From the NCBI GenBank assembly GCA_012513435.1, contig JAAZCE010000040.1, forward strand, positions 158,570 through 222,569: a stretch of DNA of 64,000 bases, written 5' to 3'. Below are positions 1-64,000 of the stretch, piece by piece. The number at the start of each line of letters is the position of its first letter. Position 1 is the stretch's first letter. Below the pieces are notes generated by a model. That model was given only the letters and a program-made list of their open reading frames with translations. It was not told the origin of the DNA and searched no databases. Source of the stretch: Clostridiales bacterium (lineage in GTDB: Bacteria; Bacillota; Clostridia; Peptostreptococcales; Anaerovoracaceae). The position numbers and the translations under genes are program-made.

Positions 1-2141
1 ACGGTCATATAGTATAAGCGGCGATGACCGTTCTGAACAAGGAAGCGTACTCGGACAAGAGTCCAATATCCCTGTTCATCCCTATCATCAGGCACAAAAT
101 GCACTTCGCATTGAGCCTCGTCATCCGTATCGAAGGATTCTTCAAATGCGCTGACTAATCTTGCTTGAGAATCGGGGTGGAACCTGTCAAGAAGATTGAG
201 CCTCCACTTGTCATATTCCTCTCTAGTCGTTCCGATTACCTCAAAAAAACGGTTATTGGCCCGCAGGCTTTCAACACACTTACCGTCAAATTCAACTATT
301 TGAGCGCCTCCCATAAAGCTGTTGAACATCAGCGTCGCTTGTGCCGAAGCATCGAGAAAATCTATTGCTCCCTTAATGTTGGCAGCCGTATATATGCTGT
401 AAGGGTTATGAGCCATTCTTACTGTACTTAGCAGTTTTTCGTATTCCTCCACAGGCATAGGCTTAGCGAAATAATAGCCTTGCATCAGATAGCATCCAAT
501 GCTTTCCAGATAATCAGCCTGTAATTCGGTCTCTACACCTTCGGCAATAACAGGGAGTCTAAGCCAGTGTGCCATACGCACCACAGAGCTGAGAATACTT
601 CCTGAGCGAGATTGACCCTCTGTCTGAATGTTGAATGCCATATCCAGTTTCAGAATATCCACTGGTACATCCTTCAGTGTATTGAGAGAAGAATATCCAC
701 TGCCGAAATCGTCCATTTCAACAACAAAACCTCGTTGCTGCAGCTCATGGACGGTTGAAATCAACTGCTCCGGCTGGTCAACATATGCGGATTCCGTGAT
801 TTCTAAATGCAGCTGCCAAGGTTGCAAGCCATACTTTTTGACAAGCCGGTCAAATCTATCCGGTAGCTCCGAATCCCTAATGTCTTCTTTTGAGACGTTG
901 ACCGACAGAGGCACTGGATTAAGACCTTTCTTTATCCATTCCCTCATATATATGCATGCCTGTTCCCACACGTATCTATCCAGTGTGCTTATAAATCCGT
1001 TGTTTTCAAAAATGGGAATAAATTCTCCCGGAAAAATCATACCTTTTTCAGGATTTTTCCACCTCACCAACACTTCAGCCCCTGTCATTTCATCTTTGTC
1101 GTAATTATACTGTGGCTGAAAATACAATAAGAACTGCCCCTTCTCAAGAGCCGGCTGCATCTCGTTAGTCAGCTCCTGTCTTCGCACATACTGTCGAAGC
1201 ATTTCATCATCAAACCAGCCAATACGCTGATTCACAGAATTTTTCACAGAACGCATAGCCAGCATGGCGCGGCCAATCATAAGGCCTACATCCAGCTTCG
1301 GGTCGTCTATAATATATCTCCCTATATGTATGTTAATAGGTATATCCAAATCGTATTCGGCAATTGCTTTGAAGAAATGTTCAGTCAGAGTTTGAAGCAT
1401 TTCTTCGTCATTAGGTAAAAGTATCAGAAAAACATCTGCCGTATCCCTACAAACGATCCCCCCTATTTCAAAGAGCTCTTCACGCCTAATATCTGCAACA
1501 AACTTCAAGAGGCGGTCACCTTCTTCGTGTCCATATCTGTCGTTTAAGATATTAAAGCTATCTATATCCATACAGGAAATGAGAAAAGAGTTTTCAGGGT
1601 AATTGCGTACAGCCTCTGAAACCTCCTCAATAAAAGTATTCCTGTTGAGTAATCCTGTAAGTGTATCATGCCGTGCAAAATAAAGCTGTTCTTCACGACG
1701 CTTTAGTTCGATTTCATACAGCTTATTCTCTTCGGCAGCCATGATCATATCTCCTCGTGCCAATATGTTCTTGATACGCCGAATCATGACTCTTGGGCTG
1801 AAGGGCTTCGTAATTACATCTACAGCGCCTAGGCCCAAGGCCTTAAGCTGAATGTCCTCATCACTTTTTTGGGTAATAACAACGACAGGTATCTGTGAGG
1901 AAGCCCTGCTCTCCCCCATTTTCTCAAGCACTTCAAAGCCATCTGCAGTCGGCATATCAACATTAAGAACAACCACATCAATAGTGCCATAGGCCTTTAT
2001 CAATTCCAGTGCTTCTGCGCCGTTTACGGCTTCAACTATGTCATATTCTGAAGAAAAAGTCCTAGTTAAAAATATGCGCCCCTGTACATTATCATCAACT
2101 ATAAGCATGATTTTTCGTGCATCCTGTTTGCCCATGTCCAT
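1..2141 (-). CDS. Response regulator with degenerate GGDEF, EAL and PAS-like domains (3' end beyond window)
   Basis: The reading frame is open from about 2141 to the left edge without a stop, so the C-terminus is missing. Order: receiver domain (acidic pocket LIVDDN, late TKPF lysine), GGDEF domain, EAL domain, then a PAS-like segment cut by the edge. The EAL domain keeps its key motifs (EVL, NVS, LEITES, DDFGSGYS, AEGVET, QGYYFAKP) and is probably an active c-di-GMP phosphodiesterase. GGDEF is degenerate (TADVF at the signature), so cyclase activity is unlikely. The receiver reads VVLNVDMP where an acceptor Asp is expected, with Asn instead. The ATG at 2141 has GGAG six bases upstream; an ATG at 2153 lacks a good ribosome site. 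A promoter lies at 2242-2270. Confidence 0.93.
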   Translation of the reverse strand, partial: MDMGKQDARKIMLIVDDNVQGRIFLTRTFSSEYDIVEAVNGAEALELIKAYGTIDVVVLNVDMPTADGFEVLEKMGESRASSQIPVVVITQKSDEDIQLKALGLGAVDVITKPFSPRVMIRRIKNILARGDMIMAAEENKLYEIELKRREEQLYFARHDTLTGLLNRNTFIEEVSEAVRNYPENSFLISCMDIDSFNILNDRYGHEEGDRLLKFVADIRREELFEIGGIVCRDTADVFLILLPNDEEMLQTLTEHFFKAIAEYDLDIPINIHIGRYIIDDPKLDVGLMIGRAMLAMRSVKNSVNQRIGWFDDEMLRQYVRRQELTNEMQPALEKGQFLLYFQPQYNYDKDEMTGAEVLVRWKNPEKGMIFPGEFIPIFENNGFISTLDRYVWEQACIYMREWIKKGLNPVPLSVNVSKEDIRDSELPDRFDRLVKKYGLQPWQLHLEITESAYVDQPEQLISTVHELQQRGFVVEMDDFGSGYSSLNTLKDVPVDILKLDMAFNIQTEGQSRSGSILSSVVRMAHWLRLPVIAEGVETELQADYLESIGCYLMQGYYFAKPMPVEEYEKLLSTVRMAHNPYSIYTAANIKGAIDFLDASAQATLMFNSFMGGAQIVEFDGKCVESLRANNRFFEVIGTTREEYDKWRLNLLDRFHPDSQARLVSAFEESFDTDDEAQCEVHFVPDDRDEQGYWTLVRVRFLVQNGHRRLYYMT

Positions 2142-2241
2142 TGTATTCTCCATTGCAGCTTACTATTCCCATTAAGTTGGACACCCTATAGCTTTACGAA
2201 GCAGTCACCTACTGTGCCGTATAATTGTATTCAATTACTAC

Positions 2242-2270
2242 AGTATACCCTTTCACAGTTATCAGTTCAA
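2242..2270 (-). promoter_or_regulatory. Sigma-A type promoter for the c-di-GMP response regulator
   Basis: On the minus strand a -35 TTGAAC (2265-2270) and a -10 TATACT (2242-2247) are separated by exactly 17 bases. This leaves an untranslated leader of roughly 90 bases before the start at 2141. I saw no c-di-GMP riboswitch fold in that leader. Confidence 0.6.
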
Positions 2271-2828
2271 TGGGTTTTCTCTGAAATTCATATGTGCTTT
2301 TCCCCCTAATTTCGCATTGATATTACTTCATCACGTATTTTGCCAGAGTGTCAAAGAGCTTCTTCAAGTCTATATAGCTATGTGAGCTATAAGCATCTCA
2401 TTTCAGTTGCCGTCTATACTCGTACTTTCTATCTGCTGTCTAGGGTTCATTTTGTAATTGATGAGCTTACTATTCTTAAGATCAAGCTCAAAGTGTAGCC
2501 TGCATTCGTGAGCAGATAACCGTTCTCAGAATTGGCCAGGTGTATGTAGGAAGCTACTATCTCTATTGCCGGAGCCAATAACAGTACAACTCTTTCGTTT
2601 GGACCAAATTTATTAAGGAGATACGCAACCGTATTGACGATTTGATACAACCATCAGTTAAGCAAAAAATCCATAACAGGACTGGCTATTATGTCTATAA
2701 CAATTTGTGGCCCTCCCAAGTATATTTCGAATTATGCGTAAGCTTAAAATTTATGTGAAATAAACCAAGGTTTTACTGAGAGAATAAGACAATAAAGCAG
2801 CACCCCCCTTTGGTTGAATGTTACCTTA
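2271..2828. other. Intergenic stretch without a supported gene
   Basis: This AT-rich stretch lies between the response regulator promoter and the SRPBCC gene terminator. A 67-codon minus-strand frame at 2447-2650 has no clear ribosome site and no recognisable family. I see no RNA gene or repeat here. Confidence 0.5.
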
Positions 2829-2860
2829 ATTAAAACACCATGTCAAGAAAAGACATGGTT
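2829..2860 (-). terminator. Putative terminator of the SRPBCC gene
   Basis: A 7-bp perfect stem, CCATGTC (2838-2844) with GACATGG (2852-2858) around a 7-base loop, is followed on the minus strand by GTTTTAATT. It sits about 60 bases past the stop of the SRPBCC gene. The U-tract is short, so strength is uncertain. Confidence 0.5.
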
Positions 2861-2916
2861 ATATCTTACATCCTTTTTTTAAATAGTCATCACGCTATAA
2901 CAATGCAATGCTCATT

Positions 2917-3315
2917 TTATTTTCCTAATGCCTTTTTTAAATCTGCGACATAAGTTGCTTGATGTTTTTTAAGATAGGCTTTCACAAATAAATTCATAAT
3001 TGGATTGGAGACTTCAATTTCTTCTGTGAATGTAATTTTTGTGCCAAAGCCATCTTTAGAGAAAATTCCAGTCCAATGTCCACTCATATTCTTGTTTTTT
3101 ATATCAAATTCATAGCGTTCATATGGGCTTTTCACGGTAATAGTGAACTGGGTTTCAAATCCATCTTTCGTAAATTCAGTAAAGCTGTTGCCATCATCTG
3201 ACAATGCTATTTTTGCTACATCACTTCGCCAAGCATAGGCTGTATTGTCGGTAACAATGTTCCAAACGGTTTCGATTGGGTTACTGAAATTTTCTATAAC
3301 AGTTGACTTCTTCAT
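2917..3315 (-). CDS. SRPBCC (START-like) ligand-binding domain protein
   Basis: This small cytoplasmic protein of about 132 residues has the polyketide-cyclase/SRPBCC pattern: an N-terminal strand, the early segment NPIETVWNIVTD, central strands including a GHWTGIF segment, and a long C-terminal helix ending KKALGK. Family members bind hydrophobic ligands in a deep pocket; the ligand cannot be told from sequence. ATG at 3315 is preferred because AAGGTGG lies five bases upstream; the upstream GTG at 3324 is part of that ribosome site. It lies 55 bp after the 194-codon gene at 3380-3964, so the two are probably co-transcribed. Many such two-gene units respond to small molecules, but the sequence does not show that here. 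Confidence 0.82.
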   Translation of the reverse strand: MKKSTVIENFSNPIETVWNIVTDNTAYAWRSDVAKIALSDDGNSFTEFTKDGFETQFTITVKSPYERYEFDIKNKNMSGHWTGIFSKDGFGTKITFTEEIEVSNPIMNLFVKAYLKKHQATYVADLKKALGK

Positions 3316-3379
3316 CTTTTCCACCTTCTTGTTATATAAATTAGTTCCCCGTTATAAGGGTGTATTCTATGTACAGAAG

Positions 3380-3964
3380 TTATCGTTCAAAAACCACCTT
3401 ATATTGCCCTAGCATTTGCTCGCATTTAATATGTGCGGCTGCTTTGGCTGTCAATTCCTGTTTTTCATAAACAATGATTGGCTTATTTGCGATAGCAGAA
3501 AATGTTTTGCCGCCAATGCTGACGCCATGGGCATCACCATTGATAAAGTTCCACGCAAACTTGCAATCACAAAATTCTTTATTACTATAAATTTTTTCAG
3601 GTAGAACAAGAATGATATTTTTTTTGATGAAAAAACATCCGTCATTGTCCCGTTCAGCCGGGCAACCACCCTCGATACCGACACCAGTGTAGCTGATCTC
3701 AAGAAAGGATGTTGCAAATGTAACCGTCTGACCATTCTTTGAATATGTGATATTCGTTTCGGGACTTTTCCAGTTGTCAATATTAAGCCAACCTTGTTTT
3801 CCAAATGCAGCGACAGGAGTGTTTAATTCTATGTACGCTTCTTCTCCGCAAATTTCTGCGTTAATTCTGAGTACAGGCCTAAGTGATTGAAAACCTGCTG
3901 GAAGCATAGCCCGAATTTTATCTTGCTCGACCTTATATGCCATTACGAACTGTTCTACCTTCAT
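3380..3964 (-). CDS. Conserved protein of unknown function, possibly acetoacetate decarboxylase-like
   Basis: The protein has 194 residues, no signal peptide and no membrane segment. It begins MKVEQFVMAYKV, followed by LPAGFQSLRPVLRINAEI, a pattern I associate with small clostridial proteins resembling the acetoacetate decarboxylase fold. I cannot confirm a catalytic lysine, so no reaction is proposed. A Cys cluster (EGGCPAERDNDGCFF, then CDCKF) is visible. GGAGG lies about ten bases before ATG 3964. It is the first gene of a probable two-gene unit with the SRPBCC gene, 55 bp downstream. Confidence 0.75.
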   Translation of the reverse strand: MKVEQFVMAYKVEQDKIRAMLPAGFQSLRPVLRINAEICGEEAYIELNTPVAAFGKQGWLNIDNWKSPETNITYSKNGQTVTFATSFLEISYTGVGIEGGCPAERDNDGCFFIKKNIILVLPEKIYSNKEFCDCKFAWNFINGDAHGVSIGGKTFSAIANKPIIVYEKQELTAKAAAHIKCEQMLGQYKVVFER

Positions 3965-4039
3965 TCGTTCTTTTTCCTCCTAACTGCAAACTTATCGCTT
4001 CGTTAAATTATATAAGCAACCTTTATGACATTGTATAAC

Positions 4040-4089
4040 AAAAAAACGTGAAAGTCATGTACGAGTTCAAATCCTCATACATGACTTTC
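4040..4089 (-). terminator. Strong intrinsic terminator of tRNA-Leu
   Basis: A 16-bp stem (4074-4089 with 4050-4065, one G-U wobble, 8-base loop) is followed on the minus strand by ACG and a run of six or more T. It begins only a few bases beyond the CCA end of the tRNA. Confidence 0.85.
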
Positions 4090-4093
4090 GATG

Positions 4094-4180
4094 TGGTGCG
4101 GATAAAGGGATTCGAACCCCCATGAAGTTGCCCTCACACGGACCTGAACCGTGCGCGTCTGCCAATTCCGCCATATCCGC
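4094..4180 (-). tRNA. tRNA-Leu (anticodon CAG), CCA encoded
   Basis: On the minus strand the 7-bp acceptor stem is GCGGATA/TATCCGC. The D-arm lies within GGCGGAATTGGCAGACGC. The anticodon stem CACGG/CCGTG holds loop TTCAGGT, so the anticodon is CAG. A long type II variable arm and a T-arm with TTCGAAT follow. The genome encodes the CCA end (4094-4096). The class II variable arm and anticodon agree on leucine. It has its own promoter (4214-4242) and terminator (4040-4089). Confidence 0.97.
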
Positions 4181-4213
4181 AAATCTACTTGATTTTAGCA
4201 GCCAACGAAAATC

Positions 4214-4242
4214 ATTATACCAAATGGCCTAAACAAAATCAA
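4214..4242 (-). promoter_or_regulatory. Sigma-A promoter of tRNA-Leu with extended -10
   Basis: On the minus strand TTGATT (4237-4242) and TATAAT (4214-4219) are 17 bases apart, and TGG directly precedes TATAAT, giving an extended -10. Transcription would start about 30 bases before the tRNA 5' end at 4180. Confidence 0.75.
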
Positions 4243-4279
4243 GCATATTCACTAAAGTTTAATCCCAAGGCAGCAAAGT

Positions 4280-4666
4280 TTAGTTTATAGGTTTCCACTG
4301 CTCCGGATCTGTCCCGTTGTCCAGGTCATAGGCTCTGTTAAGCTCGTACTGAATCAGACAGTAATTAACTATCTGAAGACCTAAAATACCTAACACCAGA
4401 TAGAGAACCCTAGTGTCGGTACTGGTGTATTCAAGGTACCTATTTTTTAGTATATCAGATTTTTCTCCCATTTTCCAAGCCCAGAACCAACCATAAATTC
4501 CTAGGGTAATAAGTGTCAGCAGAAATGAGACACCTCCGCTTGTCTGATGTGGATGCTTTGACCTAGAATTCATTTCATTGGTCATTACGACAAACCAGTA
4601 GATACCGTAAATTCCAAATGTAATAATGTCAAAAACAATGCATAAAACTATATTTCTTCTTTTCAT
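4280..4666 (-). CDS. DUF4234-type small membrane protein
   Basis: The protein has 128 residues and about three hydrophobic segments (roughly residues 5-28, 45-68 and 86-106). The first two carry the repeated TFGIYGIYWF and TLGIYGWFW pattern typical of DUF4234 proteins, and an NEMN segment follows the first helix. The C-terminus YELNRAYD..GTDPEQWKPIN is also typical. Function is unknown; it is expected in the cytoplasmic membrane. It starts 80 bp downstream of the 4-hydroxybutyrate dehydrogenase stop, separated by a hairpin (4695-4724), so it may be read through from the fermentation operon. SD GAGGAGC precedes the ATG. Confidence 0.85.
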   Translation of the reverse strand: MKRRNIVLCIVFDIITFGIYGIYWFVVMTNEMNSRSKHPHQTSGGVSFLLTLITLGIYGWFWAWKMGEKSDILKNRYLEYTSTDTRVLYLVLGILGLQIVNYCLIQYELNRAYDLDNGTDPEQWKPIN

Positions 4667-4694
4667 AGTATGTAGCTCCTCGTAATATCAATTG

Positions 4695-4724
4695 AAAGCC
4701 CCGGAGTTCTAAATCCGAGGCTTT
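4695..4724 (-). terminator. Hairpin at the end of the 4-hydroxybutyrate operon (weak terminator)
   Basis: An 11-base inverted repeat with one mismatch (4695-4705 with 4714-4724, GC-rich core) lies between the dehydrogenase stop and the DUF4234 gene. No long T-run follows on the minus strand, so it may act as an RNA-stabilising or attenuating stem rather than a full terminator. Confidence 0.45.
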
Positions 4725-4745
4725 GATGTTTATACAGTCAACAGA

Positions 4746-5870
4746 CTAGTATAAATTAGCAAATATCTCTGCGATTTCCTCTTCTGTAAGAGGCACGTAG
4801 TTATTCCCAAGCAATCTCTGCTGGTTAGTTATAGTTGACTTTGCAAAGGCAGCAACCTGATCTTCCGTCATTCCAAATTCTTGAAGAGGCTTCTTCTCTA
4901 AGATTTTGCCTAAGAACTTATCCAGCTCCGTGTATACATCAGCAACGTCGCAGCCGAGGGCTTCTGCAAATATCTTGTTGGCAGCTTCTATCTTGCCTAC
5001 AGGCTGCTTTCTCATGTACATCTTGAAAACTTCCGTAAAGCAGATAAAGTTAGCTTCGCCGTGAGGGATGTGAAATGCGCCGCCATGTGCATATGACAGT
5101 GCGTGTACAGCTCCGCAGCCTGCATTACCGAATGCAATACCGGCATAGTTGGAAGCGATAAGGAAGTCCTTAAGGAAAGGGGCTCTATTTTCCTTGGTGT
5201 TTCCGCCGGCAGCTACGATTGCCTTATATCCAGCCATTATCATCTTAATAGCTTCCAGAGAATACATCTCTGTAAAAGGTGAAGCCTTCGGTGACAGATA
5301 GCTTTCAACAGCGTGAATAAGAGCATCTACAGATGATGTTGCAAATACTTTATCAGGCAGTCCCTGGAGTGATTCAGGAATAAGAACTGCAATATCTGCA
5401 AATGTTTCTTCAGTTGCGATACCCTTCTTCAGGTTCAATGAAGGAACTGATGCTACTGCTACGTTAGTAACCTCTGAACCTGTTCCGCAGGTTGTAGGTA
5501 CTACAACCAGCTTCTTGATTCTCTTAGGAGCAACCTTGTCAGTATACAAATCGGCAACCTTATCAGGAATTTCACAAGCCAGCACCTTGCAGCAGTCAAC
5601 GATAGTTCCACCGCCGAAGGCAATGATTCTACCGTATTCATACTTATCCATATCTTTCTTCATAGCGTCCATCATTTCATCTGACGGCTCGCCCTGGCCG
5701 TACTTTTCTTGGAAAATTACAGGCATGTCGATGCCAAGAGGCTTTACATATGGGTCATACATCCACTGGTTGGTAACCAGAATATCGCCCTTGCCCAACT
5801 TAAACTCTTCGTTAAATTCTTTGAATGTGTCAAAATAGTTGATAACGGGTACTAATTTTAATGCTTGCAT
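4746..5870 (-). CDS. 4hbD: 4-hydroxybutyrate dehydrogenase (iron-containing alcohol dehydrogenase family)
   Basis: This 374-residue NAD(H)-dependent enzyme is expected to interconvert 4-hydroxybutyrate and succinate semialdehyde. The dinucleotide-binding motif FGGGTIVDCCKV lies in the N-terminal half, then PTTCGTGSEVTN. The metal ligands of group III alcohol dehydrogenases are visible: Asp and His in VDALIHAVES, and two His in the segment GAVHALSYAHGGAFHIPHG. Length and motifs match 4hbD of Clostridium kluyveri and C. aminobutyricum as known from the family. It is the last gene of the operon abfD, Cys-rich protein, CoA-transferase, 4hbD, and starts 20 bp after the transferase stop with SD AGGAGG. 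The context makes the substrate assignment much firmer than the fold alone. Confidence 0.93.
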   Translation of the reverse strand: MQALKLVPVINYFDTFKEFNEEFKLGKGDILVTNQWMYDPYVKPLGIDMPVIFQEKYGQGEPSDEMMDAMKKDMDKYEYGRIIAFGGGTIVDCCKVLACEIPDKVADLYTDKVAPKRIKKLVVVPTTCGTGSEVTNVAVASVPSLNLKKGIATEETFADIAVLIPESLQGLPDKVFATSSVDALIHAVESYLSPKASPFTEMYSLEAIKMIMAGYKAIVAAGGNTKENRAPFLKDFLIASNYAGIAFGNAGCGAVHALSYAHGGAFHIPHGEANFICFTEVFKMYMRKQPVGKIEAANKIFAEALGCDVADVYTELDKFLGKILEKKPLQEFGMTEDQVAAFAKSTITNQQRLLGNNYVPLTEEEIAEIFANLY

Positions 5871-5890
5871 AATATTACCTCCTTATAATA

Positions 5891-7210
5891 CTAATACTTC
5901 TGATTGAACATCTCTTCCATTTCGTCCTTCAGCTGCTCTCTGAATTTAGGATGAGCAATATCTATGAGAGCACGAGCTCTGGCTGCATTTGATTTGCCCC
6001 AAAGGTCTGCAATACCGTATTCGGTAATGACATACTCAGTATCGTTTCTGGAGTCTGTTACAACCTGCTTGTCAGCCAGGTGAGCAGTAATCTTGGAAAT
6101 CATGGTTCCGTCCTTCTTGACAGTTACAGACGGCATTGCGATGATACCAATACCCTCTCCGTCTCTAGACATTGCAGCGCCTCTTACAAAGTCCACCTGC
6201 CCGCCTACTCCCGAAAATTGCATATCGTTTCCAAGAGCGTCAGCAGCTACCTGACCGTAAAGATCGCATCCCAATGCTCCATTAATAGCTACCATCTTGC
6301 TGCAGTTCATAATGATTGTAGGGTCGTTGACATAATCTACAGGCATGAGCTTAACAGCGTGGTTGTGATCACAGAAGTCATACAGCTCCTTTGAACCCAT
6401 GATAAAGTTTGCTACCAGCAAATCCTTGTCAAATGATTTCATGGAGTTGTCGATGATACCCTCGTTATAAAGCTTCATAGCTCCATCACCCAACATTTCC
6501 GAGTGAAGTCCCAAGTGCTTCTTATTCTTAAGCTGAGCGCATACTGCATCAGGTATAGAGCCTATACCAAGCTGTAGAGTAGCTCCGTCCTGAATCAGGC
6601 TTGCACAGTACTTGCCGATTTCTGTTTCCACATCACCTATTTTGGAAGCCGGCAGTGCAGCAAGCTCTTCGTCGTATTCAACGATAGCATCAGCATACTT
6701 CATAAGAGGGAATACAGCTTCTCCGTATGTAAAAGGCATATTTTCGTTTATTTGTGCTATAACAGTCTTGGCAGACTTGATAGCTTGGATGGTATAGTCT
6801 CCTGAAACACCTGTTGAAACATATCCGTGGGCATCAGGCTTTGATACCATAATCATAGCAACATCTACCTGTATTCTTCCCTCTCTTATCAGTGATGGTA
6901 GTTCGTGGAAGAAAACGCTGGTGTAATCGCCCCATGTATTGACGGCCTTTCTAGTCTGGCCGCTAAGGAACCACATGTTTGGATGAAAATTCTCCTTATA
7001 CTCAGGCTTGCAGTATTCTCCAGGCCCTAAGGAAAACATATGAGAAATTTCGACATTCTTGTAGTTAGAAGCATTTCTAACCATAGCTCTTACTAATTCT
7101 TCAGGCTCGCCGACATCGTGCTGGAATACCACCTTGTCGTTTGATTTTATCAGCTTAACAGCCTCGTCTGAAGTCATCAGTTTTTCTCGGTAAAGTTTTT
7201 TCCAGTCCAT
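5891..7210 (-). CDS. abfT: 4-hydroxybutyrate CoA-transferase
   Basis: This family I CoA-transferase of 439 residues moves CoA from acetyl-CoA (or butyryl-CoA) to 4-hydroxybutyrate, giving 4-hydroxybutyryl-CoA for the dehydratase encoded upstream. The catalytic glutamate falls at residue 238 in the motif LHSEML, the position known for the C. aminobutyricum enzyme. A GIGSIPDAV loop precedes it and a GVGGQVDFVRGA glycine-rich CoA site follows near residue 340. Length is normal. ATG 7210 has SD GAGGAG. It sits 23 bp after the Cys-rich small gene. The C. kluyveri homologue is called cat2. Confidence 0.94.
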   Translation of the reverse strand: MDWKKLYREKLMTSDEAVKLIKSNDKVVFQHDVGEPEELVRAMVRNASNYKNVEISHMFSLGPGEYCKPEYKENFHPNMWFLSGQTRKAVNTWGDYTSVFFHELPSLIREGRIQVDVAMIMVSKPDAHGYVSTGVSGDYTIQAIKSAKTVIAQINENMPFTYGEAVFPLMKYADAIVEYDEELAALPASKIGDVETEIGKYCASLIQDGATLQLGIGSIPDAVCAQLKNKKHLGLHSEMLGDGAMKLYNEGIIDNSMKSFDKDLLVANFIMGSKELYDFCDHNHAVKLMPVDYVNDPTIIMNCSKMVAINGALGCDLYGQVAADALGNDMQFSGVGGQVDFVRGAAMSRDGEGIGIIAMPSVTVKKDGTMISKITAHLADKQVVTDSRNDTEYVITEYGIADLWGKSNAARARALIDIAHPKFREQLKDEMEEMFNQKY

Positions 7211-7233
7211 ATTTTAACTCCTCTCATACACAC

Positions 7234-7494
7234 TTATTTTGCAGAAAGCTTATCCTTTATCAATTCAACGTGGTCTTTGTCCCACATTTTATATACATCA
7301 CCCTTTACTTTGTATTGGTCATAAGAAGCACAGCAGTTAGTACATCCGCCTATTACCAGCAGAGTATCGTATTCATTTCCTTCCACTGCATTAAGAAAAT
7401 CCATATTATCCACTGAGGCTTTTATTCCTTCACAGGCCTTACCCCTGTCATATCTGGGATTACAGCCCCCACAAAACCTTATTCCGCACTTCAT
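7234..7494 (-). CDS. Small cysteine-rich protein of the 4-hydroxybutyrate operon
   Basis: The protein has 86 residues and seven cysteines in two clusters: near the start (CGIRFCGGCNPRYDRGKAC) and in the middle (GGCTNCCASYD). The spacing suggests binding of a metal or iron-sulfur cluster, or thiol chemistry, but no known catalytic signature is visible. Its place between the oxygen-sensitive dehydratase gene and the CoA-transferase gene suggests a role with AbfD, for instance cluster delivery or protection; this is inference. ATG 7494 has SD GAGAGGA. It is preceded by a 33-base inverted repeat (7527-7559) that may tune its expression relative to abfD. Confidence 0.8.
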   Translation of the reverse strand: MKCGIRFCGGCNPRYDRGKACEGIKASVDNMDFLNAVEGNEYDTLLVIGGCTNCCASYDQYKVKGDVYKMWDKDHVELIKDKLSAK

Positions 7495-7526
7495 ATTATC
7501 CTCTCAAGTTTAAGCTTATTATCAAA

Positions 7527-7559
7527 TTTGAGGCCGCCTTAAAATAAAACGGCCTCAAA
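7527..7559 (-). promoter_or_regulatory. Inverted repeat inside the 4-hydroxybutyrate operon
   Basis: A perfect 10-bp stem, TTTGAGGCCG (7527-7536) with CGGCCTCAAA (7550-7559), and a 13-base loop lie between the abfD stop and the Cys-rich gene. On the minus strand it is followed only by TTTGATAA, so it could be a leaky terminator or an mRNA processing or stability element that keeps abfD transcript in excess. Confidence 0.55.
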
Positions 7560-7591
7560 TCCAAATCTTTAATCCATATAACTATATCTTA

Positions 7592-9064
7592 CTATTTGAT
7601 TCCTGCAATAACCTTAGCCAATTCTTTCTTAGCCTCGATATTGCCCTGTCTTGAAATCATGATTCTCTGTGCCTGAGGTGAGCCTGCACCGTGCATGGAT
7701 TCTGTTCTGTATCCTACTGCAGAAGCACCTAAGCAAACGTTTTCTAAGAATCTGAGTATTCTCATTCTCTCTTCAGTAGTGCATGAAGGAGCTGCAGCGA
7801 AGTATTTGTTGCAAATTTCACCAATAGTTTCGCCATTCCTGCCTACCTTCAGATCTGAATTAAAATCTGTTTCTGAAGGCATAGTAACCATAAGACCTCC
7901 TGCGATATCTTCAGCTAATCTAACGATTTCATAAGGATATCTAGTTACATTCTGCTTACATACGTTAGCCAGCAGCAAATCAATCTGATAGTTTCCTGAT
8001 TCTGTAGGATATCCTTCGGAAGAACAAGCGATACCGCAGCAGTAAAGAGTTTCGTTAAGGTGAGTCATTTCTATCAGCTTATCCTTAACATGGGAAGCCT
8101 TCTGAGCTCCGTTGTATTCGGCAGCAAGAGCTGCAGCGCCGATTATAACATCGCCAACTCCAACTTTGCATCCACCGTATGACTGTCTGTGATATCCGGC
8201 AAATCTTTCAACGATCATGCCTGTGAAGTCATATTCTCCTGCCAGGAAGATGTATTCGTTAGGAATAAATACGTTGTCAAATACAACCAATGCTTCCTGT
8301 CCGCCGAACTGCTTGTTACCAAGATCTACATCTGCTCCCTCTTCAAGCTTTCTTGTATCGCATGACTGTCTCCCGTATATCATATACATTCCTTCTGCAT
8401 CTGTAGGGCAAGCAAAGGATACTGCGAAGTCCTTGTCTTCTTCTCTCATTGCCTGGGTAGGCATTACGATATGCCAGTGTGAGTTGATGGAACCGGTCTG
8501 GTGGCACTTAGCTCCGCTTACTACGATACCGTCCTCTCTTCTCTCTACGATATGTACGAAGAGGTCTGCGTCCTTCTGAGCGTGCGGTGCCAATCCTCTG
8601 TCACCCTTAGGGTCGGTCATTGCTCCGTCAACCACCAGGTCCTCTCTTTGAACCTTAGTCATGAAATTTTTAAAGTTTTCATGGTACTTAGTTCCGTACT
8701 TCTTATCGATTTCATAAGTTGATGAAAATACTGCGTTAAAAGCATCCATACCCACGCATCTCTGGAAACATGAAGCTGTTTTCTGCCCGCATAATCTCTG
8801 CATTTTAACTTTTTTTCTTAAATCATCGGCACTCTGATGAATATGTCCGAATCTGTTTATAGTTTCACCTGTCAGGCTTGATTTAGCAGTCATAAGATCC
8901 GCATACTGAGGGTCGTTTGCCAAATCGTATGTTACTGCTACGCAGTTAATTGAAGGCTTGATAATTGGATGGTCCACCCAATCCTTCACTTCTTCACCAA
9001 ACATATAAACCCTTGTCTTCATTTTTCTTAAACTTTCAACGTACTGAGCTCCTGTCATTAACAT
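7592..9064 (-). CDS. abfD: 4-hydroxybutyryl-CoA dehydratase / vinylacetyl-CoA isomerase
   Basis: This 490-residue flavin and [4Fe-4S] enzyme dehydrates 4-hydroxybutyryl-CoA to crotonyl-CoA by a ketyl radical route and also isomerises vinylacetyl-CoA. The cluster ligands known for C. aminobutyricum AbfD are present at identical positions: Cys99 and Cys103 (CFQRC), His292 and Cys299 (YHRQSYGGC). The protein is very close to that enzyme over its whole length. ATG 9064 is chosen because GGAGTGA precedes it and it gives the known N-terminus MLMT; an in-frame extension to 9127 has no ribosome site. It is the first gene of the operon, with an extended -10 promoter at 9156. Confidence 0.97.
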   Translation of the reverse strand: MLMTGAQYVESLRKMKTRVYMFGEEVKDWVDHPIIKPSINCVAVTYDLANDPQYADLMTAKSSLTGETINRFGHIHQSADDLRKKVKMQRLCGQKTASCFQRCVGMDAFNAVFSSTYEIDKKYGTKYHENFKNFMTKVQREDLVVDGAMTDPKGDRGLAPHAQKDADLFVHIVERREDGIVVSGAKCHQTGSINSHWHIVMPTQAMREEDKDFAVSFACPTDAEGMYMIYGRQSCDTRKLEEGADVDLGNKQFGGQEALVVFDNVFIPNEYIFLAGEYDFTGMIVERFAGYHRQSYGGCKVGVGDVIIGAAALAAEYNGAQKASHVKDKLIEMTHLNETLYCCGIACSSEGYPTESGNYQIDLLLANVCKQNVTRYPYEIVRLAEDIAGGLMVTMPSETDFNSDLKVGRNGETIGEICNKYFAAAPSCTTEERMRILRFLENVCLGASAVGYRTESMHGAGSPQAQRIMISRQGNIEAKKELAKVIAGIK

Positions 9065-9155
9065 TTTAAAAATCACTCCTTTTTTATATTTTTTCTGATG
9101 CTGCATAATTGCGCAAAAGAAAATCATGAACTAACTAACTAAAAATAATGCAATT

Positions 9156-9164
9156 ATTATACCA
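9156..9164 (-). promoter_or_regulatory. Extended -10 promoter of the 4-hydroxybutyrate operon
   Basis: On the minus strand TGG immediately precedes a perfect TATAAT (9156-9161). The -35 region 17 bases upstream is poor (AATACA), as is usual for extended -10 promoters. It lies about 90 bases before the abfD start and just after the NifU-like stop at 9173, so the operon can be transcribed on its own. Confidence 0.62.
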
Positions 9165-9172
9165 AACCCGCC

Positions 9173-9460
9173 TTATTTATCTTGTATTTCCTTATTTAAA
9201 ATTTTTCTTGCCATATCCAGCAAATCTTCACTTACGGAAGTGTCTAAAACAACATCTTCCACGCCTTTCACGTTATCAATCACGACAGACTTGACCACGT
9301 CCTCTATAGTCTGCTGAGCCGACGGGCATGACGCACATGCCCCGGTTAATCTCACATATGCGATATTATTCTCAAATTTGGTCAGTATTGCTCCCCCGTA
9401 ATGGGCAGCCAAAATCGGGTCCACCTTGTCCGCTAAAACTTTTGTTATTTGGTCTTCCAT
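9173..9460 (-). CDS. NifU C-terminal domain protein (Fe-S scaffold/carrier)
   Basis: The 95-residue single-domain protein carries the NifU-like CxxC motif at Cys42 and Cys45 (TGACASCPSA), which in this family binds a [4Fe-4S] cluster for transfer to apoproteins. The N-terminal DKVDPILAAHYGG and C-terminal VEDVVL segments are typical. ATG 9460 has SD AGAGGTGAT and gives the usual length; an upstream extension to 9523 adds an atypical hydrophobic leader. It lies between glpK and abfD on the same strand. Since AbfD needs a [4Fe-4S] cluster, a functional link is plausible but not shown. Confidence 0.88.
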   Translation of the reverse strand: MEDQITKVLADKVDPILAAHYGGAILTKFENNIAYVRLTGACASCPSAQQTIEDVVKSVVIDNVKGVEDVVLDTSVSEDLLDMARKILNKEIQDK

Positions 9461-9536
9461 GGTATCACCTCTTCTAATTATTGCGTACACTAACATTATA
9501 TATCCTACAACGCTGTTTTTCAAGAGCTAGGACAAA

Positions 9537-11030
9537 TCATTTGGCCCAGCCAAAAGTACATTTCACCGCTTTGTGCCAGCCCTCAAGCAATTCTTCTCTG
9601 TCCTGCTGAGCCATGTTCGGTTTAAAGATACATTCCACCTGCCAGTTAGAAATAATATCCGCTGTATTTTTCCAGTAGCCAGTGGCAAGGCCCGCCAGAT
9701 ATGCAGCGCCCAGAGAAGTCGTCTCTATGCACTTAGGTCTGTAAAGCTGTATATCCATTATATTGGCCTGGAACTCAAGGAGAAAATCATTGGCGCACGC
9801 ACCACCGTCCACCTTAAAGGTTTTAATGGTATGACCCATATCCTCGGCCATTGAATTCATAAGGTCGTAGGTCTGATAAGCCATAGACTCAAGAGCCGCC
9901 CTGACTATATGGTTCCTGTTTACACCGCGGGTAAGCCCTAATATAGCGCCTCTGGCATAAGAATCCCAATAAGGCGCACCAAGTCCTGCAAAAGCAGGTA
10001 CTATATATGCTCCGGCAGTATCATTAACACTACGAGCCATACGTTCTGATTCGGCGGCGTTATCAATCATCTTTACTTCATCTCTGAGCCACTGGATAGT
10101 CGCTCCCGAAACAAAAACGGAGCCCTCCAGAGCGTAGTTCACCTTGCCGTCTATTCCCCAGGCAATAGTTGTTATAAGCCCGTTCTTTGATTCTACGGCA
10201 TTTTCCCCTGTGTTTACCAACATAAACCCGCCTGTACCGTAAGTATTTTTGGCTTCCCCCTCACCGAAACAAGTCTGTCCGAACAAGGCAGCCTGCTGGT
10301 CGCCCGCGGCTCCCGATATCTTTATGGGGCCTCCGAAAATCAAAGGCTGACTTTCGCCGTATACCATACTGGAGGGGCAGGCTTCAGGCAGCATAGAGCG
10401 CGGAATACCCAGTAGTTCAAGTATCTCCTCGTCCCACTTCAGATCATGAATATTAAACATCATAGTCCTGGAAGCGTTGGAATAATCCGTTACATGGACC
10501 TTTCCTTCTGTCAGCTTCCAAATTAGCCACGTCTCAACGGTTCCGAAGAGCAGCTGACCCTCTAGAGCCCTGTCGTAGGCTCCTTCTACATTATCCAATA
10601 TCCACTTCAGCTTGGTAGCAGAAAAATAGGGGTCTATAAGCAGCCCCGTCTTTTTTCTGAAAAATTGCGTAAGTTTTTTTCCCTTCAATTCATCGCAGAA
10701 TTCCGCAGTCCTTCTGCACTGCCAGACTATTGCGTTGTATACAGGCTCCCCTGTATTTTTGTCCCAGACGATGGTGGTTTCTCTCTGATTGGTTATTCCT
10801 ATGGAATCTATCATCTCATAGTTGCCGTCTATCTTCAGCAGAGCCTCCTGAGCCACGCCTATCTGCGTTGACCAAATGTCCATAGGGTCATGCTCCACCC
10901 ATCCGGCCTTAGGATAAATCTGCTTAAACTCCTTCTGGGCAACGCTAACCTGTCTGCCCTTCTTGTCATAAAGTATACACCTTGCGCTGGTAGTACCCTG
11001 GTCCAATGCCATTACATATTTTTTATTCAT
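9537..11030 (-). CDS. glpK: Glycerol kinase
   Basis: This cytoplasmic FGGY-family kinase of 497 residues phosphorylates glycerol to sn-glycerol 3-phosphate with ATP. Visible signatures are DQGTTS (residues 10-15), [17 protein letters not shown] near residue 170, the [12 protein letters not shown] segment, GLTRG, and the C-terminal [15 protein letters not shown]. Length is standard. Its ATG overlaps the hemW stop by one base (TAATG) with GGAG nine bases upstream, so translation is likely coupled. Being last of the gpr-spoIIP-lepA-hemW run, it is unlike the usual glpF or glpD neighbourhoods; neither partner is in this window. Confidence 0.96.
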
Positions 11031-12181
11031 TACAAAAACTCCATCATGATTTTATTTGATATGTCCATGCCCTTTTCGGTCAGGAAGAGCTTACCGTCCT
11101 TATATTTCAAAAATCCGTCGTATTTAAGAAGCAACTTTTCATCGAAGACATTGAAGAACTCTCCCTTGAAGATTTTCCTGAATTCTTCCGTATCCAGACC
11201 CGCAACCTTTCTCAGGCCCGTGAATACATATACGCCCATCTCTTCCTTCTGTGAATATTTTTCTACGCTCCCTGCATCTACGGGAGCCACGTTTCCTTTT
11301 ATGGCTGCTATGTAATCAATCATCCTGTCACAATTTTTGAATCTGCTCCCGTCCAAGAAGGAACTAGCTCCAAGACCCAGCCCCATGTATTCTTCATAGG
11401 ACCAATATTTCATATTGTGACGGCTTTCGTATCCCGGAAGGGAACAATTTGATATTTCATAATGCTTGTACCCAGCCGTATTCATCATCGACATCGCCGT
11501 ATGATACATTTCCCGATCCGTGACCTCCATAACAGGCTCCAATGTCCCTTCATCGTACATCATTTTGTAAAACTCGGTGCCTTCTTCTATCTGAAGGCTG
11601 TATAGAGAAATATGAGTCGGCCTCAGAAAAATGCACTGCCGCACTGTGTCCTTCCACATCTTCATGGTCTGTCCCGGTATACCGAACATAATATCAAGGT
11701 TGATGTTCTTAAAGCCTGCCTTCTGAGCCCGCTGAAATGAATAGAATGCATCGTTTTTGTTATGGGCCCTTCCCAAAAGCTCCAGAATAGAGTTTTCAAA
11801 GGACTGGACTCCGATGCTTATCCTGTTTATTCCCTTTGCAAGGTATTTCTCCATCTTTTCATCAGAAATTGTTGCAGGGTTGGCTTCTATGGTTATTTCC
11901 GCATCTTCAAGGACGTTGAAGCAGTCTCTCAATGCGTCTATTATTTTCCCAATGTCCCATTGAGATAGCAGTGATGGCGTTCCTCCGCCTATGTATATGC
12001 TGTCCACCTCTCTGTAATGCCAATCCTGTGACCTTATCCTAATCTCCTCTATGACAGCTCTCGTGTATTCTTCCAAAATCTTGTTGTCGCTGTACCCAAA
12101 AGAGAGGAAATCACAGTATTTGCACTTCCTCAGACAAAATGGGATATGAATATAGATACCAAGTCTATTTGTTGTCGTCAT
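11030..12181 (-). CDS. hemW: HemW-type radical SAM protein (heme chaperone family)
   Basis: This 383-residue protein has the radical SAM cluster motif at Cys16, Cys20 and Cys23 ([10 protein letters not shown]), the GGGTPS glycine motif and the HemN_C-like C-terminal domain. The fourth, extra cysteine of true HemN (CX3CX2CXC) is replaced (CDF), which favours HemW, a heme-binding chaperone, over coproporphyrinogen oxidase. It overlaps the 3' end of lepA by 17 bases, the order found in many Bacillota. The start at 12181 has only a weak ribosome site, consistent with coupling to lepA. Confidence 0.9.
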
Positions 12182-13976
12182 ACTTAAGCACCGCGGTAAA
12201 TGCTTCTTGAGGTACTTCTACGGTACCAAACTGCCGCATCCGTTTTTTCCCTTCCTTCTGTTTTTCCAACAACTTCTTTTTTCTCGATATATCACCGCCG
12301 TAGCATTTGGCGATTACATCCTTCCTGTAGGCTCTTACCGTCTCTCTGGCTATTACCTTTTGGCCTACGCTTGCCTGTATAGGCACCTCGAATTGATGCA
12401 TAGGAATTATCTCCTTCAGCTTGGAGCAGACGAATCTTCCCCTGGAGTAAGCCTTTGATTCGTGAACAATCATGGAAAAAGCGTCTACCAGCTCCTTGTT
12501 CAGGAGTATATCCAGCTTCACTACCTTAGACGTCTCATACCTTGTGAATTCATAATCCAAAGACCCGTATCCTCTGGTCTTGGACTTAAGGGCGTCAAAA
12601 AAGTCATATATAACTTCATTGAGAGGCATATCGTAATGAAGGTTTACCCTGGTTTCCGTAATGTATTCCATATGAATCATCCTGCCTCGTCTTTCCTGGC
12701 AGATTTCCATAATATTTCCAACATAGTCCTTAGGAACCATTATGTCAGCCTTTACCATAGGCTCTTCAATGTGGTCTATAAGCGTAAGCTCAGGCAGATT
12801 TGATGGATTTTGAACCATCTGCACAGTGCCGTCATTCATGACAACCCTGTATATAACGCTAGGTGAAGTCGTAACTACAGCTAAGTCAAATTCCCTCTCA
12901 AGACGCTCTACTATTATTTCCATGTGAAGCAATCCGAGAAAACCGCATCTGAAGCCGAAGCCAAGCGCCGTTGAGGTCTCAGGCTCAAAATGAAATGCCG
13001 CATCGTTTACCTGAAGTTTTTCCAAAGCGTCCTTGACGTTCTCGTACTTCTCGCCCTCCGCAGGATATATACCGCAGTAAACCATAGGCTGTACCTTTTT
13101 GTATCCCGGCAACGGCTCCTCCGTAGGCTCGTCAGCCATAGTGATGGTATCTCCCACTCTGGCATCTGCCACCTGTTTGATGCTGGCACACACGTACCCA
13201 ACCTCTCCTGCACGGAGAGCTTGACATTCTATGGGGCCGGGAACGTAAACTCCAACCTCGGTGACCTCGTATTTTTTATCTGTATTCATAAGGCATATGG
13301 TATCGCCTTCCTTTACGGATCCCTCAAAAACTCTAGTGTAGATAACAACGCCCTTGTAGTTGTCATAGTAGGAATCGAATATAAGGGCCTTGAGCCTGCC
13401 CTGTTCATCCCCGCCTGGTGCAGGTATTTTCTTTACGATTTGCTCAAGAAGCTCCTCAATGCCTACGCCTTCCTTTGCAGATACAAGGGGAGCATTCTGG
13501 GCTTCCACACCTATTACATCTTCTATCTCCTGTTTGATTTCATCAGGCCTTGCAGAGGGAAGGTCTATCTTGTTAAGAACCGGCATTATTTCCAGATCCT
13601 CATCCATTGCCAGATATACGTTAGCAAGAGTCTGGGCCTCTACTCCCTGAGTAGCGTCTACTACAAGGACAGCTCCCTCGCAGGCCGCCAGACTTCTCGA
13701 TACCTCATATGTAAAATCCACGTGTCCCGGCGTGTCTATCAGGTTAAAGATGTATTCGTTCCCATCCTGGGAATTAAAAACAAGCCTTGTGGTCTGCAGC
13801 TTGATGGTAATGCCTCTTTCTCTCTCCAGCTCCATATTGTCGAGAAATTGCTCCCTCATTTCACGTTTGGAGACAAGTCCTGTCTTCTCTATTATCCTGT
13901 CTGCAAGCGTGGATTTGCCATGGTCTATATGGGCGATTATGCTAAAGTTTCTGATATATTTTTTGTAGTCTTTCAT
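12165..13976 (-). CDS. lepA: Elongation factor 4 (LepA), ribosome back-translocase GTPase
   Basis: This translational GTPase of 603 residues has G1 motif AHIDHGKST (residues 15-23), the switch region [11 protein letters not shown]3 DTPGHVDF and G4 [11 protein letters not shown]-like domains II, III and V follow, with the LepA-specific C-terminal domain ([32 protein letters not shown]). Length is standard. It acts on the ribosome to remobilise stalled complexes. A long opposing frame on the plus strand over the same DNA is a shadow. It follows the 45-codon small membrane ORF and precedes hemW. Confidence 0.97.
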
Positions 13977-14060
13977 AATTTGCCTCTCATCCGTTGTGTA
14001 TATACTATTATTCTAATGTAAAAACTGTAAATTATCAACTAAAAACATAGCTCACACAGG

Positions 14061-14198
14061 TCAGTTTAAGTCAAATGAAGCAAATCTGCCTCCATATCCC
14101 GTTGTCTCGAAGCAAATACCGTCAACATATAACAAAATTGCTGTCGACACGAAGAAAATCAAAAATACTATAATCATTTTCTCATATGTTTTTTTCAT
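14061..14198 (-). CDS. Small single-span membrane protein between spoIIP and lepA (yqxA position)
   Basis: A 45-codon frame starts at ATG 14198, directly behind the spoIIP stop (14200-14202), and ends at TGA 14061-14063. The product begins MKKTYEKM, then has one strong hydrophobic helix (about residues 8-25), then a short polar tail ending SFDLN. The stop-start junction (TAAGATG) indicates translational coupling to spoIIP. In Bacillus subtilis the small membrane gene yqxA occupies this place between spoIIP and lepA, although YqxA is longer. I infer a positional counterpart, not demonstrated homology. No function is known. Confidence 0.6.
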   Translation of the reverse strand: MKKTYEKMIIVFLIFFVSTAILLYVDGICFETTGYGGRFASFDLN

Positions 14199-14199
14199 C

Positions 14200-15072
14200 T
14201 TACTGTTCCTCTGTTATTATTTTTGCCAGCACCTGAGCGAAATACTCTCCGCAGAGCCTTGACTCTTCTATGGTGTTCTTGTTGTTTCCCACCTCCAGCA
14301 GAAGACATCTATCTGTAAGATACTCATTGTACATATAGTTTTTCTCAATGATAGGCCCGCCGAATCCGGAATACATACTCTCTGCCGTTTCACTTATCTT
14401 CTTGGCATATCCGTAAAGCTCGGCGTAATTGTCGTTTTGCTGACCTACTACCATGCTGAACTTGGCTACGCGCTCTCCATCTATTTCAATATATTTACCC
14501 TCTGTTGCCGATGAAGGAGCAGCATCTCTGTGAAGGTCGATGACATATATGGCCGTTGGATACTTTGCTATGAGATTGGAAACCGTCTCCAGCGACCTGT
14601 TGTAAGACTCATTATAGGAAGGTCTGTCGTGTATGGTCTTGTCGTGAACCACATTTATTCCTTTTTTCTTAAGCTCATTTTCAAGGACGTTTCCAACATC
14701 CCTTACAGTTCCCTCTTCTGCTTCCCGGTGATAATTGCTCTCCGAAAACGGCATGTAAGATTCACTGCTGTGGGTATGGTAGATTATTACCAGAGGGTCT
14801 CCCGTTACTGTAATTTCAATATTTTTTTTATTTTCCTGAGCCTTTTCGTTCTCTTTGGCTGTTTCAGCCTTTTCCACAGGCTGTTTTCCCTGAGTTTCTT
14901 TCACTTCCTTGGCCATAGGAATAGTCTGATGGATGCACAATTCCCCCAGCTCCTTTTCACTTACAAGCAGACCAGTTAGTGCAGAAGCCGGATTAGCCTT
15001 TAAAAAAAACAATGTGGAGCATAAGAATATCCCTATCCACAGAAATAAAAGCATTTTTTTTCTTTTCTCCAT
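14200..15072 (-). CDS. spoIIP: Stage II sporulation protein P (peptidoglycan hydrolase for engulfment)
   Basis: The 290-residue protein has an N-terminal membrane anchor (residues 6-24), a charged Lys/Glu-rich linker (about 54-85), and a SpoIIP amidase/endopeptidase domain. Family motifs are YHTHSSES (residues 98-105), VIDLHRDA and the late LLLEVGN. With SpoIID and SpoIIM it degrades septal peptidoglycan during forespore engulfment. It lies 23 bp downstream of gpr, the same order as in Bacillus. It is shorter than the B. subtilis protein, mainly in the linker. The start has GAGGA upstream. Confidence 0.94.
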   Translation of the reverse strand: MEKRKKMLLFLWIGIFLCSTLFFLKANPASALTGLLVSEKELGELCIHQTIPMAKEVKETQGKQPVEKAETAKENEKAQENKKNIEITVTGDPLVIIYHTHSSESYMPFSESNYHREAEEGTVRDVGNVLENELKKKGINVVHDKTIHDRPSYNESYNRSLETVSNLIAKYPTAIYVIDLHRDAAPSSATEGKYIEIDGERVAKFSMVVGQQNDNYAELYGYAKKISETAESMYSGFGGPIIEKNYMYNEYLTDRCLLLEVGNNKNTIEESRLCGEYFAQVLAKIITEEQ

Positions 15073-15095
15073 AGTTGTCCTCCTCGTAACTCTAT

Positions 15096-15983
15096 TTAGG
15101 AATATATGCCGGGATGCAGAGTTTTATTTATTCCATTTGCAATAATATCGGAGAAGTCCTTTATCACTGTGTCTATATCTGTCGAAGTTACAATAAGCTG
15201 CTTATCGAATTCCTTGACATACTCTTCTATTTCTTCGCAGCTTTCTATGGCAGAGGAGAGAGAATCTCTCACAATGGTGGTGGCGTCGATAACAGTTGGA
15301 ACTCCTATAGCTATTACGTCTGTTCCGACGGTTTCCCTGCATATACCTTGTCTGTTATTTCCCATGCCTCCGCCGGGAGATATTCCCGTATCGGTTATCT
15401 GTATGGTAGTGCTCACCCTTTCTATGTTCTTAGCAGCCAGTGAATCCACGGCGATTACCAGCTCCGGACTGCAAATGTCGACTGCCTTTTTCACTATGTC
15501 AGCGGTCTGCATGCCAGTGGTTGCCGACACTCCAGGAGTAAGGCAGCTTACGCAGGACATCTGGTCATCTCCATCTGCTTCAAACAAAAGGAATAGATGT
15601 CTCGTAACCTTTATCTTACCTGCAACGGCAGGCCCTAGGGCATCGGGAGTCACCATGAAGTTCCCAAGACCTGCTACCAGCACCTTTAGATAATAATGGA
15701 ATTTTATCAGCTCCTGCAGCTCTGTTGCCAAAGCATGCTCTGCGGCCTCCTTGACGCCTTCCCTTTCCTCCAGAAGCCCTTGAGCCTCTATTGTTACATA
15801 GCTGCCTATAGGCTTGCCCAAAGCCCTTGCGCCCTCTTGGTCTTTTATCTTAATTCTGGTGGATTTGACATCCTTGCCGTATTCTATTTCCTCTATGTCC
15901 ACACCTTTTATTTCTTTGCTGTCTGTACTCTCTTCTTCTGCTATCTCAACACATTCTATGGCCAAATCAGTTCTGTACTTCAC
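15096..15983 (-). CDS. gpr: Germination protease GPR (SASP-degrading endopeptidase)
   Basis: The 295-residue zymogen protease belongs to family A25. It begins MKYRTDLAIE, whose RTDLA segment mimics the SASP cleavage site and marks the self-processed propeptide. Downstream signatures are GLGNFMVTPDALGP, the TPGVSATTGMQTADIV loop and AVDSLAAKN. During germination GPR degrades small acid-soluble spore proteins. The start is a GTG at 15983 with AAGAAGG upstream. It is divergent from rpsT, as in Bacillus. Forespore-specific sigma factors drive gpr elsewhere; a TGAATA-like -35 near 16048 is visible but its -10 is poor. Confidence 0.95.
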   Translation of the reverse strand: MKYRTDLAIECVEIAEEESTDSKEIKGVDIEEIEYGKDVKSTRIKIKDQEGARALGKPIGSYVTIEAQGLLEEREGVKEAAEHALATELQELIKFHYYLKVLVAGLGNFMVTPDALGPAVAGKIKVTRHLFLLFEADGDDQMSCVSCLTPGVSATTGMQTADIVKKAVDICSPELVIAVDSLAAKNIERVSTTIQITDTGISPGGGMGNNRQGICRETVGTDVIAIGVPTVIDATTIVRDSLSSAIESCEEIEEYVKEFDKQLIVTSTDIDTVIKDFSDIIANGINKTLHPGIYS

Positions 15984-16032
15984 TATTTTACCTTCTTTCC
16001 CTTGCCATTGTTCTTATTATGTGATTTTGCCC

Positions 16033-16061
16033 TTGCAAAAGTTCTTTTATTCATATATACT
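16033..16061 (+). promoter_or_regulatory. Sigma-A promoter of rpsT
   Basis: TTGCAA (16033-16038) and TATACT (16056-16061) are separated by 17 bases. The expected start site leaves a leader of about 65 bases before the S20 start codon at 16133. Confidence 0.7.
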
Positions 16062-16132
16062 AAATGTTGCGAATTTGGCTATGGTTATTATGACCATTGG
16101 CAGCTATAAAATAAGAAAGTGGGGTAACTTTA

Positions 16133-16399
16133 ATGGCAAATATTAAATCCGCAAAAAAAAGAATCCGTGTTATCGACAAGAAAACAGCTAGAAACAGACG
16201 TGTAAAAGGTCATCTTAGGGCAGTTTTAAAATCATTTGATGCAGCTATCAAGGCTGGAGATATGGAACTGGCTAAGGAAAAACTGGCTTTAGCAGAAAAG
16301 AAGCTTATGCAGGCTGCTGCAAAGCACTCTATTCACAAGAACGCTGCTTCCAGAAAGGTTTCCAGATTAACCAAGAGATTCAATAAGGCTAACGCCTAA
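16133..16399 (+). CDS. rpsT: 30S ribosomal protein S20
   Basis: The 88-residue basic protein has the S20 N-terminus MANIKSAKKRIRV and the helical hairpin with AAAKHSIHKNAASRKVSRL. It binds 16S rRNA in the 30S body. It is transcribed alone from the promoter at 16033-16061 to the terminator at 16472-16504 and is divergent from gpr, a conserved Bacillota arrangement. Confidence 0.98.
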   Translation: MANIKSAKKRIRVIDKKTARNRRVKGHLRAVLKSFDAAIKAGDMELAKEKLALAEKKLMQAAAKHSIHKNAASRKVSRLTKRFNKANA

Positions 16400-16471
16400 T
16401 CTCACCCGTCCCCACCGGTGCATAAGTTAAATGCACAATGAGATGTTGAACTGAAAATTGTTCAAAAAATG

Positions 16472-16504
16472 AAAAGATGGAATGTGTCTCCCATCTTTTT
16501 TTTT
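16472..16504 (+). terminator. Intrinsic terminator of rpsT
   Basis: A 9-bp stem AAAAGATGG (16472-16480) with CCATCTTTT is followed by an unbroken T-run to 16504. It lies about 70 bases after the S20 stop. Confidence 0.88.
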
Positions 16505-16546
16505 ACCAAATATTCTTCATATATCAACCAAAAGGAGTAGTGACCT

Positions 16547-17500
16547 ATGAAATACCCAGCACCATTAAAACCGAGAGACCAGGTTGTCCTGGTAGCGCCT
16601 TCCTCTCCTGTGCCGGAAAAAAATTTGCAGGCGGCAGTTGAGTCCATAGAGTATATGGGCCTTGTTCCTATGGTAATGCCAAGCTGCAGGATGCGCCACG
16701 GCTATATGGCAGGCCCTGACAGCCAGCGTGCTCAGGACATTAATACAGCATTTGTCAGAGAGGACATCAGAGGTATATTCTGTCTTAGAGGCGGTTACGG
16801 AACAACCAGAATACTGCCCCTTATAGATTTTGATATGATTGCCAATAATCCAAAGGTCTTCGTAGGCTACAGCGATGTGACCGCCCTTCATACAGCCATA
16901 ACCCAAAGATGCGATTTCGTCACATATCACGGACCTATGCCAAACACCGACTACAGAGAGTTAGACCAGTTCACACTGGATTCGTTGAAAAAATGCCTCT
17001 TTTCACCGGAAAAACTGGAGAAGCTGGAGAACCCCGCAGATGAGACCATGAAAATACTTCATAGCGGAAACACTCATGGAATATTGACAGGAGGCAACAT
17101 ATCACTAATTATGTCAACTCTTGGCTCTCCTTACGAAATAGACACCAAAGGAAAAATTTTGTTTCTTGAAGATGTTGGCGAAAGGCCTTACCGACTGGAC
17201 AAATCACTTACAGCCATTGCACTGGCCGGCAAATTCAGAGATTGCAGCGGTATAATACTGGGAACCTTCGCAGAATGCGAGGAACCGGCTCCTGAAACCG
17301 TTCCTCCCAACACGGTCATAGCCAAAGACTATCTGAGCTTGGAGCAGATAATCGAAGAGGTCATACTGCCTTGGAGAAAGCCAACACTTTTTAACCTGAG
17401 GGCAGGACATATTTACCCTCAAAGCACCCTTCCCTTGGGCTCAGAGATTTCATTAAATCTTGACTCTATACCTATGATTTCTATTTCAAAAATGATATAA
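16547..17500 (+). CDS. LD-carboxypeptidase (peptidase family S66)
   Basis: The 317-residue protein carries the S66 Ser-Glu-His triad: Ser109 in VGYSDVTALH, Glu208 in FLEDVGE and His288 in RAGHIYPQ. The RGGYGT loop near residue 81 is also typical. Family members remove the terminal D-Ala from L,D-linked muropeptide tetrapeptides in cell wall recycling; some act instead on microcin C-like compounds. There is no signal peptide, which fits the cytoplasmic recycling role. ATG 16547 follows AAAGGAG. It is the first gene of a plus-strand run with deoD and a DtxR-type regulator. Confidence 0.92.
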   Translation: MKYPAPLKPRDQVVLVAPSSPVPEKNLQAAVESIEYMGLVPMVMPSCRMRHGYMAGPDSQRAQDINTAFVREDIRGIFCLRGGYGTTRILPLIDFDMIANNPKVFVGYSDVTALHTAITQRCDFVTYHGPMPNTDYRELDQFTLDSLKKCLFSPEKLEKLENPADETMKILHSGNTHGILTGGNISLIMSTLGSPYEIDTKGKILFLEDVGERPYRLDKSLTAIALAGKFRDCSGIILGTFAECEEPAPETVPPNTVIAKDYLSLEQIIEEVILPWRKPTLFNLRAGHIYPQSTLPLGSEISLNLDSIPMISISKMI

Positions 17501-17544
17501 TTTACAAAAGAAATATTAGAATATCTATGAAAGGAACCCCTACC

Positions 17545-18258
17545 ATGAGTCTTCACTTAAGTATAGACCCTGAAAGCAAAAAAGATATAGCGCCTTCAGT
17601 ACTCATGCCCGGAGACCCTCTTCGTGCAAAATTTATAGCTGAAAACTACCTTACCGACCCAAGGTGCGTCAGTGAAGTCAGGAATATGCTTGGCTTTACG
17701 GGAACCTACAAGGGAGTTCCTGTAACAATCCAGGGCAGCGGTATGGGAATGCCCTCAATGGGTATTTACTCCTGGGAGCTTATAACCGAATACAATGTAG
17801 AGAATATCGTGCGAATAGGCACATGTGGCTCCTTCCAGAAGGATATTAAAATCGGTGAAGTTATAATTGGTCTGGCTACCTCGACTGATTCTAACTATAT
17901 TCACGCCTTCGACGTTCCCGGCAATTATTCTCCTTGCTGCAGCTTTGAACTGCTTTCCAAGGTTTCTCAAACCTCAAAGGAGATAGGCATCCCATTTATT
18001 GCCGGCAATATAGTTTCCTGCGATGTATTTTACGAAGCCAATCCTGACTGGTGGAAAAAATGGGCTGCTATGGATGTTTTGGCAGTGGAAATGGAAGCTG
18101 CCGCCCTGTATATGAACGCGGCCTACCACAAAGCAAACGCATTGGCCATAGTTACGGTAAGTGATAACTTTGCCACCGGCGACCATGCAACCATTAAGGA
18201 GAGACAAGAGTCCTTCACCGACATGATGGAGCTGGCGCTTAATACTGTGATTAAATAA
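17545..18258 (+). CDS. deoD: Purine-nucleoside phosphorylase, DeoD type
   Basis: The 237-residue enzyme cleaves purine ribo- and deoxyribonucleosides with phosphate in the salvage pathway. Motifs are MPGDPLRAKFIA, RNMLGFTGTYKG, GSGMGMPS, RIGTCGS, the signature VEMEAAALY, and the catalytic Asp in TVSDNFATG. ATG 17545 is preferred over 17527 because AAAGGAA lies just upstream and it gives the usual DeoD N-terminus. The gene starts 44 bp after the LD-carboxypeptidase, probably as one transcript. Confidence 0.95.
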   Translation: MSLHLSIDPESKKDIAPSVLMPGDPLRAKFIAENYLTDPRCVSEVRNMLGFTGTYKGVPVTIQGSGMGMPSMGIYSWELITEYNVENIVRIGTCGSFQKDIKIGEVIIGLATSTDSNYIHAFDVPGNYSPCCSFELLSKVSQTSKEIGIPFIAGNIVSCDVFYEANPDWWKKWAAMDVLAVEMEAAALYMNAAYHKANALAIVTVSDNFATGDHATIKERQESFTDMMELALNTVIK

Positions 18259-18274
18259 TACTTAGAGGTGTCAT

Positions 18275-18643
18275 ATGAAAATTCTTGAATCTGCCGAAAA
18301 CTATCTTGAAGCAATTTTGATTATTAAAAATGAAAAAGGCCAAGTCAGAGCTATTGATATAGTCAACTACCTTAATTTTTCAAAGCCCAGCGTTAGCATA
18401 GCCATGAAACAGCTTGAAGCCAACGGCTTTATCAAAAGAAATGAGGAAGGCCATATTTTCTTGACTGAAGACGGTCTGGAAATAGCCGAAACCATCTATG
18501 AACGTCACCGCGTATTAACGGAAATGTTCATGAAACTGGGAGTTTCCGAAACCGCAGCCAAAAACGATGCCTGTAAAATAGAACATCATATCAGCGAAGA
18601 ATCCTTCGCCGCTATTAAGGGGCACCTGAAAAACTTTAAGTAG
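18275..18643 (+). CDS. DtxR/MntR-family metal-dependent transcription regulator
   Basis: The 122-residue protein has an N-terminal winged helix (residues 5-65; AIDIVNYLNFSKPSVSIAMKQL is the recognition helix region) and a dimerisation/metal-binding part. Candidate ligands include His and Glu in ERHRVL and EHHISEE. It resembles short MntR-like regulators without an SH3-like domain. Family members repress metal importers when Mn or Fe is bound. No transporter lies nearby, so its targets are elsewhere or it regulates itself. It follows deoD by 16 bp. Confidence 0.88.
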   Translation: MKILESAENYLEAILIIKNEKGQVRAIDIVNYLNFSKPSVSIAMKQLEANGFIKRNEEGHIFLTEDGLEIAETIYERHRVLTEMFMKLGVSETAAKNDACKIEHHISEESFAAIKGHLKNFK

Positions 18644-18652
18644 TTTTTCAGG
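18625..18652. terminator. Hairpin between convergent genes (likely terminator)
   Basis: A perfect 10-bp stem, CCTGAAAAAC (18625-18634) with GTTTTTCAGG (18643-18652), overlaps the end of the DtxR-type gene and precedes the end of the opposing surface-protein gene. Downstream Ts on the plus strand are interrupted by C. It probably ends transcription from both sides. Confidence 0.6.
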
Positions 18653-18672
18653 CCCTTCCTTTCATTTTCTTC

Positions 18673-20505
18673 CTACTTTTCCCGCCTGAGAGCAAACAGC
18701 AATGACATTATCAATATGAGAGTGCCTGCTCCCATCACGGTAAGTAAGGCTGTATTAATACCACTTTCATCTCCTGTTCTGGGAGTATTGCCCAAGCTGT
18801 CTCCTCTTGCCTTGAGCCTATTAAGGATATTTATCTTCTTTTCCATCACCTCTGTATCCTGGTTTGTATATTCAAGGAAGATGTTAATAGGCTCGTTTAT
18901 CCTGTATTCCACAGGAGTATTCTTCTCCACCACGTTGTAAGGTCCAAGGTATAATGGTACAGAGCTTACATTTCCTTCCACATCTGTTCTTACCGTATCT
19001 ACTACCTCTCCTTTTTTGACCCTTACAGTTCCATCTGCCGTCACTATGTCATCCAAAGCTATGATATCAAAGTCTATTCCTCCTATAACCTTTTCCCTTA
19101 TATCGGCCCAGTTCTCAAGGTGCTTGTATTCCCCTGTTTTCTTGATTATAATTATCCCCTTTTGAGGCACATTGCCCTGCTCGATCTCTATTGCTTCGTC
19201 CTCTCCGCTTACAGAAAATGAAATGCTGTTTTTAGCCACTACATAACCCTTTGGTGCACGTATCTCTTGGAGAGCATAATCTCCTGCCTCCAGCTTTTCT
19301 CCCAAGGTAACTTGCCCTGTTTCATCGGTATAGTACATATCTCCGTCTTTTTTTGACATGCCCTCTGACACGTATTCATCTCGCTTCAGAGATTTCATCT
19401 TATAAGAAACGCCCTTTACAGGTATTGCCTTTCCTGTTTCCGAATCAACCTTCTTAACAGTCAGCTCTGCCGGAATATCGGTGCTAAGCTTCATGAAAAG
19501 TGTAGGCGGTGACGCTGACCCCGTGGCTATTACCTGCCTGTCGGAGTCTACGTTGTTGTGCCAGATAAGCAGGTTCTCAGAGGCAGAACCATTGCCTGTT
19601 TTTCTCCTTACTTCCACCGGCTTCTCTCCTTGGATTGGAGTTTCTGTGGTGAAGCAACACTGGGTTTTAGTATTGTCAAATTTTATGTCGCTGTCATTCC
19701 AGTAAAAATCAATCCCCGTGCTTTCCTTGTCCGCGGCGGCTGTCCACAACCTTTGCTTCATGTCGTATTTTAGCTCCACAGCAGTGGCTTTTTCGACAGA
19801 TTCAGCCACAAATGATGGTAAAATATAATGACCGCTCACCTGTTCCAATATGTAATTATAGCATTTTTCAGCAGGTCTTCCTGCCAGATTGCTGTAAAAA
19901 TAGTCCTTGGACATGCTGTGAGCATCTACTCTTTTGGTGCCGGTTACTCTACCGTTAGAATCCCTTACGAAGACTCTAAGCTGCTGCTGTACCTCCCATA
20001 TTATGGTCTGTGTTGCAAAGTAAAAGTCGCCGTCATTTGCGCCTTCCACAGGGACCTTATTTATGCCGTTTCTTCCGTAGTAAACAGATGTAAGTATAAG
20101 CTTTTTCACATCGCTTGGCAGATTCTTAAAGAACTTGGCATCCTCCATATATCCCTTGCCTGTATGATAGTCTCCCTGAAAGAGCCTAGCACAAAACTCT
20201 ATGCAATAGCCTATATCCGTCTCTCCCGTTGATGCGGAAGTGAGAACGAGATACTTTCTCATCGCATCTGACAGCTCCGTTTCATTCCTTGTATATGTGC
20301 TACCGTTTTCATTGTAAAACAAAATATTCCCCTTGAACTTCACGTTGTAGCTGCCTCCGTCACTTCCTGTTACTGTGCTCCCGTATCTTATGCTTACAGT
20401 CTCGCTTGCTGTTATAGCTTCGCCTTCCTCATGAAGTGCAAAGCTCGCACCCAGCCCCACAACAAGTGCAGTCAGCACTAAAAAAAACCTTCTCCCAATA
20501 TTCAT
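18673..20505 (-). CDS. Thioester-domain surface protein with SpaA/Cna-B-like domains and sorting signal
   Basis: The 610-residue secreted protein has a signal peptide (residues 1-30). An N-terminal thioester domain follows, with Cys101 (GYCIEF) and Gln166 (ATQTIIW), the pair that forms the internal thioester in Gram-positive adhesins. SpaA/Cna-B-type repeats follow from about residue 345, the first with LQEIRAPKGY and the second with YNVVEKNTPVEY; such repeats usually form Lys-Asn isopeptide bonds. The C-terminus has TPRTG near residue 575, then a hydrophobic helix and RREK, an LPXTG-like sortase signal with Thr in first place. Predicted role is covalent host or surface attachment. No sortase gene is in the window. 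Confidence 0.9.
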   Translation of the reverse strand: MNIGRRFFLVLTALVVGLGASFALHEEGEAITASETVSIRYGSTVTGSDGGSYNVKFKGNILFYNENGSTYTRNETELSDAMRKYLVLTSASTGETDIGYCIEFCARLFQGDYHTGKGYMEDAKFFKNLPSDVKKLILTSVYYGRNGINKVPVEGANDGDFYFATQTIIWEVQQQLRVFVRDSNGRVTGTKRVDAHSMSKDYFYSNLAGRPAEKCYNYILEQVSGHYILPSFVAESVEKATAVELKYDMKQRLWTAAADKESTGIDFYWNDSDIKFDNTKTQCCFTTETPIQGEKPVEVRRKTGNGSASENLLIWHNNVDSDRQVIATGSASPPTLFMKLSTDIPAELTVKKVDSETGKAIPVKGVSYKMKSLKRDEYVSEGMSKKDGDMYYTDETGQVTLGEKLEAGDYALQEIRAPKGYVVAKNSISFSVSGEDEAIEIEQGNVPQKGIIIIKKTGEYKHLENWADIREKVIGGIDFDIIALDDIVTADGTVRVKKGEVVDTVRTDVEGNVSSVPLYLGPYNVVEKNTPVEYRINEPINIFLEYTNQDTEVMEKKINILNRLKARGDSLGNTPRTGDESGINTALLTVMGAGTLILIMSLLFALRREK

Positions 20506-20522
20506 AAATCATTTCTCCCCTT

Positions 20523-21137
20523 TTATACGCTTATATCGTCCTTGAATTTTTCGTAAGTTTTATCCCCTATTCCAGATACGTCTTTAATATCCTCCACCGC
20601 CTTAAATCTGCCATTTTCCTCTCTGTAATTTATTATACTTTCGGCAGTAACAGGACCGATGCCGGTAAGCTCCTGAAGCTGTGCTGAATCCGCTGTATTG
20701 ATGTTGATTTTTCCCGTTGAATCGGCACATTCTGCGCCGTCTCCTCCTCCCCCGGACGACAAGGACGGTATATATATTTTTTCTCCGTCCTCTACAAAGG
20801 CAGCCCTGTTGATGCTGGTCAAATCAGCATCTGCCGTAAGGCCCCCTGCTGCGGTAATGGCATCCTCTACCCTGCTGCCCTCCTCTAGCTTGGCAAGTTT
20901 TGGCTCTTTCACCTCCCCTCCTATATCTACATATATTCCTTGAGATGCAGTTTCTGTAGACGTCTGTTTATCATCGATTTTAACTACCTCCTGACTGCTT
21001 CCTTTAATAGTAACGACAAAAAAGGCGACAACTATCACTCCTGTGACAGCTGCTACCTTTATTAGAATATCCCTATTCTTTTTTACAAAATCATTTAAAG
21101 CTTTATTGCTTCTTACCCATTCCAAAATATTCTTCAT
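20523..21137 (-). CDS. comEA: ComEA-type DNA-binding competence protein
   Basis: The 204-residue protein has one N-terminal membrane span (about residues 25-45), an SLBB domain (about 66-120; YVDIGGEVKEPKL) and a C-terminal helix-hairpin-helix domain starting NINTADSAQLQELTGIGPVTA. In transformable bacteria ComEA binds incoming DNA at the outer face of the membrane and feeds ComEC. comEC is not in this window. It lies 17 bp upstream of the surface-protein gene, probably on one transcript although no functional link is obvious. A Ser/Gly linker precedes the HhH domain. Confidence 0.92.
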   Translation of the reverse strand: MKNILEWVRSNKALNDFVKKNRDILIKVAAVTGVIVVAFFVVTIKGSSQEVVKIDDKQTSTETASQGIYVDIGGEVKEPKLAKLEEGSRVEDAITAAGGLTADADLTSINRAAFVEDGEKIYIPSLSSGGGGDGAECADSTGKININTADSAQLQELTGIGPVTAESIINYREENGRFKAVEDIKDVSGIGDKTYEKFKDDISV

Positions 21138-21201
21138 GACAGTATCCCCCTTTCTATATGTATTATTTTACATATTATGGAAGATAATGTCAATATATAC
21201 T

Positions 21202-21873
21202 TTACATATTATGGAAATTAATTAATGTCCTCACTACCTCTATCTCGCCTCGCTCTACGTCCAGTCCCAATTCTTCCGTTACCGTCTTTATTACCAGCTC
21301 CGGGCTGAGATTAGATGTACTGCCGGAATCAAGGTCTGCCGTAATGAACAGGGCTTCCTGTTCAACTGTAAATGAGATATCCCTTATCATAGGCTTTATG
21401 TCCACACTGACAGGTTCCTTTTTCTTTTTCTGCTTCTTCAATGCAGTTATGGTCTCCCTGCACATGTATGTCCTTTTCATTTCATCTGCGGATATTTCAA
21501 GAGCTTCCCTTAAAGGAATGGTTATTATATATTGAGCGGAATCCGTCATAGAGGCTAAAGTCTTTTTCATGTCGTCTGCTCTCCTGCATGATTTCAACTC
21601 CAAGCCGTCCGGCATCTGTTGCCTCATCAGTCTCAAAAGCAGGTCAGGCTCGTAATCTTCCTCCGTCTCGAACTCTATCATTTCATTGAGACCGCTGTAG
21701 CCCAAAGAGAGAGGCTGCCCGAATCCCATCTTAGGATGAGGATTGAAGCCTTGTGAATAGACCAGTCTAACGTCCGCCTTCTTGAAAGCTCTTTTAAAAA
21801 ACCTCATAAGGTCCAGATGTGATATATAGCACACAGTGCCCGTCTTTGAAAAAACAACTATGTATTTATGCAT
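21202..21873 (-). CDS. Radical SAM-linked protein (TIGR03936/DUF2344 family)
   Basis: The 223-residue protein begins MHKYIVVFSKTGTV and carries ISHLDLMRFFKRAF and FNPHPKMGFGQPLSLGYSG, hallmarks of the DUF2344 partner of a radical SAM enzyme. Function is unknown; it is often adjacent to or fused with TIGR03960 proteins, as here, and near rplU. ATG 21873 overlaps the upstream gene by 8 bases and has AAGGAG; a longer in-frame start at 21972 lies wholly within that gene and is rejected. Confidence 0.9.
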   Translation of the reverse strand: MHKYIVVFSKTGTVCYISHLDLMRFFKRAFKKADVRLVYSQGFNPHPKMGFGQPLSLGYSGLNEMIEFETEEDYEPDLLLRLMRQQMPDGLELKSCRRADDMKKTLASMTDSAQYIITIPLREALEISADEMKRTYMCRETITALKKQKKKKEPVSVDIKPMIRDISFTVEQEALFITADLDSGSTSNLSPELVIKTVTEELGLDVERGEIEVVRTLINFHNM

Positions 21874-23704
21874 TTTCAACTCCTTCAAAACACTTGGCGT
21901 ATCTGTTGATGCCGCACTGGGTACAGCCATTCCTGCAATCCGGGGTAACAAAAGCTTCCTTGGCCTTTTCATTCTCCTTTATGAGAAACTCCTTGTGGAT
22001 AAGAGGGTCTATTATATCCCAAGGGAAAACTTCATCGTATTCCCTCTGTCTACTCGTGTAAAATTCCGGGGCAATGCCTGTGTTTTCAAAGGCCATTTCC
22101 CACAAATCCCCTCTGAAATGCTCTGTCCATCCGTCGAACCTGCACCCCAGCCTGAAAGCCTCGGCAAGAACCACGCCAACTCTTCTGTCGCCTCTTGCGA
22201 AAACAGCTTCGAGATTGCTGGTAACCGTCTCATGATAGTTGAAGCTGACGCCTTTTATCTTCAACTCCCTGCTTAGGAAATTGTGCTTTTTAACAAAGTC
22301 TTCTGCCTTGTCCTGAGCAGCCCACTGAAAGGGCGTATGAGGCTTAGGTACGAAGTTGGATACGCTCACCGTAACTCTGAACCTACCCCCTTTGCGACCT
22401 CGTATTCTGAAGTTTATATCCATTATCTCTTTGGCTATTTTGCCGATCCCCGCAAGGTCCTCGTATGTTTCTCCCGGAAGTCCGGCCATGAAATAGAGCT
22501 TGATATGCTCCCACCCCAGTTCGATGGCCTGCTCTACGGCACCATATATATCCTCTTCAGTTATATTCTTGTTTATCACATCACGAAGCCTCTGACTCCC
22601 CGCTTCCGGAGCGAAGGTAAGTCCTGATTTTCTGTAGCCCTGTATCTCTTCGAGAACCTTGAAGGAAAAAGAGTCCAATCTCAGGGATGGCAGCGACAAA
22701 GCCACATTTCTTCCTTTGCATATATTCATAAGCCGGGTAGCCAGTTCTTCAAATTCTGAGTAATCGCTTGTAGAAAGAGACAAAAGGGAAAGTTCCTCGT
22801 GCCCTGTATTCTTAAGCTGTCGGTCTGCAATTTTTATTATGGTGTCTTTCTTCCTTTCTCTAACGGGTCTGTATATCATCCCCGCCTGACAGAATCTGCA
22901 GCCTCTCGTACATCCTCGGAAGGTTTCCACCACTGACCTGTCGTGAACCGTATCTATGAAGGGAACTATATTGTTTACGGGAAATTCAGCCTTGTCCACA
23001 TCCTGTACTACAGCCCGTCTGACCCTGTCGGGAGCTTCCTGATAGAGCTTTTCGTAGCCCTCTATCGTGCCGTCCTCCCTATACTTAACATTATAAAATG
23101 AAGGAATATAGACTCCATCCAGCCTACATATTTTCTTATAAAATTCTTCCTTAGATATGCAGTTTATCTTGGCAAGGCACACCTCTTCAAGAAGCTCTTC
23201 TCCATCTCCCACGAGAAACACATCCACAAAATCTGCAAGGGGTTCCGGATTAAAAGCACAAGGCCCTCCGGCTATTATCACCGGATATTCCTCTCCTCTT
23301 TCTCTGCTATAGACAGGTATTCCGCCAAGCTCAAGCATATACAGCATGTTTGTATATGACAGCTCATACTGCAATGTGAATCCAATTATATCAAGCTCCT
23401 TCACGGGAGTGAAGGTTTCCAGGGTAAACAGCTCTCTGGAAAATGACTTCATTATCTCTGCCATATCTCCTGCCGGAGCAAATACTCTTTCGCAGTAAAT
23501 CTCTTCGTTTTTATTGAGAATATTGTAAAGTATTTGCAGACCCATATAGGACATTCCTATTTCATAGGTGTCGGGGAATGCAAATCCCACTCTTACCTTT
23601 ACGTCTTCGAGGGCCTTTTTTACGCTGTTGGCCTCGCCGCCTATATATCGCGCCGGTTTTTCTACCTTCTTCAAGATTTTATCCAGCTCTTTATCCAATA
23701 TCAT
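21866..23704 (-). CDS. B12-binding domain/radical SAM protein (TIGR03960 family)
   Basis: The 612-residue protein has an N-terminal B12-binding-like Rossmann domain (about residues 20-190; YEIGMSYMGLQILY) and a radical SAM domain with RGCTRGCRFCQAGM, giving the CX3CX2C cluster site. Near the end a Cys cluster (CRNGCTQCG) may hold a second iron-sulfur site. The reaction is unknown. Its neighbours, the DUF2344 partner and rplU-rpmA-obgE, are the conserved context and suggest RNA or ribosome-related modification; that is inference. It overlaps the GGDEF/EAL gene by 14 bases. Confidence 0.92.
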   Translation of the reverse strand: MILDKELDKILKKVEKPARYIGGEANSVKKALEDVKVRVGFAFPDTYEIGMSYMGLQILYNILNKNEEIYCERVFAPAGDMAEIMKSFSRELFTLETFTPVKELDIIGFTLQYELSYTNMLYMLELGGIPVYSRERGEEYPVIIAGGPCAFNPEPLADFVDVFLVGDGEELLEEVCLAKINCISKEEFYKKICRLDGVYIPSFYNVKYREDGTIEGYEKLYQEAPDRVRRAVVQDVDKAEFPVNNIVPFIDTVHDRSVVETFRGCTRGCRFCQAGMIYRPVRERKKDTIIKIADRQLKNTGHEELSLLSLSTSDYSEFEELATRLMNICKGRNVALSLPSLRLDSFSFKVLEEIQGYRKSGLTFAPEAGSQRLRDVINKNITEEDIYGAVEQAIELGWEHIKLYFMAGLPGETYEDLAGIGKIAKEIMDINFRIRGRKGGRFRVTVSVSNFVPKPHTPFQWAAQDKAEDFVKKHNFLSRELKIKGVSFNYHETVTSNLEAVFARGDRRVGVVLAEAFRLGCRFDGWTEHFRGDLWEMAFENTGIAPEFYTSRQREYDEVFPWDIIDPLIHKEFLIKENEKAKEAFVTPDCRNGCTQCGINRYAKCFEGVENA

Positions 23705-26525
23705 TTGTTTTTTCTACTCTCTCCTTTAAATCCTCAAACAGCAGCGGTTTGGCAAAATAGTATCCCTGATAGGATGTATCATCGTACTTCTTCAAATACT
23801 CGTACATATCCTGGTTTTCTATGCCCTCAAAGCATATAGTACATCCCAGATCATTAGCCGTATCTGTCAGCATCTTGACAAATGTCCTGTTAGCCTTCCT
23901 TGTCATTATCTCATGGACAAACTGCTTGTCCAACTTAAGAACATCAAAGGGCAGCTTGAATATCAGCGAGAAGGAAGCAGCTCCCGTTCCTATGTCGTCC
24001 AAGGCCATTTTGATGCCATGCTCATGAAAATAGTCGATTTCCCTTTTTAATATTGGCAAATCCAGTTCCTTGCACCTTTCGGTAACCTCCAGACACAACT
24101 GACCCGGTGGGAACCCTGTTTCCTCAATGGCTTCTAAAACCACCTTTCGGAACCTTTCATCCTGAAGCTGTCTCGCCGTAATATTGACATTTATCACGAA
24201 CTTCGGCATGAGCTTCAGAATATCCTTGGCATCGGCTACTGCTTTTTTCAATATCCATTTGCCTACGTCAAAGAAGCAAGGGTCGTTTTCCAGCCAAGGA
24301 ATAAAATCATTGGGCATGACCTCTCCCCGTTCCTGGCTCCTCCATCTGACAAGAGCTTCAGCTCCCTCGATAACACCTGTCTCCATATCGACAACTGGCT
24401 GGTATTTTAGGAAAAATCCCTTTTGTTCGGACACAGCATCCTGATGTATCACAGTCAACAAATTAAAATCCAAGCTGCCGGAATCATCTGACGGGCCACT
24501 GTAAAACACCAGCTTACCGTTCTGCTCATACTTGGAGCACTCATGGGCTTGCATAAGGTAATTCCTCACTTGACTGCCCGTTCCCACATAATCTCGATTC
24601 AATAAGAACGCACCGCCTGCAGGCTTAATAGGAATAGCAAGCATCCCCATCATGATGTTTGTCTCCGCCTGATGCCGCACCTCGTTGTACATCTCGATCA
24701 GGGTTGCCCTTGTTTCATTAGGCAATATGGCAACGAACTTGATTCCATCCAGCCTGTATAGGCTACCTCTGTCTCCTATAATATCCTTGATTATCTTGAC
24801 GAAGCTGCACAGCGCATCATCTCCGCTGGAATGACCGTACAGAATGTTTATCCTGCTGAAGAACATGGTGCTTATTTCGAGAATGGCCACAGGACTTCCT
24901 GATTCAATTATTCTGTCTAGGTCCTCCATAAATACTATATCGTTGTGAAGCCCCGTAAGCTGGTCTATGTACTCTGTAAGTCCGTGGTTTACTATAGTTC
25001 CGGCGAAAAGGTCAGCCTCCCCGTTTTTGCCTTGCAGTATTCCGCCTCGGCAGGTTACCACAACATAGTTTCCATCCTTATTTCTGGCTCTGTACTCCAT
25101 TTCATGACGCTGGCTTTTGCCAAGAAACAGAGCTTCAATATCCTTCCTATATGCTTCCCTGTCGTCCGGGTGGATATATTCGCTCCACATTTGACCGAAA
25201 TTGAAGATGAATTTGCCCGGCAGACCGAAGTATTCAACAACCGCCGTGGAAAGTCTCGTTACATTGGTATCCATATTGTTGATAAAAAGATAGTTTCTGT
25301 CGCTGGTTGCCGACAAAGCATCAAATATCCTGTCTGTAAGCCCTGCTTTATTGTTGGCCTCATCGTAGGAATTAGCCATGAAGGCACGGGCCTTTTTAGA
25401 GTCTATTTTATTCTGATACATGTTATAATCAGCTACATTGATAATGTCGTGGACCGTTCTGTATTCATCGCTGGAAACGGCATAGCCTATAGCCACGCTG
25501 GTCTTATAGTTCTGTATCTCAGACAGAGCCTTGCATGAATCATGTATATCTGCAATTTCCTTTTTTATGGTCTCTTCTTTCTTGTATCTGTAGATGGCCA
25601 TGAATTCGTCCCCACCCATACGGTAAATTTTTTCAGAATTTTTTAAACCGTTCAAAAGTATCTGCGCTATATTGCTTATATACGTGTCTCCTTCAAGGTG
25701 ACCATAGGAATTGTTGACCTCTTTAAGATTGTTGATGTCACAGAACACTACGGATATAAAATTCTTCTTCTCCGCATTATCAGATTGGTAGGAATTCTCA
25801 AGTTTGATTATATCGTATTCAAAGCCCTGCCTGCTTTCAACTCCCGTCATAGCATCAACAGTCACCTTGCTTTTAAACACCTCCACCGGATTTTCCAGAG
25901 AAAAGAAAAATCCCACCGTGACCACAGTGCAGGCACCGCCTGTGAAAAGCAGCTCCGGTATGAATATCTGAAGCAGTTCTGCACATACAAGCACAAAAAG
26001 CATAGGTATCAGTGCAACTTTAATATGAGATTCCATTTTGTTAAAATATTTTAACACCAAAAAACAGCTACACAAAAAATAAATCATAGCTATTCCGTAT
26101 CCTACTATAGGTGCTACGCCCATGCTGTAATAGGTTCCGTTGCCCTTCAAGTATTCTATAGGAAGGAACGGCAGTAGCACAAAATACAGCACAGGCAGAA
26201 TAAGCCCTATGTTGCTGAATTTTTTTATCGCATTCTTTTCAAAGCACAATGACATGGTATAACGGAAGAATTCGTAGGAAAACATTATTGCGAAAAGATA
26301 AAAAATGGCATGCGCGGCCAAATTTGTCCATCCTGGAATCGTATCCGCATGATTAACCGTGTATACGGTGATTATGTCAAATAAAACATGGCCTAAAGCA
26401 TATAAGCTAAGCCTTAAAAAGTTACCGCTGTCCTTGCCCATCTTATAATGCCCCGCATTAATAAGTAAAAACACCAGGATAATCAAACAGACAATTTCTT
26501 CACGAACTATCAACAATATATACAT
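23691..26525 (-). CDS. Membrane GGDEF-PAS-GGDEF-EAL c-di-GMP protein
   Basis: The 944-residue protein starts with several membrane spans (about residues 8-210). Next is a GGDEF domain with intact MGGDEF (304-308), so diguanylate cyclase activity is possible; no RxxD inhibitory site is seen. A PAS domain (about 405-500) follows, then a second, degenerate GGDEF-like domain (LDGIKF at the signature). The C-terminal EAL domain keeps GAEALVRW, NVNITA, LEVTER, DDIGTG, KLDK and QGYYFAKP, so phosphodiesterase activity is likely. It sits between the HD-domain gene and the TIGR03960 gene in the rplU operon, an unusual place. The sensed signal is unknown. Confidence 0.93.
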   Translation of the reverse strand: MYILLIVREEIVCLIILVFLLINAGHYKMGKDSGNFLRLSLYALGHVLFDIITVYTVNHADTIPGWTNLAAHAIFYLFAIMFSYEFFRYTMSLCFEKNAIKKFSNIGLILPVLYFVLLPFLPIEYLKGNGTYYSMGVAPIVGYGIAMIYFLCSCFLVLKYFNKMESHIKVALIPMLFVLVCAELLQIFIPELLFTGGACTVVTVGFFFSLENPVEVFKSKVTVDAMTGVESRQGFEYDIIKLENSYQSDNAEKKNFISVVFCDINNLKEVNNSYGHLEGDTYISNIAQILLNGLKNSEKIYRMGGDEFMAIYRYKKEETIKKEIADIHDSCKALSEIQNYKTSVAIGYAVSSDEYRTVHDIINVADYNMYQNKIDSKKARAFMANSYDEANNKAGLTDRIFDALSATSDRNYLFINNMDTNVTRLSTAVVEYFGLPGKFIFNFGQMWSEYIHPDDREAYRKDIEALFLGKSQRHEMEYRARNKDGNYVVVTCRGGILQGKNGEADLFAGTIVNHGLTEYIDQLTGLHNDIVFMEDLDRIIESGSPVAILEISTMFFSRINILYGHSSGDDALCSFVKIIKDIIGDRGSLYRLDGIKFVAILPNETRATLIEMYNEVRHQAETNIMMGMLAIPIKPAGGAFLLNRDYVGTGSQVRNYLMQAHECSKYEQNGKLVFYSGPSDDSGSLDFNLLTVIHQDAVSEQKGFFLKYQPVVDMETGVIEGAEALVRWRSQERGEVMPNDFIPWLENDPCFFDVGKWILKKAVADAKDILKLMPKFVINVNITARQLQDERFRKVVLEAIEETGFPPGQLCLEVTERCKELDLPILKREIDYFHEHGIKMALDDIGTGAASFSLIFKLPFDVLKLDKQFVHEIMTRKANRTFVKMLTDTANDLGCTICFEGIENQDMYEYLKKYDDTSYQGYYFAKPLLFEDLKERVEKTNDIG

Positions 26526-26550
26526 CGAAACCCTTTCCTACTGCGTTATC

Positions 26551-27093
26551 CTATGAGTCCATCTTATCTGCCTCCATAAGCCGGTCGACAGGCGCTCCTA
26601 TAACCTCTTCAATTTCATCGATAAAACGTTGTGTGTCTTTCTTTTTTTCCAAAATAAAGGGCTTTGCTTCTGGCTTTCCCTTATTCACGGCCTTATCTAT
26701 AATGTACTGAATCCTCTCGTCAAGACCTACATATCTGTCCTCTTTAACCAGCCTGTCCCCAAGGCAGACCAAATCCGTTTCCGTAACGTCCTCTATATGT
26801 GAAAATGGCGAATATGTCATATGAACCCGTATTATTTCACTCTCGGCCCTGTAGCCCAAGCTCTTCACAAGGTCAGCTCCGGCCTCCCAGTGCTTGTCCC
26901 GTACCCGCAAAATGTCGTGAAGCATCCCTGCAGACATTATTAAATCCGTGTCTAGGGAAAACCCTTTTTCTTTCAAGGCACATCCTATCACATATGCCGT
27001 ATCCGCTACTGCGCGGCAATGCTTCTTCACATGGTCAGGTGTATCGTATTTATTTAATAAGATTTCACATTCTACTCTTGTTGGATGATTCAT
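26551..27093 (-). CDS. HD-domain hydrolase-like protein
   Basis: The 180-residue protein has an HD-type metal site: His in VKKHCRAVADTAYV, the MLHDIL doublet, and a later His in RVHMTYS. Family members are phosphohydrolases of nucleotides or related compounds; the substrate is unknown. ATG 27093 is chosen because AAAGGC lies seven bases upstream; an ATG at 27108 has no ribosome site. Neighbours are the degenerate LytM gene upstream and the GGDEF/EAL gene downstream, all in the long rplU operon. Confidence 0.85.
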   Translation of the reverse strand: MNHPTRVECEILLNKYDTPDHVKKHCRAVADTAYVIGCALKEKGFSLDTDLIMSAGMLHDILRVRDKHWEAGADLVKSLGYRAESEIIRVHMTYSPFSHIEDVTETDLVCLGDRLVKEDRYVGLDERIQYIIDKAVNKGKPEAKPFILEKKKDTQRFIDEIEEVIGAPVDRLMEADKMDS

Positions 27094-27135
27094 AATAAAG
27101 CCTTTCATAATACGACTTATAGTATATCATATTTT

Positions 27136-27642
27136 TTAGTTAAAATCCTTAAAAGAGTAGTGAAATTTCTTGTTCTTCTTCTTTTCGTAAACGCCTATCA
27201 TCTGCCCTTTTTTTACCTTGGTAGGCACCTCAACGAATATCTCCTTCAGGTTGCCGTACAGACTTTCTCCATCGCCGCCGTGAAGTATCCTGATGTATCT
27301 TCCTATTTCCTCGTTTTCCCCAACGGCTATGACCTGCCCCGCCCCTACGGAGTACACATTCGCCCGTTTTCCCTCATATCTTTCGTCTATAGGCTCTCCG
27401 TAGGATGCTTTGCCGCTCATTACAGTAGCCGCATACTGGGCCTTTGCAGGTATTGAAGATACTGCCTTTACCCCCACCTTTGCAGCAGCCTTAACATCAT
27501 CTACCGTATAGTTTACTCTCATCTGAGTCATGACTGTATCAGCCCCTTTTTCCAGTACCTTTATATTGGAATTCGTGGCAATAAAAAGAGCCAGTACAAT
27601 CAACACACTTATACCGGCCTGTTTTAACATCTTCTTCCTCAT
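27136..27642 (-). CDS. Degenerate LytM/M23-like membrane protein, SpoIVFA-like by position
   Basis: The 168-residue protein has an N-terminal anchor (residues 8-25) and a C-terminal LytM fold: VYSVGAGQVIAVG, then RYIRILHGGDGESLYGNL, then VKKGQMIGVY. Active M23 peptidases have an HxH motif where this reads YGNL, and the first His/Asp pair is not evident, so it is probably inactive. In Bacillus, SpoIVFA, an inactive LytM-like regulator of the SpoIVFB protease, is encoded beside rplU-rpmA-obg. This gene lies next to obgE, so a SpoIVFA-like role is plausible. No M50 protease gene lies nearby. SD GGAGGTGG precedes ATG 27642. Confidence 0.78.
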   Translation of the reverse strand: MRKKMLKQAGISVLIVLALFIATNSNIKVLEKGADTVMTQMRVNYTVDDVKAAAKVGVKAVSSIPAKAQYAATVMSGKASYGEPIDERYEGKRANVYSVGAGQVIAVGENEEIGRYIRILHGGDGESLYGNLKEIFVEVPTKVKKGQMIGVYEKKKNKKFHYSFKDFN

Positions 27643-27681
27643 AATCCACCTCCGCTAATATTCTATTAGCAAAGCCGAATC

Positions 27682-28989
27682 TTATTCATAAAAATCATAA
27701 TCATCATCGGAATACTCAAATTCAAAGTCCTGAATCTTGATTACATCTCCGTCCTGGATTCCCATTTCCTTGAGCTGCTGTATAGCTCCGCTCTTTTCTA
27801 TATACTTATAGAGATATCTCAATGAGCCTGAATCATTGAAATTGGTCGAGTTAAATATTTTGTCAAGCTGCTTGCCCCTAAGGGTGAAATCCTGCCCATC
27901 GAAGCCTGCCAGCACCTTCCTGTAATCAAGGTCCTGTTCATCGGCTTCAAAGTCAAACATTTCGTATTCTTCCTTGTCTTCAGGATAAAGAAGAAGCTGC
28001 TGGAGAGAGCTTACCGCCTCTGCCAGTATTTCATGCACTCCCATATTTATTGGCGCTGACATAGGGAATACCTTATATCCCTTCCCTTCAACGTGTTCCT
28101 TGAATTCTAGATACTTAGGGTCATCCTCCCCTATAAGATCAAGCTTATTCGCCGCCACTATCTGAGGCTTTTTTAAAAGTCGCGTGCTATAGGCTTCAAG
28201 CTCTGCGTTTATCTTTTCAAAATCCTCAATAGGCTCTCTTCCCTCGCTTCCGGATACGTCAACCACGTGTATCAACACCTTGGTCCTCTCGATATGCTTC
28301 AGGAATTTGTGTCCCAATCCGGCGCCTTGACTGGCTCCCTCAATGATTCCGGCTATGTCCGCCATGACAAAACTTGTATCAAATATCCGCACCACCCCAA
28401 GGTTAGGGTCTATGGTGGTAAAATGGTAATTTGCTATCTTAGGCTTGGCTCTAGTAGCAACGGAAAGCAACGTAGATTTGCCTACATTGGGGAAGCCTAC
28501 AAGACCTACGTCTGCAATAAGCTTCATCTCCAGTATTACGCTTCTCTCCTTGGGAGCTCCTCCTGCCTCTGCAAAATTAGGAGCCTGCCTTGTAGATGTA
28601 GTGTACTTGACATTTCCCTTTCCACCTTTGCCTCCCTTGGCCACAGCAAAAGACTGACCGTCCTCGGTCAAATCCTTCATTACAAGTCCTGATTCTTCGT
28701 CGATGATAACGGTTCCCACAGGCACGCTGATGACTAGGTCCTCACCATTTTTGCCGTACCTTTTTTTCTTCATCCCGTCCTGACCGCTTTCGGCCTCGTA
28801 TTTTTTCTTGTATCTAAAATCCATCAGTGTTCTCAGGTTTTCATCGGCTCGGAAAACTATATCTCCGCCTTTGCCGCCGTCTCCGCCGTCAGGGCCTCCC
28901 TCAGGAACAAAGGGCTCTCTTCTGAAGGACACGGCCCCATTGCCACCCTTGCCTGATTTAATATGGATTTTGGCTCTGTCTACAAACAT
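27682..28989 (-). CDS. obgE: Obg GTPase (ribosome assembly)
   Basis: The 435-residue protein starts MFVDRAKIHIKSGKGGNGAV, the Obg fold with glycine-rich type II helices. The G domain follows, with GFPNVGKST, the ADIAGIIEGA switch and NKLDLIG. The C-terminal OCT domain (about residues 345-420) and an acidic tail (YSDDDYDFYE) complete it. It acts in 50S assembly and stress and sporulation control. ATG 28989 has GGAGGAATT directly upstream; an in-frame upstream start is ignored. It is 85 bp downstream of rpmA. Confidence 0.96.
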   Translation of the reverse strand: MFVDRAKIHIKSGKGGNGAVSFRREPFVPEGGPDGGDGGKGGDIVFRADENLRTLMDFRYKKKYEAESGQDGMKKKRYGKNGEDLVISVPVGTVIIDEESGLVMKDLTEDGQSFAVAKGGKGGKGNVKYTTSTRQAPNFAEAGGAPKERSVILEMKLIADVGLVGFPNVGKSTLLSVATRAKPKIANYHFTTIDPNLGVVRIFDTSFVMADIAGIIEGASQGAGLGHKFLKHIERTKVLIHVVDVSGSEGREPIEDFEKINAELEAYSTRLLKKPQIVAANKLDLIGEDDPKYLEFKEHVEGKGYKVFPMSAPINMGVHEILAEAVSSLQQLLLYPEDKEEYEMFDFEADEQDLDYRKVLAGFDGQDFTLRGKQLDKIFNSTNFNDSGSLRYLYKYIEKSGAIQQLKEMGIQDGDVIKIQDFEFEYSDDDYDFYE

Positions 28990-29074
28990 AATTCCTCCCA
29001 ATATTTACCCATCTACACACCAACTGCATGCAGACTAAAAATATAGGCCCCTAAAATAGGGGCCTTGATACGCT

Positions 29075-29335
29075 CTACGCTTCTCTTGGATAAACACTTA
29101 CTTGCTTTCTGGTTTTGTCATATCTCTCGAACTTAACTGCTCCGTCAACCTTTGCAAATAAAGTATCATCTCCACCGATTCCCACATTGTTACCAGGATG
29201 GAACTTCGTTCCTCTCTGTCTAACCAAAATGCTTCCGGCGCTTACGAACTGACCGTCTCCTGTCTTAACGCCTAAACGTTTCGACTCACTATCACGACCG
29301 TTCTTGGAGCTACCAACACCTTTTTTACTTGCCAT
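29075..29335 (-). CDS. rpmA: 50S ribosomal protein L27 (without the usual cleaved leader)
   Basis: The 86-residue protein begins [16 protein letters not shown], exactly the mature N-terminus that reaches the peptidyl transferase centre. Most Bacillota L27 proteins have a nine-residue extension removed by the protease Prp before Ala-Ser-Lys-Lys; here it is absent. The Prp gene, usually between rplU and rpmA, is also missing: only 48 bases separate them. SD AGGAGGTG lies ten bases before the ATG, and no hydrophobic leader can be read in frame upstream. Confidence 0.97.
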
Positions 29336-29383
29336 GGACCAGACACCTCCTCGCTATATCAATCTCAAATACTTTTAACTAAA

Positions 29384-29914
29384 TTACTTTAAAGCAGCTT
29401 CTATTGTTTCAATCATCACTGCGTTTGTTGCTTTTTCATTGATTTCGATGTTGTTTTCCTTAGCAAATTCTACTAACTCTGCCTTTTTCATCGACTTCAA
29501 CGACGGCTTCTTTGCTGCTGTCTTAGCTTCTTTCTCTTCTGCTATAGGTTCAACTTTTTTAGCTGCTTCCTTCTTAGCCGGGGCTTCCTTAGCAGGAGCT
29601 TTTTCTCCGCCAATGGCGGTAATCTCAACCAAAGTATATGGCTGTCTGTGTCCCTGCTTCTTCCTGTAATCCTTCTTAGCCTTGTACTTGAAGATAATTA
29701 CCTTCTCGCCCTTGCCGGATTCTATTGCCTTGCCTTCAACCTCAGCGTCTTCTACGTATGGAGCACCAACCTTAACATCAGCACCCTCTCCCATTACGAG
29801 AACCTTGTCAAAAACGACTTTTTCACCGTCCTTAACGTTTAGCTTTTCAACTGCAATCTGGTCTCCGCCTTGAACTCTGTACTGTTTTCCACCTGTTTCA
29901 ATAATTGCATACAT
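29384..29914 (-). CDS. rplU: 50S ribosomal protein L21 with C-terminal extension
   Basis: Residues 1-103 form a normal L21 ([15 protein letters not shown], then [20 protein letters not shown]). About 70 further residues follow: an Ala/Lys/Glu-rich linker, then a compact helical segment ([19 protein letters not shown] to the end) resembling SAP/HeH or Rho-N nucleic-acid-binding modules. Standard L21 ends near residue 103, so the tail is an addition. ATG 29914 is preferred to an upstream start because it gives the family N-terminus and has GAGGAGG upstream. It heads the long operon with rpmA, obgE and the genes down to 21202. Confidence 0.95.
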
Positions 29915-30008
29915 GTAAACTTTTACCTCCTCTATCCAGTCTCGCCTATCAAAGGTAGAAAGCACCTTTTGCTCTCTTTCATCAAACCTTTTTCGTGCGG
30001 CTTACAAC
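29915..30008 (-). promoter_or_regulatory. 5' leader of rplU (candidate L21 leader RNA)
   Basis: The roughly 94-base leader between the mapped promoter and the L21 start can form short stems (AAAGG with CCTTT; GAAAG with CTTTC) ahead of a segment ending in GGAGGAGGT-like translation signals. Its position fits the L21 leader class known in Bacillota, thought to mediate autogenous control. The fold was judged by eye only. Confidence 0.45.
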
Positions 30009-30014
30009 AATATA

Positions 30015-30043
30015 TTTTACAACATTGTGTCCCACTTGTAAAG
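30015..30043 (-). promoter_or_regulatory. Sigma-A promoter of the rplU operon
   Basis: On the minus strand TTTACA (30038-30043) and TAAAAT (30015-30020) are 17 bases apart. It lies just past the stop of the frameshifted coiled-coil gene (30061). Confidence 0.7.
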
Positions 30044-30060
30044 GATTATTTGTTGCTGCT

Positions 30061-30475
30061 TTACATTGTCTGCAACTTCTTGCCATGTTCGTGAACAACT
30101 CTTTTAAGTATGTCCACATCCGCCTGTAATGACTGCATTTCCTCAAGACCTATGACATACCTTTCATATGTACTTGTATAGCAGTTTTCTATGTTTCCCA
30201 GTCGCGGTACAATATCGTTTTCCAACATAAGTTTAAGAAAGTGCAGTTCAGAGCCAAAGCTATCAGCCTTGCCGTCAATCCCCTTCACTTGACTGCTAAG
30301 GTCCTTAACCTGATTGCCCAATGTGCCCACCTTATCATCAAGGTTATTTACCTTACAATCAATGGTATGTATCTGATTCTAAATCTGTTCTGACTTGTTT
30401 TACTTCTTCCCCTATTGGCTTCAACTTTTTGTCCAGCAATTCAGAGATTGCCAGAAGATCATTTTCTGTCATCAT
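30061..30475 (-). pseudogene. Frameshifted coiled-coil protein gene
   Basis: Two overlapping frames form one broken gene. The first begins at ATG 30475 (or 30472) behind GGAG with MMTENDLLAISELLDKKLKP and runs through KQVRTDLES before a stop near 30359. The rest continues in another frame from about 30370, reading NQIHTIDCKVNNLDDKVGTLGNQ and then a heptad-rich segment to 30061. A single missing base near 30372 explains the break. The original, about 135 residues, belongs to small coiled-coil proteins beginning MTENDLLAI that are common in Clostridia; function unknown. An extended -10 promoter lies at 30523-30531. Confidence 0.75.
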
Positions 30476-30522
30476 TTTATTATCTCCTTTTCCCCGTCTT
30501 CTTCTCGTCCCCTGTTGTGCTA

Positions 30523-30531
30523 ATTATATCA
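30523..30531 (-). promoter_or_regulatory. Extended -10 promoter of the broken coiled-coil gene
   Basis: On the minus strand TGA directly precedes a perfect TATAAT (30523-30528). No good -35 is visible. It lies about 50 bases before the start at 30475 and shows the broken gene still has its own signal. Confidence 0.5.
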
Positions 30532-30564
30532 TGTTGATTTTTCCAATGCCATTGTAAATTTTGC

Positions 30565-32055
30565 TTATTTAGGATATATAATGCGATTTATTTGCTTCTG
30601 TGCATCATGCACCGATGCCTCATCAGGAATTGCAACATAGAGCTCCCTGCTTCCCATACTGTAGGTTGCGGCATATGTGCCATTACCCTTTATAGTTGCA
30701 GTATTAATATCCCAGCCGCCTAAATCTGCAAGCTGCATCTTCACAAGAGCGGAAATGTCCTTTTCAGACATATTAGTCTGCATTTTATCACCAACAGCAT
30801 CAAGAAGCTGTGTGTATTTAGTCAAGATAACAGGGCTTGTAGTAACCTTGTTTATAATTCCTTTCAAAACGCGTTGCTGATTTTTGATACGTTCATTATC
30901 CCCGCCTTCAAGGGATTTTCGTTCTCGTGCAAAGAACAAAGCCCCTTCTCCATCAAGATGATTCATTCCTTTAATGTAACTATATTCTGATACAGAAGAG
31001 TTGAATGTATACTCGGATTCCACGTCCACCCCACCGATGACATCTACAATGTCAACAAGAGTAGTAAAATTGACTCGCACATAATAATTGAGATCAATAT
31101 CAAGCCAATCCTCTACAGTAGTTACTGTTTCTTCAATACCATAAATACCGGAATGAGTCAGCTTGTCCATTGCACCATATGAATGAAGTTCAACATACAT
31201 ATCTCTTGGTATTGACGTCAATAGTATTTGTTTTGTTTTAGGATTAACAGTCATTATCATATTAACATCGCTTCTTGAAACCTTGCTTATACTACCAAAG
31301 GTATCTATACCGCTTATATATACATTAAATGGATCCTCTGTAATATTTACTCTCTTAGCAATATCATTAGCCTCAACATCTATGGAAATGGTATAAATGA
31401 TTTTTGTTTTCTTTTGAAATTTATCTATATCTTCGCAAAGCATTTCGTAGCTTGAGTTATTGAGAAAAATTATTTCATTCTGTTTTTTCCCTTTGTCATC
31501 TACCAACTTATGCCCTAATGACAAGTAATCCTCTACAGTTTCATATGTAATATCCGCTTTATTCATAAGTCTGCCCTTGGCTTCCTTATATGTTTTTGAT
31601 TCAGCAGTGTTCACAAAAACAATTTTTCCCTTGATATCCTTAAGTTTATCGTAGCTTCCACCCTTTATGACCACCACATGAAAATCCTCGGTCTGCTTGT
31701 CCTCCTTGCTTATCTTGTTAAACATACTGTACGTGCTGTAAAGGTAATAGCTGCCTACCGCAAGACCAACTATAAGTAGCGTAGCTATCGCTACTCCTAC
31801 CTTCCGTTGCTTAGTAACATGTTTACGACAATTGAGAAGCTTGATTATGGTTATGGTTACAGCCGCCAAAAGTATTAAGATAATAGCCACGAACTCCCCC
31901 GGTAAAACGTCAAGAGTAGTAAGCATCAACATGAATGCAGCATCAATCAATAACGTAAATAATGTTAATATAGCAAGGGCCAGAGATATTGGTAACAACC
32001 TCAATTTCTGCTTTTTCTTTACAGCTTTGTTTTGTTTCTTATTTTGCAACTTCAC
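30565..32055 (-). CDS. LytR-CpsA-Psr (LCP) family cell wall polymer ligase
   Basis: The 496-residue protein has hydrophobic segments near residues 24-45, 54-72 and 86-108, an extracellular region of about 130 residues, then the LCP domain (from about 240): SGIDTFG, SRSDVNMIMTVNP, LLTSIPRDMYVEL, KLTHSGIYG and FARERKSLEGGDNERIKNQQRVLKGI, with the Arg and Asp residues that bind polyprenyl pyrophosphate. LCP enzymes attach teichoic acids or capsules to peptidoglycan, which fits the polymer cluster upstream. The start is GTG 32055, with AAAGG very close; TTG two codons later is possible. A decayed duplicate of its N-terminal part lies at 33192-33441. Confidence 0.92.
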   Translation of the reverse strand: MKLQNKKQNKAVKKKQKLRLLPISLALAILTLFTLLIDAAFMLMLTTLDVLPGEFVAIILILLAAVTITIIKLLNCRKHVTKQRKVGVAIATLLIVGLAVGSYYLYSTYSMFNKISKEDKQTEDFHVVVIKGGSYDKLKDIKGKIVFVNTAESKTYKEAKGRLMNKADITYETVEDYLSLGHKLVDDKGKKQNEIIFLNNSSYEMLCEDIDKFQKKTKIIYTISIDVEANDIAKRVNITEDPFNVYISGIDTFGSISKVSRSDVNMIMTVNPKTKQILLTSIPRDMYVELHSYGAMDKLTHSGIYGIEETVTTVEDWLDIDLNYYVRVNFTTLVDIVDVIGGVDVESEYTFNSSVSEYSYIKGMNHLDGEGALFFARERKSLEGGDNERIKNQQRVLKGIINKVTTSPVILTKYTQLLDAVGDKMQTNMSEKDISALVKMQLADLGGWDINTATIKGNGTYAATYSMGSRELYVAIPDEASVHDAQKQINRIIYPK

Positions 32056-32139
32056 AGTCCTTTCTGAATGATATAATTAAAATTCATATTTGATTGAAGT
32101 TTTGATATATAGCATTGAGATGATTTGCAAATATATTAG

Positions 32140-32661
32140 CTATTTCAGACTACAATTTTTAAAAGTAAATTTCAGTTTAGGTGTAATTGACCATTTTTCC
32201 GGCAACGAGGAATTCCAACCGCCAACAGCATATAAGCTTACCTTGTAAGTAGTATTGCGTTTTAAGGTAATCTTGTCGTATTTGTGTTTGGAATCCCCAC
32301 GTATATATGGTCTTTTCGGTATCTTTATCCACTCGTATTTATTTGTTTTACTGTTTTTTATGTATCCTTGTATATACATTGTATAGCCCATATAACGAGT
32401 TTGATACTTTGTAACCGGTTTCTTGTCCTGGTCACATTGGCATGCCTTCCCCGGAATATAAGTAAGAGTCAATGATTTTCCGGTAAAGATCTTATTATCC
32501 GTCTTTAAAACAACATCTTTTTTCCAATAGCGTGGTGTTTTTACTGTTGAATACGAAGTTCCTGCATAAGCAGGTACAGAACAAACAGCAATTGCCATAA
32601 CAATAAGAATCATTATTGCTACCATACGCTTTCCTGCTCCAATCCTCAATTGATCATTCAT
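32140..32661 (-). CDS. Secreted protein of unknown function
   Basis: The 173-residue protein has a signal peptide (about residues 12-33, cleavage after AYA). The mature part is basic and Tyr/Lys-rich, with strand-forming segments (VSLYAVGGWNSSLPEKW) resembling a small beta-sandwich. A CQCD motif is visible near residue 75. I do not recognise a family. AAGGAG precedes the ATG. It lies between the LCP gene and the rearranged pseudogene region and may be a surface protein linked to the polymer locus. Confidence 0.7.
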   Translation of the reverse strand: MNDQLRIGAGKRMVAIMILIVMAIAVCSVPAYAGTSYSTVKTPRYWKKDVVLKTDNKIFTGKSLTLTYIPGKACQCDQDKKPVTKYQTRYMGYTMYIQGYIKNSKTNKYEWIKIPKRPYIRGDSKHKYDKITLKRNTTYKVSLYAVGGWNSSLPEKWSITPKLKFTFKNCSLK

Positions 32662-32952
32662 AAAGATGAACTCCTTCCTACTAGAAATATATTTTTAAAC
32701 AAATCATCCCAAACAATACTATTACGATTCTATTTTTTAATAACGCATACAAAGCTTCACATTCTCCGCTGTATGGTAAGCGCTCACCATATAACCATAA
32801 GCATTTTACCAACAAGTAGCACCTCCCCTTGTCTTATATACCTACCATTTGCTGTGCGCTGTCCATCACAAATACTTTTTGTATATTTTTCAACATTCTT
32901 TAACTGTCGTTGATTGTAATCCTCATTCCATTAGACTCATAATCTCATCAAT
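32662..32952. other. Intergenic stretch without a supported gene
   Basis: This AT-rich segment lies between the secreted-protein gene and the epimerase fragment. I find no frame with a ribosome site or family motif and no RNA structure of note. Confidence 0.4.
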
Positions 32953-33199
32953 CTATGGATTACTGGCCTCACTCATTTTTTTGTATTCTGTTTTATCCGT
33001 AAGCAGCAACTTAAAATTCTTATATATTACATCCTCTTCGGTTCCTACAAGCTTCAGAGTGCCTGCGTTTATTCCTTCAGGACGTTCTGTAGTATCCCTC
33101 ATTACGAGAACAGGTTTTCCTAAGGATGGGGGCTTTCTCCTGAATACCACCGCTATCCATAAGAATCATATTTGACCTTATCATGAAATTATGAAAATC
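32953..33199 (-). pseudogene. Fragment of UDP-GlcNAc 2-epimerase (WecB C-terminal region)
   Basis: The minus strand reads DFHNFM, then DSGGIQE, then, after a one-base shift in a C-run, PSLGKPVLVMRDTTERPEG and KLVGTEED, ending MSEASNP and a stop. It matches the C-terminal part of the intact epimerase at 34941-36047. The 5' two-thirds are missing and replaced by an LCP gene fragment. The two parts meet at the shared octamer GATTTTCA (33192-33199). Confidence 0.88.
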
Positions 33200-33441
33200 T
33201 TCGGTTTGCTTGTCCTCCTGGCTTATCCTGTTGAACATGCTGTAGTACTATAGAGGTAATAACGTTCAACTGCAAGACCAACTATAAGCAGTACAGCTAT
33301 CACTACTCCTACCTTCTGCTGCTTAGTAACATACTTACGACAATTGATAATCTTGATTATGGCTATGGTTACAACCGCCAAAAGCATTAATACAATAGCC
33401 ACGCACTTACCCGGTAAAACGTCAAGAGTAGTCAACATCAG
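33192..33441 (-). pseudogene. Fragment of LCP gene (N-terminal region)
   Basis: The minus strand reads MLTTLDVLPGK and NCRKYVTKQQKVGVV, matching residues 45 to about 125 of the intact LCP protein at 30565-32055. After a one-base deletion the match continues as YSMFNRISQEDKQTEDFH, then switches without a gap to epimerase sequence. The first 44 codons are missing. DNA from about 31700 to 31930 is its diverged direct repeat. Confidence 0.88.
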
Positions 33442-33481
33442 CCAAGAGGGCTGCTATTTCCAAAATTGTCGGTTTAAAATG

Positions 33482-33555
33482 TTTAGACAGCACCTTTAAT
33501 TTTAGTATCTTTTTCGCTTCTGATTACTCACAAGAATATCTCCTTATTGTCTAAA
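33482..33555 (-). mobile_element. Possible insertion-sequence remnant (74 bp)
   Basis: Perfect 8-bp inverted ends (TTTAGACA at 33482-33489, TGTCTAAA at 33548-33555) flank a segment that on the minus strand has GGAG, then a GTG start reading VSNQKRKRY and a stop. The basic start is like the orfA beginning of IS3-type transposases. The rest of any transposase is gone. This is a weak call based on the ends and the mini-frame. Confidence 0.3.
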
Positions 33556-33566
33556 TTGGTTATTAT

Positions 33567-34907
33567 TTATTTATAGGCTCTAAATAAAGGGCGCTTATTA
33601 TTATTTGGCATAATATCATCATCACAAAGACCCAGATATTCTACTTTTTTAAAGCCTGCTGCATACAGTTCTTTTATAACGTTTTCAATATCTTCACTTC
33701 CGTTTGCCTCAAAATAAAGGGTCTCTTTTGTAACTTCATTGAGAATACTATAAAGGTTTTTCGGTTTCATAACATGCCCTACTATTGAAAATGCAAATGT
33801 TATATCAAATATATCATCGGCTAGGTTTTCAGCCTTCAAATTATCTATGTCCCCTTGTTGAAAACAAAGGTTGTCGATTTCGGATATCTCAGCAATTTCT
33901 TGTGCAACCTTTATTTTCTCATAGTCAAATTCAATTCCCATTCCCTTGGCAATATTATAATTCGTAGCTTCAAATAACATTGCCCCTATATTTGTTCCTA
34001 AATCTAATATTGTTTTTCCTTTCAATGTTTTCTCGTTTAGCTCAAATTTTTTAAAACGTTTAGCTGCATCACGTTGAGCCTCATCCTTGCCAACCGTAAA
34101 ATTTTTCGTAGTAAAGGCACAGTACATTACATCGGGAGTTTTGGGAACATATCTGCCATCCTTTCTCCTAAAATCGATACAGGCCCTCAGACTCCGCTTC
34201 TTAATATCTGCTTCAGAAATATAAAATTCATATATAGCATCATTTAACAGTTTGCACGAATTACTTATATCTAACTCAGATGTATCAATAACTTTAACTT
34301 TAACACCACGTTTTGATAAAATTTTTGCTCCTAATCTGTTTATCATTAACAGCTTTTCTATGGCTTCCTTCAATTCACTATCACCTAAATTATGATAACA
34401 ATTTGTGTCAATGTTTCTCTTTTTAACTCGGTTAAAAATAACCTCAACTGATGCCAACACGAAAATAGCGGCATCTGGGATTGGCACCGTTTGAAAGTAA
34501 ATTTTAGCGGTCTTCTTGCCGGATGGGACATTGTGTAAAAAACTATTTGCTCTATGTAAAAGTAACTCATCATGAATTAAATATTCATGGTTCTTCAATA
34601 ATTCTTTTGCTTGAACATATTTTTTGCATGAGGAGTTTGCAATATTTATTGCTCCTAATTTTTGTGATGTTTCCATATTGCTTTTAGAAATTAATTTAAA
34701 AACTGTCTGTACATATTTATCGCTAATTAAATTTTTATTATTAATTAGCTGTCGTGTCATTTTAGTAGTATCATCATTTGGATGGATTTCCTTTAGCAAA
34801 GTATTTATTTTGTTTGGGAAAACGATCTTATCATCCCAAATGCTCTGTGTTGTTTGCAAAAGGGTTGTTTTGCCAACACCTGATGGTCCTAAAACTTCTA
34901 TTAACAT
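33567..34907 (-). CDS. P-loop kinase-like/SAM methyltransferase fusion protein
   Basis: The 446-residue protein joins two domains. Residues 1 to about 220 form a P-loop NTPase with Walker A GPSGVGKTT (7-15) and a lid-like RVKKRN segment, resembling nucleoside or sugar kinases. Residues about 230-446 form a class I methyltransferase with motif I ILDLGTNIG, GIEFDYEK, QQGDID and FSIVGHVM. No signal peptide is present. It lies at the 3' side of the polymer cluster, 33 bp after wecB, so it may modify a sugar or phosphate group of the surface polymer, perhaps as a kinase-methyltransferase chain terminator. That is inference; I know no characterised protein with this exact architecture. Confidence 0.85.
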   Translation of the reverse strand: MLIEVLGPSGVGKTTLLQTTQSIWDDKIVFPNKINTLLKEIHPNDDTTKMTRQLINNKNLISDKYVQTVFKLISKSNMETSQKLGAINIANSSCKKYVQAKELLKNHEYLIHDELLLHRANSFLHNVPSGKKTAKIYFQTVPIPDAAIFVLASVEVIFNRVKKRNIDTNCYHNLGDSELKEAIEKLLMINRLGAKILSKRGVKVKVIDTSELDISNSCKLLNDAIYEFYISEADIKKRSLRACIDFRRKDGRYVPKTPDVMYCAFTTKNFTVGKDEAQRDAAKRFKKFELNEKTLKGKTILDLGTNIGAMLFEATNYNIAKGMGIEFDYEKIKVAQEIAEISEIDNLCFQQGDIDNLKAENLADDIFDITFAFSIVGHVMKPKNLYSILNEVTKETLYFEANGSEDIENVIKELYAAGFKKVEYLGLCDDDIMPNNNKRPLFRAYK

Positions 34908-34940
34908 TCCCGCTCACCTCTCTGTTAAATACTTTCATAC

Positions 34941-36047
34941 TTAATCACTACAACTCAATTTTTGTAGAATTTCCACAATTTTTTTACTGGCGCTACCGTC
35001 TCCATAGGGATTACTTGCCTCACTCATTCGTCTGTATTCCTTTTTATCTATAAGTAGCTGTTTACAACTAGAATAAATTGTATCTTCTTCAGTTCCTACC
35101 AGCTTCAAGGTTCCTGCTTTAATACCTTCCGGTCTTTCTGTAGTGTCTCTCATAACCAATACAGGTTTACCTAGAGAAGGAGCTTCCTCTTGGATTCCGC
35201 CGCTGTCAGTTAAAATTATGTAAGAGTGTGCCATGAAATTGTGAAAATCAATGACATCCATAGGCTCCACCAACTTCACCCTATCATTGTCACCAAAGAC
35301 ATCTTTTGCTGTTTGTTGCACAGTAGGATTTAAATGTACAGGATAAACTACCTTTACGTCTGAAAACTCTCTTACAACTTTATCAATTGCTTTAAACATA
35401 TGATACAGAGGTTTTCCTAAATTTTCTCGCCTATGTGCTGTAAGCATAATAAATTTGCTTCCCTTTACCCAATTTAACAAATGATGATCATAATTATACT
35501 TAACCGTAGTTTTTAAAGCATCAATGCCTGTATTGCCAGTAACCCAAATATGGTCAGGTCGTTTTCCTTCCCTGAGCAAGTTCTGCCTTGCCATTTCAGT
35601 AGGTGCAAAATGATATTTTGAAATGATTCCTACAGCCTGTCTGTTAAATTCCTCAGGAAATGGTGAATAAATATCATATGTACGGAGCCCCGCTTCAACA
35701 TGTCCAACCGGAATTTGCTTATAAAAGCAAGCCAACGCTGCTGTAAATGTTGTCGTCGTATCTCCATGTACTAATACTACATCAGGGTTTACTGCCTCCA
35801 ACACATGTTTCATGCTTGACAGAACATTACCCGTCACTTCGTAAAGGGTTTGTTTATCCTTCATAATAGAAAGATCATAATTCGGTACTACATCAAAGGC
35901 CTCAAGAACCATGTCAAGCATTTTTCTATGCTGACCGGTAACACAAACCACTGTTTTAATATTTTTATTTCTTTCTAATTCCTTCACTAATGGACACATC
36001 TTAATTGCTTCCGGACGTGTGCCAAAAATTAGCATTATGGTTTTCAT
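34941..36047 (-). CDS. wecB: UDP-N-acetylglucosamine 2-epimerase (non-hydrolysing)
   Basis: The 368-residue cytoplasmic enzyme converts UDP-GlcNAc to UDP-ManNAc. Motifs are FGTRPEAIKMCPLV, VTGQHRKML, VHGDTTTTF, GHVEAGLRT, LTAHRREN, DSGGIQEE and RDTTERPEG. Length is normal. With the UDP-ManNAc dehydrogenase at 46131-47318 it supplies UDP-ManNAc and UDP-ManNAcA for the polymer. A decayed fragment of a second copy lies at 32953-33199. ATG 36047 follows AAGGGAAAG. Confidence 0.95.
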   Translation of the reverse strand: MKTIMLIFGTRPEAIKMCPLVKELERNKNIKTVVCVTGQHRKMLDMVLEAFDVVPNYDLSIMKDKQTLYEVTGNVLSSMKHVLEAVNPDVVLVHGDTTTTFTAALACFYKQIPVGHVEAGLRTYDIYSPFPEEFNRQAVGIISKYHFAPTEMARQNLLREGKRPDHIWVTGNTGIDALKTTVKYNYDHHLLNWVKGSKFIMLTAHRRENLGKPLYHMFKAIDKVVREFSDVKVVYPVHLNPTVQQTAKDVFGDNDRVKLVEPMDVIDFHNFMAHSYIILTDSGGIQEEAPSLGKPVLVMRDTTERPEGIKAGTLKLVGTEEDTIYSSCKQLLIDKKEYRRMSEASNPYGDGSASKKIVEILQKLSCSD

Positions 36048-36080
36048 GTATTTCTTTCCCTTCTTTATTAATAATGAAAT

Positions 36081-36323
36081 CTAAATCAACAGCTTAAAAT
36101 ACAATGAATATAGCTTCCTTAGGAAGAGCGGTTTCGGCAAGTCGTCATTACTATATTTATTATAGTAATAACGGCTTTTGATAAGCTGTTCATCGAAGTC
36201 ATAATCTTCTGCAATTATTTTTAATATTTTCAAGCAGCTCGTCATCATATTCATATCACATAGGGTATCGACCATATTCTTGATGAAATACTCTACGTTC
36301 ATTTTCATCTTTATCTGATGCAA
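36081..36323 (-). CDS. Hypothetical small protein, possibly part of a decayed gene
   Basis: The 80-codon frame begins MHQIKMKMNVEYFIKNMV and ends in a basic, aromatic segment. I recognise no family. A different frame over the same DNA and just upstream reads NQEIAFVEIASDKDENERR and FHQEYGRYP, then a stop, then YEYDDELLENI. This looks at least as gene-like and is in frame with the ORF at 36376-36627. The region may therefore be a pseudogene with stops rather than two small genes. Confidence 0.3.
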   Translation of the reverse strand: MHQIKMKMNVEYFIKNMVDTLCDMNMMTSCLKILKIIAEDYDFDEQLIKSRYYYNKYSNDDLPKPLFLRKLYSLYFKLLI

Positions 36324-36375
36324 TTTCTACGAATGCAATTTCTTGGTTTGACAAATACATGGCATCGAATTAAGT

Positions 36376-36627
36376 CTAATTCCATAATCTAAAGGAAGTA
36401 TTATCTGTTTTAACTTCAAAAGCACCTTGGACTACAGCCCTAATGAGTAGGAAATTACGGATTTGTCCTGAAAGGGTATTGGTAGTCTCCATATCGTAAA
36501 TATCTGCTATTCCAACGATTAACTTCTGATTACCTTTACCTATGCCTTGAAAAACCGCCTTTTCTCCATGATCCATATAAAATTGCTCTCGGCTAATCAA
36601 TGAAATATGTTGATTCATACATGCCAT
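36376..36627 (-). CDS. Hypothetical small protein, possibly part of a decayed gene
   Basis: The 83-codon frame begins MACMNQHISLISREQF and contains GEKAVFQGIGKGNQKLIVGIAD and GAFEVKTDNTSF. No family is recognised. The frame continues past two close stops into protein-like sequence down to about 36200. No good ribosome site was found. It lies between wecB and the MBOAT gene in the most degraded part of the polymer cluster. Confidence 0.35.
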   Translation of the reverse strand: MACMNQHISLISREQFYMDHGEKAVFQGIGKGNQKLIVGIADIYDMETTNTLSGQIRNFLLIRAVVQGAFEVKTDNTSFRLWN

Positions 36628-36773
36628 TGCTAAAGGCGATTTTATAACTTTAAATTGTCGAATAGATATTGCAGTTCTTTCTCAGTATTTTTCTCGTCTA
36701 TAGATATGCTTGCTAACAACATAGCTTGACACAGTAGAAAAACACACTTACTTACTGCCTCCTATATCCTTTG

Positions 36774-38318
36774 TTAAAATCCCCTGTATATAAACTGACT
36801 CACGTCAAATCCCTCTCCATACATTCCAAATATTATTACTGCTAATATCATGAATATATAAACACTCCATCTAAAAGGTAGTATTTGTTGAGACATTTTT
36901 TCTCGTATAGAAATGTCATTTTCCTGCATAATACTTACAATCAAAAACAACACGAGAGCCAATATTAAAACAAAACAATTGCTGACATTTAGCCCCATGG
37001 AGAACAATCTATACACAATATTATTAAAATCCATAAGGTCAGCACATTTTTTTAACATTTCTATACCAGCCGCAACATTGACAGATCTTGTTATGCACTT
37101 TCCTGCCGCCATAATAAAAAATGTTCTGATTATCTGCCACACCTTCCAGGAAAGACATTTCGTGTTAATTCCAAAAAATCTGTTTATTTTTTCAAATGCC
37201 GGCTTAAACATCATTCCCAATACCATCAATATGGCATTGTAAAACCCAAATACAATAAAACCTCCTCCTGCTCCGTGCCAAACTCCGATTAGAAAGAAGG
37301 TAACAAATGTTGGCAAATAAGATGGTATCTGTTTTCCAATGTGTCCTTTTAAATTTTTTCTGCTGAATTTGCCTATTTTGTTGGAAAACTTTGATAATGC
37401 TATTGGAAAAAAAACGTAGTCCCTCATCCAACTTGTTAATGATATATGCCATCTTCTCCAATATTCTGCCACAGAGGTTCCGAAATATGGTCTTTTAAAA
37501 TTCTCCATAAGGTCAAAGCCAAGACACTGAGCAGCTCCTCTTACAATATCTATTCCTCCTGAAAAATCTGCATAAATTTGTATAGCATAGCATATTATTG
37601 CCAAGAAAGTCTGCGTTCCATCGTAATATGTATAACTTCCAAAAACATTATCTACTACAATGGCTAATCTATCCGCTATTACCAGCTTCTTAAAAAATCC
37701 CCATAGCATAAGTTGAAGCCCAAAGGTAAACTGCTTGTAATTGAATTTGTGAAATGCGCTTAGCTGTTCCCCTAAATCATTGTATCGGCTGATTGGGCCT
37801 TGGATGACTTGTGGAAAAAAAGAGATAAATAATGCAAAACGAGCAAAATTACGCTCTGCCTTGATTTTGTTTCTATATATATCTATACAGTATCCAATTG
37901 CCTGAAATGTGTAAAACGAGATTCCCATTGGCAAGATTATGTTTATTAACGGCAAATCTATGTTATATTCAAAAAGTCCAAAAATGTTATTTGTCTTATC
38001 TGCAAAGTAATTATAATATTTCAATAAAAATAATGTGCCAAAATTAAAAACAGCTACTCCAAATAATATTCTTCTCATCTGTTTTTTTACCCGTACTTTA
38101 TCATCTGTTTTATTTCGCACACCTTCAATCCAGAGCCCTGAATAAAAAACTGTGACTGTCGTTACGATGATAAAAATAACCGGCTTCACCCCTCCGATGA
38201 GGTAAAAAGCATAACTGAAAAAAAGTAAAACAATGTATTGAATTTTTTGGGGAAGAATATAATACATTACAATAACTGCTACTAAAAAAACTAGGAACTG
38301 TATTGACACTATGGACAT
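36774..38318 (-). CDS. MBOAT-family O-acyltransferase (AlgI/DltB-like)
   Basis: The 514-residue polytopic membrane protein has about ten spans. Family motifs are PQVIQGPISRYNDL, YADFSGGIDI, EYWRRWHISLTSW and the catalytic His in IGVWHGAGGGF. AlgI/DltB-like enzymes move an acyl group through the membrane to an extracellular acceptor sugar together with an SGNH-type partner; the next gene upstream (38332-39402) is that partner. Predicted role is O-acetylation or acylation of the surface polymer. ATG 38318 has AGGTG upstream. Confidence 0.93.
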   Translation of the reverse strand: MSIVSIQFLVFLVAVIVMYYILPQKIQYIVLLFFSYAFYLIGGVKPVIFIIVTTVTVFYSGLWIEGVRNKTDDKVRVKKQMRRILFGVAVFNFGTLFLLKYYNYFADKTNNIFGLFEYNIDLPLINIILPMGISFYTFQAIGYCIDIYRNKIKAERNFARFALFISFFPQVIQGPISRYNDLGEQLSAFHKFNYKQFTFGLQLMLWGFFKKLVIADRLAIVVDNVFGSYTYYDGTQTFLAIICYAIQIYADFSGGIDIVRGAAQCLGFDLMENFKRPYFGTSVAEYWRRWHISLTSWMRDYVFFPIALSKFSNKIGKFSRKNLKGHIGKQIPSYLPTFVTFFLIGVWHGAGGGFIVFGFYNAILMVLGMMFKPAFEKINRFFGINTKCLSWKVWQIIRTFFIMAAGKCITRSVNVAAGIEMLKKCADLMDFNNIVYRLFSMGLNVSNCFVLILALVLFLIVSIMQENDISIREKMSQQILPFRWSVYIFMILAVIIFGMYGEGFDVSQFIYRGF

Positions 38319-38331
38319 TACCACACCTCAC

Positions 38332-39402
38332 TCACTTATCTTCTCTATATTCATATTCCGTTACCTCTATCTCCTTATTAAAAACCTGCAAATCCTTTTC
38401 AAATTGAGATTTGGCTTCACCTGAGGTGCGGTTGGCATCTAATTTATATTTACTTTGTATATATTTGCCCAAATAATCCGTCGCTTTTATTGAACCTCTT
38501 GTGTTTAAATGCCCTCCATCCAAAAAATCTTCATTAAACTTTATTTCACATTTTTGAAGGATATCATTATAATTATAATCCAAGAAATTCGCATCTAAAT
38601 TATCCGCAACTTTAACAACTGCATTGTGCTTTCCCATTGTCCAATTGACATTTGGCATTTCTACTAGGAGCAATTTAATATTGTTTTTTTTGCATAAGTT
38701 GGAGATTTTTTTATACCAGTCTATTGACTTATCAGACAGCATTACTGCCTTGGTATCATTCATATTTTCTTCTGATTTGTCGACAATTTCCATACATATG
38801 TATTTCGGGTCGTGTCCTCTATATGAATCCCATTTTTCCTTTGGCTCCGATACTATGTTTTCAAATGACGTTTCCCATTTACTGTGATACCTAACAAGGG
38901 GAAAAACGAGTTCGCTTAATGAATAATTGTTACTTCCCTTAGCCAAGGCCATTCCAATTTTCACTTTATCAAAAGATAATTTTTTGTAATCCATTCCTAT
39001 ATATATTCCTGCCGGCTGCATTTCATCAACACTATGATAAGTCCAAAACAGGGATTTAACAGAACATATTACAACTTTGGGTTTTTGATAATGCAATGCT
39101 TCTTTAACATTTAAATATGTGATTTGAGGGGCTTGATATGAATTACACCTGCTATAGGACATGATTTGTGTATCTTCATAGAGTTTTAAAGGGGCAAGTC
39201 CTGTTAACGTAGTGCTTGTGCCGGCAATCAATACATCAATGGAATTTTCGGGAATTTCATAGAACGTAAAGCTACCATCTGAATACCTAGCGTTATATGG
39301 CACAAATCTACCTTGTATGTTAAGCAACAAGGCAATTATTATTATAAGAAACACTAATATTTTAACTCCCTTTAAGACAAGAGCTTTTGCATTGTTTTCC
39401 AC
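38332..39402 (-). CDS. Membrane-anchored SGNH-like acyltransferase partner (DltD/AlgX-like)
   Basis: The 356-residue protein has one N-terminal membrane span (about residues 10-28) and an extracellular SGNH-like domain. The nucleophile block reads LIAGTSTTLTGL, with Ser in place of the usual block I arrangement, and the late DGGHLNTRGS carries the Asp and His of the triad. Such proteins transfer acyl groups delivered by an MBOAT protein, which is encoded 13 bp downstream. The start is GTG 39402 with GGAGAAA upstream. The charged tail (TEYEYREDK) is of unknown role. Confidence 0.85.
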   Translation of the reverse strand: MENNAKALVLKGVKILVFLIIIIALLLNIQGRFVPYNARYSDGSFTFYEIPENSIDVLIAGTSTTLTGLAPLKLYEDTQIMSYSRCNSYQAPQITYLNVKEALHYQKPKVVICSVKSLFWTYHSVDEMQPAGIYIGMDYKKLSFDKVKIGMALAKGSNNYSLSELVFPLVRYHSKWETSFENIVSEPKEKWDSYRGHDPKYICMEIVDKSEENMNDTKAVMLSDKSIDWYKKISNLCKKNNIKLLLVEMPNVNWTMGKHNAVVKVADNLDANFLDYNYNDILQKCEIKFNEDFLDGGHLNTRGSIKATDYLGKYIQSKYKLDANRTSGEAKSQFEKDLQVFNKEIEVTEYEYREDK

Positions 39403-39405
39403 TTT

Positions 39406-42084
39406 TTATTTCTCCGTTCGTTTTTCCGCTGCTTCTTCAAGTTTTCTGTATGTTGTCCCGGAATCTTCAATAATTAAATCGGTTGCAGCCTGACATGGCT
39501 CTCCTTTACCATTCAAGCAGTAATTAAATTCATCTGTTGAGAAAAGATTTAGGGAACCATTGTTTGTAATAATAAACTTGTTAATCTTATCTATATGCCG
39601 TATAGATATTATAGCTCTCCTTATATCCAACTCCTTTGCTTTGGTATATACCTTCCCTTGACCGCAAAGAATTGTACTATAAGCTTTTTTTTCATAATAT
39701 ACGGTTTTCCCTATCGCATCATAATCGTCATATCTTAACATCAAGGACAAATCCAGAAGATAGTTTTCGCCATACCAGTCACTAGGATCAAAATACGCTA
39801 TAAATCCTTCGGATATTGAATCATTAACATATTCAATCAAAGAATCTCTATTGGAAGTTATTTTCATATCTCTGATGAGGTAATCATTGTCAAATTCTGC
39901 ACAAACAACTAATTCCCTATTATCAAAGCTTTGTTTATCAAACATTGCCTTAACCCACTGTAGCTCATCTTGGCTTTTCACAATGCTAACTACTGTTATT
40001 AGGGGAGCCTTTTCTTTCAAAGTTCTCCCAAATACCTTTTTAACTATATAATCCAGTCTGTCCTCATATAAATGTTGCTGTGAAACACGTCTAAATCCTT
40101 GTAATCTGTAATTGTGCATCATTTGAACATTACTACAATATTTTTCAAGCAGTTCATCCAACGCATAAATGCTGTCTGTACATAAGGTCAATTTGCCAAA
40201 TAGTTTGTTTTGACCATCAGACGCATTACTTACAACTACGCCGTTTGACGCCATCATCTCAAAAACTCTTCTAGCAAACATGGTTGAGCTTTCAGGGGCA
40301 GAGTTCATATTTATTCCGTAGCTGTAACCCTTATAAGCTCTTTCTATTTCTTCAGGCTCAAGGCTTCCTAATATAAACGGAGCATAAAACTCTGGAAACT
40401 CAAAGCTCTTTATATTCTTTCCATAATTTCTATCGTAAATATCTATTCCTTTATGTCGCATAGCATAATGTGTGAAATTATTAAACACTTCCAGCCGTTT
40501 GGGATATTTGCGATAATACGTACCTGCAAAGCAAAATTTATCCCTCCTTTCAAAAGTTTCAGCCGGATTATGCAGCTTGGGTTGGGCAGCAAAGTGTAGC
40601 AAATATATCCTTTCATGCCCTAGGCAATCTACATAAGTATTAATACAATCCATTTCCGTAGTAAATACAAAATCACATAATCCCGCTGACTTCATAAACA
40701 GCTCAGTATGTACAGGATCCTCCTTACACCAGAAAACCACAGGAATCTTTTTCTTACTGCAATATTTAATAAGCTGGACAAAAGCCTCCCCTGTATAATC
40801 TATCTGCCCTTTCCACTGATCATCATTACCATGCCATGCCGATTCCACAAAGACCATGTCCGGGCAAAATTCTTTAATTTCATCTTCCCACTTTTCAGGG
40901 GATATTCTTAATAAATTACATTCCGGAGCAAAGCATCCATATGTAAAGGTATCCATTATACATGCAACTTTGAGTTTTTTTAAAGAAGTGCAATCATCAC
41001 GAAGCATGAATAATGAGGTGTGTTTTTTCTTATCTGATATATCCTTAATCGATGCATCGAATTTCATCTTTGACGTATCAAAAACTTCAGGGTACTCTGG
41101 TTTTTCCTTCTGATACAGCACTTCTTCAAAATAATTATCGTTCTTATTTAAATGCTTGAACCTTCTCAAAATATTGTAAATCTTAACTCCGGGGATTCGT
41201 TCATATGCCGCATTAGTGCGCTTTGACTTGTACAGCATAGAATTTAGGGCATTTACTTTTTCCTTTTCCTTAAACAGGGTTTTATTTTCGTTAATTAACT
41301 CTTTTATCTCTTCATCAAGTGCTTTAAATTTATTATTGTTTTTTATCTTGTTGCTTGTATTCTCTCTGTTAAGCTTCGCAAGTTTGTTCTTCAGAGTGTT
41401 ATGACTTGTTTGAAAATAATTTATTTTTTCGTTACATTTTGTATCCACTTGAAAAAAGGCATTTTCTATTTTAGCCAATAGTTCCCTATCTATTTCAACC
41501 TGTGTTTCCGATAAATCTCTGTCAGCAACAAACCCAATCCAACCACCAAAAAAACATATGGATTCAACATTTATCCTCTCTTTTATCTGTTCAAACAGCT
41601 CAAGAAAATAATATGTTCTCTTATGATCTGGAAAGGGGTTTATTCCAAAAGGAACCGTTACAATCAAACGCCCCTTTTTTGTAAGGAGCTCTTTTGCTTT
41701 GCCAAGAAACATGGTAGGATTAAATACATGCTCTAAGCATTCTCCCATAATTATGGTATCAAATTGTTCTGAATCAAATTCATAGCTGGAGAAATCACCA
41801 CATATAAACTTAACATTCTCTTTTGTCTCTCTGAATTCTCCGTTTAATTTTTCATTGGCATATTTAATTTGCGCTGGTTCTATATCTATTCCCGTAACGC
41901 ACTTTCCTTCCCTGCCTAGCAGTAAGGAAGTAACACCTTGAGAACAACCCACGTCCAATATGCGATTTCCTCTTGCCTTATCGCATATCCAGTTTATCCT
42001 TTGCCGTGACTTGACTTTCATGTCTTCCCCAAGTTCACCATCATATGCTGCATTTATTTTATCCAACAATTTTTTATCTTCCAC
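39406..42084 (-). CDS. Multidomain methyltransferase/CgeB-like glycosyltransferase
   Basis: The 892-residue protein has: residues 1-200, a class I methyltransferase (RILDVGCSQG 41-50; GIDIEPAQI; GECLEHVFN); about 215-280, a coiled coil; about 340-690, a CgeB/DUF3880-like glycosyltransferase (FVESAWHGND, VVFWCKEDP, FCFAGTYYRKYPKR, APESSTMFARRVFEMMA); about 700-892, a degenerate GT2-like domain. The middle and C-terminal parts are paralogous to the protein at 43604-46111. It may extend the polymer and cap it by methylation, as in chain-length-controlling methyltransferases of other polysaccharide systems; this is inference. Start is GTG 42084, overlapping the end of the exporter ATPase. Confidence 0.85.
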   Translation of the reverse strand: MEDKKLLDKINAAYDGELGEDMKVKSRQRINWICDKARGNRILDVGCSQGVTSLLLGREGKCVTGIDIEPAQIKYANEKLNGEFRETKENVKFICGDFSSYEFDSEQFDTIIMGECLEHVFNPTMFLGKAKELLTKKGRLIVTVPFGINPFPDHKRTYYFLELFEQIKERINVESICFFGGWIGFVADRDLSETQVEIDRELLAKIENAFFQVDTKCNEKINYFQTSHNTLKNKLAKLNRENTSNKIKNNNKFKALDEEIKELINENKTLFKEKEKVNALNSMLYKSKRTNAAYERIPGVKIYNILRRFKHLNKNDNYFEEVLYQKEKPEYPEVFDTSKMKFDASIKDISDKKKHTSLFMLRDDCTSLKKLKVACIMDTFTYGCFAPECNLLRISPEKWEDEIKEFCPDMVFVESAWHGNDDQWKGQIDYTGEAFVQLIKYCSKKKIPVVFWCKEDPVHTELFMKSAGLCDFVFTTEMDCINTYVDCLGHERIYLLHFAAQPKLHNPAETFERRDKFCFAGTYYRKYPKRLEVFNNFTHYAMRHKGIDIYDRNYGKNIKSFEFPEFYAPFILGSLEPEEIERAYKGYSYGINMNSAPESSTMFARRVFEMMASNGVVVSNASDGQNKLFGKLTLCTDSIYALDELLEKYCSNVQMMHNYRLQGFRRVSQQHLYEDRLDYIVKKVFGRTLKEKAPLITVVSIVKSQDELQWVKAMFDKQSFDNRELVVCAEFDNDYLIRDMKITSNRDSLIEYVNDSISEGFIAYFDPSDWYGENYLLDLSLMLRYDDYDAIGKTVYYEKKAYSTILCGQGKVYTKAKELDIRRAIISIRHIDKINKFIITNNGSLNLFSTDEFNYCLNGKGEPCQAATDLIIEDSGTTYRKLEEAAEKRTEK

Positions 42085-42825
42085 CTAACCCACCATAAAC
42101 TTTCTGTATGCATTCAGTACTTCATCTGTATCCCCGAACATCCTTGTTTCTCCTTTGTGAAGCCACAAGACCCTATCACACATTTTTCTCAAACTTTCCG
42201 TAGAGTGATTTACGATTACAACACTCCTATCTTCATCGTTTATCATTTCCTCCATTTTTGCATAGCTTTTTTCCTTGAACCTCATATCTCCTACGCTCAA
42301 GGTTTCATCGATAAGCAAAACCTCTGTTGTAAGGATAGAACTTATTGCAAAGGCTAATTTGGAATACATTCCACTGGAATATGTTTTTACTGGTTTATTG
42401 ATAAAATCTCCCAGCTCAGAAAATTCTATAATTTCGTTTACCGCATTGTTAACCTCAGCTTTACTGAAGCCCATAGCATAGCCTGACAAGAAAATATTCT
42501 GATATCCTGACAAACGGGATTGAAACCCTGTCCCTAATGCCAATAAAGAGCATTTTTCACTGTTTACCCTTATTGCTCCTCCGTCTACACCATAAATCCC
42601 GGCAATAGCCCCGAGCAGTGTGCTTTTTCCCGAACCATTTTCACCGACGATTCCCACAGTTTCGCCTTTTTTTACATCAAATGAAACATTTTTTACTGCT
42701 GTAAATGAATTGCTATCTTTCTTATTTTTTTTGATTAAATTTTTAATAAAAGTCCTGTATCCCACTGCATTTATCCCTCTATACTCAATGGTTACATCCC
42801 TTACATCTATAACCGTATCTTTCAT
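42085..42825 (-). CDS. Polysaccharide/teichoic acid ABC exporter ATPase (TagH-like)
   Basis: The 246-residue ATP-binding protein has Walker A GENGSGKST (61-69), the signature TYSSGMYSKL and Walker B VLLIDETLSVGD, all typical of O-antigen and teichoic acid exporters (TagH, KpsT, Wzt). No C-terminal polymer-binding extension is present, unlike Wzt. Its ATG overlaps the permease stop by one base (TAATG). It pairs with the permease at 42825-43601 to export the lipid-linked polymer. Confidence 0.95.
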   Translation of the reverse strand: MKDTVIDVRDVTIEYRGINAVGYRTFIKNLIKKNKKDSNSFTAVKNVSFDVKKGETVGIVGENGSGKSTLLGAIAGIYGVDGGAIRVNSEKCSLLALGTGFQSRLSGYQNIFLSGYAMGFSKAEVNNAVNEIIEFSELGDFINKPVKTYSSGMYSKLAFAISSILTTEVLLIDETLSVGDMRFKEKSYAKMEEMINDEDRSVVIVNHSTESLRKMCDRVLWLHKGETRMFGDTDEVLNAYRKFMVG

Positions 42826-43601
42826 TATCCCACCTTCATATAATCTTTTTCTTTTCTATACATCACAATCAAACCCAAAACTGTCAGTAGCAAAGCAATA
42901 ATTAACCAATATAATAATCGTGTATAATTGGCTTCAATCCCGTTCATCATCACATTTCTAAATTGAACTATAATAAACCCTGTAGGGCAGATCATATTAT
43001 AGACACTTAACAATCCCACAGGTAAATTCTCTAAAGAATAGAAAACTGCCGATAAATAAAATAAAAACCTCATAATTATAGATATAACATGACTTAAATC
43101 CGAAATAAATGCTCCCATATGAGCGAATACTACTCCCACACCAAAAGTAAAAATAAAATATACTATTAAAATTGGAATCATAGATAAAATATTGATCGTT
43201 ATTGGTATCCTCAAGATTAATATCGCTACTAGGCATATAACAATTCCTATGAACATTTTTATTAAGTTCACGAATTCTGTCATTAATACAAGTATGCATT
43301 TTGGGATATATGTTTTTTTCGTTACTGCTGAATATGAATTTATTATACCTATGGAACTCTCAGCGGTAGCTCCAAAAAAGTTCCATGCTGTAAGTCCAAT
43401 AAACACGAAAAGTGGAAAGTTTTCTATGTTCGCCTTGAATACCACAATTACAACAAAAGAGTATACAAGCATCAAACAAAGTGGATCTAATATCCACCAA
43501 AGCCATCCTAAATATGAGCCTGCCACCTGTGCTTTTAGTTCTGAAACAGCAGAATATGTAGCATATCTGAAATACCTGCTTAAATCTTTAAAAAAAACCA
43601 T
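42825..43601 (-). CDS. Polysaccharide/teichoic acid ABC exporter permease (TagG-like)
   Basis: The 258-residue protein has six membrane spans and the ABC-2 layout of TagG/KpsM/Wzm: an N-terminal amphipathic segment, then YLGWLWWILDPL, VFIGLTAWNFF, and a late YSLENLPV loop. It exports an undecaprenyl-linked polymer with the ATPase encoded directly downstream. SD GAGAGGT precedes ATG 43601. Confidence 0.94.
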   Translation of the reverse strand: MVFFKDLSRYFRYATYSAVSELKAQVAGSYLGWLWWILDPLCLMLVYSFVVIVVFKANIENFPLFVFIGLTAWNFFGATAESSIGIINSYSAVTKKTYIPKCILVLMTEFVNLIKMFIGIVICLVAILILRIPITINILSMIPILIVYFIFTFGVGVVFAHMGAFISDLSHVISIIMRFLFYLSAVFYSLENLPVGLLSVYNMICPTGFIIVQFRNVMMNGIEANYTRLLYWLIIALLLTVLGLIVMYRKEKDYMKVG

Positions 43602-43603
43602 TC

Positions 43604-46111
43604 TTACCTCTCAATGTATTTTTTATAGTCATTTATTGATTTGCCATAGAGGGATGCAATGTTCTCTAAGATATTAATACATTCCTCCTTTTCTATTTCA
43701 TCTGTATAGTTCAGCTTGTCCATATACCAATTAATCATAAAATAGTCCAACTTCCTAGTCTTATATTCCCCTAATACATCATATCCCTTCAACCTTTTGA
43801 TTTGGTATTGTTCAAGCACAAAAGATTTTGTGAAAAACCCTTTACCTATTACATTAATTGATGAATCACTGCGTTGGGCGTAGTAAGTGTGGATAGGGAT
43901 ATTCAAATAATATATTTTATTTGAATTTAGCATCAACTCATAAAAAAACAAAGTGTCTTCCCCAAAAGCACTTTCAGGATTTACTATTCTGTTATCTTCA
44001 ATGAGAGCTCTGTTTATGAGACATGCTTGTATGCTTTGAGATCTGAAATTCTCGCTGATTAACAGTTTTTTGGGTTCTGAAATTAACATATCCTTAAAAA
44101 GATATCCTAGCCTCACCAGTTTCTCAGAAGTAGTGCGCATATATATTGCACCAAATGCCATATCTACAGTTTCTTTATTCTTTAATATCTCATACAGCTG
44201 TGCATATCCGTCACCGATAGCCTCATTATCAGGATCTAAGTATGTTACATAAGGCTCTTTGGATATCTCTAACCCTTTGTTTCTTGGCCTTGCTGCACTA
44301 CCACTTCCGCCTTTTCCAAAAAAATACACGCTCACATTATCGTATTGATTGGCAATATTTCTGATTATATTCAAAGTTTCTTTATCATCAGAGCCATCAT
44401 CAATAATGTAAATCCGCATCTTATCAAAAACGCTGCTCCTTAAAAGGCTTCTGAAACATCGCCCTTGGAGATATTTTCCATTGTTATACACAGGCACAAT
44501 AACCGCTATCTCCTTTTGGGGATCGCTAGTCTGCTTAACATCATTTAATTCAAATCTGTCTAACTTGAAACCTTTACCTGTCAATTTAAGGCTGTTAAGA
44601 TTGCTCTCAATTAAGTTTTTGTACTTATCTACAGTGAAAAGGGTTTTACAAATATCACCGGCCTCATTTACAAAATCATACTCTCTCCCCTTCACATCAC
44701 AATCTTTCGTAACAAACTGGACGTCACAGTATTTGAATGCGTTAATCATATCTGTAATGTAATTATTCCCATACACATAGTCTTCTGCAAAATGAGCTAT
44801 ATAATCACAATCAGGGCACTCTCTCGAATACTCCTCATGAGTAAAAAGCTCCTTTTGTGGATATCTTTGATTTTTGAACATCTCTATAATTTTTTCTGTT
44901 TTTCTATTACACAGAACGATTACCTTGAGTATTGGAAATCTATAATCAATTTTGCTTTTTTCAAATATATAATTCAGCCTGTCAAATACAGTGCAATCAG
45001 TCATTACATTTCGTAAATTTTCCACTTGCATTTTATAGAGTTCATCTCTGCTGTACCCATTTACAATTTTCTCTACTTCTTCATGATTTTGAATCATAAA
45101 TAGTCCCGGAAAGCAATTAGAAACGGCCAGTGAATAATTTGTAAGCATTATACATCCCAATGCCTGTAGTTCATATACACGCATAGCACACATAGTGGAA
45201 CTGTCTTGTACGGTATTAATATTAATATTAAATTCAAACAACTTATGCACCTTTTGCAGCATGCTATGATCAATTGCAGGGACTACAAATGGACGATATT
45301 TTTTAGGAAATCTGTATCCCGGGAGTTTCACATCTACATTCCTATCCGCTATTACAAGATTTTTCCTGCTGTGCATAACTCCATCAAACATAAGTCGTAT
45401 GTCATTACAACGATTTTCGTATCTATCCATCCAGCTTCCAGCAAAAAAAACACTGCTGCAATCATATTGATCTGCTCTGTCATATTTTTCATTGATTCCA
45501 ATGGGGTTATGGAATAATGGGTTTACTCCATATTCCAGTAAAAATACTGCTTCATTCTTGGTATCTATTTCGTATTGCTCTATACAATCCACATCAGTTG
45601 TAAAAATATAATTAGATTCCTTAGCAATGGGCAAATATCGGTCGTAGTTTGTCGGATCCTCTATTGATTGAAAAATTGTGGGAATTTTTTTGCTTTTTGC
45701 GTACTTTAACACCTCTGGGATCTTCTCATGTAAAACATCACCATACCAGTCATTATCCTGCATTCCCCTCCAACAGCTTACATACATAACAATATCCAGA
45801 TTTTCTTCATCTATAGTTTTTTCATAGCTGTCATGGGACAGTATGTACAACTCTACAGCGTCCTTATAGTAGTTATACATAAATTCGTCGGTTATGATTC
45901 CAACCTTTAAATGCGCCTTATTGTAATATGAACTACCGTTAGAATCTTTTATTCCATCCGTGAGAGAACTCAACATTTCAAACAGCTCTTCATTTTTCCT
46001 TTCAATCTTTCTTAAAGAAAACTCATGGGGAACTTGCTTAATAATCTGTATCACTTTATTTAATATCCTGCGCCAAGTCAAATGTCTAAGTTTTATAATA
46101 AACCCTTTCAA
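43604..46111 (-). CDS. Large CgeB-like/GT2 two-domain glycosyltransferase
   Basis: The 835-residue protein has a CgeB/DUF3880-like domain (about residues 70-380: YVSCWRGMQDNDW, IFQSIEDPTNY, VFFAGSWMDRYE, QDSSTMCAMRVYE), a middle degenerate GT2-like part (about 385-530), and a C-terminal classical GT2 domain (about 545-760: IAVIVPVYNNGKYL, YIIDDGSDD, RNKGLEIS, TYLDPDNEA). The first two parts are paralogous to the protein at 39406-42084. Start is TTG 46111 behind GGAGG. Predicted to build the repeat unit or poly-chain of the exported polymer in the cytoplasm. Confidence 0.88.
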   Translation of the reverse strand: MKGFIIKLRHLTWRRILNKVIQIIKQVPHEFSLRKIERKNEELFEMLSSLTDGIKDSNGSSYYNKAHLKVGIITDEFMYNYYKDAVELYILSHDSYEKTIDEENLDIVMYVSCWRGMQDNDWYGDVLHEKIPEVLKYAKSKKIPTIFQSIEDPTNYDRYLPIAKESNYIFTTDVDCIEQYEIDTKNEAVFLLEYGVNPLFHNPIGINEKYDRADQYDCSSVFFAGSWMDRYENRCNDIRLMFDGVMHSRKNLVIADRNVDVKLPGYRFPKKYRPFVVPAIDHSMLQKVHKLFEFNININTVQDSSTMCAMRVYELQALGCIMLTNYSLAVSNCFPGLFMIQNHEEVEKIVNGYSRDELYKMQVENLRNVMTDCTVFDRLNYIFEKSKIDYRFPILKVIVLCNRKTEKIIEMFKNQRYPQKELFTHEEYSRECPDCDYIAHFAEDYVYGNNYITDMINAFKYCDVQFVTKDCDVKGREYDFVNEAGDICKTLFTVDKYKNLIESNLNSLKLTGKGFKLDRFELNDVKQTSDPQKEIAVIVPVYNNGKYLQGRCFRSLLRSSVFDKMRIYIIDDGSDDKETLNIIRNIANQYDNVSVYFFGKGGSGSAARPRNKGLEISKEPYVTYLDPDNEAIGDGYAQLYEILKNKETVDMAFGAIYMRTTSEKLVRLGYLFKDMLISEPKKLLISENFRSQSIQACLINRALIEDNRIVNPESAFGEDTLFFYELMLNSNKIYYLNIPIHTYYAQRSDSSINVIGKGFFTKSFVLEQYQIKRLKGYDVLGEYKTRKLDYFMINWYMDKLNYTDEIEKEECINILENIASLYGKSINDYKKYIER

Positions 46112-46130
46112 ATCCCAATCCTCCGCAACC

Positions 46131-47318
46131 CTATAAATATATGCATTCTTTCTGTTTTAGTTTTTCTTTATTTTCAATAAATTCTCTATGGTTTTGTGCT
46201 ACAACAATTAGATCTGCCTCACAGCAAACCTGATCAAATGAAAATATTTTTATTCCTTCTATTTCTGGTACTGTACAGTTGGGATCGCATCCCATTACTT
46301 TATACCCTTCTGAGGCCAATTGATTTGCCATGATTAAAGATGGACTTTCCCTAAAATCATCAACATCTGGCTTATAACTAAGCCCAAGGACTGCAACCCT
46401 TTTATTTTCATTAAAATTTAGCATTTTAGCTATTTTTTCAGCCAAATATATAGGTTTTTGATCATTTACATTTCTAGCCGCAGTTATAAGCTTAGATTTT
46501 TGCTCAAAGGCTTCTACTATGAACCATGGATCTACAGAAATGCAATGTCCACCAACACCAACGCCTGGAGATAACAAGTTAACACGTGGATGCTTATTTG
46601 CAAGAGATATTAGCTCATTAACGTCTATATTGAGTTCATCGCAAATAATTGATAATTCATTGGCAAAAGCTATGTTAACATCTCTAAATGAATTTTCCAC
46701 TAACTTGCACATCTCTGCAGTAACATCATCTGTAATAAATGCTCGACCATCCTGAAGAAATGTATCATATAATTTCTTTGCTTTTACAGCAGCTTCTCTT
46801 CTCTCAGAGCCTATTATCCTATCATTATGTGTCATCTCATACATCATTTTTCCTGGAAGGACACGCTCAGGGCAGTATGCAGTATCAAATGCTTCTCTTG
46901 CTAGCCCACTTTCCTTAGACAACAAATCCGTTATCATCCTCGTAGTTCCCGGTGGAACTGTAGATTCCAATATTACCAAATCATCCTTCTTTAACATCCT
47001 TGAAATGTTCTTTGCGGCATCTACTACAAAGGATAAATCTGCATTTCTCTTCTTCTTATCTTCCTTGAAGGGTGTGGGCACTGTAATTATATACACATCT
47101 GATTTTTGGAGTTCTTCACATATTGTAAGTGATCCTTCCCTTACAACCTGAGAAAAACTTTCCTGAAGACCATCTTCCTTGATATGGACTTCCCCTTTTT
47201 GCAACCTGTTTACTATTATTTGATTTGTATCAAATCCTCTTACATCATTACCTGCTTTTGCCAAAGCTATTGCCGTAGGTAATCCAATGTATCCCTGACC
47301 TAAAACGTTAACAATCAT
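46131..47318 (-). CDS. wecC: UDP-N-acetyl-D-mannosamine dehydrogenase
   Basis: The 395-residue nucleotide-sugar dehydrogenase has an N-terminal Rossmann motif GQGYIGLPTAIALAKAG, PTPFKEDKK, ESTVPPGTTR, and the catalytic Cys in GVGVGGHCISVDPW. The C-terminal part has GLSYKPDVDDFRESPS. It oxidises UDP-ManNAc to UDP-ManNAcA with two NAD+. The substrate is inferred from the epimerase and WecG-like genes in the same cluster. It overlaps the upstream transferase gene by 11 bases. Confidence 0.92.
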   Translation of the reverse strand: MIVNVLGQGYIGLPTAIALAKAGNDVRGFDTNQIIVNRLQKGEVHIKEDGLQESFSQVVREGSLTICEELQKSDVYIITVPTPFKEDKKKRNADLSFVVDAAKNISRMLKKDDLVILESTVPPGTTRMITDLLSKESGLAREAFDTAYCPERVLPGKMMYEMTHNDRIIGSERREAAVKAKKLYDTFLQDGRAFITDDVTAEMCKLVENSFRDVNIAFANELSIICDELNIDVNELISLANKHPRVNLLSPGVGVGGHCISVDPWFIVEAFEQKSKLITAARNVNDQKPIYLAEKIAKMLNFNENKRVAVLGLSYKPDVDDFRESPSLIMANQLASEGYKVMGCDPNCTVPEIEGIKIFSFDQVCCEADLIVVAQNHREFIENKEKLKQKECIYL

Positions 47319-48069
47319 TATTCCTGCTACCCCTTCTGCGAATTTCCCTCAATAAGAGACTTATATATTCCAACAAAAATCTATTCTCTATAATTCTTTT
47401 AGGTTGACTAATCATCCTATATAGCCACTCAATATTCATCTTACATATTAACTTCGGTGCCCTCTTTACTCGTTTACTCAAAACGTCAATAGAGCCTCCC
47501 ACAGTCAAAATAAGTTTTACATTCTTTAATTCATTACAATACTCCTTTACAAATATCTCCTGTGCAGGACTGCCCAACGCTACAACTAGAACCTCTGCCC
47601 TACTGTTTCTTATTTGTTCAACCACTTTTGATTTTTCCTCGATATACCCATTGCATTGGCCAACAATATTTATTTCCTTATATGTACTTTTAATATTATC
47701 TACTGCCCGCACAAGATTTTCTTCAGAAGCACCAAAAAAGAAAATTGGTATTTTCATAGGAGCGATTTTTCTTAATATACCTTCTAACAAATCAATTCCT
47801 GTTATTCTCTCCTTTATATGAATTCCAAATTTTCTTGCTCCAATTACAATTCCTACGCCATCAGCTATATGTACAGTAGCAGCATGAAATGCACTAGCCG
47901 CCTCACTACTCTTTTTTGAAAGAACTATCTTCTTTGGATTAACAGCTATTATTATATTCTTATTGCCGGTTAGCAAATCTTGCTTAATTTTATTTATTAA
48001 AGAATCTCGTGTGCCATTATAAACAGAGAACCCCATAAAATCTTCATTTTTCCCATCCACTAACCGCAT
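47308..48069 (-). CDS. WecG/TagA/CpsF-family (GT26) glycosyltransferase
   Basis: The 253-residue cytoplasmic transferase of family GT26 has segments VHIADGVGIVIGARKFG, ERITGIDLLE, FFGASEENL, VALGSPAQEIF and LTVGGSIDVLSKRVKRAP, followed by the ENRFLLEY-type C-terminus. TagA and WecG add ManNAc or ManNAcA to undecaprenyl-PP-GlcNAc, which agrees with the two UDP-ManNAc genes here. It is the first gene of the polymer operon, with GGAG before ATG 48069 and the promoter at 48117-48145. Confidence 0.93.
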   Translation of the reverse strand: MRLVDGKNEDFMGFSVYNGTRDSLINKIKQDLLTGNKNIIIAVNPKKIVLSKKSSEAASAFHAATVHIADGVGIVIGARKFGIHIKERITGIDLLEGILRKIAPMKIPIFFFGASEENLVRAVDNIKSTYKEINIVGQCNGYIEEKSKVVEQIRNSRAEVLVVALGSPAQEIFVKEYCNELKNVKLILTVGGSIDVLSKRVKRAPKLICKMNIEWLYRMISQPKRIIENRFLLEYISLLLREIRRRGSRNNDC

Positions 48070-48116
48070 AATCTAACTCCGCCCTTGCTACAAGCTGTAT
48101 ATGATAGTACAAGAAC

Positions 48117-48145
48117 AGTTTAGCGGATTTTCCGCTAAACGTCAA
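48117..48145 (-). promoter_or_regulatory. Promoter of the polymer operon with an overlapping palindrome
   Basis: On the minus strand TTGACG (48140-48145) and TAAACT (48117-48122) are 17 bases apart. A perfect 9-bp inverted repeat (48118-48126 and 48132-48140, 5-base spacer) fills almost the whole space between the two boxes. This is the geometry of a repressor operator. Confidence 0.6.
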
Positions 48146-48227
48146 TGGTAAATTTCCCTTTTGTGCCTTTTCCCCCTAATATCCCCCTTCTTTTGGCAAT
48201 ATTATTGCTACAACTTCCGCTACAAAT

Positions 48228-48273
48228 AAAGACCCAATTTCTGTAAGACAACTCTCACAGAAATCGGATCTTT
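48228..48273. terminator. Bidirectional terminator hairpin
   Basis: A 17-base inverted repeat with two mismatches (48228-48244 with 48257-48273, 12-base loop) has AAAGA and TCTTT at its base, followed by ATTTTTT on the plus strand and ATTTG on the minus strand. It lies just past the stop of the methyltransferase gene (48311) and separates it from the polymer operon. Confidence 0.72.
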
Positions 48274-48310
48274 ATTTTTTCTCATACAATTCTCTTTTAA
48301 CCCTCTTATC

Positions 48311-49231
48311 CTATTCCTTCACTGCTGTCAGGAAATTCACTGAAAGCAATGCTTTTATAGGATGGTCTTTGTTGGCCATGTTATAGTGGCAAAAAAATTG
48401 ATCTGTTATATCATCGGGTGTGAGCAATTCCTGCACTTGATAGCCGCAGCCACTGAAAAGCCCATTGATTTCTTCATCTGAATACTTAGCCACCATGGCT
48501 TCTTTCGCTGCTTGGGCCAGCATCTCCTGCTTTTTAACTCTCTTATCTCCGAAGGTGTCTTCCCTTGCAGGATAATCCATTACAATAATGCTTCCCGTCG
48601 GAATGATTTTATTGAGGGCATTAAGAAGCCCTTTGAAGCTCTGTTCCGAAATGTAGTATGTTATACCCAGTAGACTGCAGAAGCTCTTTTTACTTCCTTT
48701 GAAAGCCTCATGTGCTGTCAGTTTCTCCACCCATTCTGCCTCATTTAAATCTGCTGCAATATGATAGACATTGTTTGGAACATTAATATTTTTTTCGACT
48801 AGTCTCTTCACCTTTTCTTCCAATGTCAAGGGATGGTCGATCTCAAATATTTGCAGCCTCTCCGCCCACCTTGGCTGTCTGTATCCAAAGGTGTCAAACC
48901 CGGCAGCAAATATTATATACTGTTCTATACCCTTCCTGATAGCCATCTCAAGGCTTCTTTCCGCATATGCTCCTCTTCCAAGAGGCGACGGGGAAAGTTG
49001 ATTGTCCACTATCCATCTCAAGGCCTCGTCTTTGTCTCCCTTGAAGCATTTGTTAAAAAAATCTATGCCATCCGACATGTTCTTGCTTATGGCATAATAC
49101 TCCTCGTCGTAAAGCAACTCCCTCGCCATTGAATCGTCAAATATCCTAACCTCGTTAACCTCTCGATGATAAGCTCTTGCAAAAGCGCAAACCAAAGCAG
49201 TCATACTTTTTTCGCTGTTTTTCGTGTCCAT
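48311..49231 (-). CDS. SAM-dependent methyltransferase (leucine carboxyl methyltransferase-like)
   Basis: The 306-residue protein matches the LCMT/Ppm1-like methyltransferase family: RSLEMAIRKGIEQYIIFAAGFDTFGYR (the SAM motif with A-G-F-D-T), FEIDHPLT, and ITYYISEQSFKGLLN. In bacteria these act on small molecules and natural products; the substrate is unknown. ATG 49231 follows GGGAGGT, but this ribosome site lies inside a long hairpin with the end of recA (49237-49271). It is followed by a bidirectional terminator. Confidence 0.88.
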   Translation of the reverse strand: MDTKNSEKSMTALVCAFARAYHREVNEVRIFDDSMARELLYDEEYYAISKNMSDGIDFFNKCFKGDKDEALRWIVDNQLSPSPLGRGAYAERSLEMAIRKGIEQYIIFAAGFDTFGYRQPRWAERLQIFEIDHPLTLEEKVKRLVEKNINVPNNVYHIAADLNEAEWVEKLTAHEAFKGSKKSFCSLLGITYYISEQSFKGLLNALNKIIPTGSIIVMDYPAREDTFGDKRVKKQEMLAQAAKEAMVAKYSDEEINGLFSGCGYQVQELLTPDDITDQFFCHYNMANKDHPIKALLSVNFLTAVKE

Positions 49232-49236
49232 AAAAA

Positions 49237-49271
49237 TACCTCCCTATATTAAATACAATATATGGGAGGTA
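49237..49271 (-). promoter_or_regulatory. Hairpin that hides the methyltransferase ribosome site (possible recA terminator)
   Basis: On the minus strand TACCTCCC plus an AT stretch pairs with a later AT stretch plus GGGAGGTA, leaving a short loop and one bulge. The 3' arm contains the ribosome site for the start at 49231, and TTTTTATG follows at once. It could work as an intrinsic terminator for recA, as a translation block, or both. Confidence 0.6.
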
Positions 49272-49297
49272 AAAACAAGTCTTGACTTTTATAAAAT

Positions 49298-50410
49298 CTA
49301 TTCGATGATTACTCCGTCTTCATCGATTTTTATCTCTTCTTTGCCTTTCTCATTGTCTTTTTCGCTTTCCTTTAACTTTTCTTTTTTCAGTGTATCTAAG
49401 AGCAGAACCTCGATTTTGTCCATTATTTCAGGGTTATCCTCAAGATAGAGCTTGATATTTTCTCTTCCCTGCCCGATTCTCTCACCCTCAAAGCTATACC
49501 ATGAACCAGCCTTCTCGATGACCTTTGCTTCTACTGCACAGTCCAGAACATCTCCTGACTTGGATATACCCTTACCGTACATTATGTCAAATTCAGCCTG
49601 CTTGAAAGGAGGCGCCACCTTATTCTTGACTATCTTTCCTCTGGTCCTGTTGCCCAGAACCTGGTCGCCAGACTTGATACTCTCTATTCTTCTCACATCT
49701 ATTCTCATTGAGGAGAAGAACTTGAGAGCCCTGCCTCCGGTAGTCGTCTCAGGATTACCGAACATTACGCCTATTTTTTCTCTCAGTTGATTGATGAAGA
49801 TAATGGTGGTATTGGTTTTATTGATAACACCAGCCAGCTTCCTCAATGCCTGAGACATTAGCCTGGCCTGCATACCTACCGTAGCATCTCCCATAGCTCC
49901 GTCAATTTCATGCTTGGGAACAAGGGCAGCCACGGAATCCACTACTACTACATCTATAGCTCCGCTTCGCACCAACATCTCCGCTATCTCCAATGCCTGT
50001 TCGCCGTAATCCGGCTGTGAAACAAGAAGCTCATCTACATCTACTCCCAGATTCTTCGCATATTCCGGGTCCAGGGCATGCTCTGCATCTATAAAGGCCG
50101 CCTTGCCGCCGGACTTCTGCGCTTCGGCTATAATATGTAGCGTCAATGTGGTCTTACCTGACGATTCAGGCCCGAATATCTCAACTATTCTGCCCCTGGG
50201 AACTCCGCCTATGCCTGTTGCCAGATCAAGGCTCATGGATCCGGTTGAAATAGCTTCTATATTCATCATGGCATTGTCATCGCCAAGCTTCATCACCGCG
50301 CCTTTACCAAACTGCTTCTGGATTTGAGACATGGCGTTAGCCAATGCCTTTTCTCTCTCTTCATTGCTAGTAAACGGGGTGCTTCTCATTTCTTTGCTAT
50401 TTGTCGCCAT
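49298..50410 (-). CDS. recA: Recombinase A
   Basis: The 370-residue recombinase has Walker [10 protein letters not shown] (80-88), the [10 protein letters not shown] motif, [11 protein letters not shown], and the L1/L2 loop region with [26 protein letters not shown]. The tail is acidic. It promotes strand exchange and LexA self-cleavage. A LexA-type box lies at 50430-50441 and a promoter at 50452-50480, so SOS induction is expected. It is the last gene of the ftsK-rimO-pgsA-cinA-recA order and also has its own promoter. Confidence 0.98.
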
Positions 50411-50429
50411 AAGGTAACCTCCAAAACGT

Positions 50430-50441
50430 GAACGTTTGTTC
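50430..50441. promoter_or_regulatory. LexA (SOS) operator upstream of recA
   Basis: The 12-base palindrome GAACAAACGTTC (minus strand) fits the GAAC-N4-GTTC consensus of the Bacillota LexA box. It lies about 10 bases downstream of the -10 element, where a bound repressor would block initiation. Confidence 0.85.
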
Positions 50442-50451
50442 TTTTTTTTAT

Positions 50452-50480
50452 ATAATATACTATTTTTTCTTCCCGGTCAA
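50452..50480 (-). promoter_or_regulatory. Sigma-A promoter of recA
   Basis: On the minus strand TTGACC (50475-50480) and TATTAT (50452-50457) are 17 bases apart, directly upstream of the LexA box. Confidence 0.72.
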
Positions 50481-50566
50481 GTTATTTTTAAAATAATAAT
50501 AAACTGGAAAATATTTCCTGTCAAGTCCTTTTTAAAGTTTACCAGCTTTTTCTTTTGACCACTTCG

Positions 50567-51799
50567 TCAGCCTAACTCCTTATTAATAATATCCAGCATA
50601 CTCAGCAGCGTATAATTTCTGTTCCACTTCCTGTTGACGTTTCTCATAAGAACCTTCTTACAGAACTTTTTTTCTCCGAAGATAAAGCCGATATATGCCA
50701 GCCCTACAGGCTTTTCCTCGGTACCGCCCTCAGGTCCTGCTATGCCCGTGACCGAAATGCATATGTCGCTTTCACTGACCTTCTTTAAACCTTCTACCAT
50801 TTCAAGAGCTGTTTCTTCACTGACAGCCCCATGCTTTTCCAAGGTTTCCTTCTTTACACCAAGCTCATCCATCTTAGCCTCGTTGCTGTAGGTCACAAGA
50901 CCACGCTGAAAGCTCCCGGATATGCCGGGAAAATCCGTAAGTGCGGCGGCAAACATACCGCCAGTACAAGACTCAGCCGAAGAAATGGTGATTTTATTTT
51001 CCAGCAGCTTCCTGCACACCACTTGAGCCAGCTCCTCATCATCACAGCTGTAAATATATTCGCCTATTATGTCCTTAACCTTTTCCAGCATTTCGTTGAC
51101 GGCATCCTTAGCCTCCTCTAAGCTCTCTCGCTTGGAGGCTATCCTAAGACAGGACTCCCCCTCCTTAGCGTAGGTTGCCAAAGTAGGGTCCGTCTGTCCG
51201 TCTATCAGCTCCATAAGCACGGTTTCCAGCTTTGACTCGCCTATACCAAAGGTCCTTATCATTCTATAGTAAATGGCACTGCCGGACATCTCCTTTAAAA
51301 AAGGTAGTACGCTTTTTTCAAACATCCTTTTCATTTCCCTTGGAGGCCCCGGCATGCAAACGATGTATTTCCCCTTCTTTTCCAAAGCAAAGCCCGGCGC
51401 CGTTCCGGCGTCGTTGTGAAATACCTTTGCCCTTGACGGCATAATGGCCTGCTTCTTGTTGTTCTCGGTCATTTCCCTGCGGACTTTTTTAAAGTATCCC
51501 ACTATTTCCTGTAAAACGTCATCCATCATTACAAGTTCATCATCAAGGACCTTGCACGCAACCTCCTTGGTCAAGTCGTCCTGTGTGGGTCCTAAGCCTC
51601 CCGTAGTCAGCACCATGTCGCAATCTTCAAAGGCCAGCTCTATCATTTCAGCCACCCTTTTGGGGTTGTCTCCTACCGTATAATGATACATAACGTCAAA
51701 TCCCAGCATATTGAGCTGCCGGGATAAATAAACAGTATTGGTATTGGTAATCTGTCCAAACAACAGCTCCGTACCTACACTTAATATAGCAGTTTTCAT
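50567..51799 (-). CDS. cinA: CinA-family protein (nicotinamide-nucleotide amidohydrolase/ADP-ribose pyrophosphatase)
   Basis: The 410-residue protein has an N-terminal MoCF-like domain (about residues 1-170: SVGTELLFGQ, TTGGLGPTQDDLT, PGPPREM) and a C-terminal amidohydrolase domain with SSAESCTGGMFAAAL and VSVTGIAGPEGGTEEKPVG. CinA acts in pyridine nucleotide salvage and is tied to recA and competence in several Bacillota; comEA is also in this window. It starts 10 bp after pgsA with SD AGGAGGT. Confidence 0.95.
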   Translation of the reverse strand: MKTAILSVGTELLFGQITNTNTVYLSRQLNMLGFDVMYHYTVGDNPKRVAEMIELAFEDCDMVLTTGGLGPTQDDLTKEVACKVLDDELVMMDDVLQEIVGYFKKVRREMTENNKKQAIMPSRAKVFHNDAGTAPGFALEKKGKYIVCMPGPPREMKRMFEKSVLPFLKEMSGSAIYYRMIRTFGIGESKLETVLMELIDGQTDPTLATYAKEGESCLRIASKRESLEEAKDAVNEMLEKVKDIIGEYIYSCDDEELAQVVCRKLLENKITISSAESCTGGMFAAALTDFPGISGSFQRGLVTYSNEAKMDELGVKKETLEKHGAVSEETALEMVEGLKKVSESDICISVTGIAGPEGGTEEKPVGLAYIGFIFGEKKFCKKVLMRNVNRKWNRNYTLLSMLDIINKELG

Positions 51800-51809
51800 A
51801 TCTTACCTC

Positions 51810-52343
51810 CTACATAGAGAATAATTGTTTATTCTTCACTATGTACTCCACCCCTGAAACTATGGTCATAATCAATGCTATCCAGAGGAAAATCTGGTCC
51901 ATAGGAAGTGAGAAGCCAAGCAGACTAAAAGGCCAGTTATCCAGTATTAAAAGTGGTATGGCCGTCATCTGTGTAACAGTTTTAATTTTTCCCGTCATTC
52001 CTGCCGCTATTACTATTCCCTGAGCCGCTGCCACCTGTCTCATTCCCGTGATTATAAACTCTCTGCCCAGTATTACCACTACCATCCAGGCAGCTACATC
52101 GCCAAGCTCAACCATGCATATGAGGGCCGACATTACCAGGAGCTTATCTGCCAGAGGATCCATCAGCTTTCCAAAATTGGTAACAAGATTGTGTTTCCTG
52201 GCAATCTTGCCATCAAGCATATCCGTAAATGCGGCAAGCACGAATATTATGGCAGCCGCATATCTGTATCCCATCAGAAAAACCACGATAAAAACAGGTA
52301 TTGCAAATATTCTCCCCATAGTAAGTTTGTTCGGTAAATTCAT
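51810..52343 (-). CDS. pgsA: CDP-diacylglycerol-glycerol-3-phosphate 3-phosphatidyltransferase
   Basis: The 177-residue integral membrane enzyme makes phosphatidylglycerol phosphate. The CDP-alcohol phosphotransferase motif is visible as DGKIARKHN...GKLMDPLADK (D-G-x2-A-R-x8-G-x3-D-x3-D). Four to five membrane spans are predicted. It begins MNLPNKLTMGRI, typical for PgsA. It lies 3 bp after the rimO stop and 10 bp before cinA. Confidence 0.95.
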   Translation of the reverse strand: MNLPNKLTMGRIFAIPVFIVVFLMGYRYAAAIIFVLAAFTDMLDGKIARKHNLVTNFGKLMDPLADKLLVMSALICMVELGDVAAWMVVVILGREFIITGMRQVAAAQGIVIAAGMTGKIKTVTQMTAIPLLILDNWPFSLLGFSLPMDQIFLWIALIMTIVSGVEYIVKNKQLFSM

Positions 52344-52346
52344 AGT

Positions 52347-53660
52347 CTATTCCTCCATTTTTCCAACCAGGTCATAATCAAACCCGTCTGTTATCACTAC
52401 ATTTACTATATCTCCGGGCTCCAATGGGCGTTGAGAATCAAATATTACGGTTTCATCTATCTCCGGCGCATCGTACTGGGTCCTGCCTGTGTAGGCTCCC
52501 TTGTCATCCATGCCTTCAACCATTACTTCCATAGTTTTTCCCACTTTACCGAGATTTATTTTTCTTGAAATTTCCAGCTGTCTTCGCATAATACTGTCGG
52601 CTCGCTGAAGCTTAATATCTTCATCTATCTGTCCCGTCATCTTACCGGCGAGGGTACCTTCCTCTCTGGAATAGGCGAATACTCCCAGCCTCTCGAATTT
52701 AATATCCTCCACAAAATCCACCAGAGCCTCGAACTCATCTTCCCTCTCCCCCGGAAATCCTGTAATCAAGGTTGTCCTGATGTGTATGTCCGGTATGGCG
52801 TCTCTCAGTTTTGAAATGGTTTCTCTTATGGAGCGATTGGTCGAATGTCTGTTCATGCTGCCCAAAACTCTGTCGTGGCAGTGCTGCAACGGTATGTCTA
52901 TATAGCTACAAATCTTTTTTTCTTCCGCCATTACGTCTATGAGTTCATCGGTAATCTTATCCTCATAGCAGTACATGAGCCTTATCCATCTTATACCCTC
53001 TATCCTGCAAAGCTCCCTTAACAACCTTGGCAGCTCCAGCCCTCCGTACAGGTCCAGTCCGTAGCCTGTAACGTCCTGAGCTATTATTATAAGCTCCTTG
53101 CATCCCTTGGCTGCCAAAAGCTCTGCCTCTTCAAGAATTTTCTCAACAGGTCTGCTTCTGTAGCGACCTCTTATCTGCGGTATTACGCAATAAGCACAGC
53201 AGTTGTTGCAGCCCTCGGCTATGCGCAATGTCTTAGAGTAAGGGTTTTCTTCTATCTTTCTCGCAGAAAACTCCGCAAACTCGTTAGGCTGGCAGCTATA
53301 AAACTGCCTGCGCTGACCTTCCTTGTAGCTTTCTACAATTTCCGGCAGTCTCTCGTACTCATTGACACCAAGAAAAATATCCACCTCCGGCATTTCCTCA
53401 AAAAGCTCTTGGCCGTAACGTTGAGATAAGCATCCCGATACTATCAGTATCTTATCTTCTGAAATATGGGACATCTCAAATATTTTATCAATTGACTCAC
53501 GTTTCGCATCGTTTATAAAACCGCAGGTGTTGACCAGAATCACATCCGATTCTTCGGGGGTTTGTGCAAGCTCTAATCCGTCCTTTTCCCATATCCCCGC
53601 AATTCCTTCCGAGTCATTAAAATTTTTTGGACACCCCAGTGTCTCTATCCATAGTTTCAT
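52347..53660 (-). CDS. rimO: Ribosomal protein S12 methylthiotransferase
   Basis: The 437-residue radical SAM enzyme methylthiolates Asp88 of ribosomal protein S12. It has the N-terminal UPF0004 domain (ETLGCPKNFNDSEG; NTCGFI; VSGCLSQRY) with three Cys for the second cluster, the radical SAM site EGCNNCCAYCVIP, and a C-terminal TRAM domain. SIGCPKN-like wording at the start, rather than a MiaB pattern, supports RimO. It overlaps ftsK by one base. Confidence 0.94.
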   Translation of the reverse strand: MKLWIETLGCPKNFNDSEGIAGIWEKDGLELAQTPEESDVILVNTCGFINDAKRESIDKIFEMSHISEDKILIVSGCLSQRYGQELFEEMPEVDIFLGVNEYERLPEIVESYKEGQRRQFYSCQPNEFAEFSARKIEENPYSKTLRIAEGCNNCCAYCVIPQIRGRYRSRPVEKILEEAELLAAKGCKELIIIAQDVTGYGLDLYGGLELPRLLRELCRIEGIRWIRLMYCYEDKITDELIDVMAEEKKICSYIDIPLQHCHDRVLGSMNRHSTNRSIRETISKLRDAIPDIHIRTTLITGFPGEREDEFEALVDFVEDIKFERLGVFAYSREEGTLAGKMTGQIDEDIKLQRADSIMRRQLEISRKINLGKVGKTMEVMVEGMDDKGAYTGRTQYDAPEIDETVIFDSQRPLEPGDIVNVVITDGFDYDLVGKMEE

Positions 53661-56131
53661 TATTCTTCAAAATCCTCTAATTCTTCATTCATATTAATCA
53701 GGTCGTCCTCCGAAATCAACACCTGTCTAGGCCTACTTCCATCGGAAGGTCCGATGATTTGTCTGTCCTCCATCATGTCAATGATTCTAGCAGCTCTGTT
53801 ATATCCTATCCTGAACCTTCTCTGGAGCATGGATACAGATGCCTGCTGAGCCTGTACTACAAGCTCTATGGCATCTACTAGAAGCTCATCCTCCGGGTCC
53901 TTTTCATTCTTTCCTGATGCAGGAGTATTGGCTCTCTCAATGGAGTCTATCACGTGTTCGGCATACTCTGTTTCGTCAACCTGCTTTTTGACGAAATCTA
54001 TTATCTGGTGAACCTCTCCGTCTGATATGAAGCTGCCCTGCACTCTTACAGGCTTGCCTGTACCAAGAGGATTGAAGAGCATGTCTCCCTTTCCAACTAG
54101 TTTTTCGGCTCCCGCCATATCCAGAATGGTCCTTGAGTCGAACATGGAGGAAACTGCGAAAGCTATTCTGGATGGTATATTGGCCTTTATTACTCCCGTG
54201 ATAACGTCTACAGAAGGCCTCTGAGTAGCTACTATCAAATGCATCCCTGCAGCCCTGGCCTTCTGAGCCAATCTGCATATTGATTCCTCCACCTGAGAAG
54301 GTGCCGCCATCATAAGGTCTGCAAGCTCATCAATAATAATAACTATCTGTGGCATGATAAGTTCATCATCTCCTCGTTTTTTGATGGTCTTATTATAACT
54401 GGCAAGCTCTCTTACTCCCTCTTCGGCAAACTTTCTGTACCTTTCGTCCATCTCGCCGACAGCCCAGTTCAAAGCAGCGGCAGCCTTGGCAGGCTCCGTT
54501 ACCACCGGTATGAGAAGATGTGGTATTCCATTGTAATTGGCCAGTTCCACAACCTTAGGGTCAATCAACACCAGCTTAACCTCGTCCGGCCTTGCCTTGT
54601 AGAGAAAGCTGGCTATGATGCTGTTGATACAGACGCTTTTTCCTGAACCCGTTGAGCCTGCAATGAGCAGATGAGGCATGGACTTAAGGTCAGCAACTAT
54701 TGCCTTTCCCGCAATATCCTTACCTACTGCGAAGCTTATCTTCGATTCAGCCTTCTTAAATGCCATAGAATCAATTATTTCCCTTATGGTAACCATATTA
54801 ATTCTGTCGTTTTCTATTTCAATACCTACAGCCGGCTTGCCGGGTATAGGCGCTTCTATTCTTATGCTCTTGGCTTCCATATTTAGGGCAATATCGTCAG
54901 CCAAATTCTTAATACCCTTTACCTTGACCCCGCTGTTAGGATGCACCTCATACCTCGTTACGGCAGGCCCCTGGGTGACATTTGTGACCTTGGCATCTAT
55001 GTTGAAGCTATGAAGAGTTTCCTCCAGCTTCAGAGCCTTACTCCTGAGGCTGCTTTCGCTCTCAAGATTGTTATTGTTTGAGGAATTTCCCTTCTTCAAT
55101 AAATTAATAGAAGGAAATTCATAATCCTCACCGGAAATTATCTGTACATTAAAATCATCCTGTAAGGCCTCTTCAGCAGACACCGGCTCCGTTACAGGCA
55201 CTGCGGCGATTATAGGCCCTTTATCGGTTTTAGTCTCTCTGTCAGGCGTTGGTTCTTTAATCGTTTTAACTCTGGTCTTTCTCTTAGGCTTTTCTTCTTT
55301 TTCGCCAAGGGAAAAATCCAGCTGCGGCTTTTCCTCTGCAAAACCATTCTTTAGAGAGAAGTTTTCCTCCTTGACATAGCCCATGATTTTTCTCTGTCTT
55401 TCATTAATACCCGAATCATAGCCCGGCTGCTGTTCATCTCTTGGAAGCATCATTTCCATTTGTCTTTCCAGCTTCTGCTTTTCTTTTTCTTTTATTCGTT
55501 CTTCTCTTTGTACCGCGCGCTGTTTCTTTTTTTCCTTCACCTCTTCAAGGAACCTTGAAACAGGAGTGTTCATGAGAAGCAGCAGACACACAAATATTAC
55601 CAAAAAAGCAAATATGTAAAGCCCCGGTATCCCAAGTAGCTTAACTATCAAGCCTCCCGCTATCATACCAAAGGCTCCCCCATCGTCAAGAACCATTCCG
55701 TTATTATAATAGAAGGCAAACCTGTCAAAGCCGTTTCCCACAGCGACAGGGTCAATGAACCGTGCAGAATTGATAAGGGATATCATCAAAAATATTACAA
55801 TAAGAAGAATTATGGATTTTATCCCAACGTGAATTGTCTTTTTAGCAAACAGTAAAACGCCATACAGTATAAAATAGTAAGGCAATATAAAAGCAGCAAA
55901 ACCAAAGCATCCTTTAAAGAAATGGGCTAATGCTGTGCCCACCTCTCCTGCTGCGGAAGTTTGGAATGCTACAACCAGAAAAATACCCACCGCTATTAAA
56001 ATGACTGCAACGATATCGTCGCGCACTCCATTACCTGGGGCTTCCTTTTTAACGCTTTTTATGCTCTTGGCATTGCTCTTCTTGTTTTTACTTCCCGGTG
56101 GTCTTCCGGGCTTTCTCTTTTGTTCCGCCAT
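53660..56131 (-). CDS. FtsK/SpoIIIE DNA translocase
   Basis: The 823-residue protein has a basic N-terminus (KRKPGRPPGSKNKK), four membrane spans (about residues 40-190), a charged linker (190-370) and the motor domain with Walker A AGSTGSGKSVC, Walker B IIIDELADLM and the RLAQKARAAGMHLIVATQRPS segment. A C-terminal winged-helix gamma domain (SMLQRRFRIGYNRAARIID) reads KOPS/SRS sequences. It pumps chromosomal DNA through division or sporulation septa. ATG 56131 is preferred to a TTG at 56137 because AGAGGT lies upstream. Confidence 0.95.
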   Translation of the reverse strand: MAEQKRKPGRPPGSKNKKSNAKSIKSVKKEAPGNGVRDDIVAVILIAVGIFLVVAFQTSAAGEVGTALAHFFKGCFGFAAFILPYYFILYGVLLFAKKTIHVGIKSIILLIVIFLMISLINSARFIDPVAVGNGFDRFAFYYNNGMVLDDGGAFGMIAGGLIVKLLGIPGLYIFAFLVIFVCLLLLMNTPVSRFLEEVKEKKKQRAVQREERIKEKEKQKLERQMEMMLPRDEQQPGYDSGINERQRKIMGYVKEENFSLKNGFAEEKPQLDFSLGEKEEKPKRKTRVKTIKEPTPDRETKTDKGPIIAAVPVTEPVSAEEALQDDFNVQIISGEDYEFPSINLLKKGNSSNNNNLESESSLRSKALKLEETLHSFNIDAKVTNVTQGPAVTRYEVHPNSGVKVKGIKNLADDIALNMEAKSIRIEAPIPGKPAVGIEIENDRINMVTIREIIDSMAFKKAESKISFAVGKDIAGKAIVADLKSMPHLLIAGSTGSGKSVCINSIIASFLYKARPDEVKLVLIDPKVVELANYNGIPHLLIPVVTEPAKAAAALNWAVGEMDERYRKFAEEGVRELASYNKTIKKRGDDELIMPQIVIIIDELADLMMAAPSQVEESICRLAQKARAAGMHLIVATQRPSVDVITGVIKANIPSRIAFAVSSMFDSRTILDMAGAEKLVGKGDMLFNPLGTGKPVRVQGSFISDGEVHQIIDFVKKQVDETEYAEHVIDSIERANTPASGKNEKDPEDELLVDAIELVVQAQQASVSMLQRRFRIGYNRAARIIDMMEDRQIIGPSDGSRPRQVLISEDDLINMNEELEDFEE

Positions 56132-56163
56132 TATCAACCTCTGACAAAATTAACTGTTTGGCT

Positions 56164-57000
56164 CTATGCGAACATGAGCGCATATACGATTACGGCAATA
56201 CCGAGAGCCCATGTATATATGGAGAACCCGATGAGCCTTTTATTTGATACCAGTTTTATCATAGCCTTTATTGCAAAGAAACCTGAGACTGCAGATACTA
56301 TCACTCCTACTATAACAGGGCCTATCAAGGACATATCCATCCCTGCCTTAAAAGCATCAGGAGCCTCCACGATAACTGACCCCATAATAGACGGTATGGA
56401 TATGAGAAATGCGAACTTAACGGCAAATTCTCTGTTAAGACCTGAAACCAATCCTCCAAAAAGGGTGGAGCCTGACCTTGATACCCCTGGGCAGATAGCT
56501 ATTCCCTGCATTATACCTACGAAGAGAGCATGTCTGAATTTCATTTCCTTTAACCCTTTGTTGTTCCTGCCCATTCTCTCTGCTATTACAAGGATGGTAC
56601 CTGTTATAAGGAGACCTACACCTATTGCAAGCAGTGACAGATAAAGGGCTTCAAACTGTTTGTTAAACGCAAGACCTATTATTGCCGTAGGTATTGTTGC
56701 AACTATTATCATGAATCCCAGCCTTCTGGTGGGATTGGCGTTTATCCTAAGGCCTCTGCCTGTAAAAACATCCCTTATAACTGTAATCAGTTCCTTGACA
56801 AGGTCAACTATATCCTTCCAGTAAACGATAAATACGGAAACAAGTGTACCTAGGTGAAGAAGCACAGCAAAAGGCAAAACGTTCTCGGCACTTATATCGA
56901 AGAAATACTGCAAAAGAGCAAGATGCCCTGAACTGCTGATAGGCAGAAATTCAGCCAAACCTTGTGCCAGCCCCAGTATTATCGCTTGTAAATACGTCAT
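56164..57000 (-). CDS. uppP: Undecaprenyl-diphosphatase (BacA family)
   Basis: The 278-residue protein has about eight membrane spans and the family motifs GLAQGLAEFLPISSSGHLAL and CPGVSRSGSTLFGGL, with the conserved Glu, Ser and Arg of the active site. It recycles undecaprenyl pyrophosphate to the monophosphate lipid carrier needed for peptidoglycan and the surface polymer encoded in this window. It is 32 bp upstream of ftsK. SD GGAGGA precedes ATG 57000. Confidence 0.96.
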   Translation of the reverse strand: MTYLQAIILGLAQGLAEFLPISSSGHLALLQYFFDISAENVLPFAVLLHLGTLVSVFIVYWKDIVDLVKELITVIRDVFTGRGLRINANPTRRLGFMIIVATIPTAIIGLAFNKQFEALYLSLLAIGVGLLITGTILVIAERMGRNNKGLKEMKFRHALFVGIMQGIAICPGVSRSGSTLFGGLVSGLNREFAVKFAFLISIPSIMGSVIVEAPDAFKAGMDMSLIGPVIVGVIVSAVSGFFAIKAMIKLVSNKRLIGFSIYTWALGIAVIVYALMFA

Positions 57001-57077
57001 AATTATAATCCTCCATATCAGTTATTCATACATGGTAGAGTATAACATAAAGAAACAATAAATGATATAAAAAGCCC

Positions 57078-57106
57078 TTTACTTTTTTCAGGCGCAAGGG
57101 TATACT
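57078..57106 (+). promoter_or_regulatory. Sigma-A promoter of asd
   Basis: TTTACT (57078-57083) and TATACT (57101-57106) are 17 bases apart, about 47 bases before the start of asd. The short leader leaves no room for a lysine riboswitch. Confidence 0.68.
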
Positions 57107-57152
57107 TTTTGTAAGTATATTTTGACAAAATTACATCCTAGGAGGTCAACAC

Positions 57153-58157
57153 ATGAAAAGAAAACCAAATGTTGCGGTAGTAGGCGCTACGGGAGTAGTT
57201 GGCTCTACATTTTTAAGAGTACTGGAAGAAAGAGATTTTCCTTTTGAAAATATCTATATGATGGCATCTGCCAAATCTGCCGGAAAAATATTGACCTTCA
57301 AGGGCAAGGAATACATAATCGAAGAGCTTAACGAACATTCCTTCGATAAGCCTATCGACATCGCCTTATTCTCTGCAGGCGGCTCCGTAAGTGCCAAGTA
57401 CGCTCCTGTTGCTGCTAAGCATGGCGCTATCGTAGTAGACAACAGCAGTCAGTGGAGAATGGACAAAGATGTACCTCTTATTGTCCCTGAAGTCAACCCG
57501 CAGGACATTGAATGGAACAAGGGAATAATCGCTAACCCTAACTGTTCCACCATACAGGCTATGGTGGCACTTAAGCCTTTGGAAGATAAATACGGCATCA
57601 AGAGAGTGGTTTATTCCACTTATCAGGCTGTTTCTGGCTCAGGGGTAAAGGGAATAAACGACCTAAAAAATGGCATTGCAGGCAGCGACCAGCCTCCGCA
57701 GGCATATGCTCACCCTATTGCAGGCAACTGTCTGCCACACATTGATGTATTCACAGAAAACGGGTACACCAAGGAAGAAATGAAGATGATTGACGAGACT
57801 CACAAGATTCTCAACGATTATGACATTAAGGTTACGGCAACTACTGTAAGAGTTCCTGTATTTGACTCCCACAGTGAATCTATCAACATTGAGCTTAAGA
57901 AGCCTTTTGAGCTGGAAGACATTAAAGAACTCTTTGCTAACTCCCCTGGAATAGTCCTTCAGGATGACGTAGAAAACAACATTTACCCTCTTGCAAGAGA
58001 TGCGGCAGGAACTGATGAAGTATACATCGGAAGAATCAGAAGAGACTTCTCCGTGGAAAACGGACTCAACATATGGGTCGTTGCAGACAACATCAGAAAA
58101 GGTGCAGCTACAAACACTATTCAGATTGCAGAAGCGCTGCTTAAGAATATGGAATAA
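57153..58157 (+). CDS. asd: Aspartate-semialdehyde dehydrogenase
   Basis: The 334-residue enzyme reduces aspartyl phosphate to aspartate semialdehyde for lysine/diaminopimelate, threonine and methionine synthesis. It has the NADP-binding GATGVVGSTFLRVLEERDFP near the start, the catalytic Cys131 in IANPNCSTIQ, and a late TTVRVPVFDSHSES with the active-site region. SD AGGAGGT precedes ATG 57153. It is transcribed alone, from the promoter at 57078 to the terminator at 58271. Confidence 0.97.
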   Translation: MKRKPNVAVVGATGVVGSTFLRVLEERDFPFENIYMMASAKSAGKILTFKGKEYIIEELNEHSFDKPIDIALFSAGGSVSAKYAPVAAKHGAIVVDNSSQWRMDKDVPLIVPEVNPQDIEWNKGIIANPNCSTIQAMVALKPLEDKYGIKRVVYSTYQAVSGSGVKGINDLKNGIAGSDQPPQAYAHPIAGNCLPHIDVFTENGYTKEEMKMIDETHKILNDYDIKVTATTVRVPVFDSHSESINIELKKPFELEDIKELFANSPGIVLQDDVENNIYPLARDAAGTDEVYIGRIRRDFSVENGLNIWVVADNIRKGAATNTIQIAEALLKNME

Positions 58158-58183
58158 CTTGTAATAGTTGTGATTCTTCAAGG

Positions 58184-58227
58184 AAACTGCCGGAATGCCC
58201 ACAAAAAGGTACACTCAACGGCAGTTT
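58184..58227. repeat. Inverted repeat downstream of asd
   Basis: Nine bases AAACTGCCG (58184-58192) pair perfectly with CGGCAGTTT (58219-58227) across a 26-base loop. It lies between the asd stop and the terminator. It may stabilise the 3' end of the mRNA; no T-run follows. Confidence 0.4.
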
Positions 58228-58270
58228 TCATGGAGAAAGGTAGAAATCTTAGTCTGTGATGGAATAGAAA

Positions 58271-58303
58271 AAGAGTCGCTATCAATACGACTCTTCTTTT
58301 TTT
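58271..58303 (+). terminator. Intrinsic terminator of asd
   Basis: An 8-bp stem AAGAGTCG (58271-58278) with CGACTCTT (58288-58295) is followed by C and a run of seven T. It is placed just before the end of the opposing Cys-rich gene. Confidence 0.82.
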
Positions 58304-58306
58304 ATA

Positions 58307-58567
58307 CTATTTTCTCTTTATCAATTCAACTATGTCCTGGTATCTATCAGTGATATATGTGTGGGAATCCCTGCCATGAGGAACTGTGCAATTACTGCAG
58401 TCCTTCACTCCGTTTTTCAAATAAGTAAAATTTCCTCCACACTTGTCTCCAAGTGCATACAACGGGCAAAAGCAGAAAAGGCAGTTAAAGTCATCAGCAT
58501 TCTCTACCTCATGACATGGAAAGTATTCGCATTTCTTATTTGTAAAAAATTTAAAGTGCTCGGACAT
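58307..58567 (-). CDS. Cysteine-rich small metal-binding protein (PF04071-like)
   Basis: The 86-residue protein has eight to nine cysteines in the pattern CEYFPCHE, NCLFCFCPLY, DKCGG, DCSNCTVPHGR, the signature of the Cys-rich_small family. The spacing suggests iron-sulfur or zinc binding. Members are often near cobalamin genes, but none are here. It lies 2 bp after the DUF975 gene, with AGGA before ATG 58567, so the two are co-transcribed. Confidence 0.85.
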   Translation of the reverse strand: MSEHFKFFTNKKCEYFPCHEVENADDFNCLFCFCPLYALGDKCGGNFTYLKNGVKDCSNCTVPHGRDSHTYITDRYQDIVELIKRK

Positions 58568-58569
58568 TC

Positions 58570-59592
58570 TTATTCCTCTGTTTTGCTTTCTTCTGAAGAA
58601 GTTTTCGCAGGAGTTACATCTTCTTTTGAAGGGACTTCAACAGGTGCTTCATCAGAAGCAGCTGTTTCAGCAGGCACTTCAGACACTACAGAAGCTTCCG
58701 TAGCAGGCCCTTCTTCCTTGCTAGGTTCAGCCTTAGGCTCAGCAGGAGCAGACAAAGGAACCGCTACAGGCACAACAGGAGCAGGCTCTGTCTCCTTAAT
58801 AAGGTGTCCTGCCAGTATCTCATAGAATCCTGCAAATGTCGCATATATATAAGCTATTACCGGTACTAAGAACAATCCTGCGATTATTGACAGCAACACG
58901 CTTGCAAATCCGGTAAATCCAAGAGTAGTGCCTATTCCCTGAACTATTCCCGAAGGTATAGAAGATAAAATCGCCCAGCCGATAAATGACAAGGACAGAC
59001 AAAAATACTTGCTCTTGTTGCCCTTCATCATAGCTTTACTCTCATCCATGCACTGCCTTATTCCCTTTGTCGGGTCATCGGCCAAGATAAAAAACGCCTG
59101 ACTGTATCTGATCGCAGCAATTATTCCGGGAACTATAAACAGAAGCATCCATAAAAATATGAACAAACCCTGGAACAACAAAAGCCCCAGTGCCTTTGCA
59201 AATCTTTCAAATCCAAGGAAAATATCAGCCGTATCAACATCGTTTCTTCTGAACATAGCCAGGAAGAACAAGCATATTCCCAATTCAAAAGCTCCCGTTA
59301 CAAGCACGCTATATATACCGCTCAAAGGCGAATATGAAGGTAAGCTGTTGTATAGGGCACTGTATGTATCAACTCCGATGTTTGAGCTCATATTAAATGT
59401 TGAAAAATCACCTGCAGTAACGCCAAATATAGCATCAAGGATAGCAGGCGGAACCTCCAGGCACAAAGTGTATACTATGACCGCTATTATCGCTATTTTC
59501 CATTTACCTGCCAAAGCATTTCTTCCCAGTGCTCTAAGGCTACTGCTAGGCTCGGTAATGATAATATTGGGCCCCATCATGTTCTGTTGCAT
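58570..59592 (-). CDS. DUF975-family membrane protein with acidic Pro/Ala-rich tail
   Basis: The 340-residue protein begins with SLRALGRNALAGKWK, the DUF975 start, then has about six membrane spans (to residue 265), including IVPGIIAAIRYSQAFFILADDP and ALGLLLFQGLFIFLWM. The last 70 residues are low-complexity, rich in Pro, Ala, Glu and Ser (VPAETAASDEAPVE), and predicted cytoplasmic. Function is unknown. AGAGGT precedes ATG 59592. It is the first gene of a two-gene unit with the Cys-rich small gene. Confidence 0.85.
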   Translation of the reverse strand: MQQNMMGPNIIITEPSSSLRALGRNALAGKWKIAIIAVIVYTLCLEVPPAILDAIFGVTAGDFSTFNMSSNIGVDTYSALYNSLPSYSPLSGIYSVLVTGAFELGICLFFLAMFRRNDVDTADIFLGFERFAKALGLLLFQGLFIFLWMLLFIVPGIIAAIRYSQAFFILADDPTKGIRQCMDESKAMMKGNKSKYFCLSLSFIGWAILSSIPSGIVQGIGTTLGFTGFASVLLSIIAGLFLVPVIAYIYATFAGFYEILAGHLIKETEPAPVVPVAVPLSAPAEPKAEPSKEEGPATEASVVSEVPAETAASDEAPVEVPSKEDVTPAKTSSEESKTEE

Positions 59593-59679
59593 ATTATAAC
59601 CTCTTTTCTAATAAATATTATTAAATCACATATATATGATACTATAAAATACCGCCCGTTGTCAATTGCTCGCAAAACA

Positions 59680-59700
59680 CCGGCAGGTCACACCTGCCGG
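59680..59700. terminator. Perfect GC-rich palindrome, likely bidirectional terminator
   Basis: CCGGCAGGT (59680-59688) pairs with ACCTGCCGG (59692-59700) around a 3-base loop. TTTTTTC follows closely on the plus strand and TGTTTTG on the minus strand. It lies after the stop of the DUF3343 gene (59714). Confidence 0.7.
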
Positions 59701-59713
59701 CATATTTTTTCTT

Positions 59714-59944
59714 TTACTTATTCATACACAACACTTCCTCTATGAGGATTTTCTCTTTATTCAGCACCGAAATACAAGCTCTGTAAAACACCTGGTCAAC
59801 CTCCAATGCATAGTTACAGCTTTTTTTGAGCTGTATAGGCGCCCTTACAATACTATTGGGAACATTGTTCATCTTCAGTATTTCAGATGCATAGGCTACT
59901 TGAAAATATCCTGTCAGGAAGAAAAAGCATGGATTTACCGACAA
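59714..59944 (-). CDS. DUF3343 small protein (putative Se/S carrier-like)
   Basis: The 76-residue protein matches the DUF3343 pattern: an early hydrophobic strand, then QVAYASEILKMNNVPNSIV, and IQLKKSCNYALEVD with the single conserved Cys. A proposed role in sulfur or selenium transfer is known only from family annotation. The start is a TTG at 59944 with GGGAGG nine bases upstream; no ATG with a ribosome site is available. It follows the truncated carboxypeptidase by 25 bp and was probably its operon partner. Confidence 0.75.
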   Translation of the reverse strand: MSVNPCFFFLTGYFQVAYASEILKMNNVPNSIVRAPIQLKKSCNYALEVDQVFYRACISVLNKEKILIEEVLCMNK

Positions 59945-59969
59945 TAGGGAATTCCTCCCTTCTTAAAAG

Positions 59970-60794
59970 CTATACAAGTTTTTTCATCATGCGTATGTAA
60001 AGCTTCATAAAACTTGCTTTTTCAACTTTTTTGTCGGAAATCAAATCGCAAACACCGATTTTCTTCTCCTTTTCGTATACGTGTATTTCACCTATCTTGC
60101 CACCCTTCTTAACAGGCAGCTTAATCTGCTCATCCATAATTATTTTCTTGCTGATGTTTTTCTCTTCACCCTTCTTGACGGTGACTCCTATAGGTTCTCT
60201 GCTCACGGCCCAAACAAATTTCTTGTCGCCCTTTTCCACGCCGAGTTTTTTGATTTTCTCTCCCTGCTTTGCTATGACAACGGTTTCGTAATTCGCGAAC
60301 CCGTAATCAAGGAGCTTAGACATCTCCGCAAATCTGATATCGCTGGTTTCACAGCCTAACACCACGCCAATCATGGTAGTTCCGTCCCTCTTGGCCGCTC
60401 CAGAAAGACAATAGCCTGCATCCTGTGTAAACCCTGTTTTTACACCTATGGCCCCGCTATAATTTCTTACAAGCCTGTTAGTGTTGGTCAATGTGAACTT
60501 AGTCTGCTTTCCCGGCAAGCCTACTTTGATATCCTCCTGCCATGAAATAAACCATGGCAAAGCAACCTCATGACTCATAAGCTCCTTGGATATCATACCT
60601 ATATCATATGCGCAGGAATAATGTTTCGCCACAGGCAAGCCGTTGGTATTGACAAAATTACTGTTTTCCAACCCCAGATCCGCTGCTCTCTTGTTCATCT
60701 GCTTTACAAAGCCCTCTACACTTCCGCACAAATGCTCAGCCAAAGCCACGCAGGTGGCATTTAAAATTACACCCTTTTGGGAACAATTTTGCAT
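59970..60794 (-). pseudogene. dacF: D-Ala-D-Ala carboxypeptidase (S11, DacF-like), 5' part missing next to a recombinase
   Basis: From CVALAEHLCGS (residue 15 of the open frame) onward this is an S11 carboxypeptidase: NTNGLP, the KTG motif in GAIGVKTGFT, and a C-terminal PBP5_C domain with GEIHVYEKEK. The SxxK nucleophile, the Ser of SxN and the signal peptide are absent. The first 14 codons of the frame are unrelated sequence with no good ribosome site. The break is about 80 bases from the stop of a large serine recombinase gene that lies exactly where the 5' half of dacF should be. This fits integration of an element within dacF; the 5' half should lie beyond the right edge. Confidence 0.85.
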
Positions 60795-60800
60795 GGAAAT
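60745..60800. other. Probable attachment junction (att) of the element in dacF
   Basis: Homology to S11 carboxypeptidases stops between the Asn of the SxN motif (about 60757) and the start of the open frame at 60794. The recombinase stop is at 60829. Large serine integrases normally lie beside their attachment site, so the crossover is expected here. The core dinucleotide cannot be fixed without the other end. Confidence 0.55.
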
Positions 60801-60828
60801 TTGATCTTCACGATTTGGTTAAAGCTTA

Positions 60829-62397
60829 TTAATGAAATCTAAAATACACATTGATTTCTCTATCTGCACCGATGTCAATTTTCTCGATAAGCTCCTCAAT
60901 AACATCCCTGTTTAACTCTTGAATATCCATATAATTTCTAAATTGTTTAACCCACTGCAAAACAGGGCTTTTTCGTTTTTCTTCTGCGGTTTCCTGTTCT
61001 CTCTTCTTTTCATCAAGTTGCTTTTTTAAGCTGGCTTCCCTGCCTTCGTACTTCTTCTTAAAAGAAAGGTATTCTTCTTTAGAAAGAAGTTCATCTACAA
61101 AATCCTCATAAAGTCGTTCTTTATACTCCTTCGTTTTCTGCAGCTGTGCTTCCAGTTCTTGAAGTTGTAAGTCCAAGTCTCTTTTAGTCTCCCTTATTTC
61201 TACCATCCTCAGTTGTTCTATGTCTTCCTCTTTTAAAAGACGTTTGCCTTCTTTTCGGATGGCTTCGATAACAAGTGCTTTCAGTACGGCTTCGGAAATC
61301 TTGTGACTGCTGCAAATGATATTGCCATGAGCTTTATATGTCTTGCATATGTAAATCGTCTCTCGGGGGGTTTTCTTACCTCGCGAATAGCTCTTTGTCA
61401 TGGCTTTGCCACAATCAGCACAAAAAAGCTTCTTCCAAAAGAGAGTTTTGTTTGCTGTTGAATCTACAGGTACTGTCTTCATATGCCTCATTTCCTGCGC
61501 CATATCAAAAACCTTCTCGTCCACAATTGACTCATGGGTGTTTTCTACCTTTATCCATTCTTTCTGGGGCAGGCGCTTTTTATACTTTGACTTATAGGAA
61601 ATCTTACAGCATTTGTTTTGTATGGTATGTCCCAAATAAACTTCATTCTGCAGAATGTCCGAGACTGTCTGAAATGTCCATGGCCTAGATTCTTTTATCT
61701 CATGTGCATTATGATACTTCAATCCTAAGATTTTTCTCTTATATACGCTTGGCCGTAGCACATTTTCAACCGTTAATATTTTTGCAATCTTGGCTTTACC
61801 GAATCCTGATAGATATAAAGAGTATATCCGCCTTACTATTTCAGCTGCATACGGATCAACTATCAAATGATGATTATCTTCGGGGTCTTTTAGATATCCA
61901 TATGGCGGTGATGATGCCAAATACTCCCCATTGATCTGCTTTATACGATAGCTTGCCTTCACGCTCTCTGAAAGATCCTGGCAATACCATTCGTTGACAA
62001 GGCCGTTTATCTGCCTTGCTTTCTTATTCCCCTTAACCGAAGTGTCCACATTGTCCACAACTCCGATAAAGCGTATACCCCATTGAATAAACTCATTATG
62101 CAGATACTTTTCCAAATGCTCAATGTTTCTCGTAAATCTAGCTTGAGTCTTGGCTATTATGATTTCAAAACATCCTTCTTTTGCATTCTCGATTAGTCGC
62201 TCGAATCCGGGGCGGTCCTCATAGAGCCCGCTGTAATCATCATCCCGATACACTCTTACTACATTAAAATCATGTTCCTTCGCATATTGCATCAGCATGG
62301 CTTCTTGGTTTTTGATGGATTGGCTGAATTTATCTTGCCCGCCTTTATCTATGTCTTCCTTTGACAGCCTACAATAAATAGCAGTCCTACATTTCAT
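60829..62397 (-). CDS. Large serine recombinase (TndX/CcrB-like integrase)
   Basis: The 522-residue site-specific recombinase has a resolvase domain with catalytic Ser12 (YCRLSKED), a DDDYSG motif and ARFTRN, then a Recombinase domain (about 170-270), a zinc ribbon (FCADCGKAM...ICSSH near residues 330-375) and a coiled coil (about 395-475). Such enzymes integrate and excise phages and conjugative or mobilisable transposons. ATG 62397 has GGAGGT directly upstream; an in-frame start at 62433 is ignored. It abuts the broken dacF gene and is preceded by a small 42-codon ORF. Confidence 0.96.
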   Translation of the reverse strand: MKCRTAIYCRLSKEDIDKGGQDKFSQSIKNQEAMLMQYAKEHDFNVVRVYRDDDYSGLYEDRPGFERLIENAKEGCFEIIIAKTQARFTRNIEHLEKYLHNEFIQWGIRFIGVVDNVDTSVKGNKKARQINGLVNEWYCQDLSESVKASYRIKQINGEYLASSPPYGYLKDPEDNHHLIVDPYAAEIVRRIYSLYLSGFGKAKIAKILTVENVLRPSVYKRKILGLKYHNAHEIKESRPWTFQTVSDILQNEVYLGHTIQNKCCKISYKSKYKKRLPQKEWIKVENTHESIVDEKVFDMAQEMRHMKTVPVDSTANKTLFWKKLFCADCGKAMTKSYSRGKKTPRETIYICKTYKAHGNIICSSHKISEAVLKALVIEAIRKEGKRLLKEEDIEQLRMVEIRETKRDLDLQLQELEAQLQKTKEYKERLYEDFVDELLSKEEYLSFKKKYEGREASLKKQLDEKKREQETAEEKRKSPVLQWVKQFRNYMDIQELNRDVIEELIEKIDIGADREINVYFRFH

Positions 62398-62460
62398 TTT
62401 ACCTCCGTTCCCGGTATTATAATTCCAGTGCAATTATATCACCAATTCACTTCGGTTCCT

Positions 62461-62589
62461 TCATAGGACTGCAGATTTTACAAGCAAACGTCTGATCACA
62501 TTTACCATGCATTCGACCAAACTTTTATCACCGTACTTAATATTCACCTTGTATTCTTCTAGGCTAACCTGTATCTTATCTTTATCCAT
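62461..62589 (-). CDS. Small protein upstream of the recombinase
   Basis: The 42-codon frame starts at ATG 62589 with AAAGGGG ten bases upstream and reads MDKDKIQVSLEEYKVNIKYG, ending VIRRLLVKSAVL. It is 63 bp upstream of the recombinase gene. Small ORFs in this place are common in elements with serine recombinases and may regulate integration or excision. No family is recognised with certainty. The longer in-frame start at 62664 lacks a ribosome site. Confidence 0.55.
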   Translation of the reverse strand: MDKDKIQVSLEEYKVNIKYGDKSLVECMVNVIRRLLVKSAVL

Positions 62590-63149
62590 AATGTCTATGC
62601 CCCTTTCTGCCCAACTATTACAATGTATTAAGCAACAAGTATTTATATTCTGATAAACACCCATACTCTTAATACGTTAGGAGTCAGCAAAAATTCGAAG
62701 GCACACGGACACTACACCGTAAATTCACAAGTTACTCAAAATTGCAGACATCGTAAACGGTAAACCATTGAATTAAAACATCTTAACTACGAACAATTTG
62801 GATAGCTTATGAAGGGATTCACTATAGAGCCGGCAATAAAAAAGATAAAGCCGCCTGAAAGCATACTTTAGTATTTTATCAAACGCTTGAAATTTCAATG
62901 CTTTTACAATAACTAATTATTAAAAAACACTTTTTTTGTTCCTAAAAATGTAGTACAATATATATTCGGACAGTAAAAATGTCTGGACGGAATTTACATA
63001 TAAAATAGACGGTGAAAATTATAGTGTTCAAAGCGCGGGACATTTGTATTGGATAAAAACAAGATCAACAGTAGAATTGAGAGTATGATACTAAAGCATT
63101 TTATTATTGTATCAAGAACAAAAATCATTATCACAGGAGGTCCTTCGGA
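62590..63149. other. Non-coding stretch inside the putative mobile element
   Basis: About 560 AT-rich bases separate the small ORF from the ABC permease gene. Short protein-like runs occur on the plus strand (for example LDKNKINSRIESMILKHF near 63049, in frame through to 63185), but none has a start with a ribosome site. I found no second attachment site and no part of dacF here. Confidence 0.4.
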
Positions 63150-64000
63150 TCAAAGCTCATTTATACATTTCTCCGCAATTTTATAAAACCACTGATGAGC
63201 AAATGCCGTTAAAACAACCGCTGCCACCAGCACCACACCTACTACTAGTATCAACATAGTCCCGAAAGCCATATGCAGCAACGCACCTATTCCAATCAAT
63301 ACTACTACATAAAGCACAGGTCCCACGAGGCTGACCAGCAAATGGTTGTTTGTCGCTGCAGCATACTCTGTCTCCCAGTTCAACATAGGATCCTTGCAAT
63401 CCAGGTACAACTGCAGATCATTTCCAAATATAATCACGGCTACAGAAAGCACAAGACTGGCCGGAATCAGTAGCACACTAATAGAAATGTTCAAGCACAC
63501 ATAATCCATCGCAATCAAAAACGGAAGTGCACCTGCCAGTGCAAGATAAAGGCCAATGCGCGATTTTACCGAGAGCTGGGTTTTCATAGCTACCGGCATC
63601 GTTTTCATGTACATGAAGCCACTTCCCTCCCGGGAAATACAGGTGGCGGTCACATGGGTAAATGCTACAGCCAATGCAGAGATGATGAGAATCAATCCAA
63701 GAGCTCCATACCAGACGTACGCCTCCATTCCCCCCAGATTTTCCTGCTTCAGCACTTCTATTTCTGGATATATCTGAATCATCACAAACACACAGATCCC
63801 AGCAAACAGCACAATCAGAATAAGTGAGATCAGCACCTCCTGTAAAAAGAAAACAGGTGTGCGAAACAATAGTTGGCGTTCCCTTCTTGCACAGGCACTC
63901 CGCACCGAGCGTCCTGCGCTACTGTAACGCCGGATAGATGCCTCATCTGCACTCTTTTGTCTGCTTCTATGGGAGGATCTCCGAAGAATAGCTTTCAAGA
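63150..64000 (-). CDS. ABC-2 type exporter permease, C-terminal part (5' end beyond window)
   Basis: The frame is open to the right edge, so the N-terminus is missing. About 283 residues are visible: a basic cytoplasmic stretch rich in Arg and Ser, then six to seven membrane spans. Segments SREGSGFMYMKTMPVAMKTQL and LQLYLDCKDPMLNWETE are typical of large putative ABC exporter membrane subunits of Clostridia. Base composition is visibly richer in G and C than the polymer locus. Its ATPase should lie beyond the edge. It may be cargo of the element that begins at dacF. Confidence 0.75.
   Translation of the reverse strand, partial: LKAILRRSSHRSRQKSADEASIRRYSSAGRSVRSACARRERQLLFRTPVFFLQEVLISLILIVLFAGICVFVMIQIYPEIEVLKQENLGGMEAYVWYGALGLILIISALAVAFTHVTATCISREGSGFMYMKTMPVAMKTQLSVKSRIGLYLALAGALPFLIAMDYVCLNISISVLLIPASLVLSVAVIIFGNDLQLYLDCKDPMLNWETEYAAATNNHLLVSLVGPVLYVVVLIGIGALLHMAFGTMLILVVGVVLVAAVVLTAFAHQWFYKIAEKCINEL

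Follow-up and report, generated by a model that had tools for sequence, protein, structure and literature searches.

A large serine recombinase element that splits a clostridial dacF gene is most likely a skin-like intervening element

Results

A dacF-like gene in two halves

Within the 64,000-nucleotide stretch of Clostridiales DNA analysed here (the window; C48:158570-222569 of a draft genome designated G000), a minus-strand ORF at 59970-60794 resembles dacF, which encodes a D-Ala-D-Ala carboxypeptidase. In Pfam searches its product carries a PBP5_C domain and matches Peptidase_S11 at profile positions 105-238 of 239 only. As the match begins only at position 105, the N-terminal part of the enzyme is absent from this frame, in agreement with the initial annotation of the locus. 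That annotation also placed the start of the frame at the SxN motif. The truncation does fall at this point, but the host sequence begins just past the motif, at 60753, with the codons CVALAEH; the motif itself (SAN) belongs to the missing half, and the 'NAT' that stands ahead of the junction is element sequence.

The missing half had been expected beyond position 64000 in the same orientation, and this is where it was located. A PF00768 search of the whole draft genome returned four matches, namely the dacF 3′ half (profile positions 105-238), the dacF 5′ part (positions 5-110) on the same contig and strand, and two complete genes elsewhere. The latter are paralogs, 35% and 36% identical, and this search of the draft genome found no second dacF copy, the presence of which would have pointed to a dead relic.

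A short core repeat had likewise been anticipated, within 60745-60800, and a 9-bp core is indeed present once at each junction, with the two copies 5,373 bp apart (Table 1). A shared 9-bp word is by itself weak evidence; what counts is its position at the codon that restores the reading frame. Joining the halves at the core gives a single open frame of 420 aa that keeps the SVTK, SAN and KTG motifs, and neither half contains the stops that a decaying gene might have accumulated. Unjoined, the 5′ half reads through 15 foreign codons past the junction and then stops, and the 3′ half is without a signal peptide, so no working enzyme is expected while the element is in place. Both junctions lie within one 275-kb contig of the draft (109 contigs, 7.41% contamination).

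Table 1. Features of the split dacF locus (window positions unless prefixed C48)
Feature	Position	Strand	Basis
dacF 3′ half, CVALAEH to stop, with KTG motif and PBP5_C	59970..60753	-	Pfam; in-frame join to 5′ half
dacF 5′ half, beyond window end	C48:224687-225174	-	PF00768 match at C48:224686-224991; in-frame join
9-bp core CTGCGTGGC (dacF sense)	60745..60753; second copy C48:224687-224695, outside window	-	
attP inverted-repeat arm GTTCCCAAA (predicted)	60776..60784; other arm at far element end, outside window	-	
Large serine recombinase, 522 aa from likely ATG (534 aa from TTG at 62433)	60829..62397	-	Pfam, NCBIfam, PHROG integrase family
Small ORF, 42 aa (67 aa read from 62664), candidate recombination directionality factor	62461..62589	-	Position; resemblance to other carriers' small ORFs
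C-terminal part of 567-aa membrane protein, probably ABC permease (cargo)	63150..64000, gene continues to about 64853	-	Adjoins ABC ATPase

Content of the element and its predicted attachment site

From the dacF 5′ side, the 5,373-bp element encodes a 105-aa membrane ORF, an ABC ATPase, the 567-aa probable permease, a small ORF and the recombinase. The recombinase combines Resolvase, Recombinase, Zn_ribbon_recom and DUF4368 domains (Pfam), and the ribosome site favors the ATG as its likely start. Its gene ends 75 bp from the core, close to the 80 or so bases given in the initial annotation. The small ORF just upstream had no family match in profile searches that included Pfam and PHROGs, and its position makes it a candidate directionality factor. 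The permease likewise had no family match of its own in the profile searches. Phage structural families were absent from the element in searches with Pfam and, for the ORFs other than the ATPase and the 105-aa ORF, with PHROGs; neither structural nor replication genes of phage type were found inside it. No tRNA was present in the stretch spanning both junctions (L005).

When the two element ends are joined, the predicted attP forms a dyad in which 18/30 positions pair, a score reached by 1/300 shuffles. Its central TG, at 60751-60752, is the TG of the Cys codon at which dacF is broken.

Recurrence of the split within the family

Among 49 genomes of the window's genus, six have full-length dacF orthologs (62-67% identity) and two, G000 and G044, have split ones. 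We extended the comparison to a family sample of 296 genomes, in which 78 by our tally hold a close dacF match (at least 47% identity). The match spans the junction in 70/78, and in 8/78 the gene is split within a few codons of the same place. These eight carriers, G000 and seven other species, fall into two groups. In group A (G000, G044, G185, G198 and G254) the break is at the Cys codon of CVA, and in group B (G095, G135 and G186) it falls at the SAN motif, a few codons before that point. Five carriers have the 5′ half on the same strand of the same contig, with element lengths of ~5.4 kb (G000), ~8.0 kb (G095), ~18.8 kb (G135, a genome assembled as a single 3.37-Mb contig), ~7.5 kb (G185) and ~58 kb (G186). 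It is on another contig in G044 and G198, and no 5′ half was found for G254, whose contig is 3.8 kb long. All seven carriers with both halves (7/7) rejoin in frame and free of stops, although the core copies of G186 differ and its join was placed by alignment.

In 8/8 carriers the 3′ half is immediately preceded by a homologous large serine recombinase gene of the same orientation, and the recombinases of the seven other carriers are 37-50% identical to that of G000. Groups A and B are separate in the recombinase trees, which makes it probable that dacF was targeted two or more times. In a tree of 37 dacF rows, from which G254 was left out, the split state needs five changes, four of them forced by starred branches. 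One recombinase tree also places three long-branched rows without dacF (L135, L164 and L167) beside clade A.

Small ORFs similar to that of G000 precede the recombinase in G044, G185, G198, G254 and L096, with a weaker likeness in L099, and a different small ORF in the same position is common to G095, G135 and G186. The attachment-site dyads follow the same division. In the four group A carriers for which both element ends are available, dyads centered on the same TG have 18/30, 23/30, 26/30 and 20/30 pairs, scores equalled by 1, 0, 0 and 0 of 300 shuffles; inverted arms on the predicted crossover dinucleotide are a feature of these four, and no group B dyad rose above shuffle level. Candidate dyads of group B were set aside, as shuffles scored as high in 178/300 (G135), 107/300 (G186) and 130/300 (G095) cases. 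Those of G135 and G186 are both centered on AA.

Association with sporulation

A spoIVA gene is present in 9/49 genomes of the genus, and a dacF ortholog in 8/9 of these (the exception is G027) versus 0/40 of the remainder. SpoIVA, SpoIID, SpoIIR and SASP were all found in the G000 genome. SpoIID was detected in 15/15 genomes tested, including all eight split carriers, with 14 matches above the cut-off; that of G198 is truncated where its contig ends. In another set, 14/15 genomes gave a match for SpoIIR and 14/15 for SASP; this set includes 7/8 split carriers (all but G198), and these seven were all positive, the SpoIIR score of G185 lying below the cut-off. The role assigned to dacF in the source organism rests on its co-occurrence with spoIVA and on data from C. 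difficile, where dacF is described as a sigma-G-dependent forespore gene (PMC3738446, PMC3789822).

Upstream of dacF, the genus of the window has a CATAYATT element, which is also present in most rows of two other genera, and several more genera show a GNATAA-N16-AATATCTT pattern. Both were compared by eye with the upstream regions of spoIVA and of spoIID, spoIIR and ssp from some of the same genomes, and neither could be tied to one sigma factor.

Age of the insertion and selection on the two halves

The best view of how long dacF has been split comes from G135 and G186. Between their dacF halves, colinear stretches of cargo align over 350 bp at 73-78% identity, and the two recombinases share 90% identity at a pS of 0.78, which indicates that the insertion probably predates the divergence of the two species. 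For the 3′ halves pN is 0.053 and pS 0.54 (dN/dS 0.058), and for the 5′ halves pN is 0.074 and pS 0.83. These values suggest that both halves have been under selection while split in this pair, the one comparison in which dN/dS is below saturation (the other pairs have dS >1.7 or are saturated).

At 92 columns that are invariant in intact orthologs, the split genes differ at 0, 0, 1, 1, 3, 4 and 4 positions, compared with 0-2 of 92-94 for intact genes (Mann-Whitney p 0.015). The excess sits in group B, with two positions altered in all three species, and reflects some loosening or clade history rather than decay.

Related recombinases in other spore genes

Contigs were scanned with an alignment of the eight recombinases, and the best 80 of 243 relatives were kept. 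Within these best 80, each of the seven closest relatives (43-50% identical) leads into a dacF 3′ half, and so does the recombinase of L112, the G186 locus. At L096, 21 dacF residues remain before the contig ends; this contig end, 65 nt past the core start, was considered as possible evidence that empty and filled sites coexist, and gave no clear reading. A dacF 3′ half also adjoins the two recombinases that rank next in similarity in a class-level sample of 391 genomes, those of G398 (46%) and G521 (44%). Both genomes belong to other families, and the dacF match of G398 holds two internal TAA codons.

Other members of the best 80 of 243 lie beside different genes. Half of a csp-like subtilase is found at most 140 nt from the recombinase end in 10 loci, half of a PRK06851 gene at most 80 nt away in 7 loci, and one or both PRK06851 halves elsewhere in the locus in 9 more. 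The subtilase pieces of L101 and L126 have NCBIfam CspBA as their best match and the pieces of L128 and L139 match PRK06851 models, with scores below the whole-protein cut-offs because the pieces are halves. The PRK06851 proteins are dual-wield NTPases (dwNTPases) according to PMC10949312, which cites an effect of C. difficile CD3298 knockouts on dipicolinic acid in spores; cspBA and CD3298 are listed as sigma-E genes and dacF as a sigma-G gene in PMC3789822. Upon joining, the dwNTPase halves were in frame in 4/5 cases, the exception being L150, where a join at the longest shared word was out of frame. The other 46 of the best 80 loci had no assignment to dacF, a csp-like gene or a dwNTPase gene. 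They include a large clade whose MAGs bear the names Bacilli or Mycoplasmatota.

On a recombinase tree of 42 rows chosen from a larger set, five labels can be placed with 5 changes, against a possible minimum of 4 and a mean of 22.1 upon shuffling. Judging from these sequences, the recombinase clades in the rows tested divide according to the spore gene targeted; two clades appear to have reached dacF separately, and related clades sit in the csp-like protease and dwNTPase/CD3298 genes. Clade A also holds the recombinases of viral contigs L189 and L190, and none of 30 viral loci gave a dacF match. A dyad lies downstream of the recombinase in L189 (on TG) and L190 (on CA), both scored without a shuffle control.

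A CATA motif ahead of the small ORF was considered as a signal shared by spore-gene targets. It occurs in 5/7 dacF loci, 3/5 csp loci and 6/8 dwNTPase loci (shuffle means 1.0, 0.9 and 1.4, respectively) and was dropped on account of its presence in 22/52 other loci (shuffle mean 7.3).

Discussion

The dacF element is most likely a skin-like intervening element of a sporulation gene, judging from its sequence features. A spore-associated gene is split by an element with its own recombinase, and joining the halves restores the frame in 7/7 carriers with both halves found. In seven other species this gene is interrupted at nearly the same point, and its halves can be joined, suggesting removal of the element at times when the gene is required. 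This was the reading proposed in the initial annotation. It gains support from the two halves, the core, the in-frame join, and the intact recombinase with its predicted attP-type dyad, and further from the spore genes of the genome, the recurrence of the split at the same codons and the apparent selection on both halves in one pair of species.

We consider it likely that the large serine recombinase of a mobile-derived element of 5,373 bp inserted that element into the active-site region of dacF, and that the element is excised to restore this carboxypeptidase gene during spore formation. At that stage the recombinase and a directionality factor, probably the small protein encoded upstream of it, would join attL and attR. 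Crossover at the TG of the Cys codon would then release the element as a circle and restore dacF.

Three other explanations merit consideration. Large serine recombinases often choose conserved coding motifs, and an ordinary integrative element or prophage remnant could use the conserved dacF active-site codons as its attachment site, with occasional excision unrelated to sporulation and a dacF that is broken in most cells. Such an element would fit with cargo and lengths that vary among carriers (~5.4, 7.5, 8, 18.8 and 58 kb), cargo in the G135/G186 pair excepted, and with the viral contigs that bear recombinases of the same clade without dacF. Against it stand the conservation of both G135/G186 halves while split, the sorting of recombinase clades by spore-gene target among the rows tested, and SpoIID in all eight carriers. 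On balance we regard this alternative as distinctly unlikely.

A considerably poorer prospect, to which we assign little weight, is that these are recent insertions into a gene that is now dispensable and are too young for visible decay. The age estimate covers the G135/G186 pair, and the group A insertions, that of G000 included, may be young; the at least four dacF splits on the tree fit sporadic insertion and loss, and group B has more changes at invariant sites. The G135/G186 insertion is nonetheless old enough for a pS of 0.54-0.83, yet shows few protein changes. An assembly error or binning chimera can be practically dismissed. The genomes are drafts, that of G000 with 7.41% contamination; G044 and G198 have their halves on separate contigs, and for G254 the 5′ half was not found. 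Set against this, both G000 junctions are inside one 275-kb contig, and the same layout is seen in G135 (one 3.37-Mb contig), G186, G185 and G095.

Returning to the intervening-element interpretation, one weak point lies in the analogy with skin itself. In C. difficile, skin is excised solely in the mother cell (PMC5025042), where the target is used, so that loss of the element is not inherited. The dacF gene of C. difficile is described as a forespore gene (PMC3738446, PMC3789822), and excision there would remove the element from the inherited genome unless it were reinserted. If dacF is a forespore gene in the present organism as well, the element may leave and reinsert in the spore line, or this family may use the gene in the mother cell. 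A broader scenario, speculative and in our estimation unlikely, is that clostridial large serine recombinases have specialized clade by clade in spore genes (dacF twice, the csp-type germination protease and dwNTPase/CD3298), with the dacF element leaving the forespore chromosome, persisting as a circle and reinserting after germination. With dacF as a forespore target, the element would leave the inherited chromosome of the future spore. This would constitute a programmed rearrangement in a heritable cell, unlike that of skin, which leaves only the dying mother cell.

The intervening elements named in PMC10747680 split sigK, spsM, spoVFB, gerE and yabG. Our search of the open-access literature turned up no description of one in dacF, and dacF does not appear in the texts of PMC5595907 or PMC10747680. 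The gene would be a further target beyond this list, reached separately by two recombinase clades and retained across species. With two other spore genes occupied by related clades, one can now test whether elements of this kind generally take refuge in spore genes, as well as whether programmed excision can occur in the forespore. On a practical level, clostridial gene annotation will miss or mislabel split spore genes unless the splitting is known.

In the C. difficile skin element, which splits sigK, the recombinase is CD1231 and the directionality factor CD1234, whose control by sigma-E and SpoIIID confines excision to the mother cell (PMC5025042). As described there, skin resembles the dacF element in interrupting a spore gene and in encoding its own large serine recombinase; sigK is rejoined upon excision, and the dacF halves are joinable in sequence. 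Skin needs a small partner protein, and the dacF element has a small ORF. Skin targets a sigma factor, whereas dacF encodes a cell-wall enzyme and may be a forespore gene; unlike in skin, the recombinase gene of the dacF element sits before the 3′ half. The gin element in gerE of B. cereus ATCC10987 is, like the dacF element, non-phage and splits a spore gene using a serine recombinase; it also has a helper factor, is 28.6 kb long, has three recombinases and shows regulated excision experimentally, the dacF element being known from sequence (PMC5595907). The yin element, within yabG of C. botulinum, also pairs a large recombinase with a small candidate directionality factor inside a spore gene; it is a prophage, described as unique to one strain, and its excision has been observed (PMC10747680). 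Finally, SP-beta in spsM and vfbin in spoVFB similarly interrupt spore genes that are later restored, and differ in being prophages or prophage-like elements of Bacillus with other target genes (PMC10747680, PMC4191935).

Related recombinases at other spore genes

With respect to the genes found beside relatives of the dacF-splitting serine recombinase, two other spore genes recurred, namely PRK06851, which encodes a dual-wield NTPase (dwNTPase) like C. difficile CD3298, and a csp-like gene, which encodes a germination-protease-type subtilase. At the five loci where both PRK06851 halves were present, the elements were 5.6-13.7 kb long, and scripted joins restored the reading frame in four of the five. 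For the subtilase pieces, CspBA was the top NCBIfam match in the two tested (L101 and L126), and the gene at L167 was observed to be broken at a different position from that of the other csp loci.

Spore-gene loci (L numbers, fetched loci) at related recombinases
Gene	Relation to recombinase	Loci	Scope
PRK06851	split, adjoining	L108, L109, L110, L113, L119, L128, L139	best 80 of 243 relatives
PRK06851	split, near, not adjoining	L103, L106, L107, L114, L115, L121, L132, L133, L150	best 80 of 243 relatives
PRK06851	similarity noticed at recombinase locus	L264, L270, L280, L282, L285, L288, L290, L291	
csp-like subtilase	half ≤140 nt from recombinase end	L101, L102, L104, L111, L116, L118, L126, L142, L153, L167	best 80 of 243 relatives

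Upstream of the small ORF (a candidate recombination directionality factor) that precedes the recombinase, CATA was present at 5/7 dacF, 3/5 csp, 6/8 dwNTPase and 22/52 other recombinase loci, a frequency above that of shuffles in every group. It was not found in the corresponding stretch of the window's own locus (62589-62640).

Viral contigs and exceptional genomes

Recombinases of clade A, which includes those of the dacF carriers broken at the Cys codon of CVA, were also carried on three viral contigs (L189, L190 and L191) from which dacF was absent. An attP-like dyad directly follows the recombinase on L189 and L190, the two for which it was computed. The three contigs are possibly free phages with dacF as their attachment site.

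A recombinase nearly identical to that of the clade A genome G198 was observed on L096, a contig from a metagenome-assembled genome named Blautia, together with the first codons of a dacF 3′ half; this placement is perhaps a binning error. Among genomes of the window's genus, G027 was the sole case in which spoIVA was present and a close dacF ortholog was not found, explained either by a gap in the draft assembly or by genuine loss of the gene.

Several spore genes have an inverted repeat of the AACCTCC..GGAGGTT type over their ribosome site. In the window's genus it lies upstream of dacF, and it also precedes spoIVA (L044-L052) and spoIIR (for example, L222); it might prevent translation of read-through transcripts.
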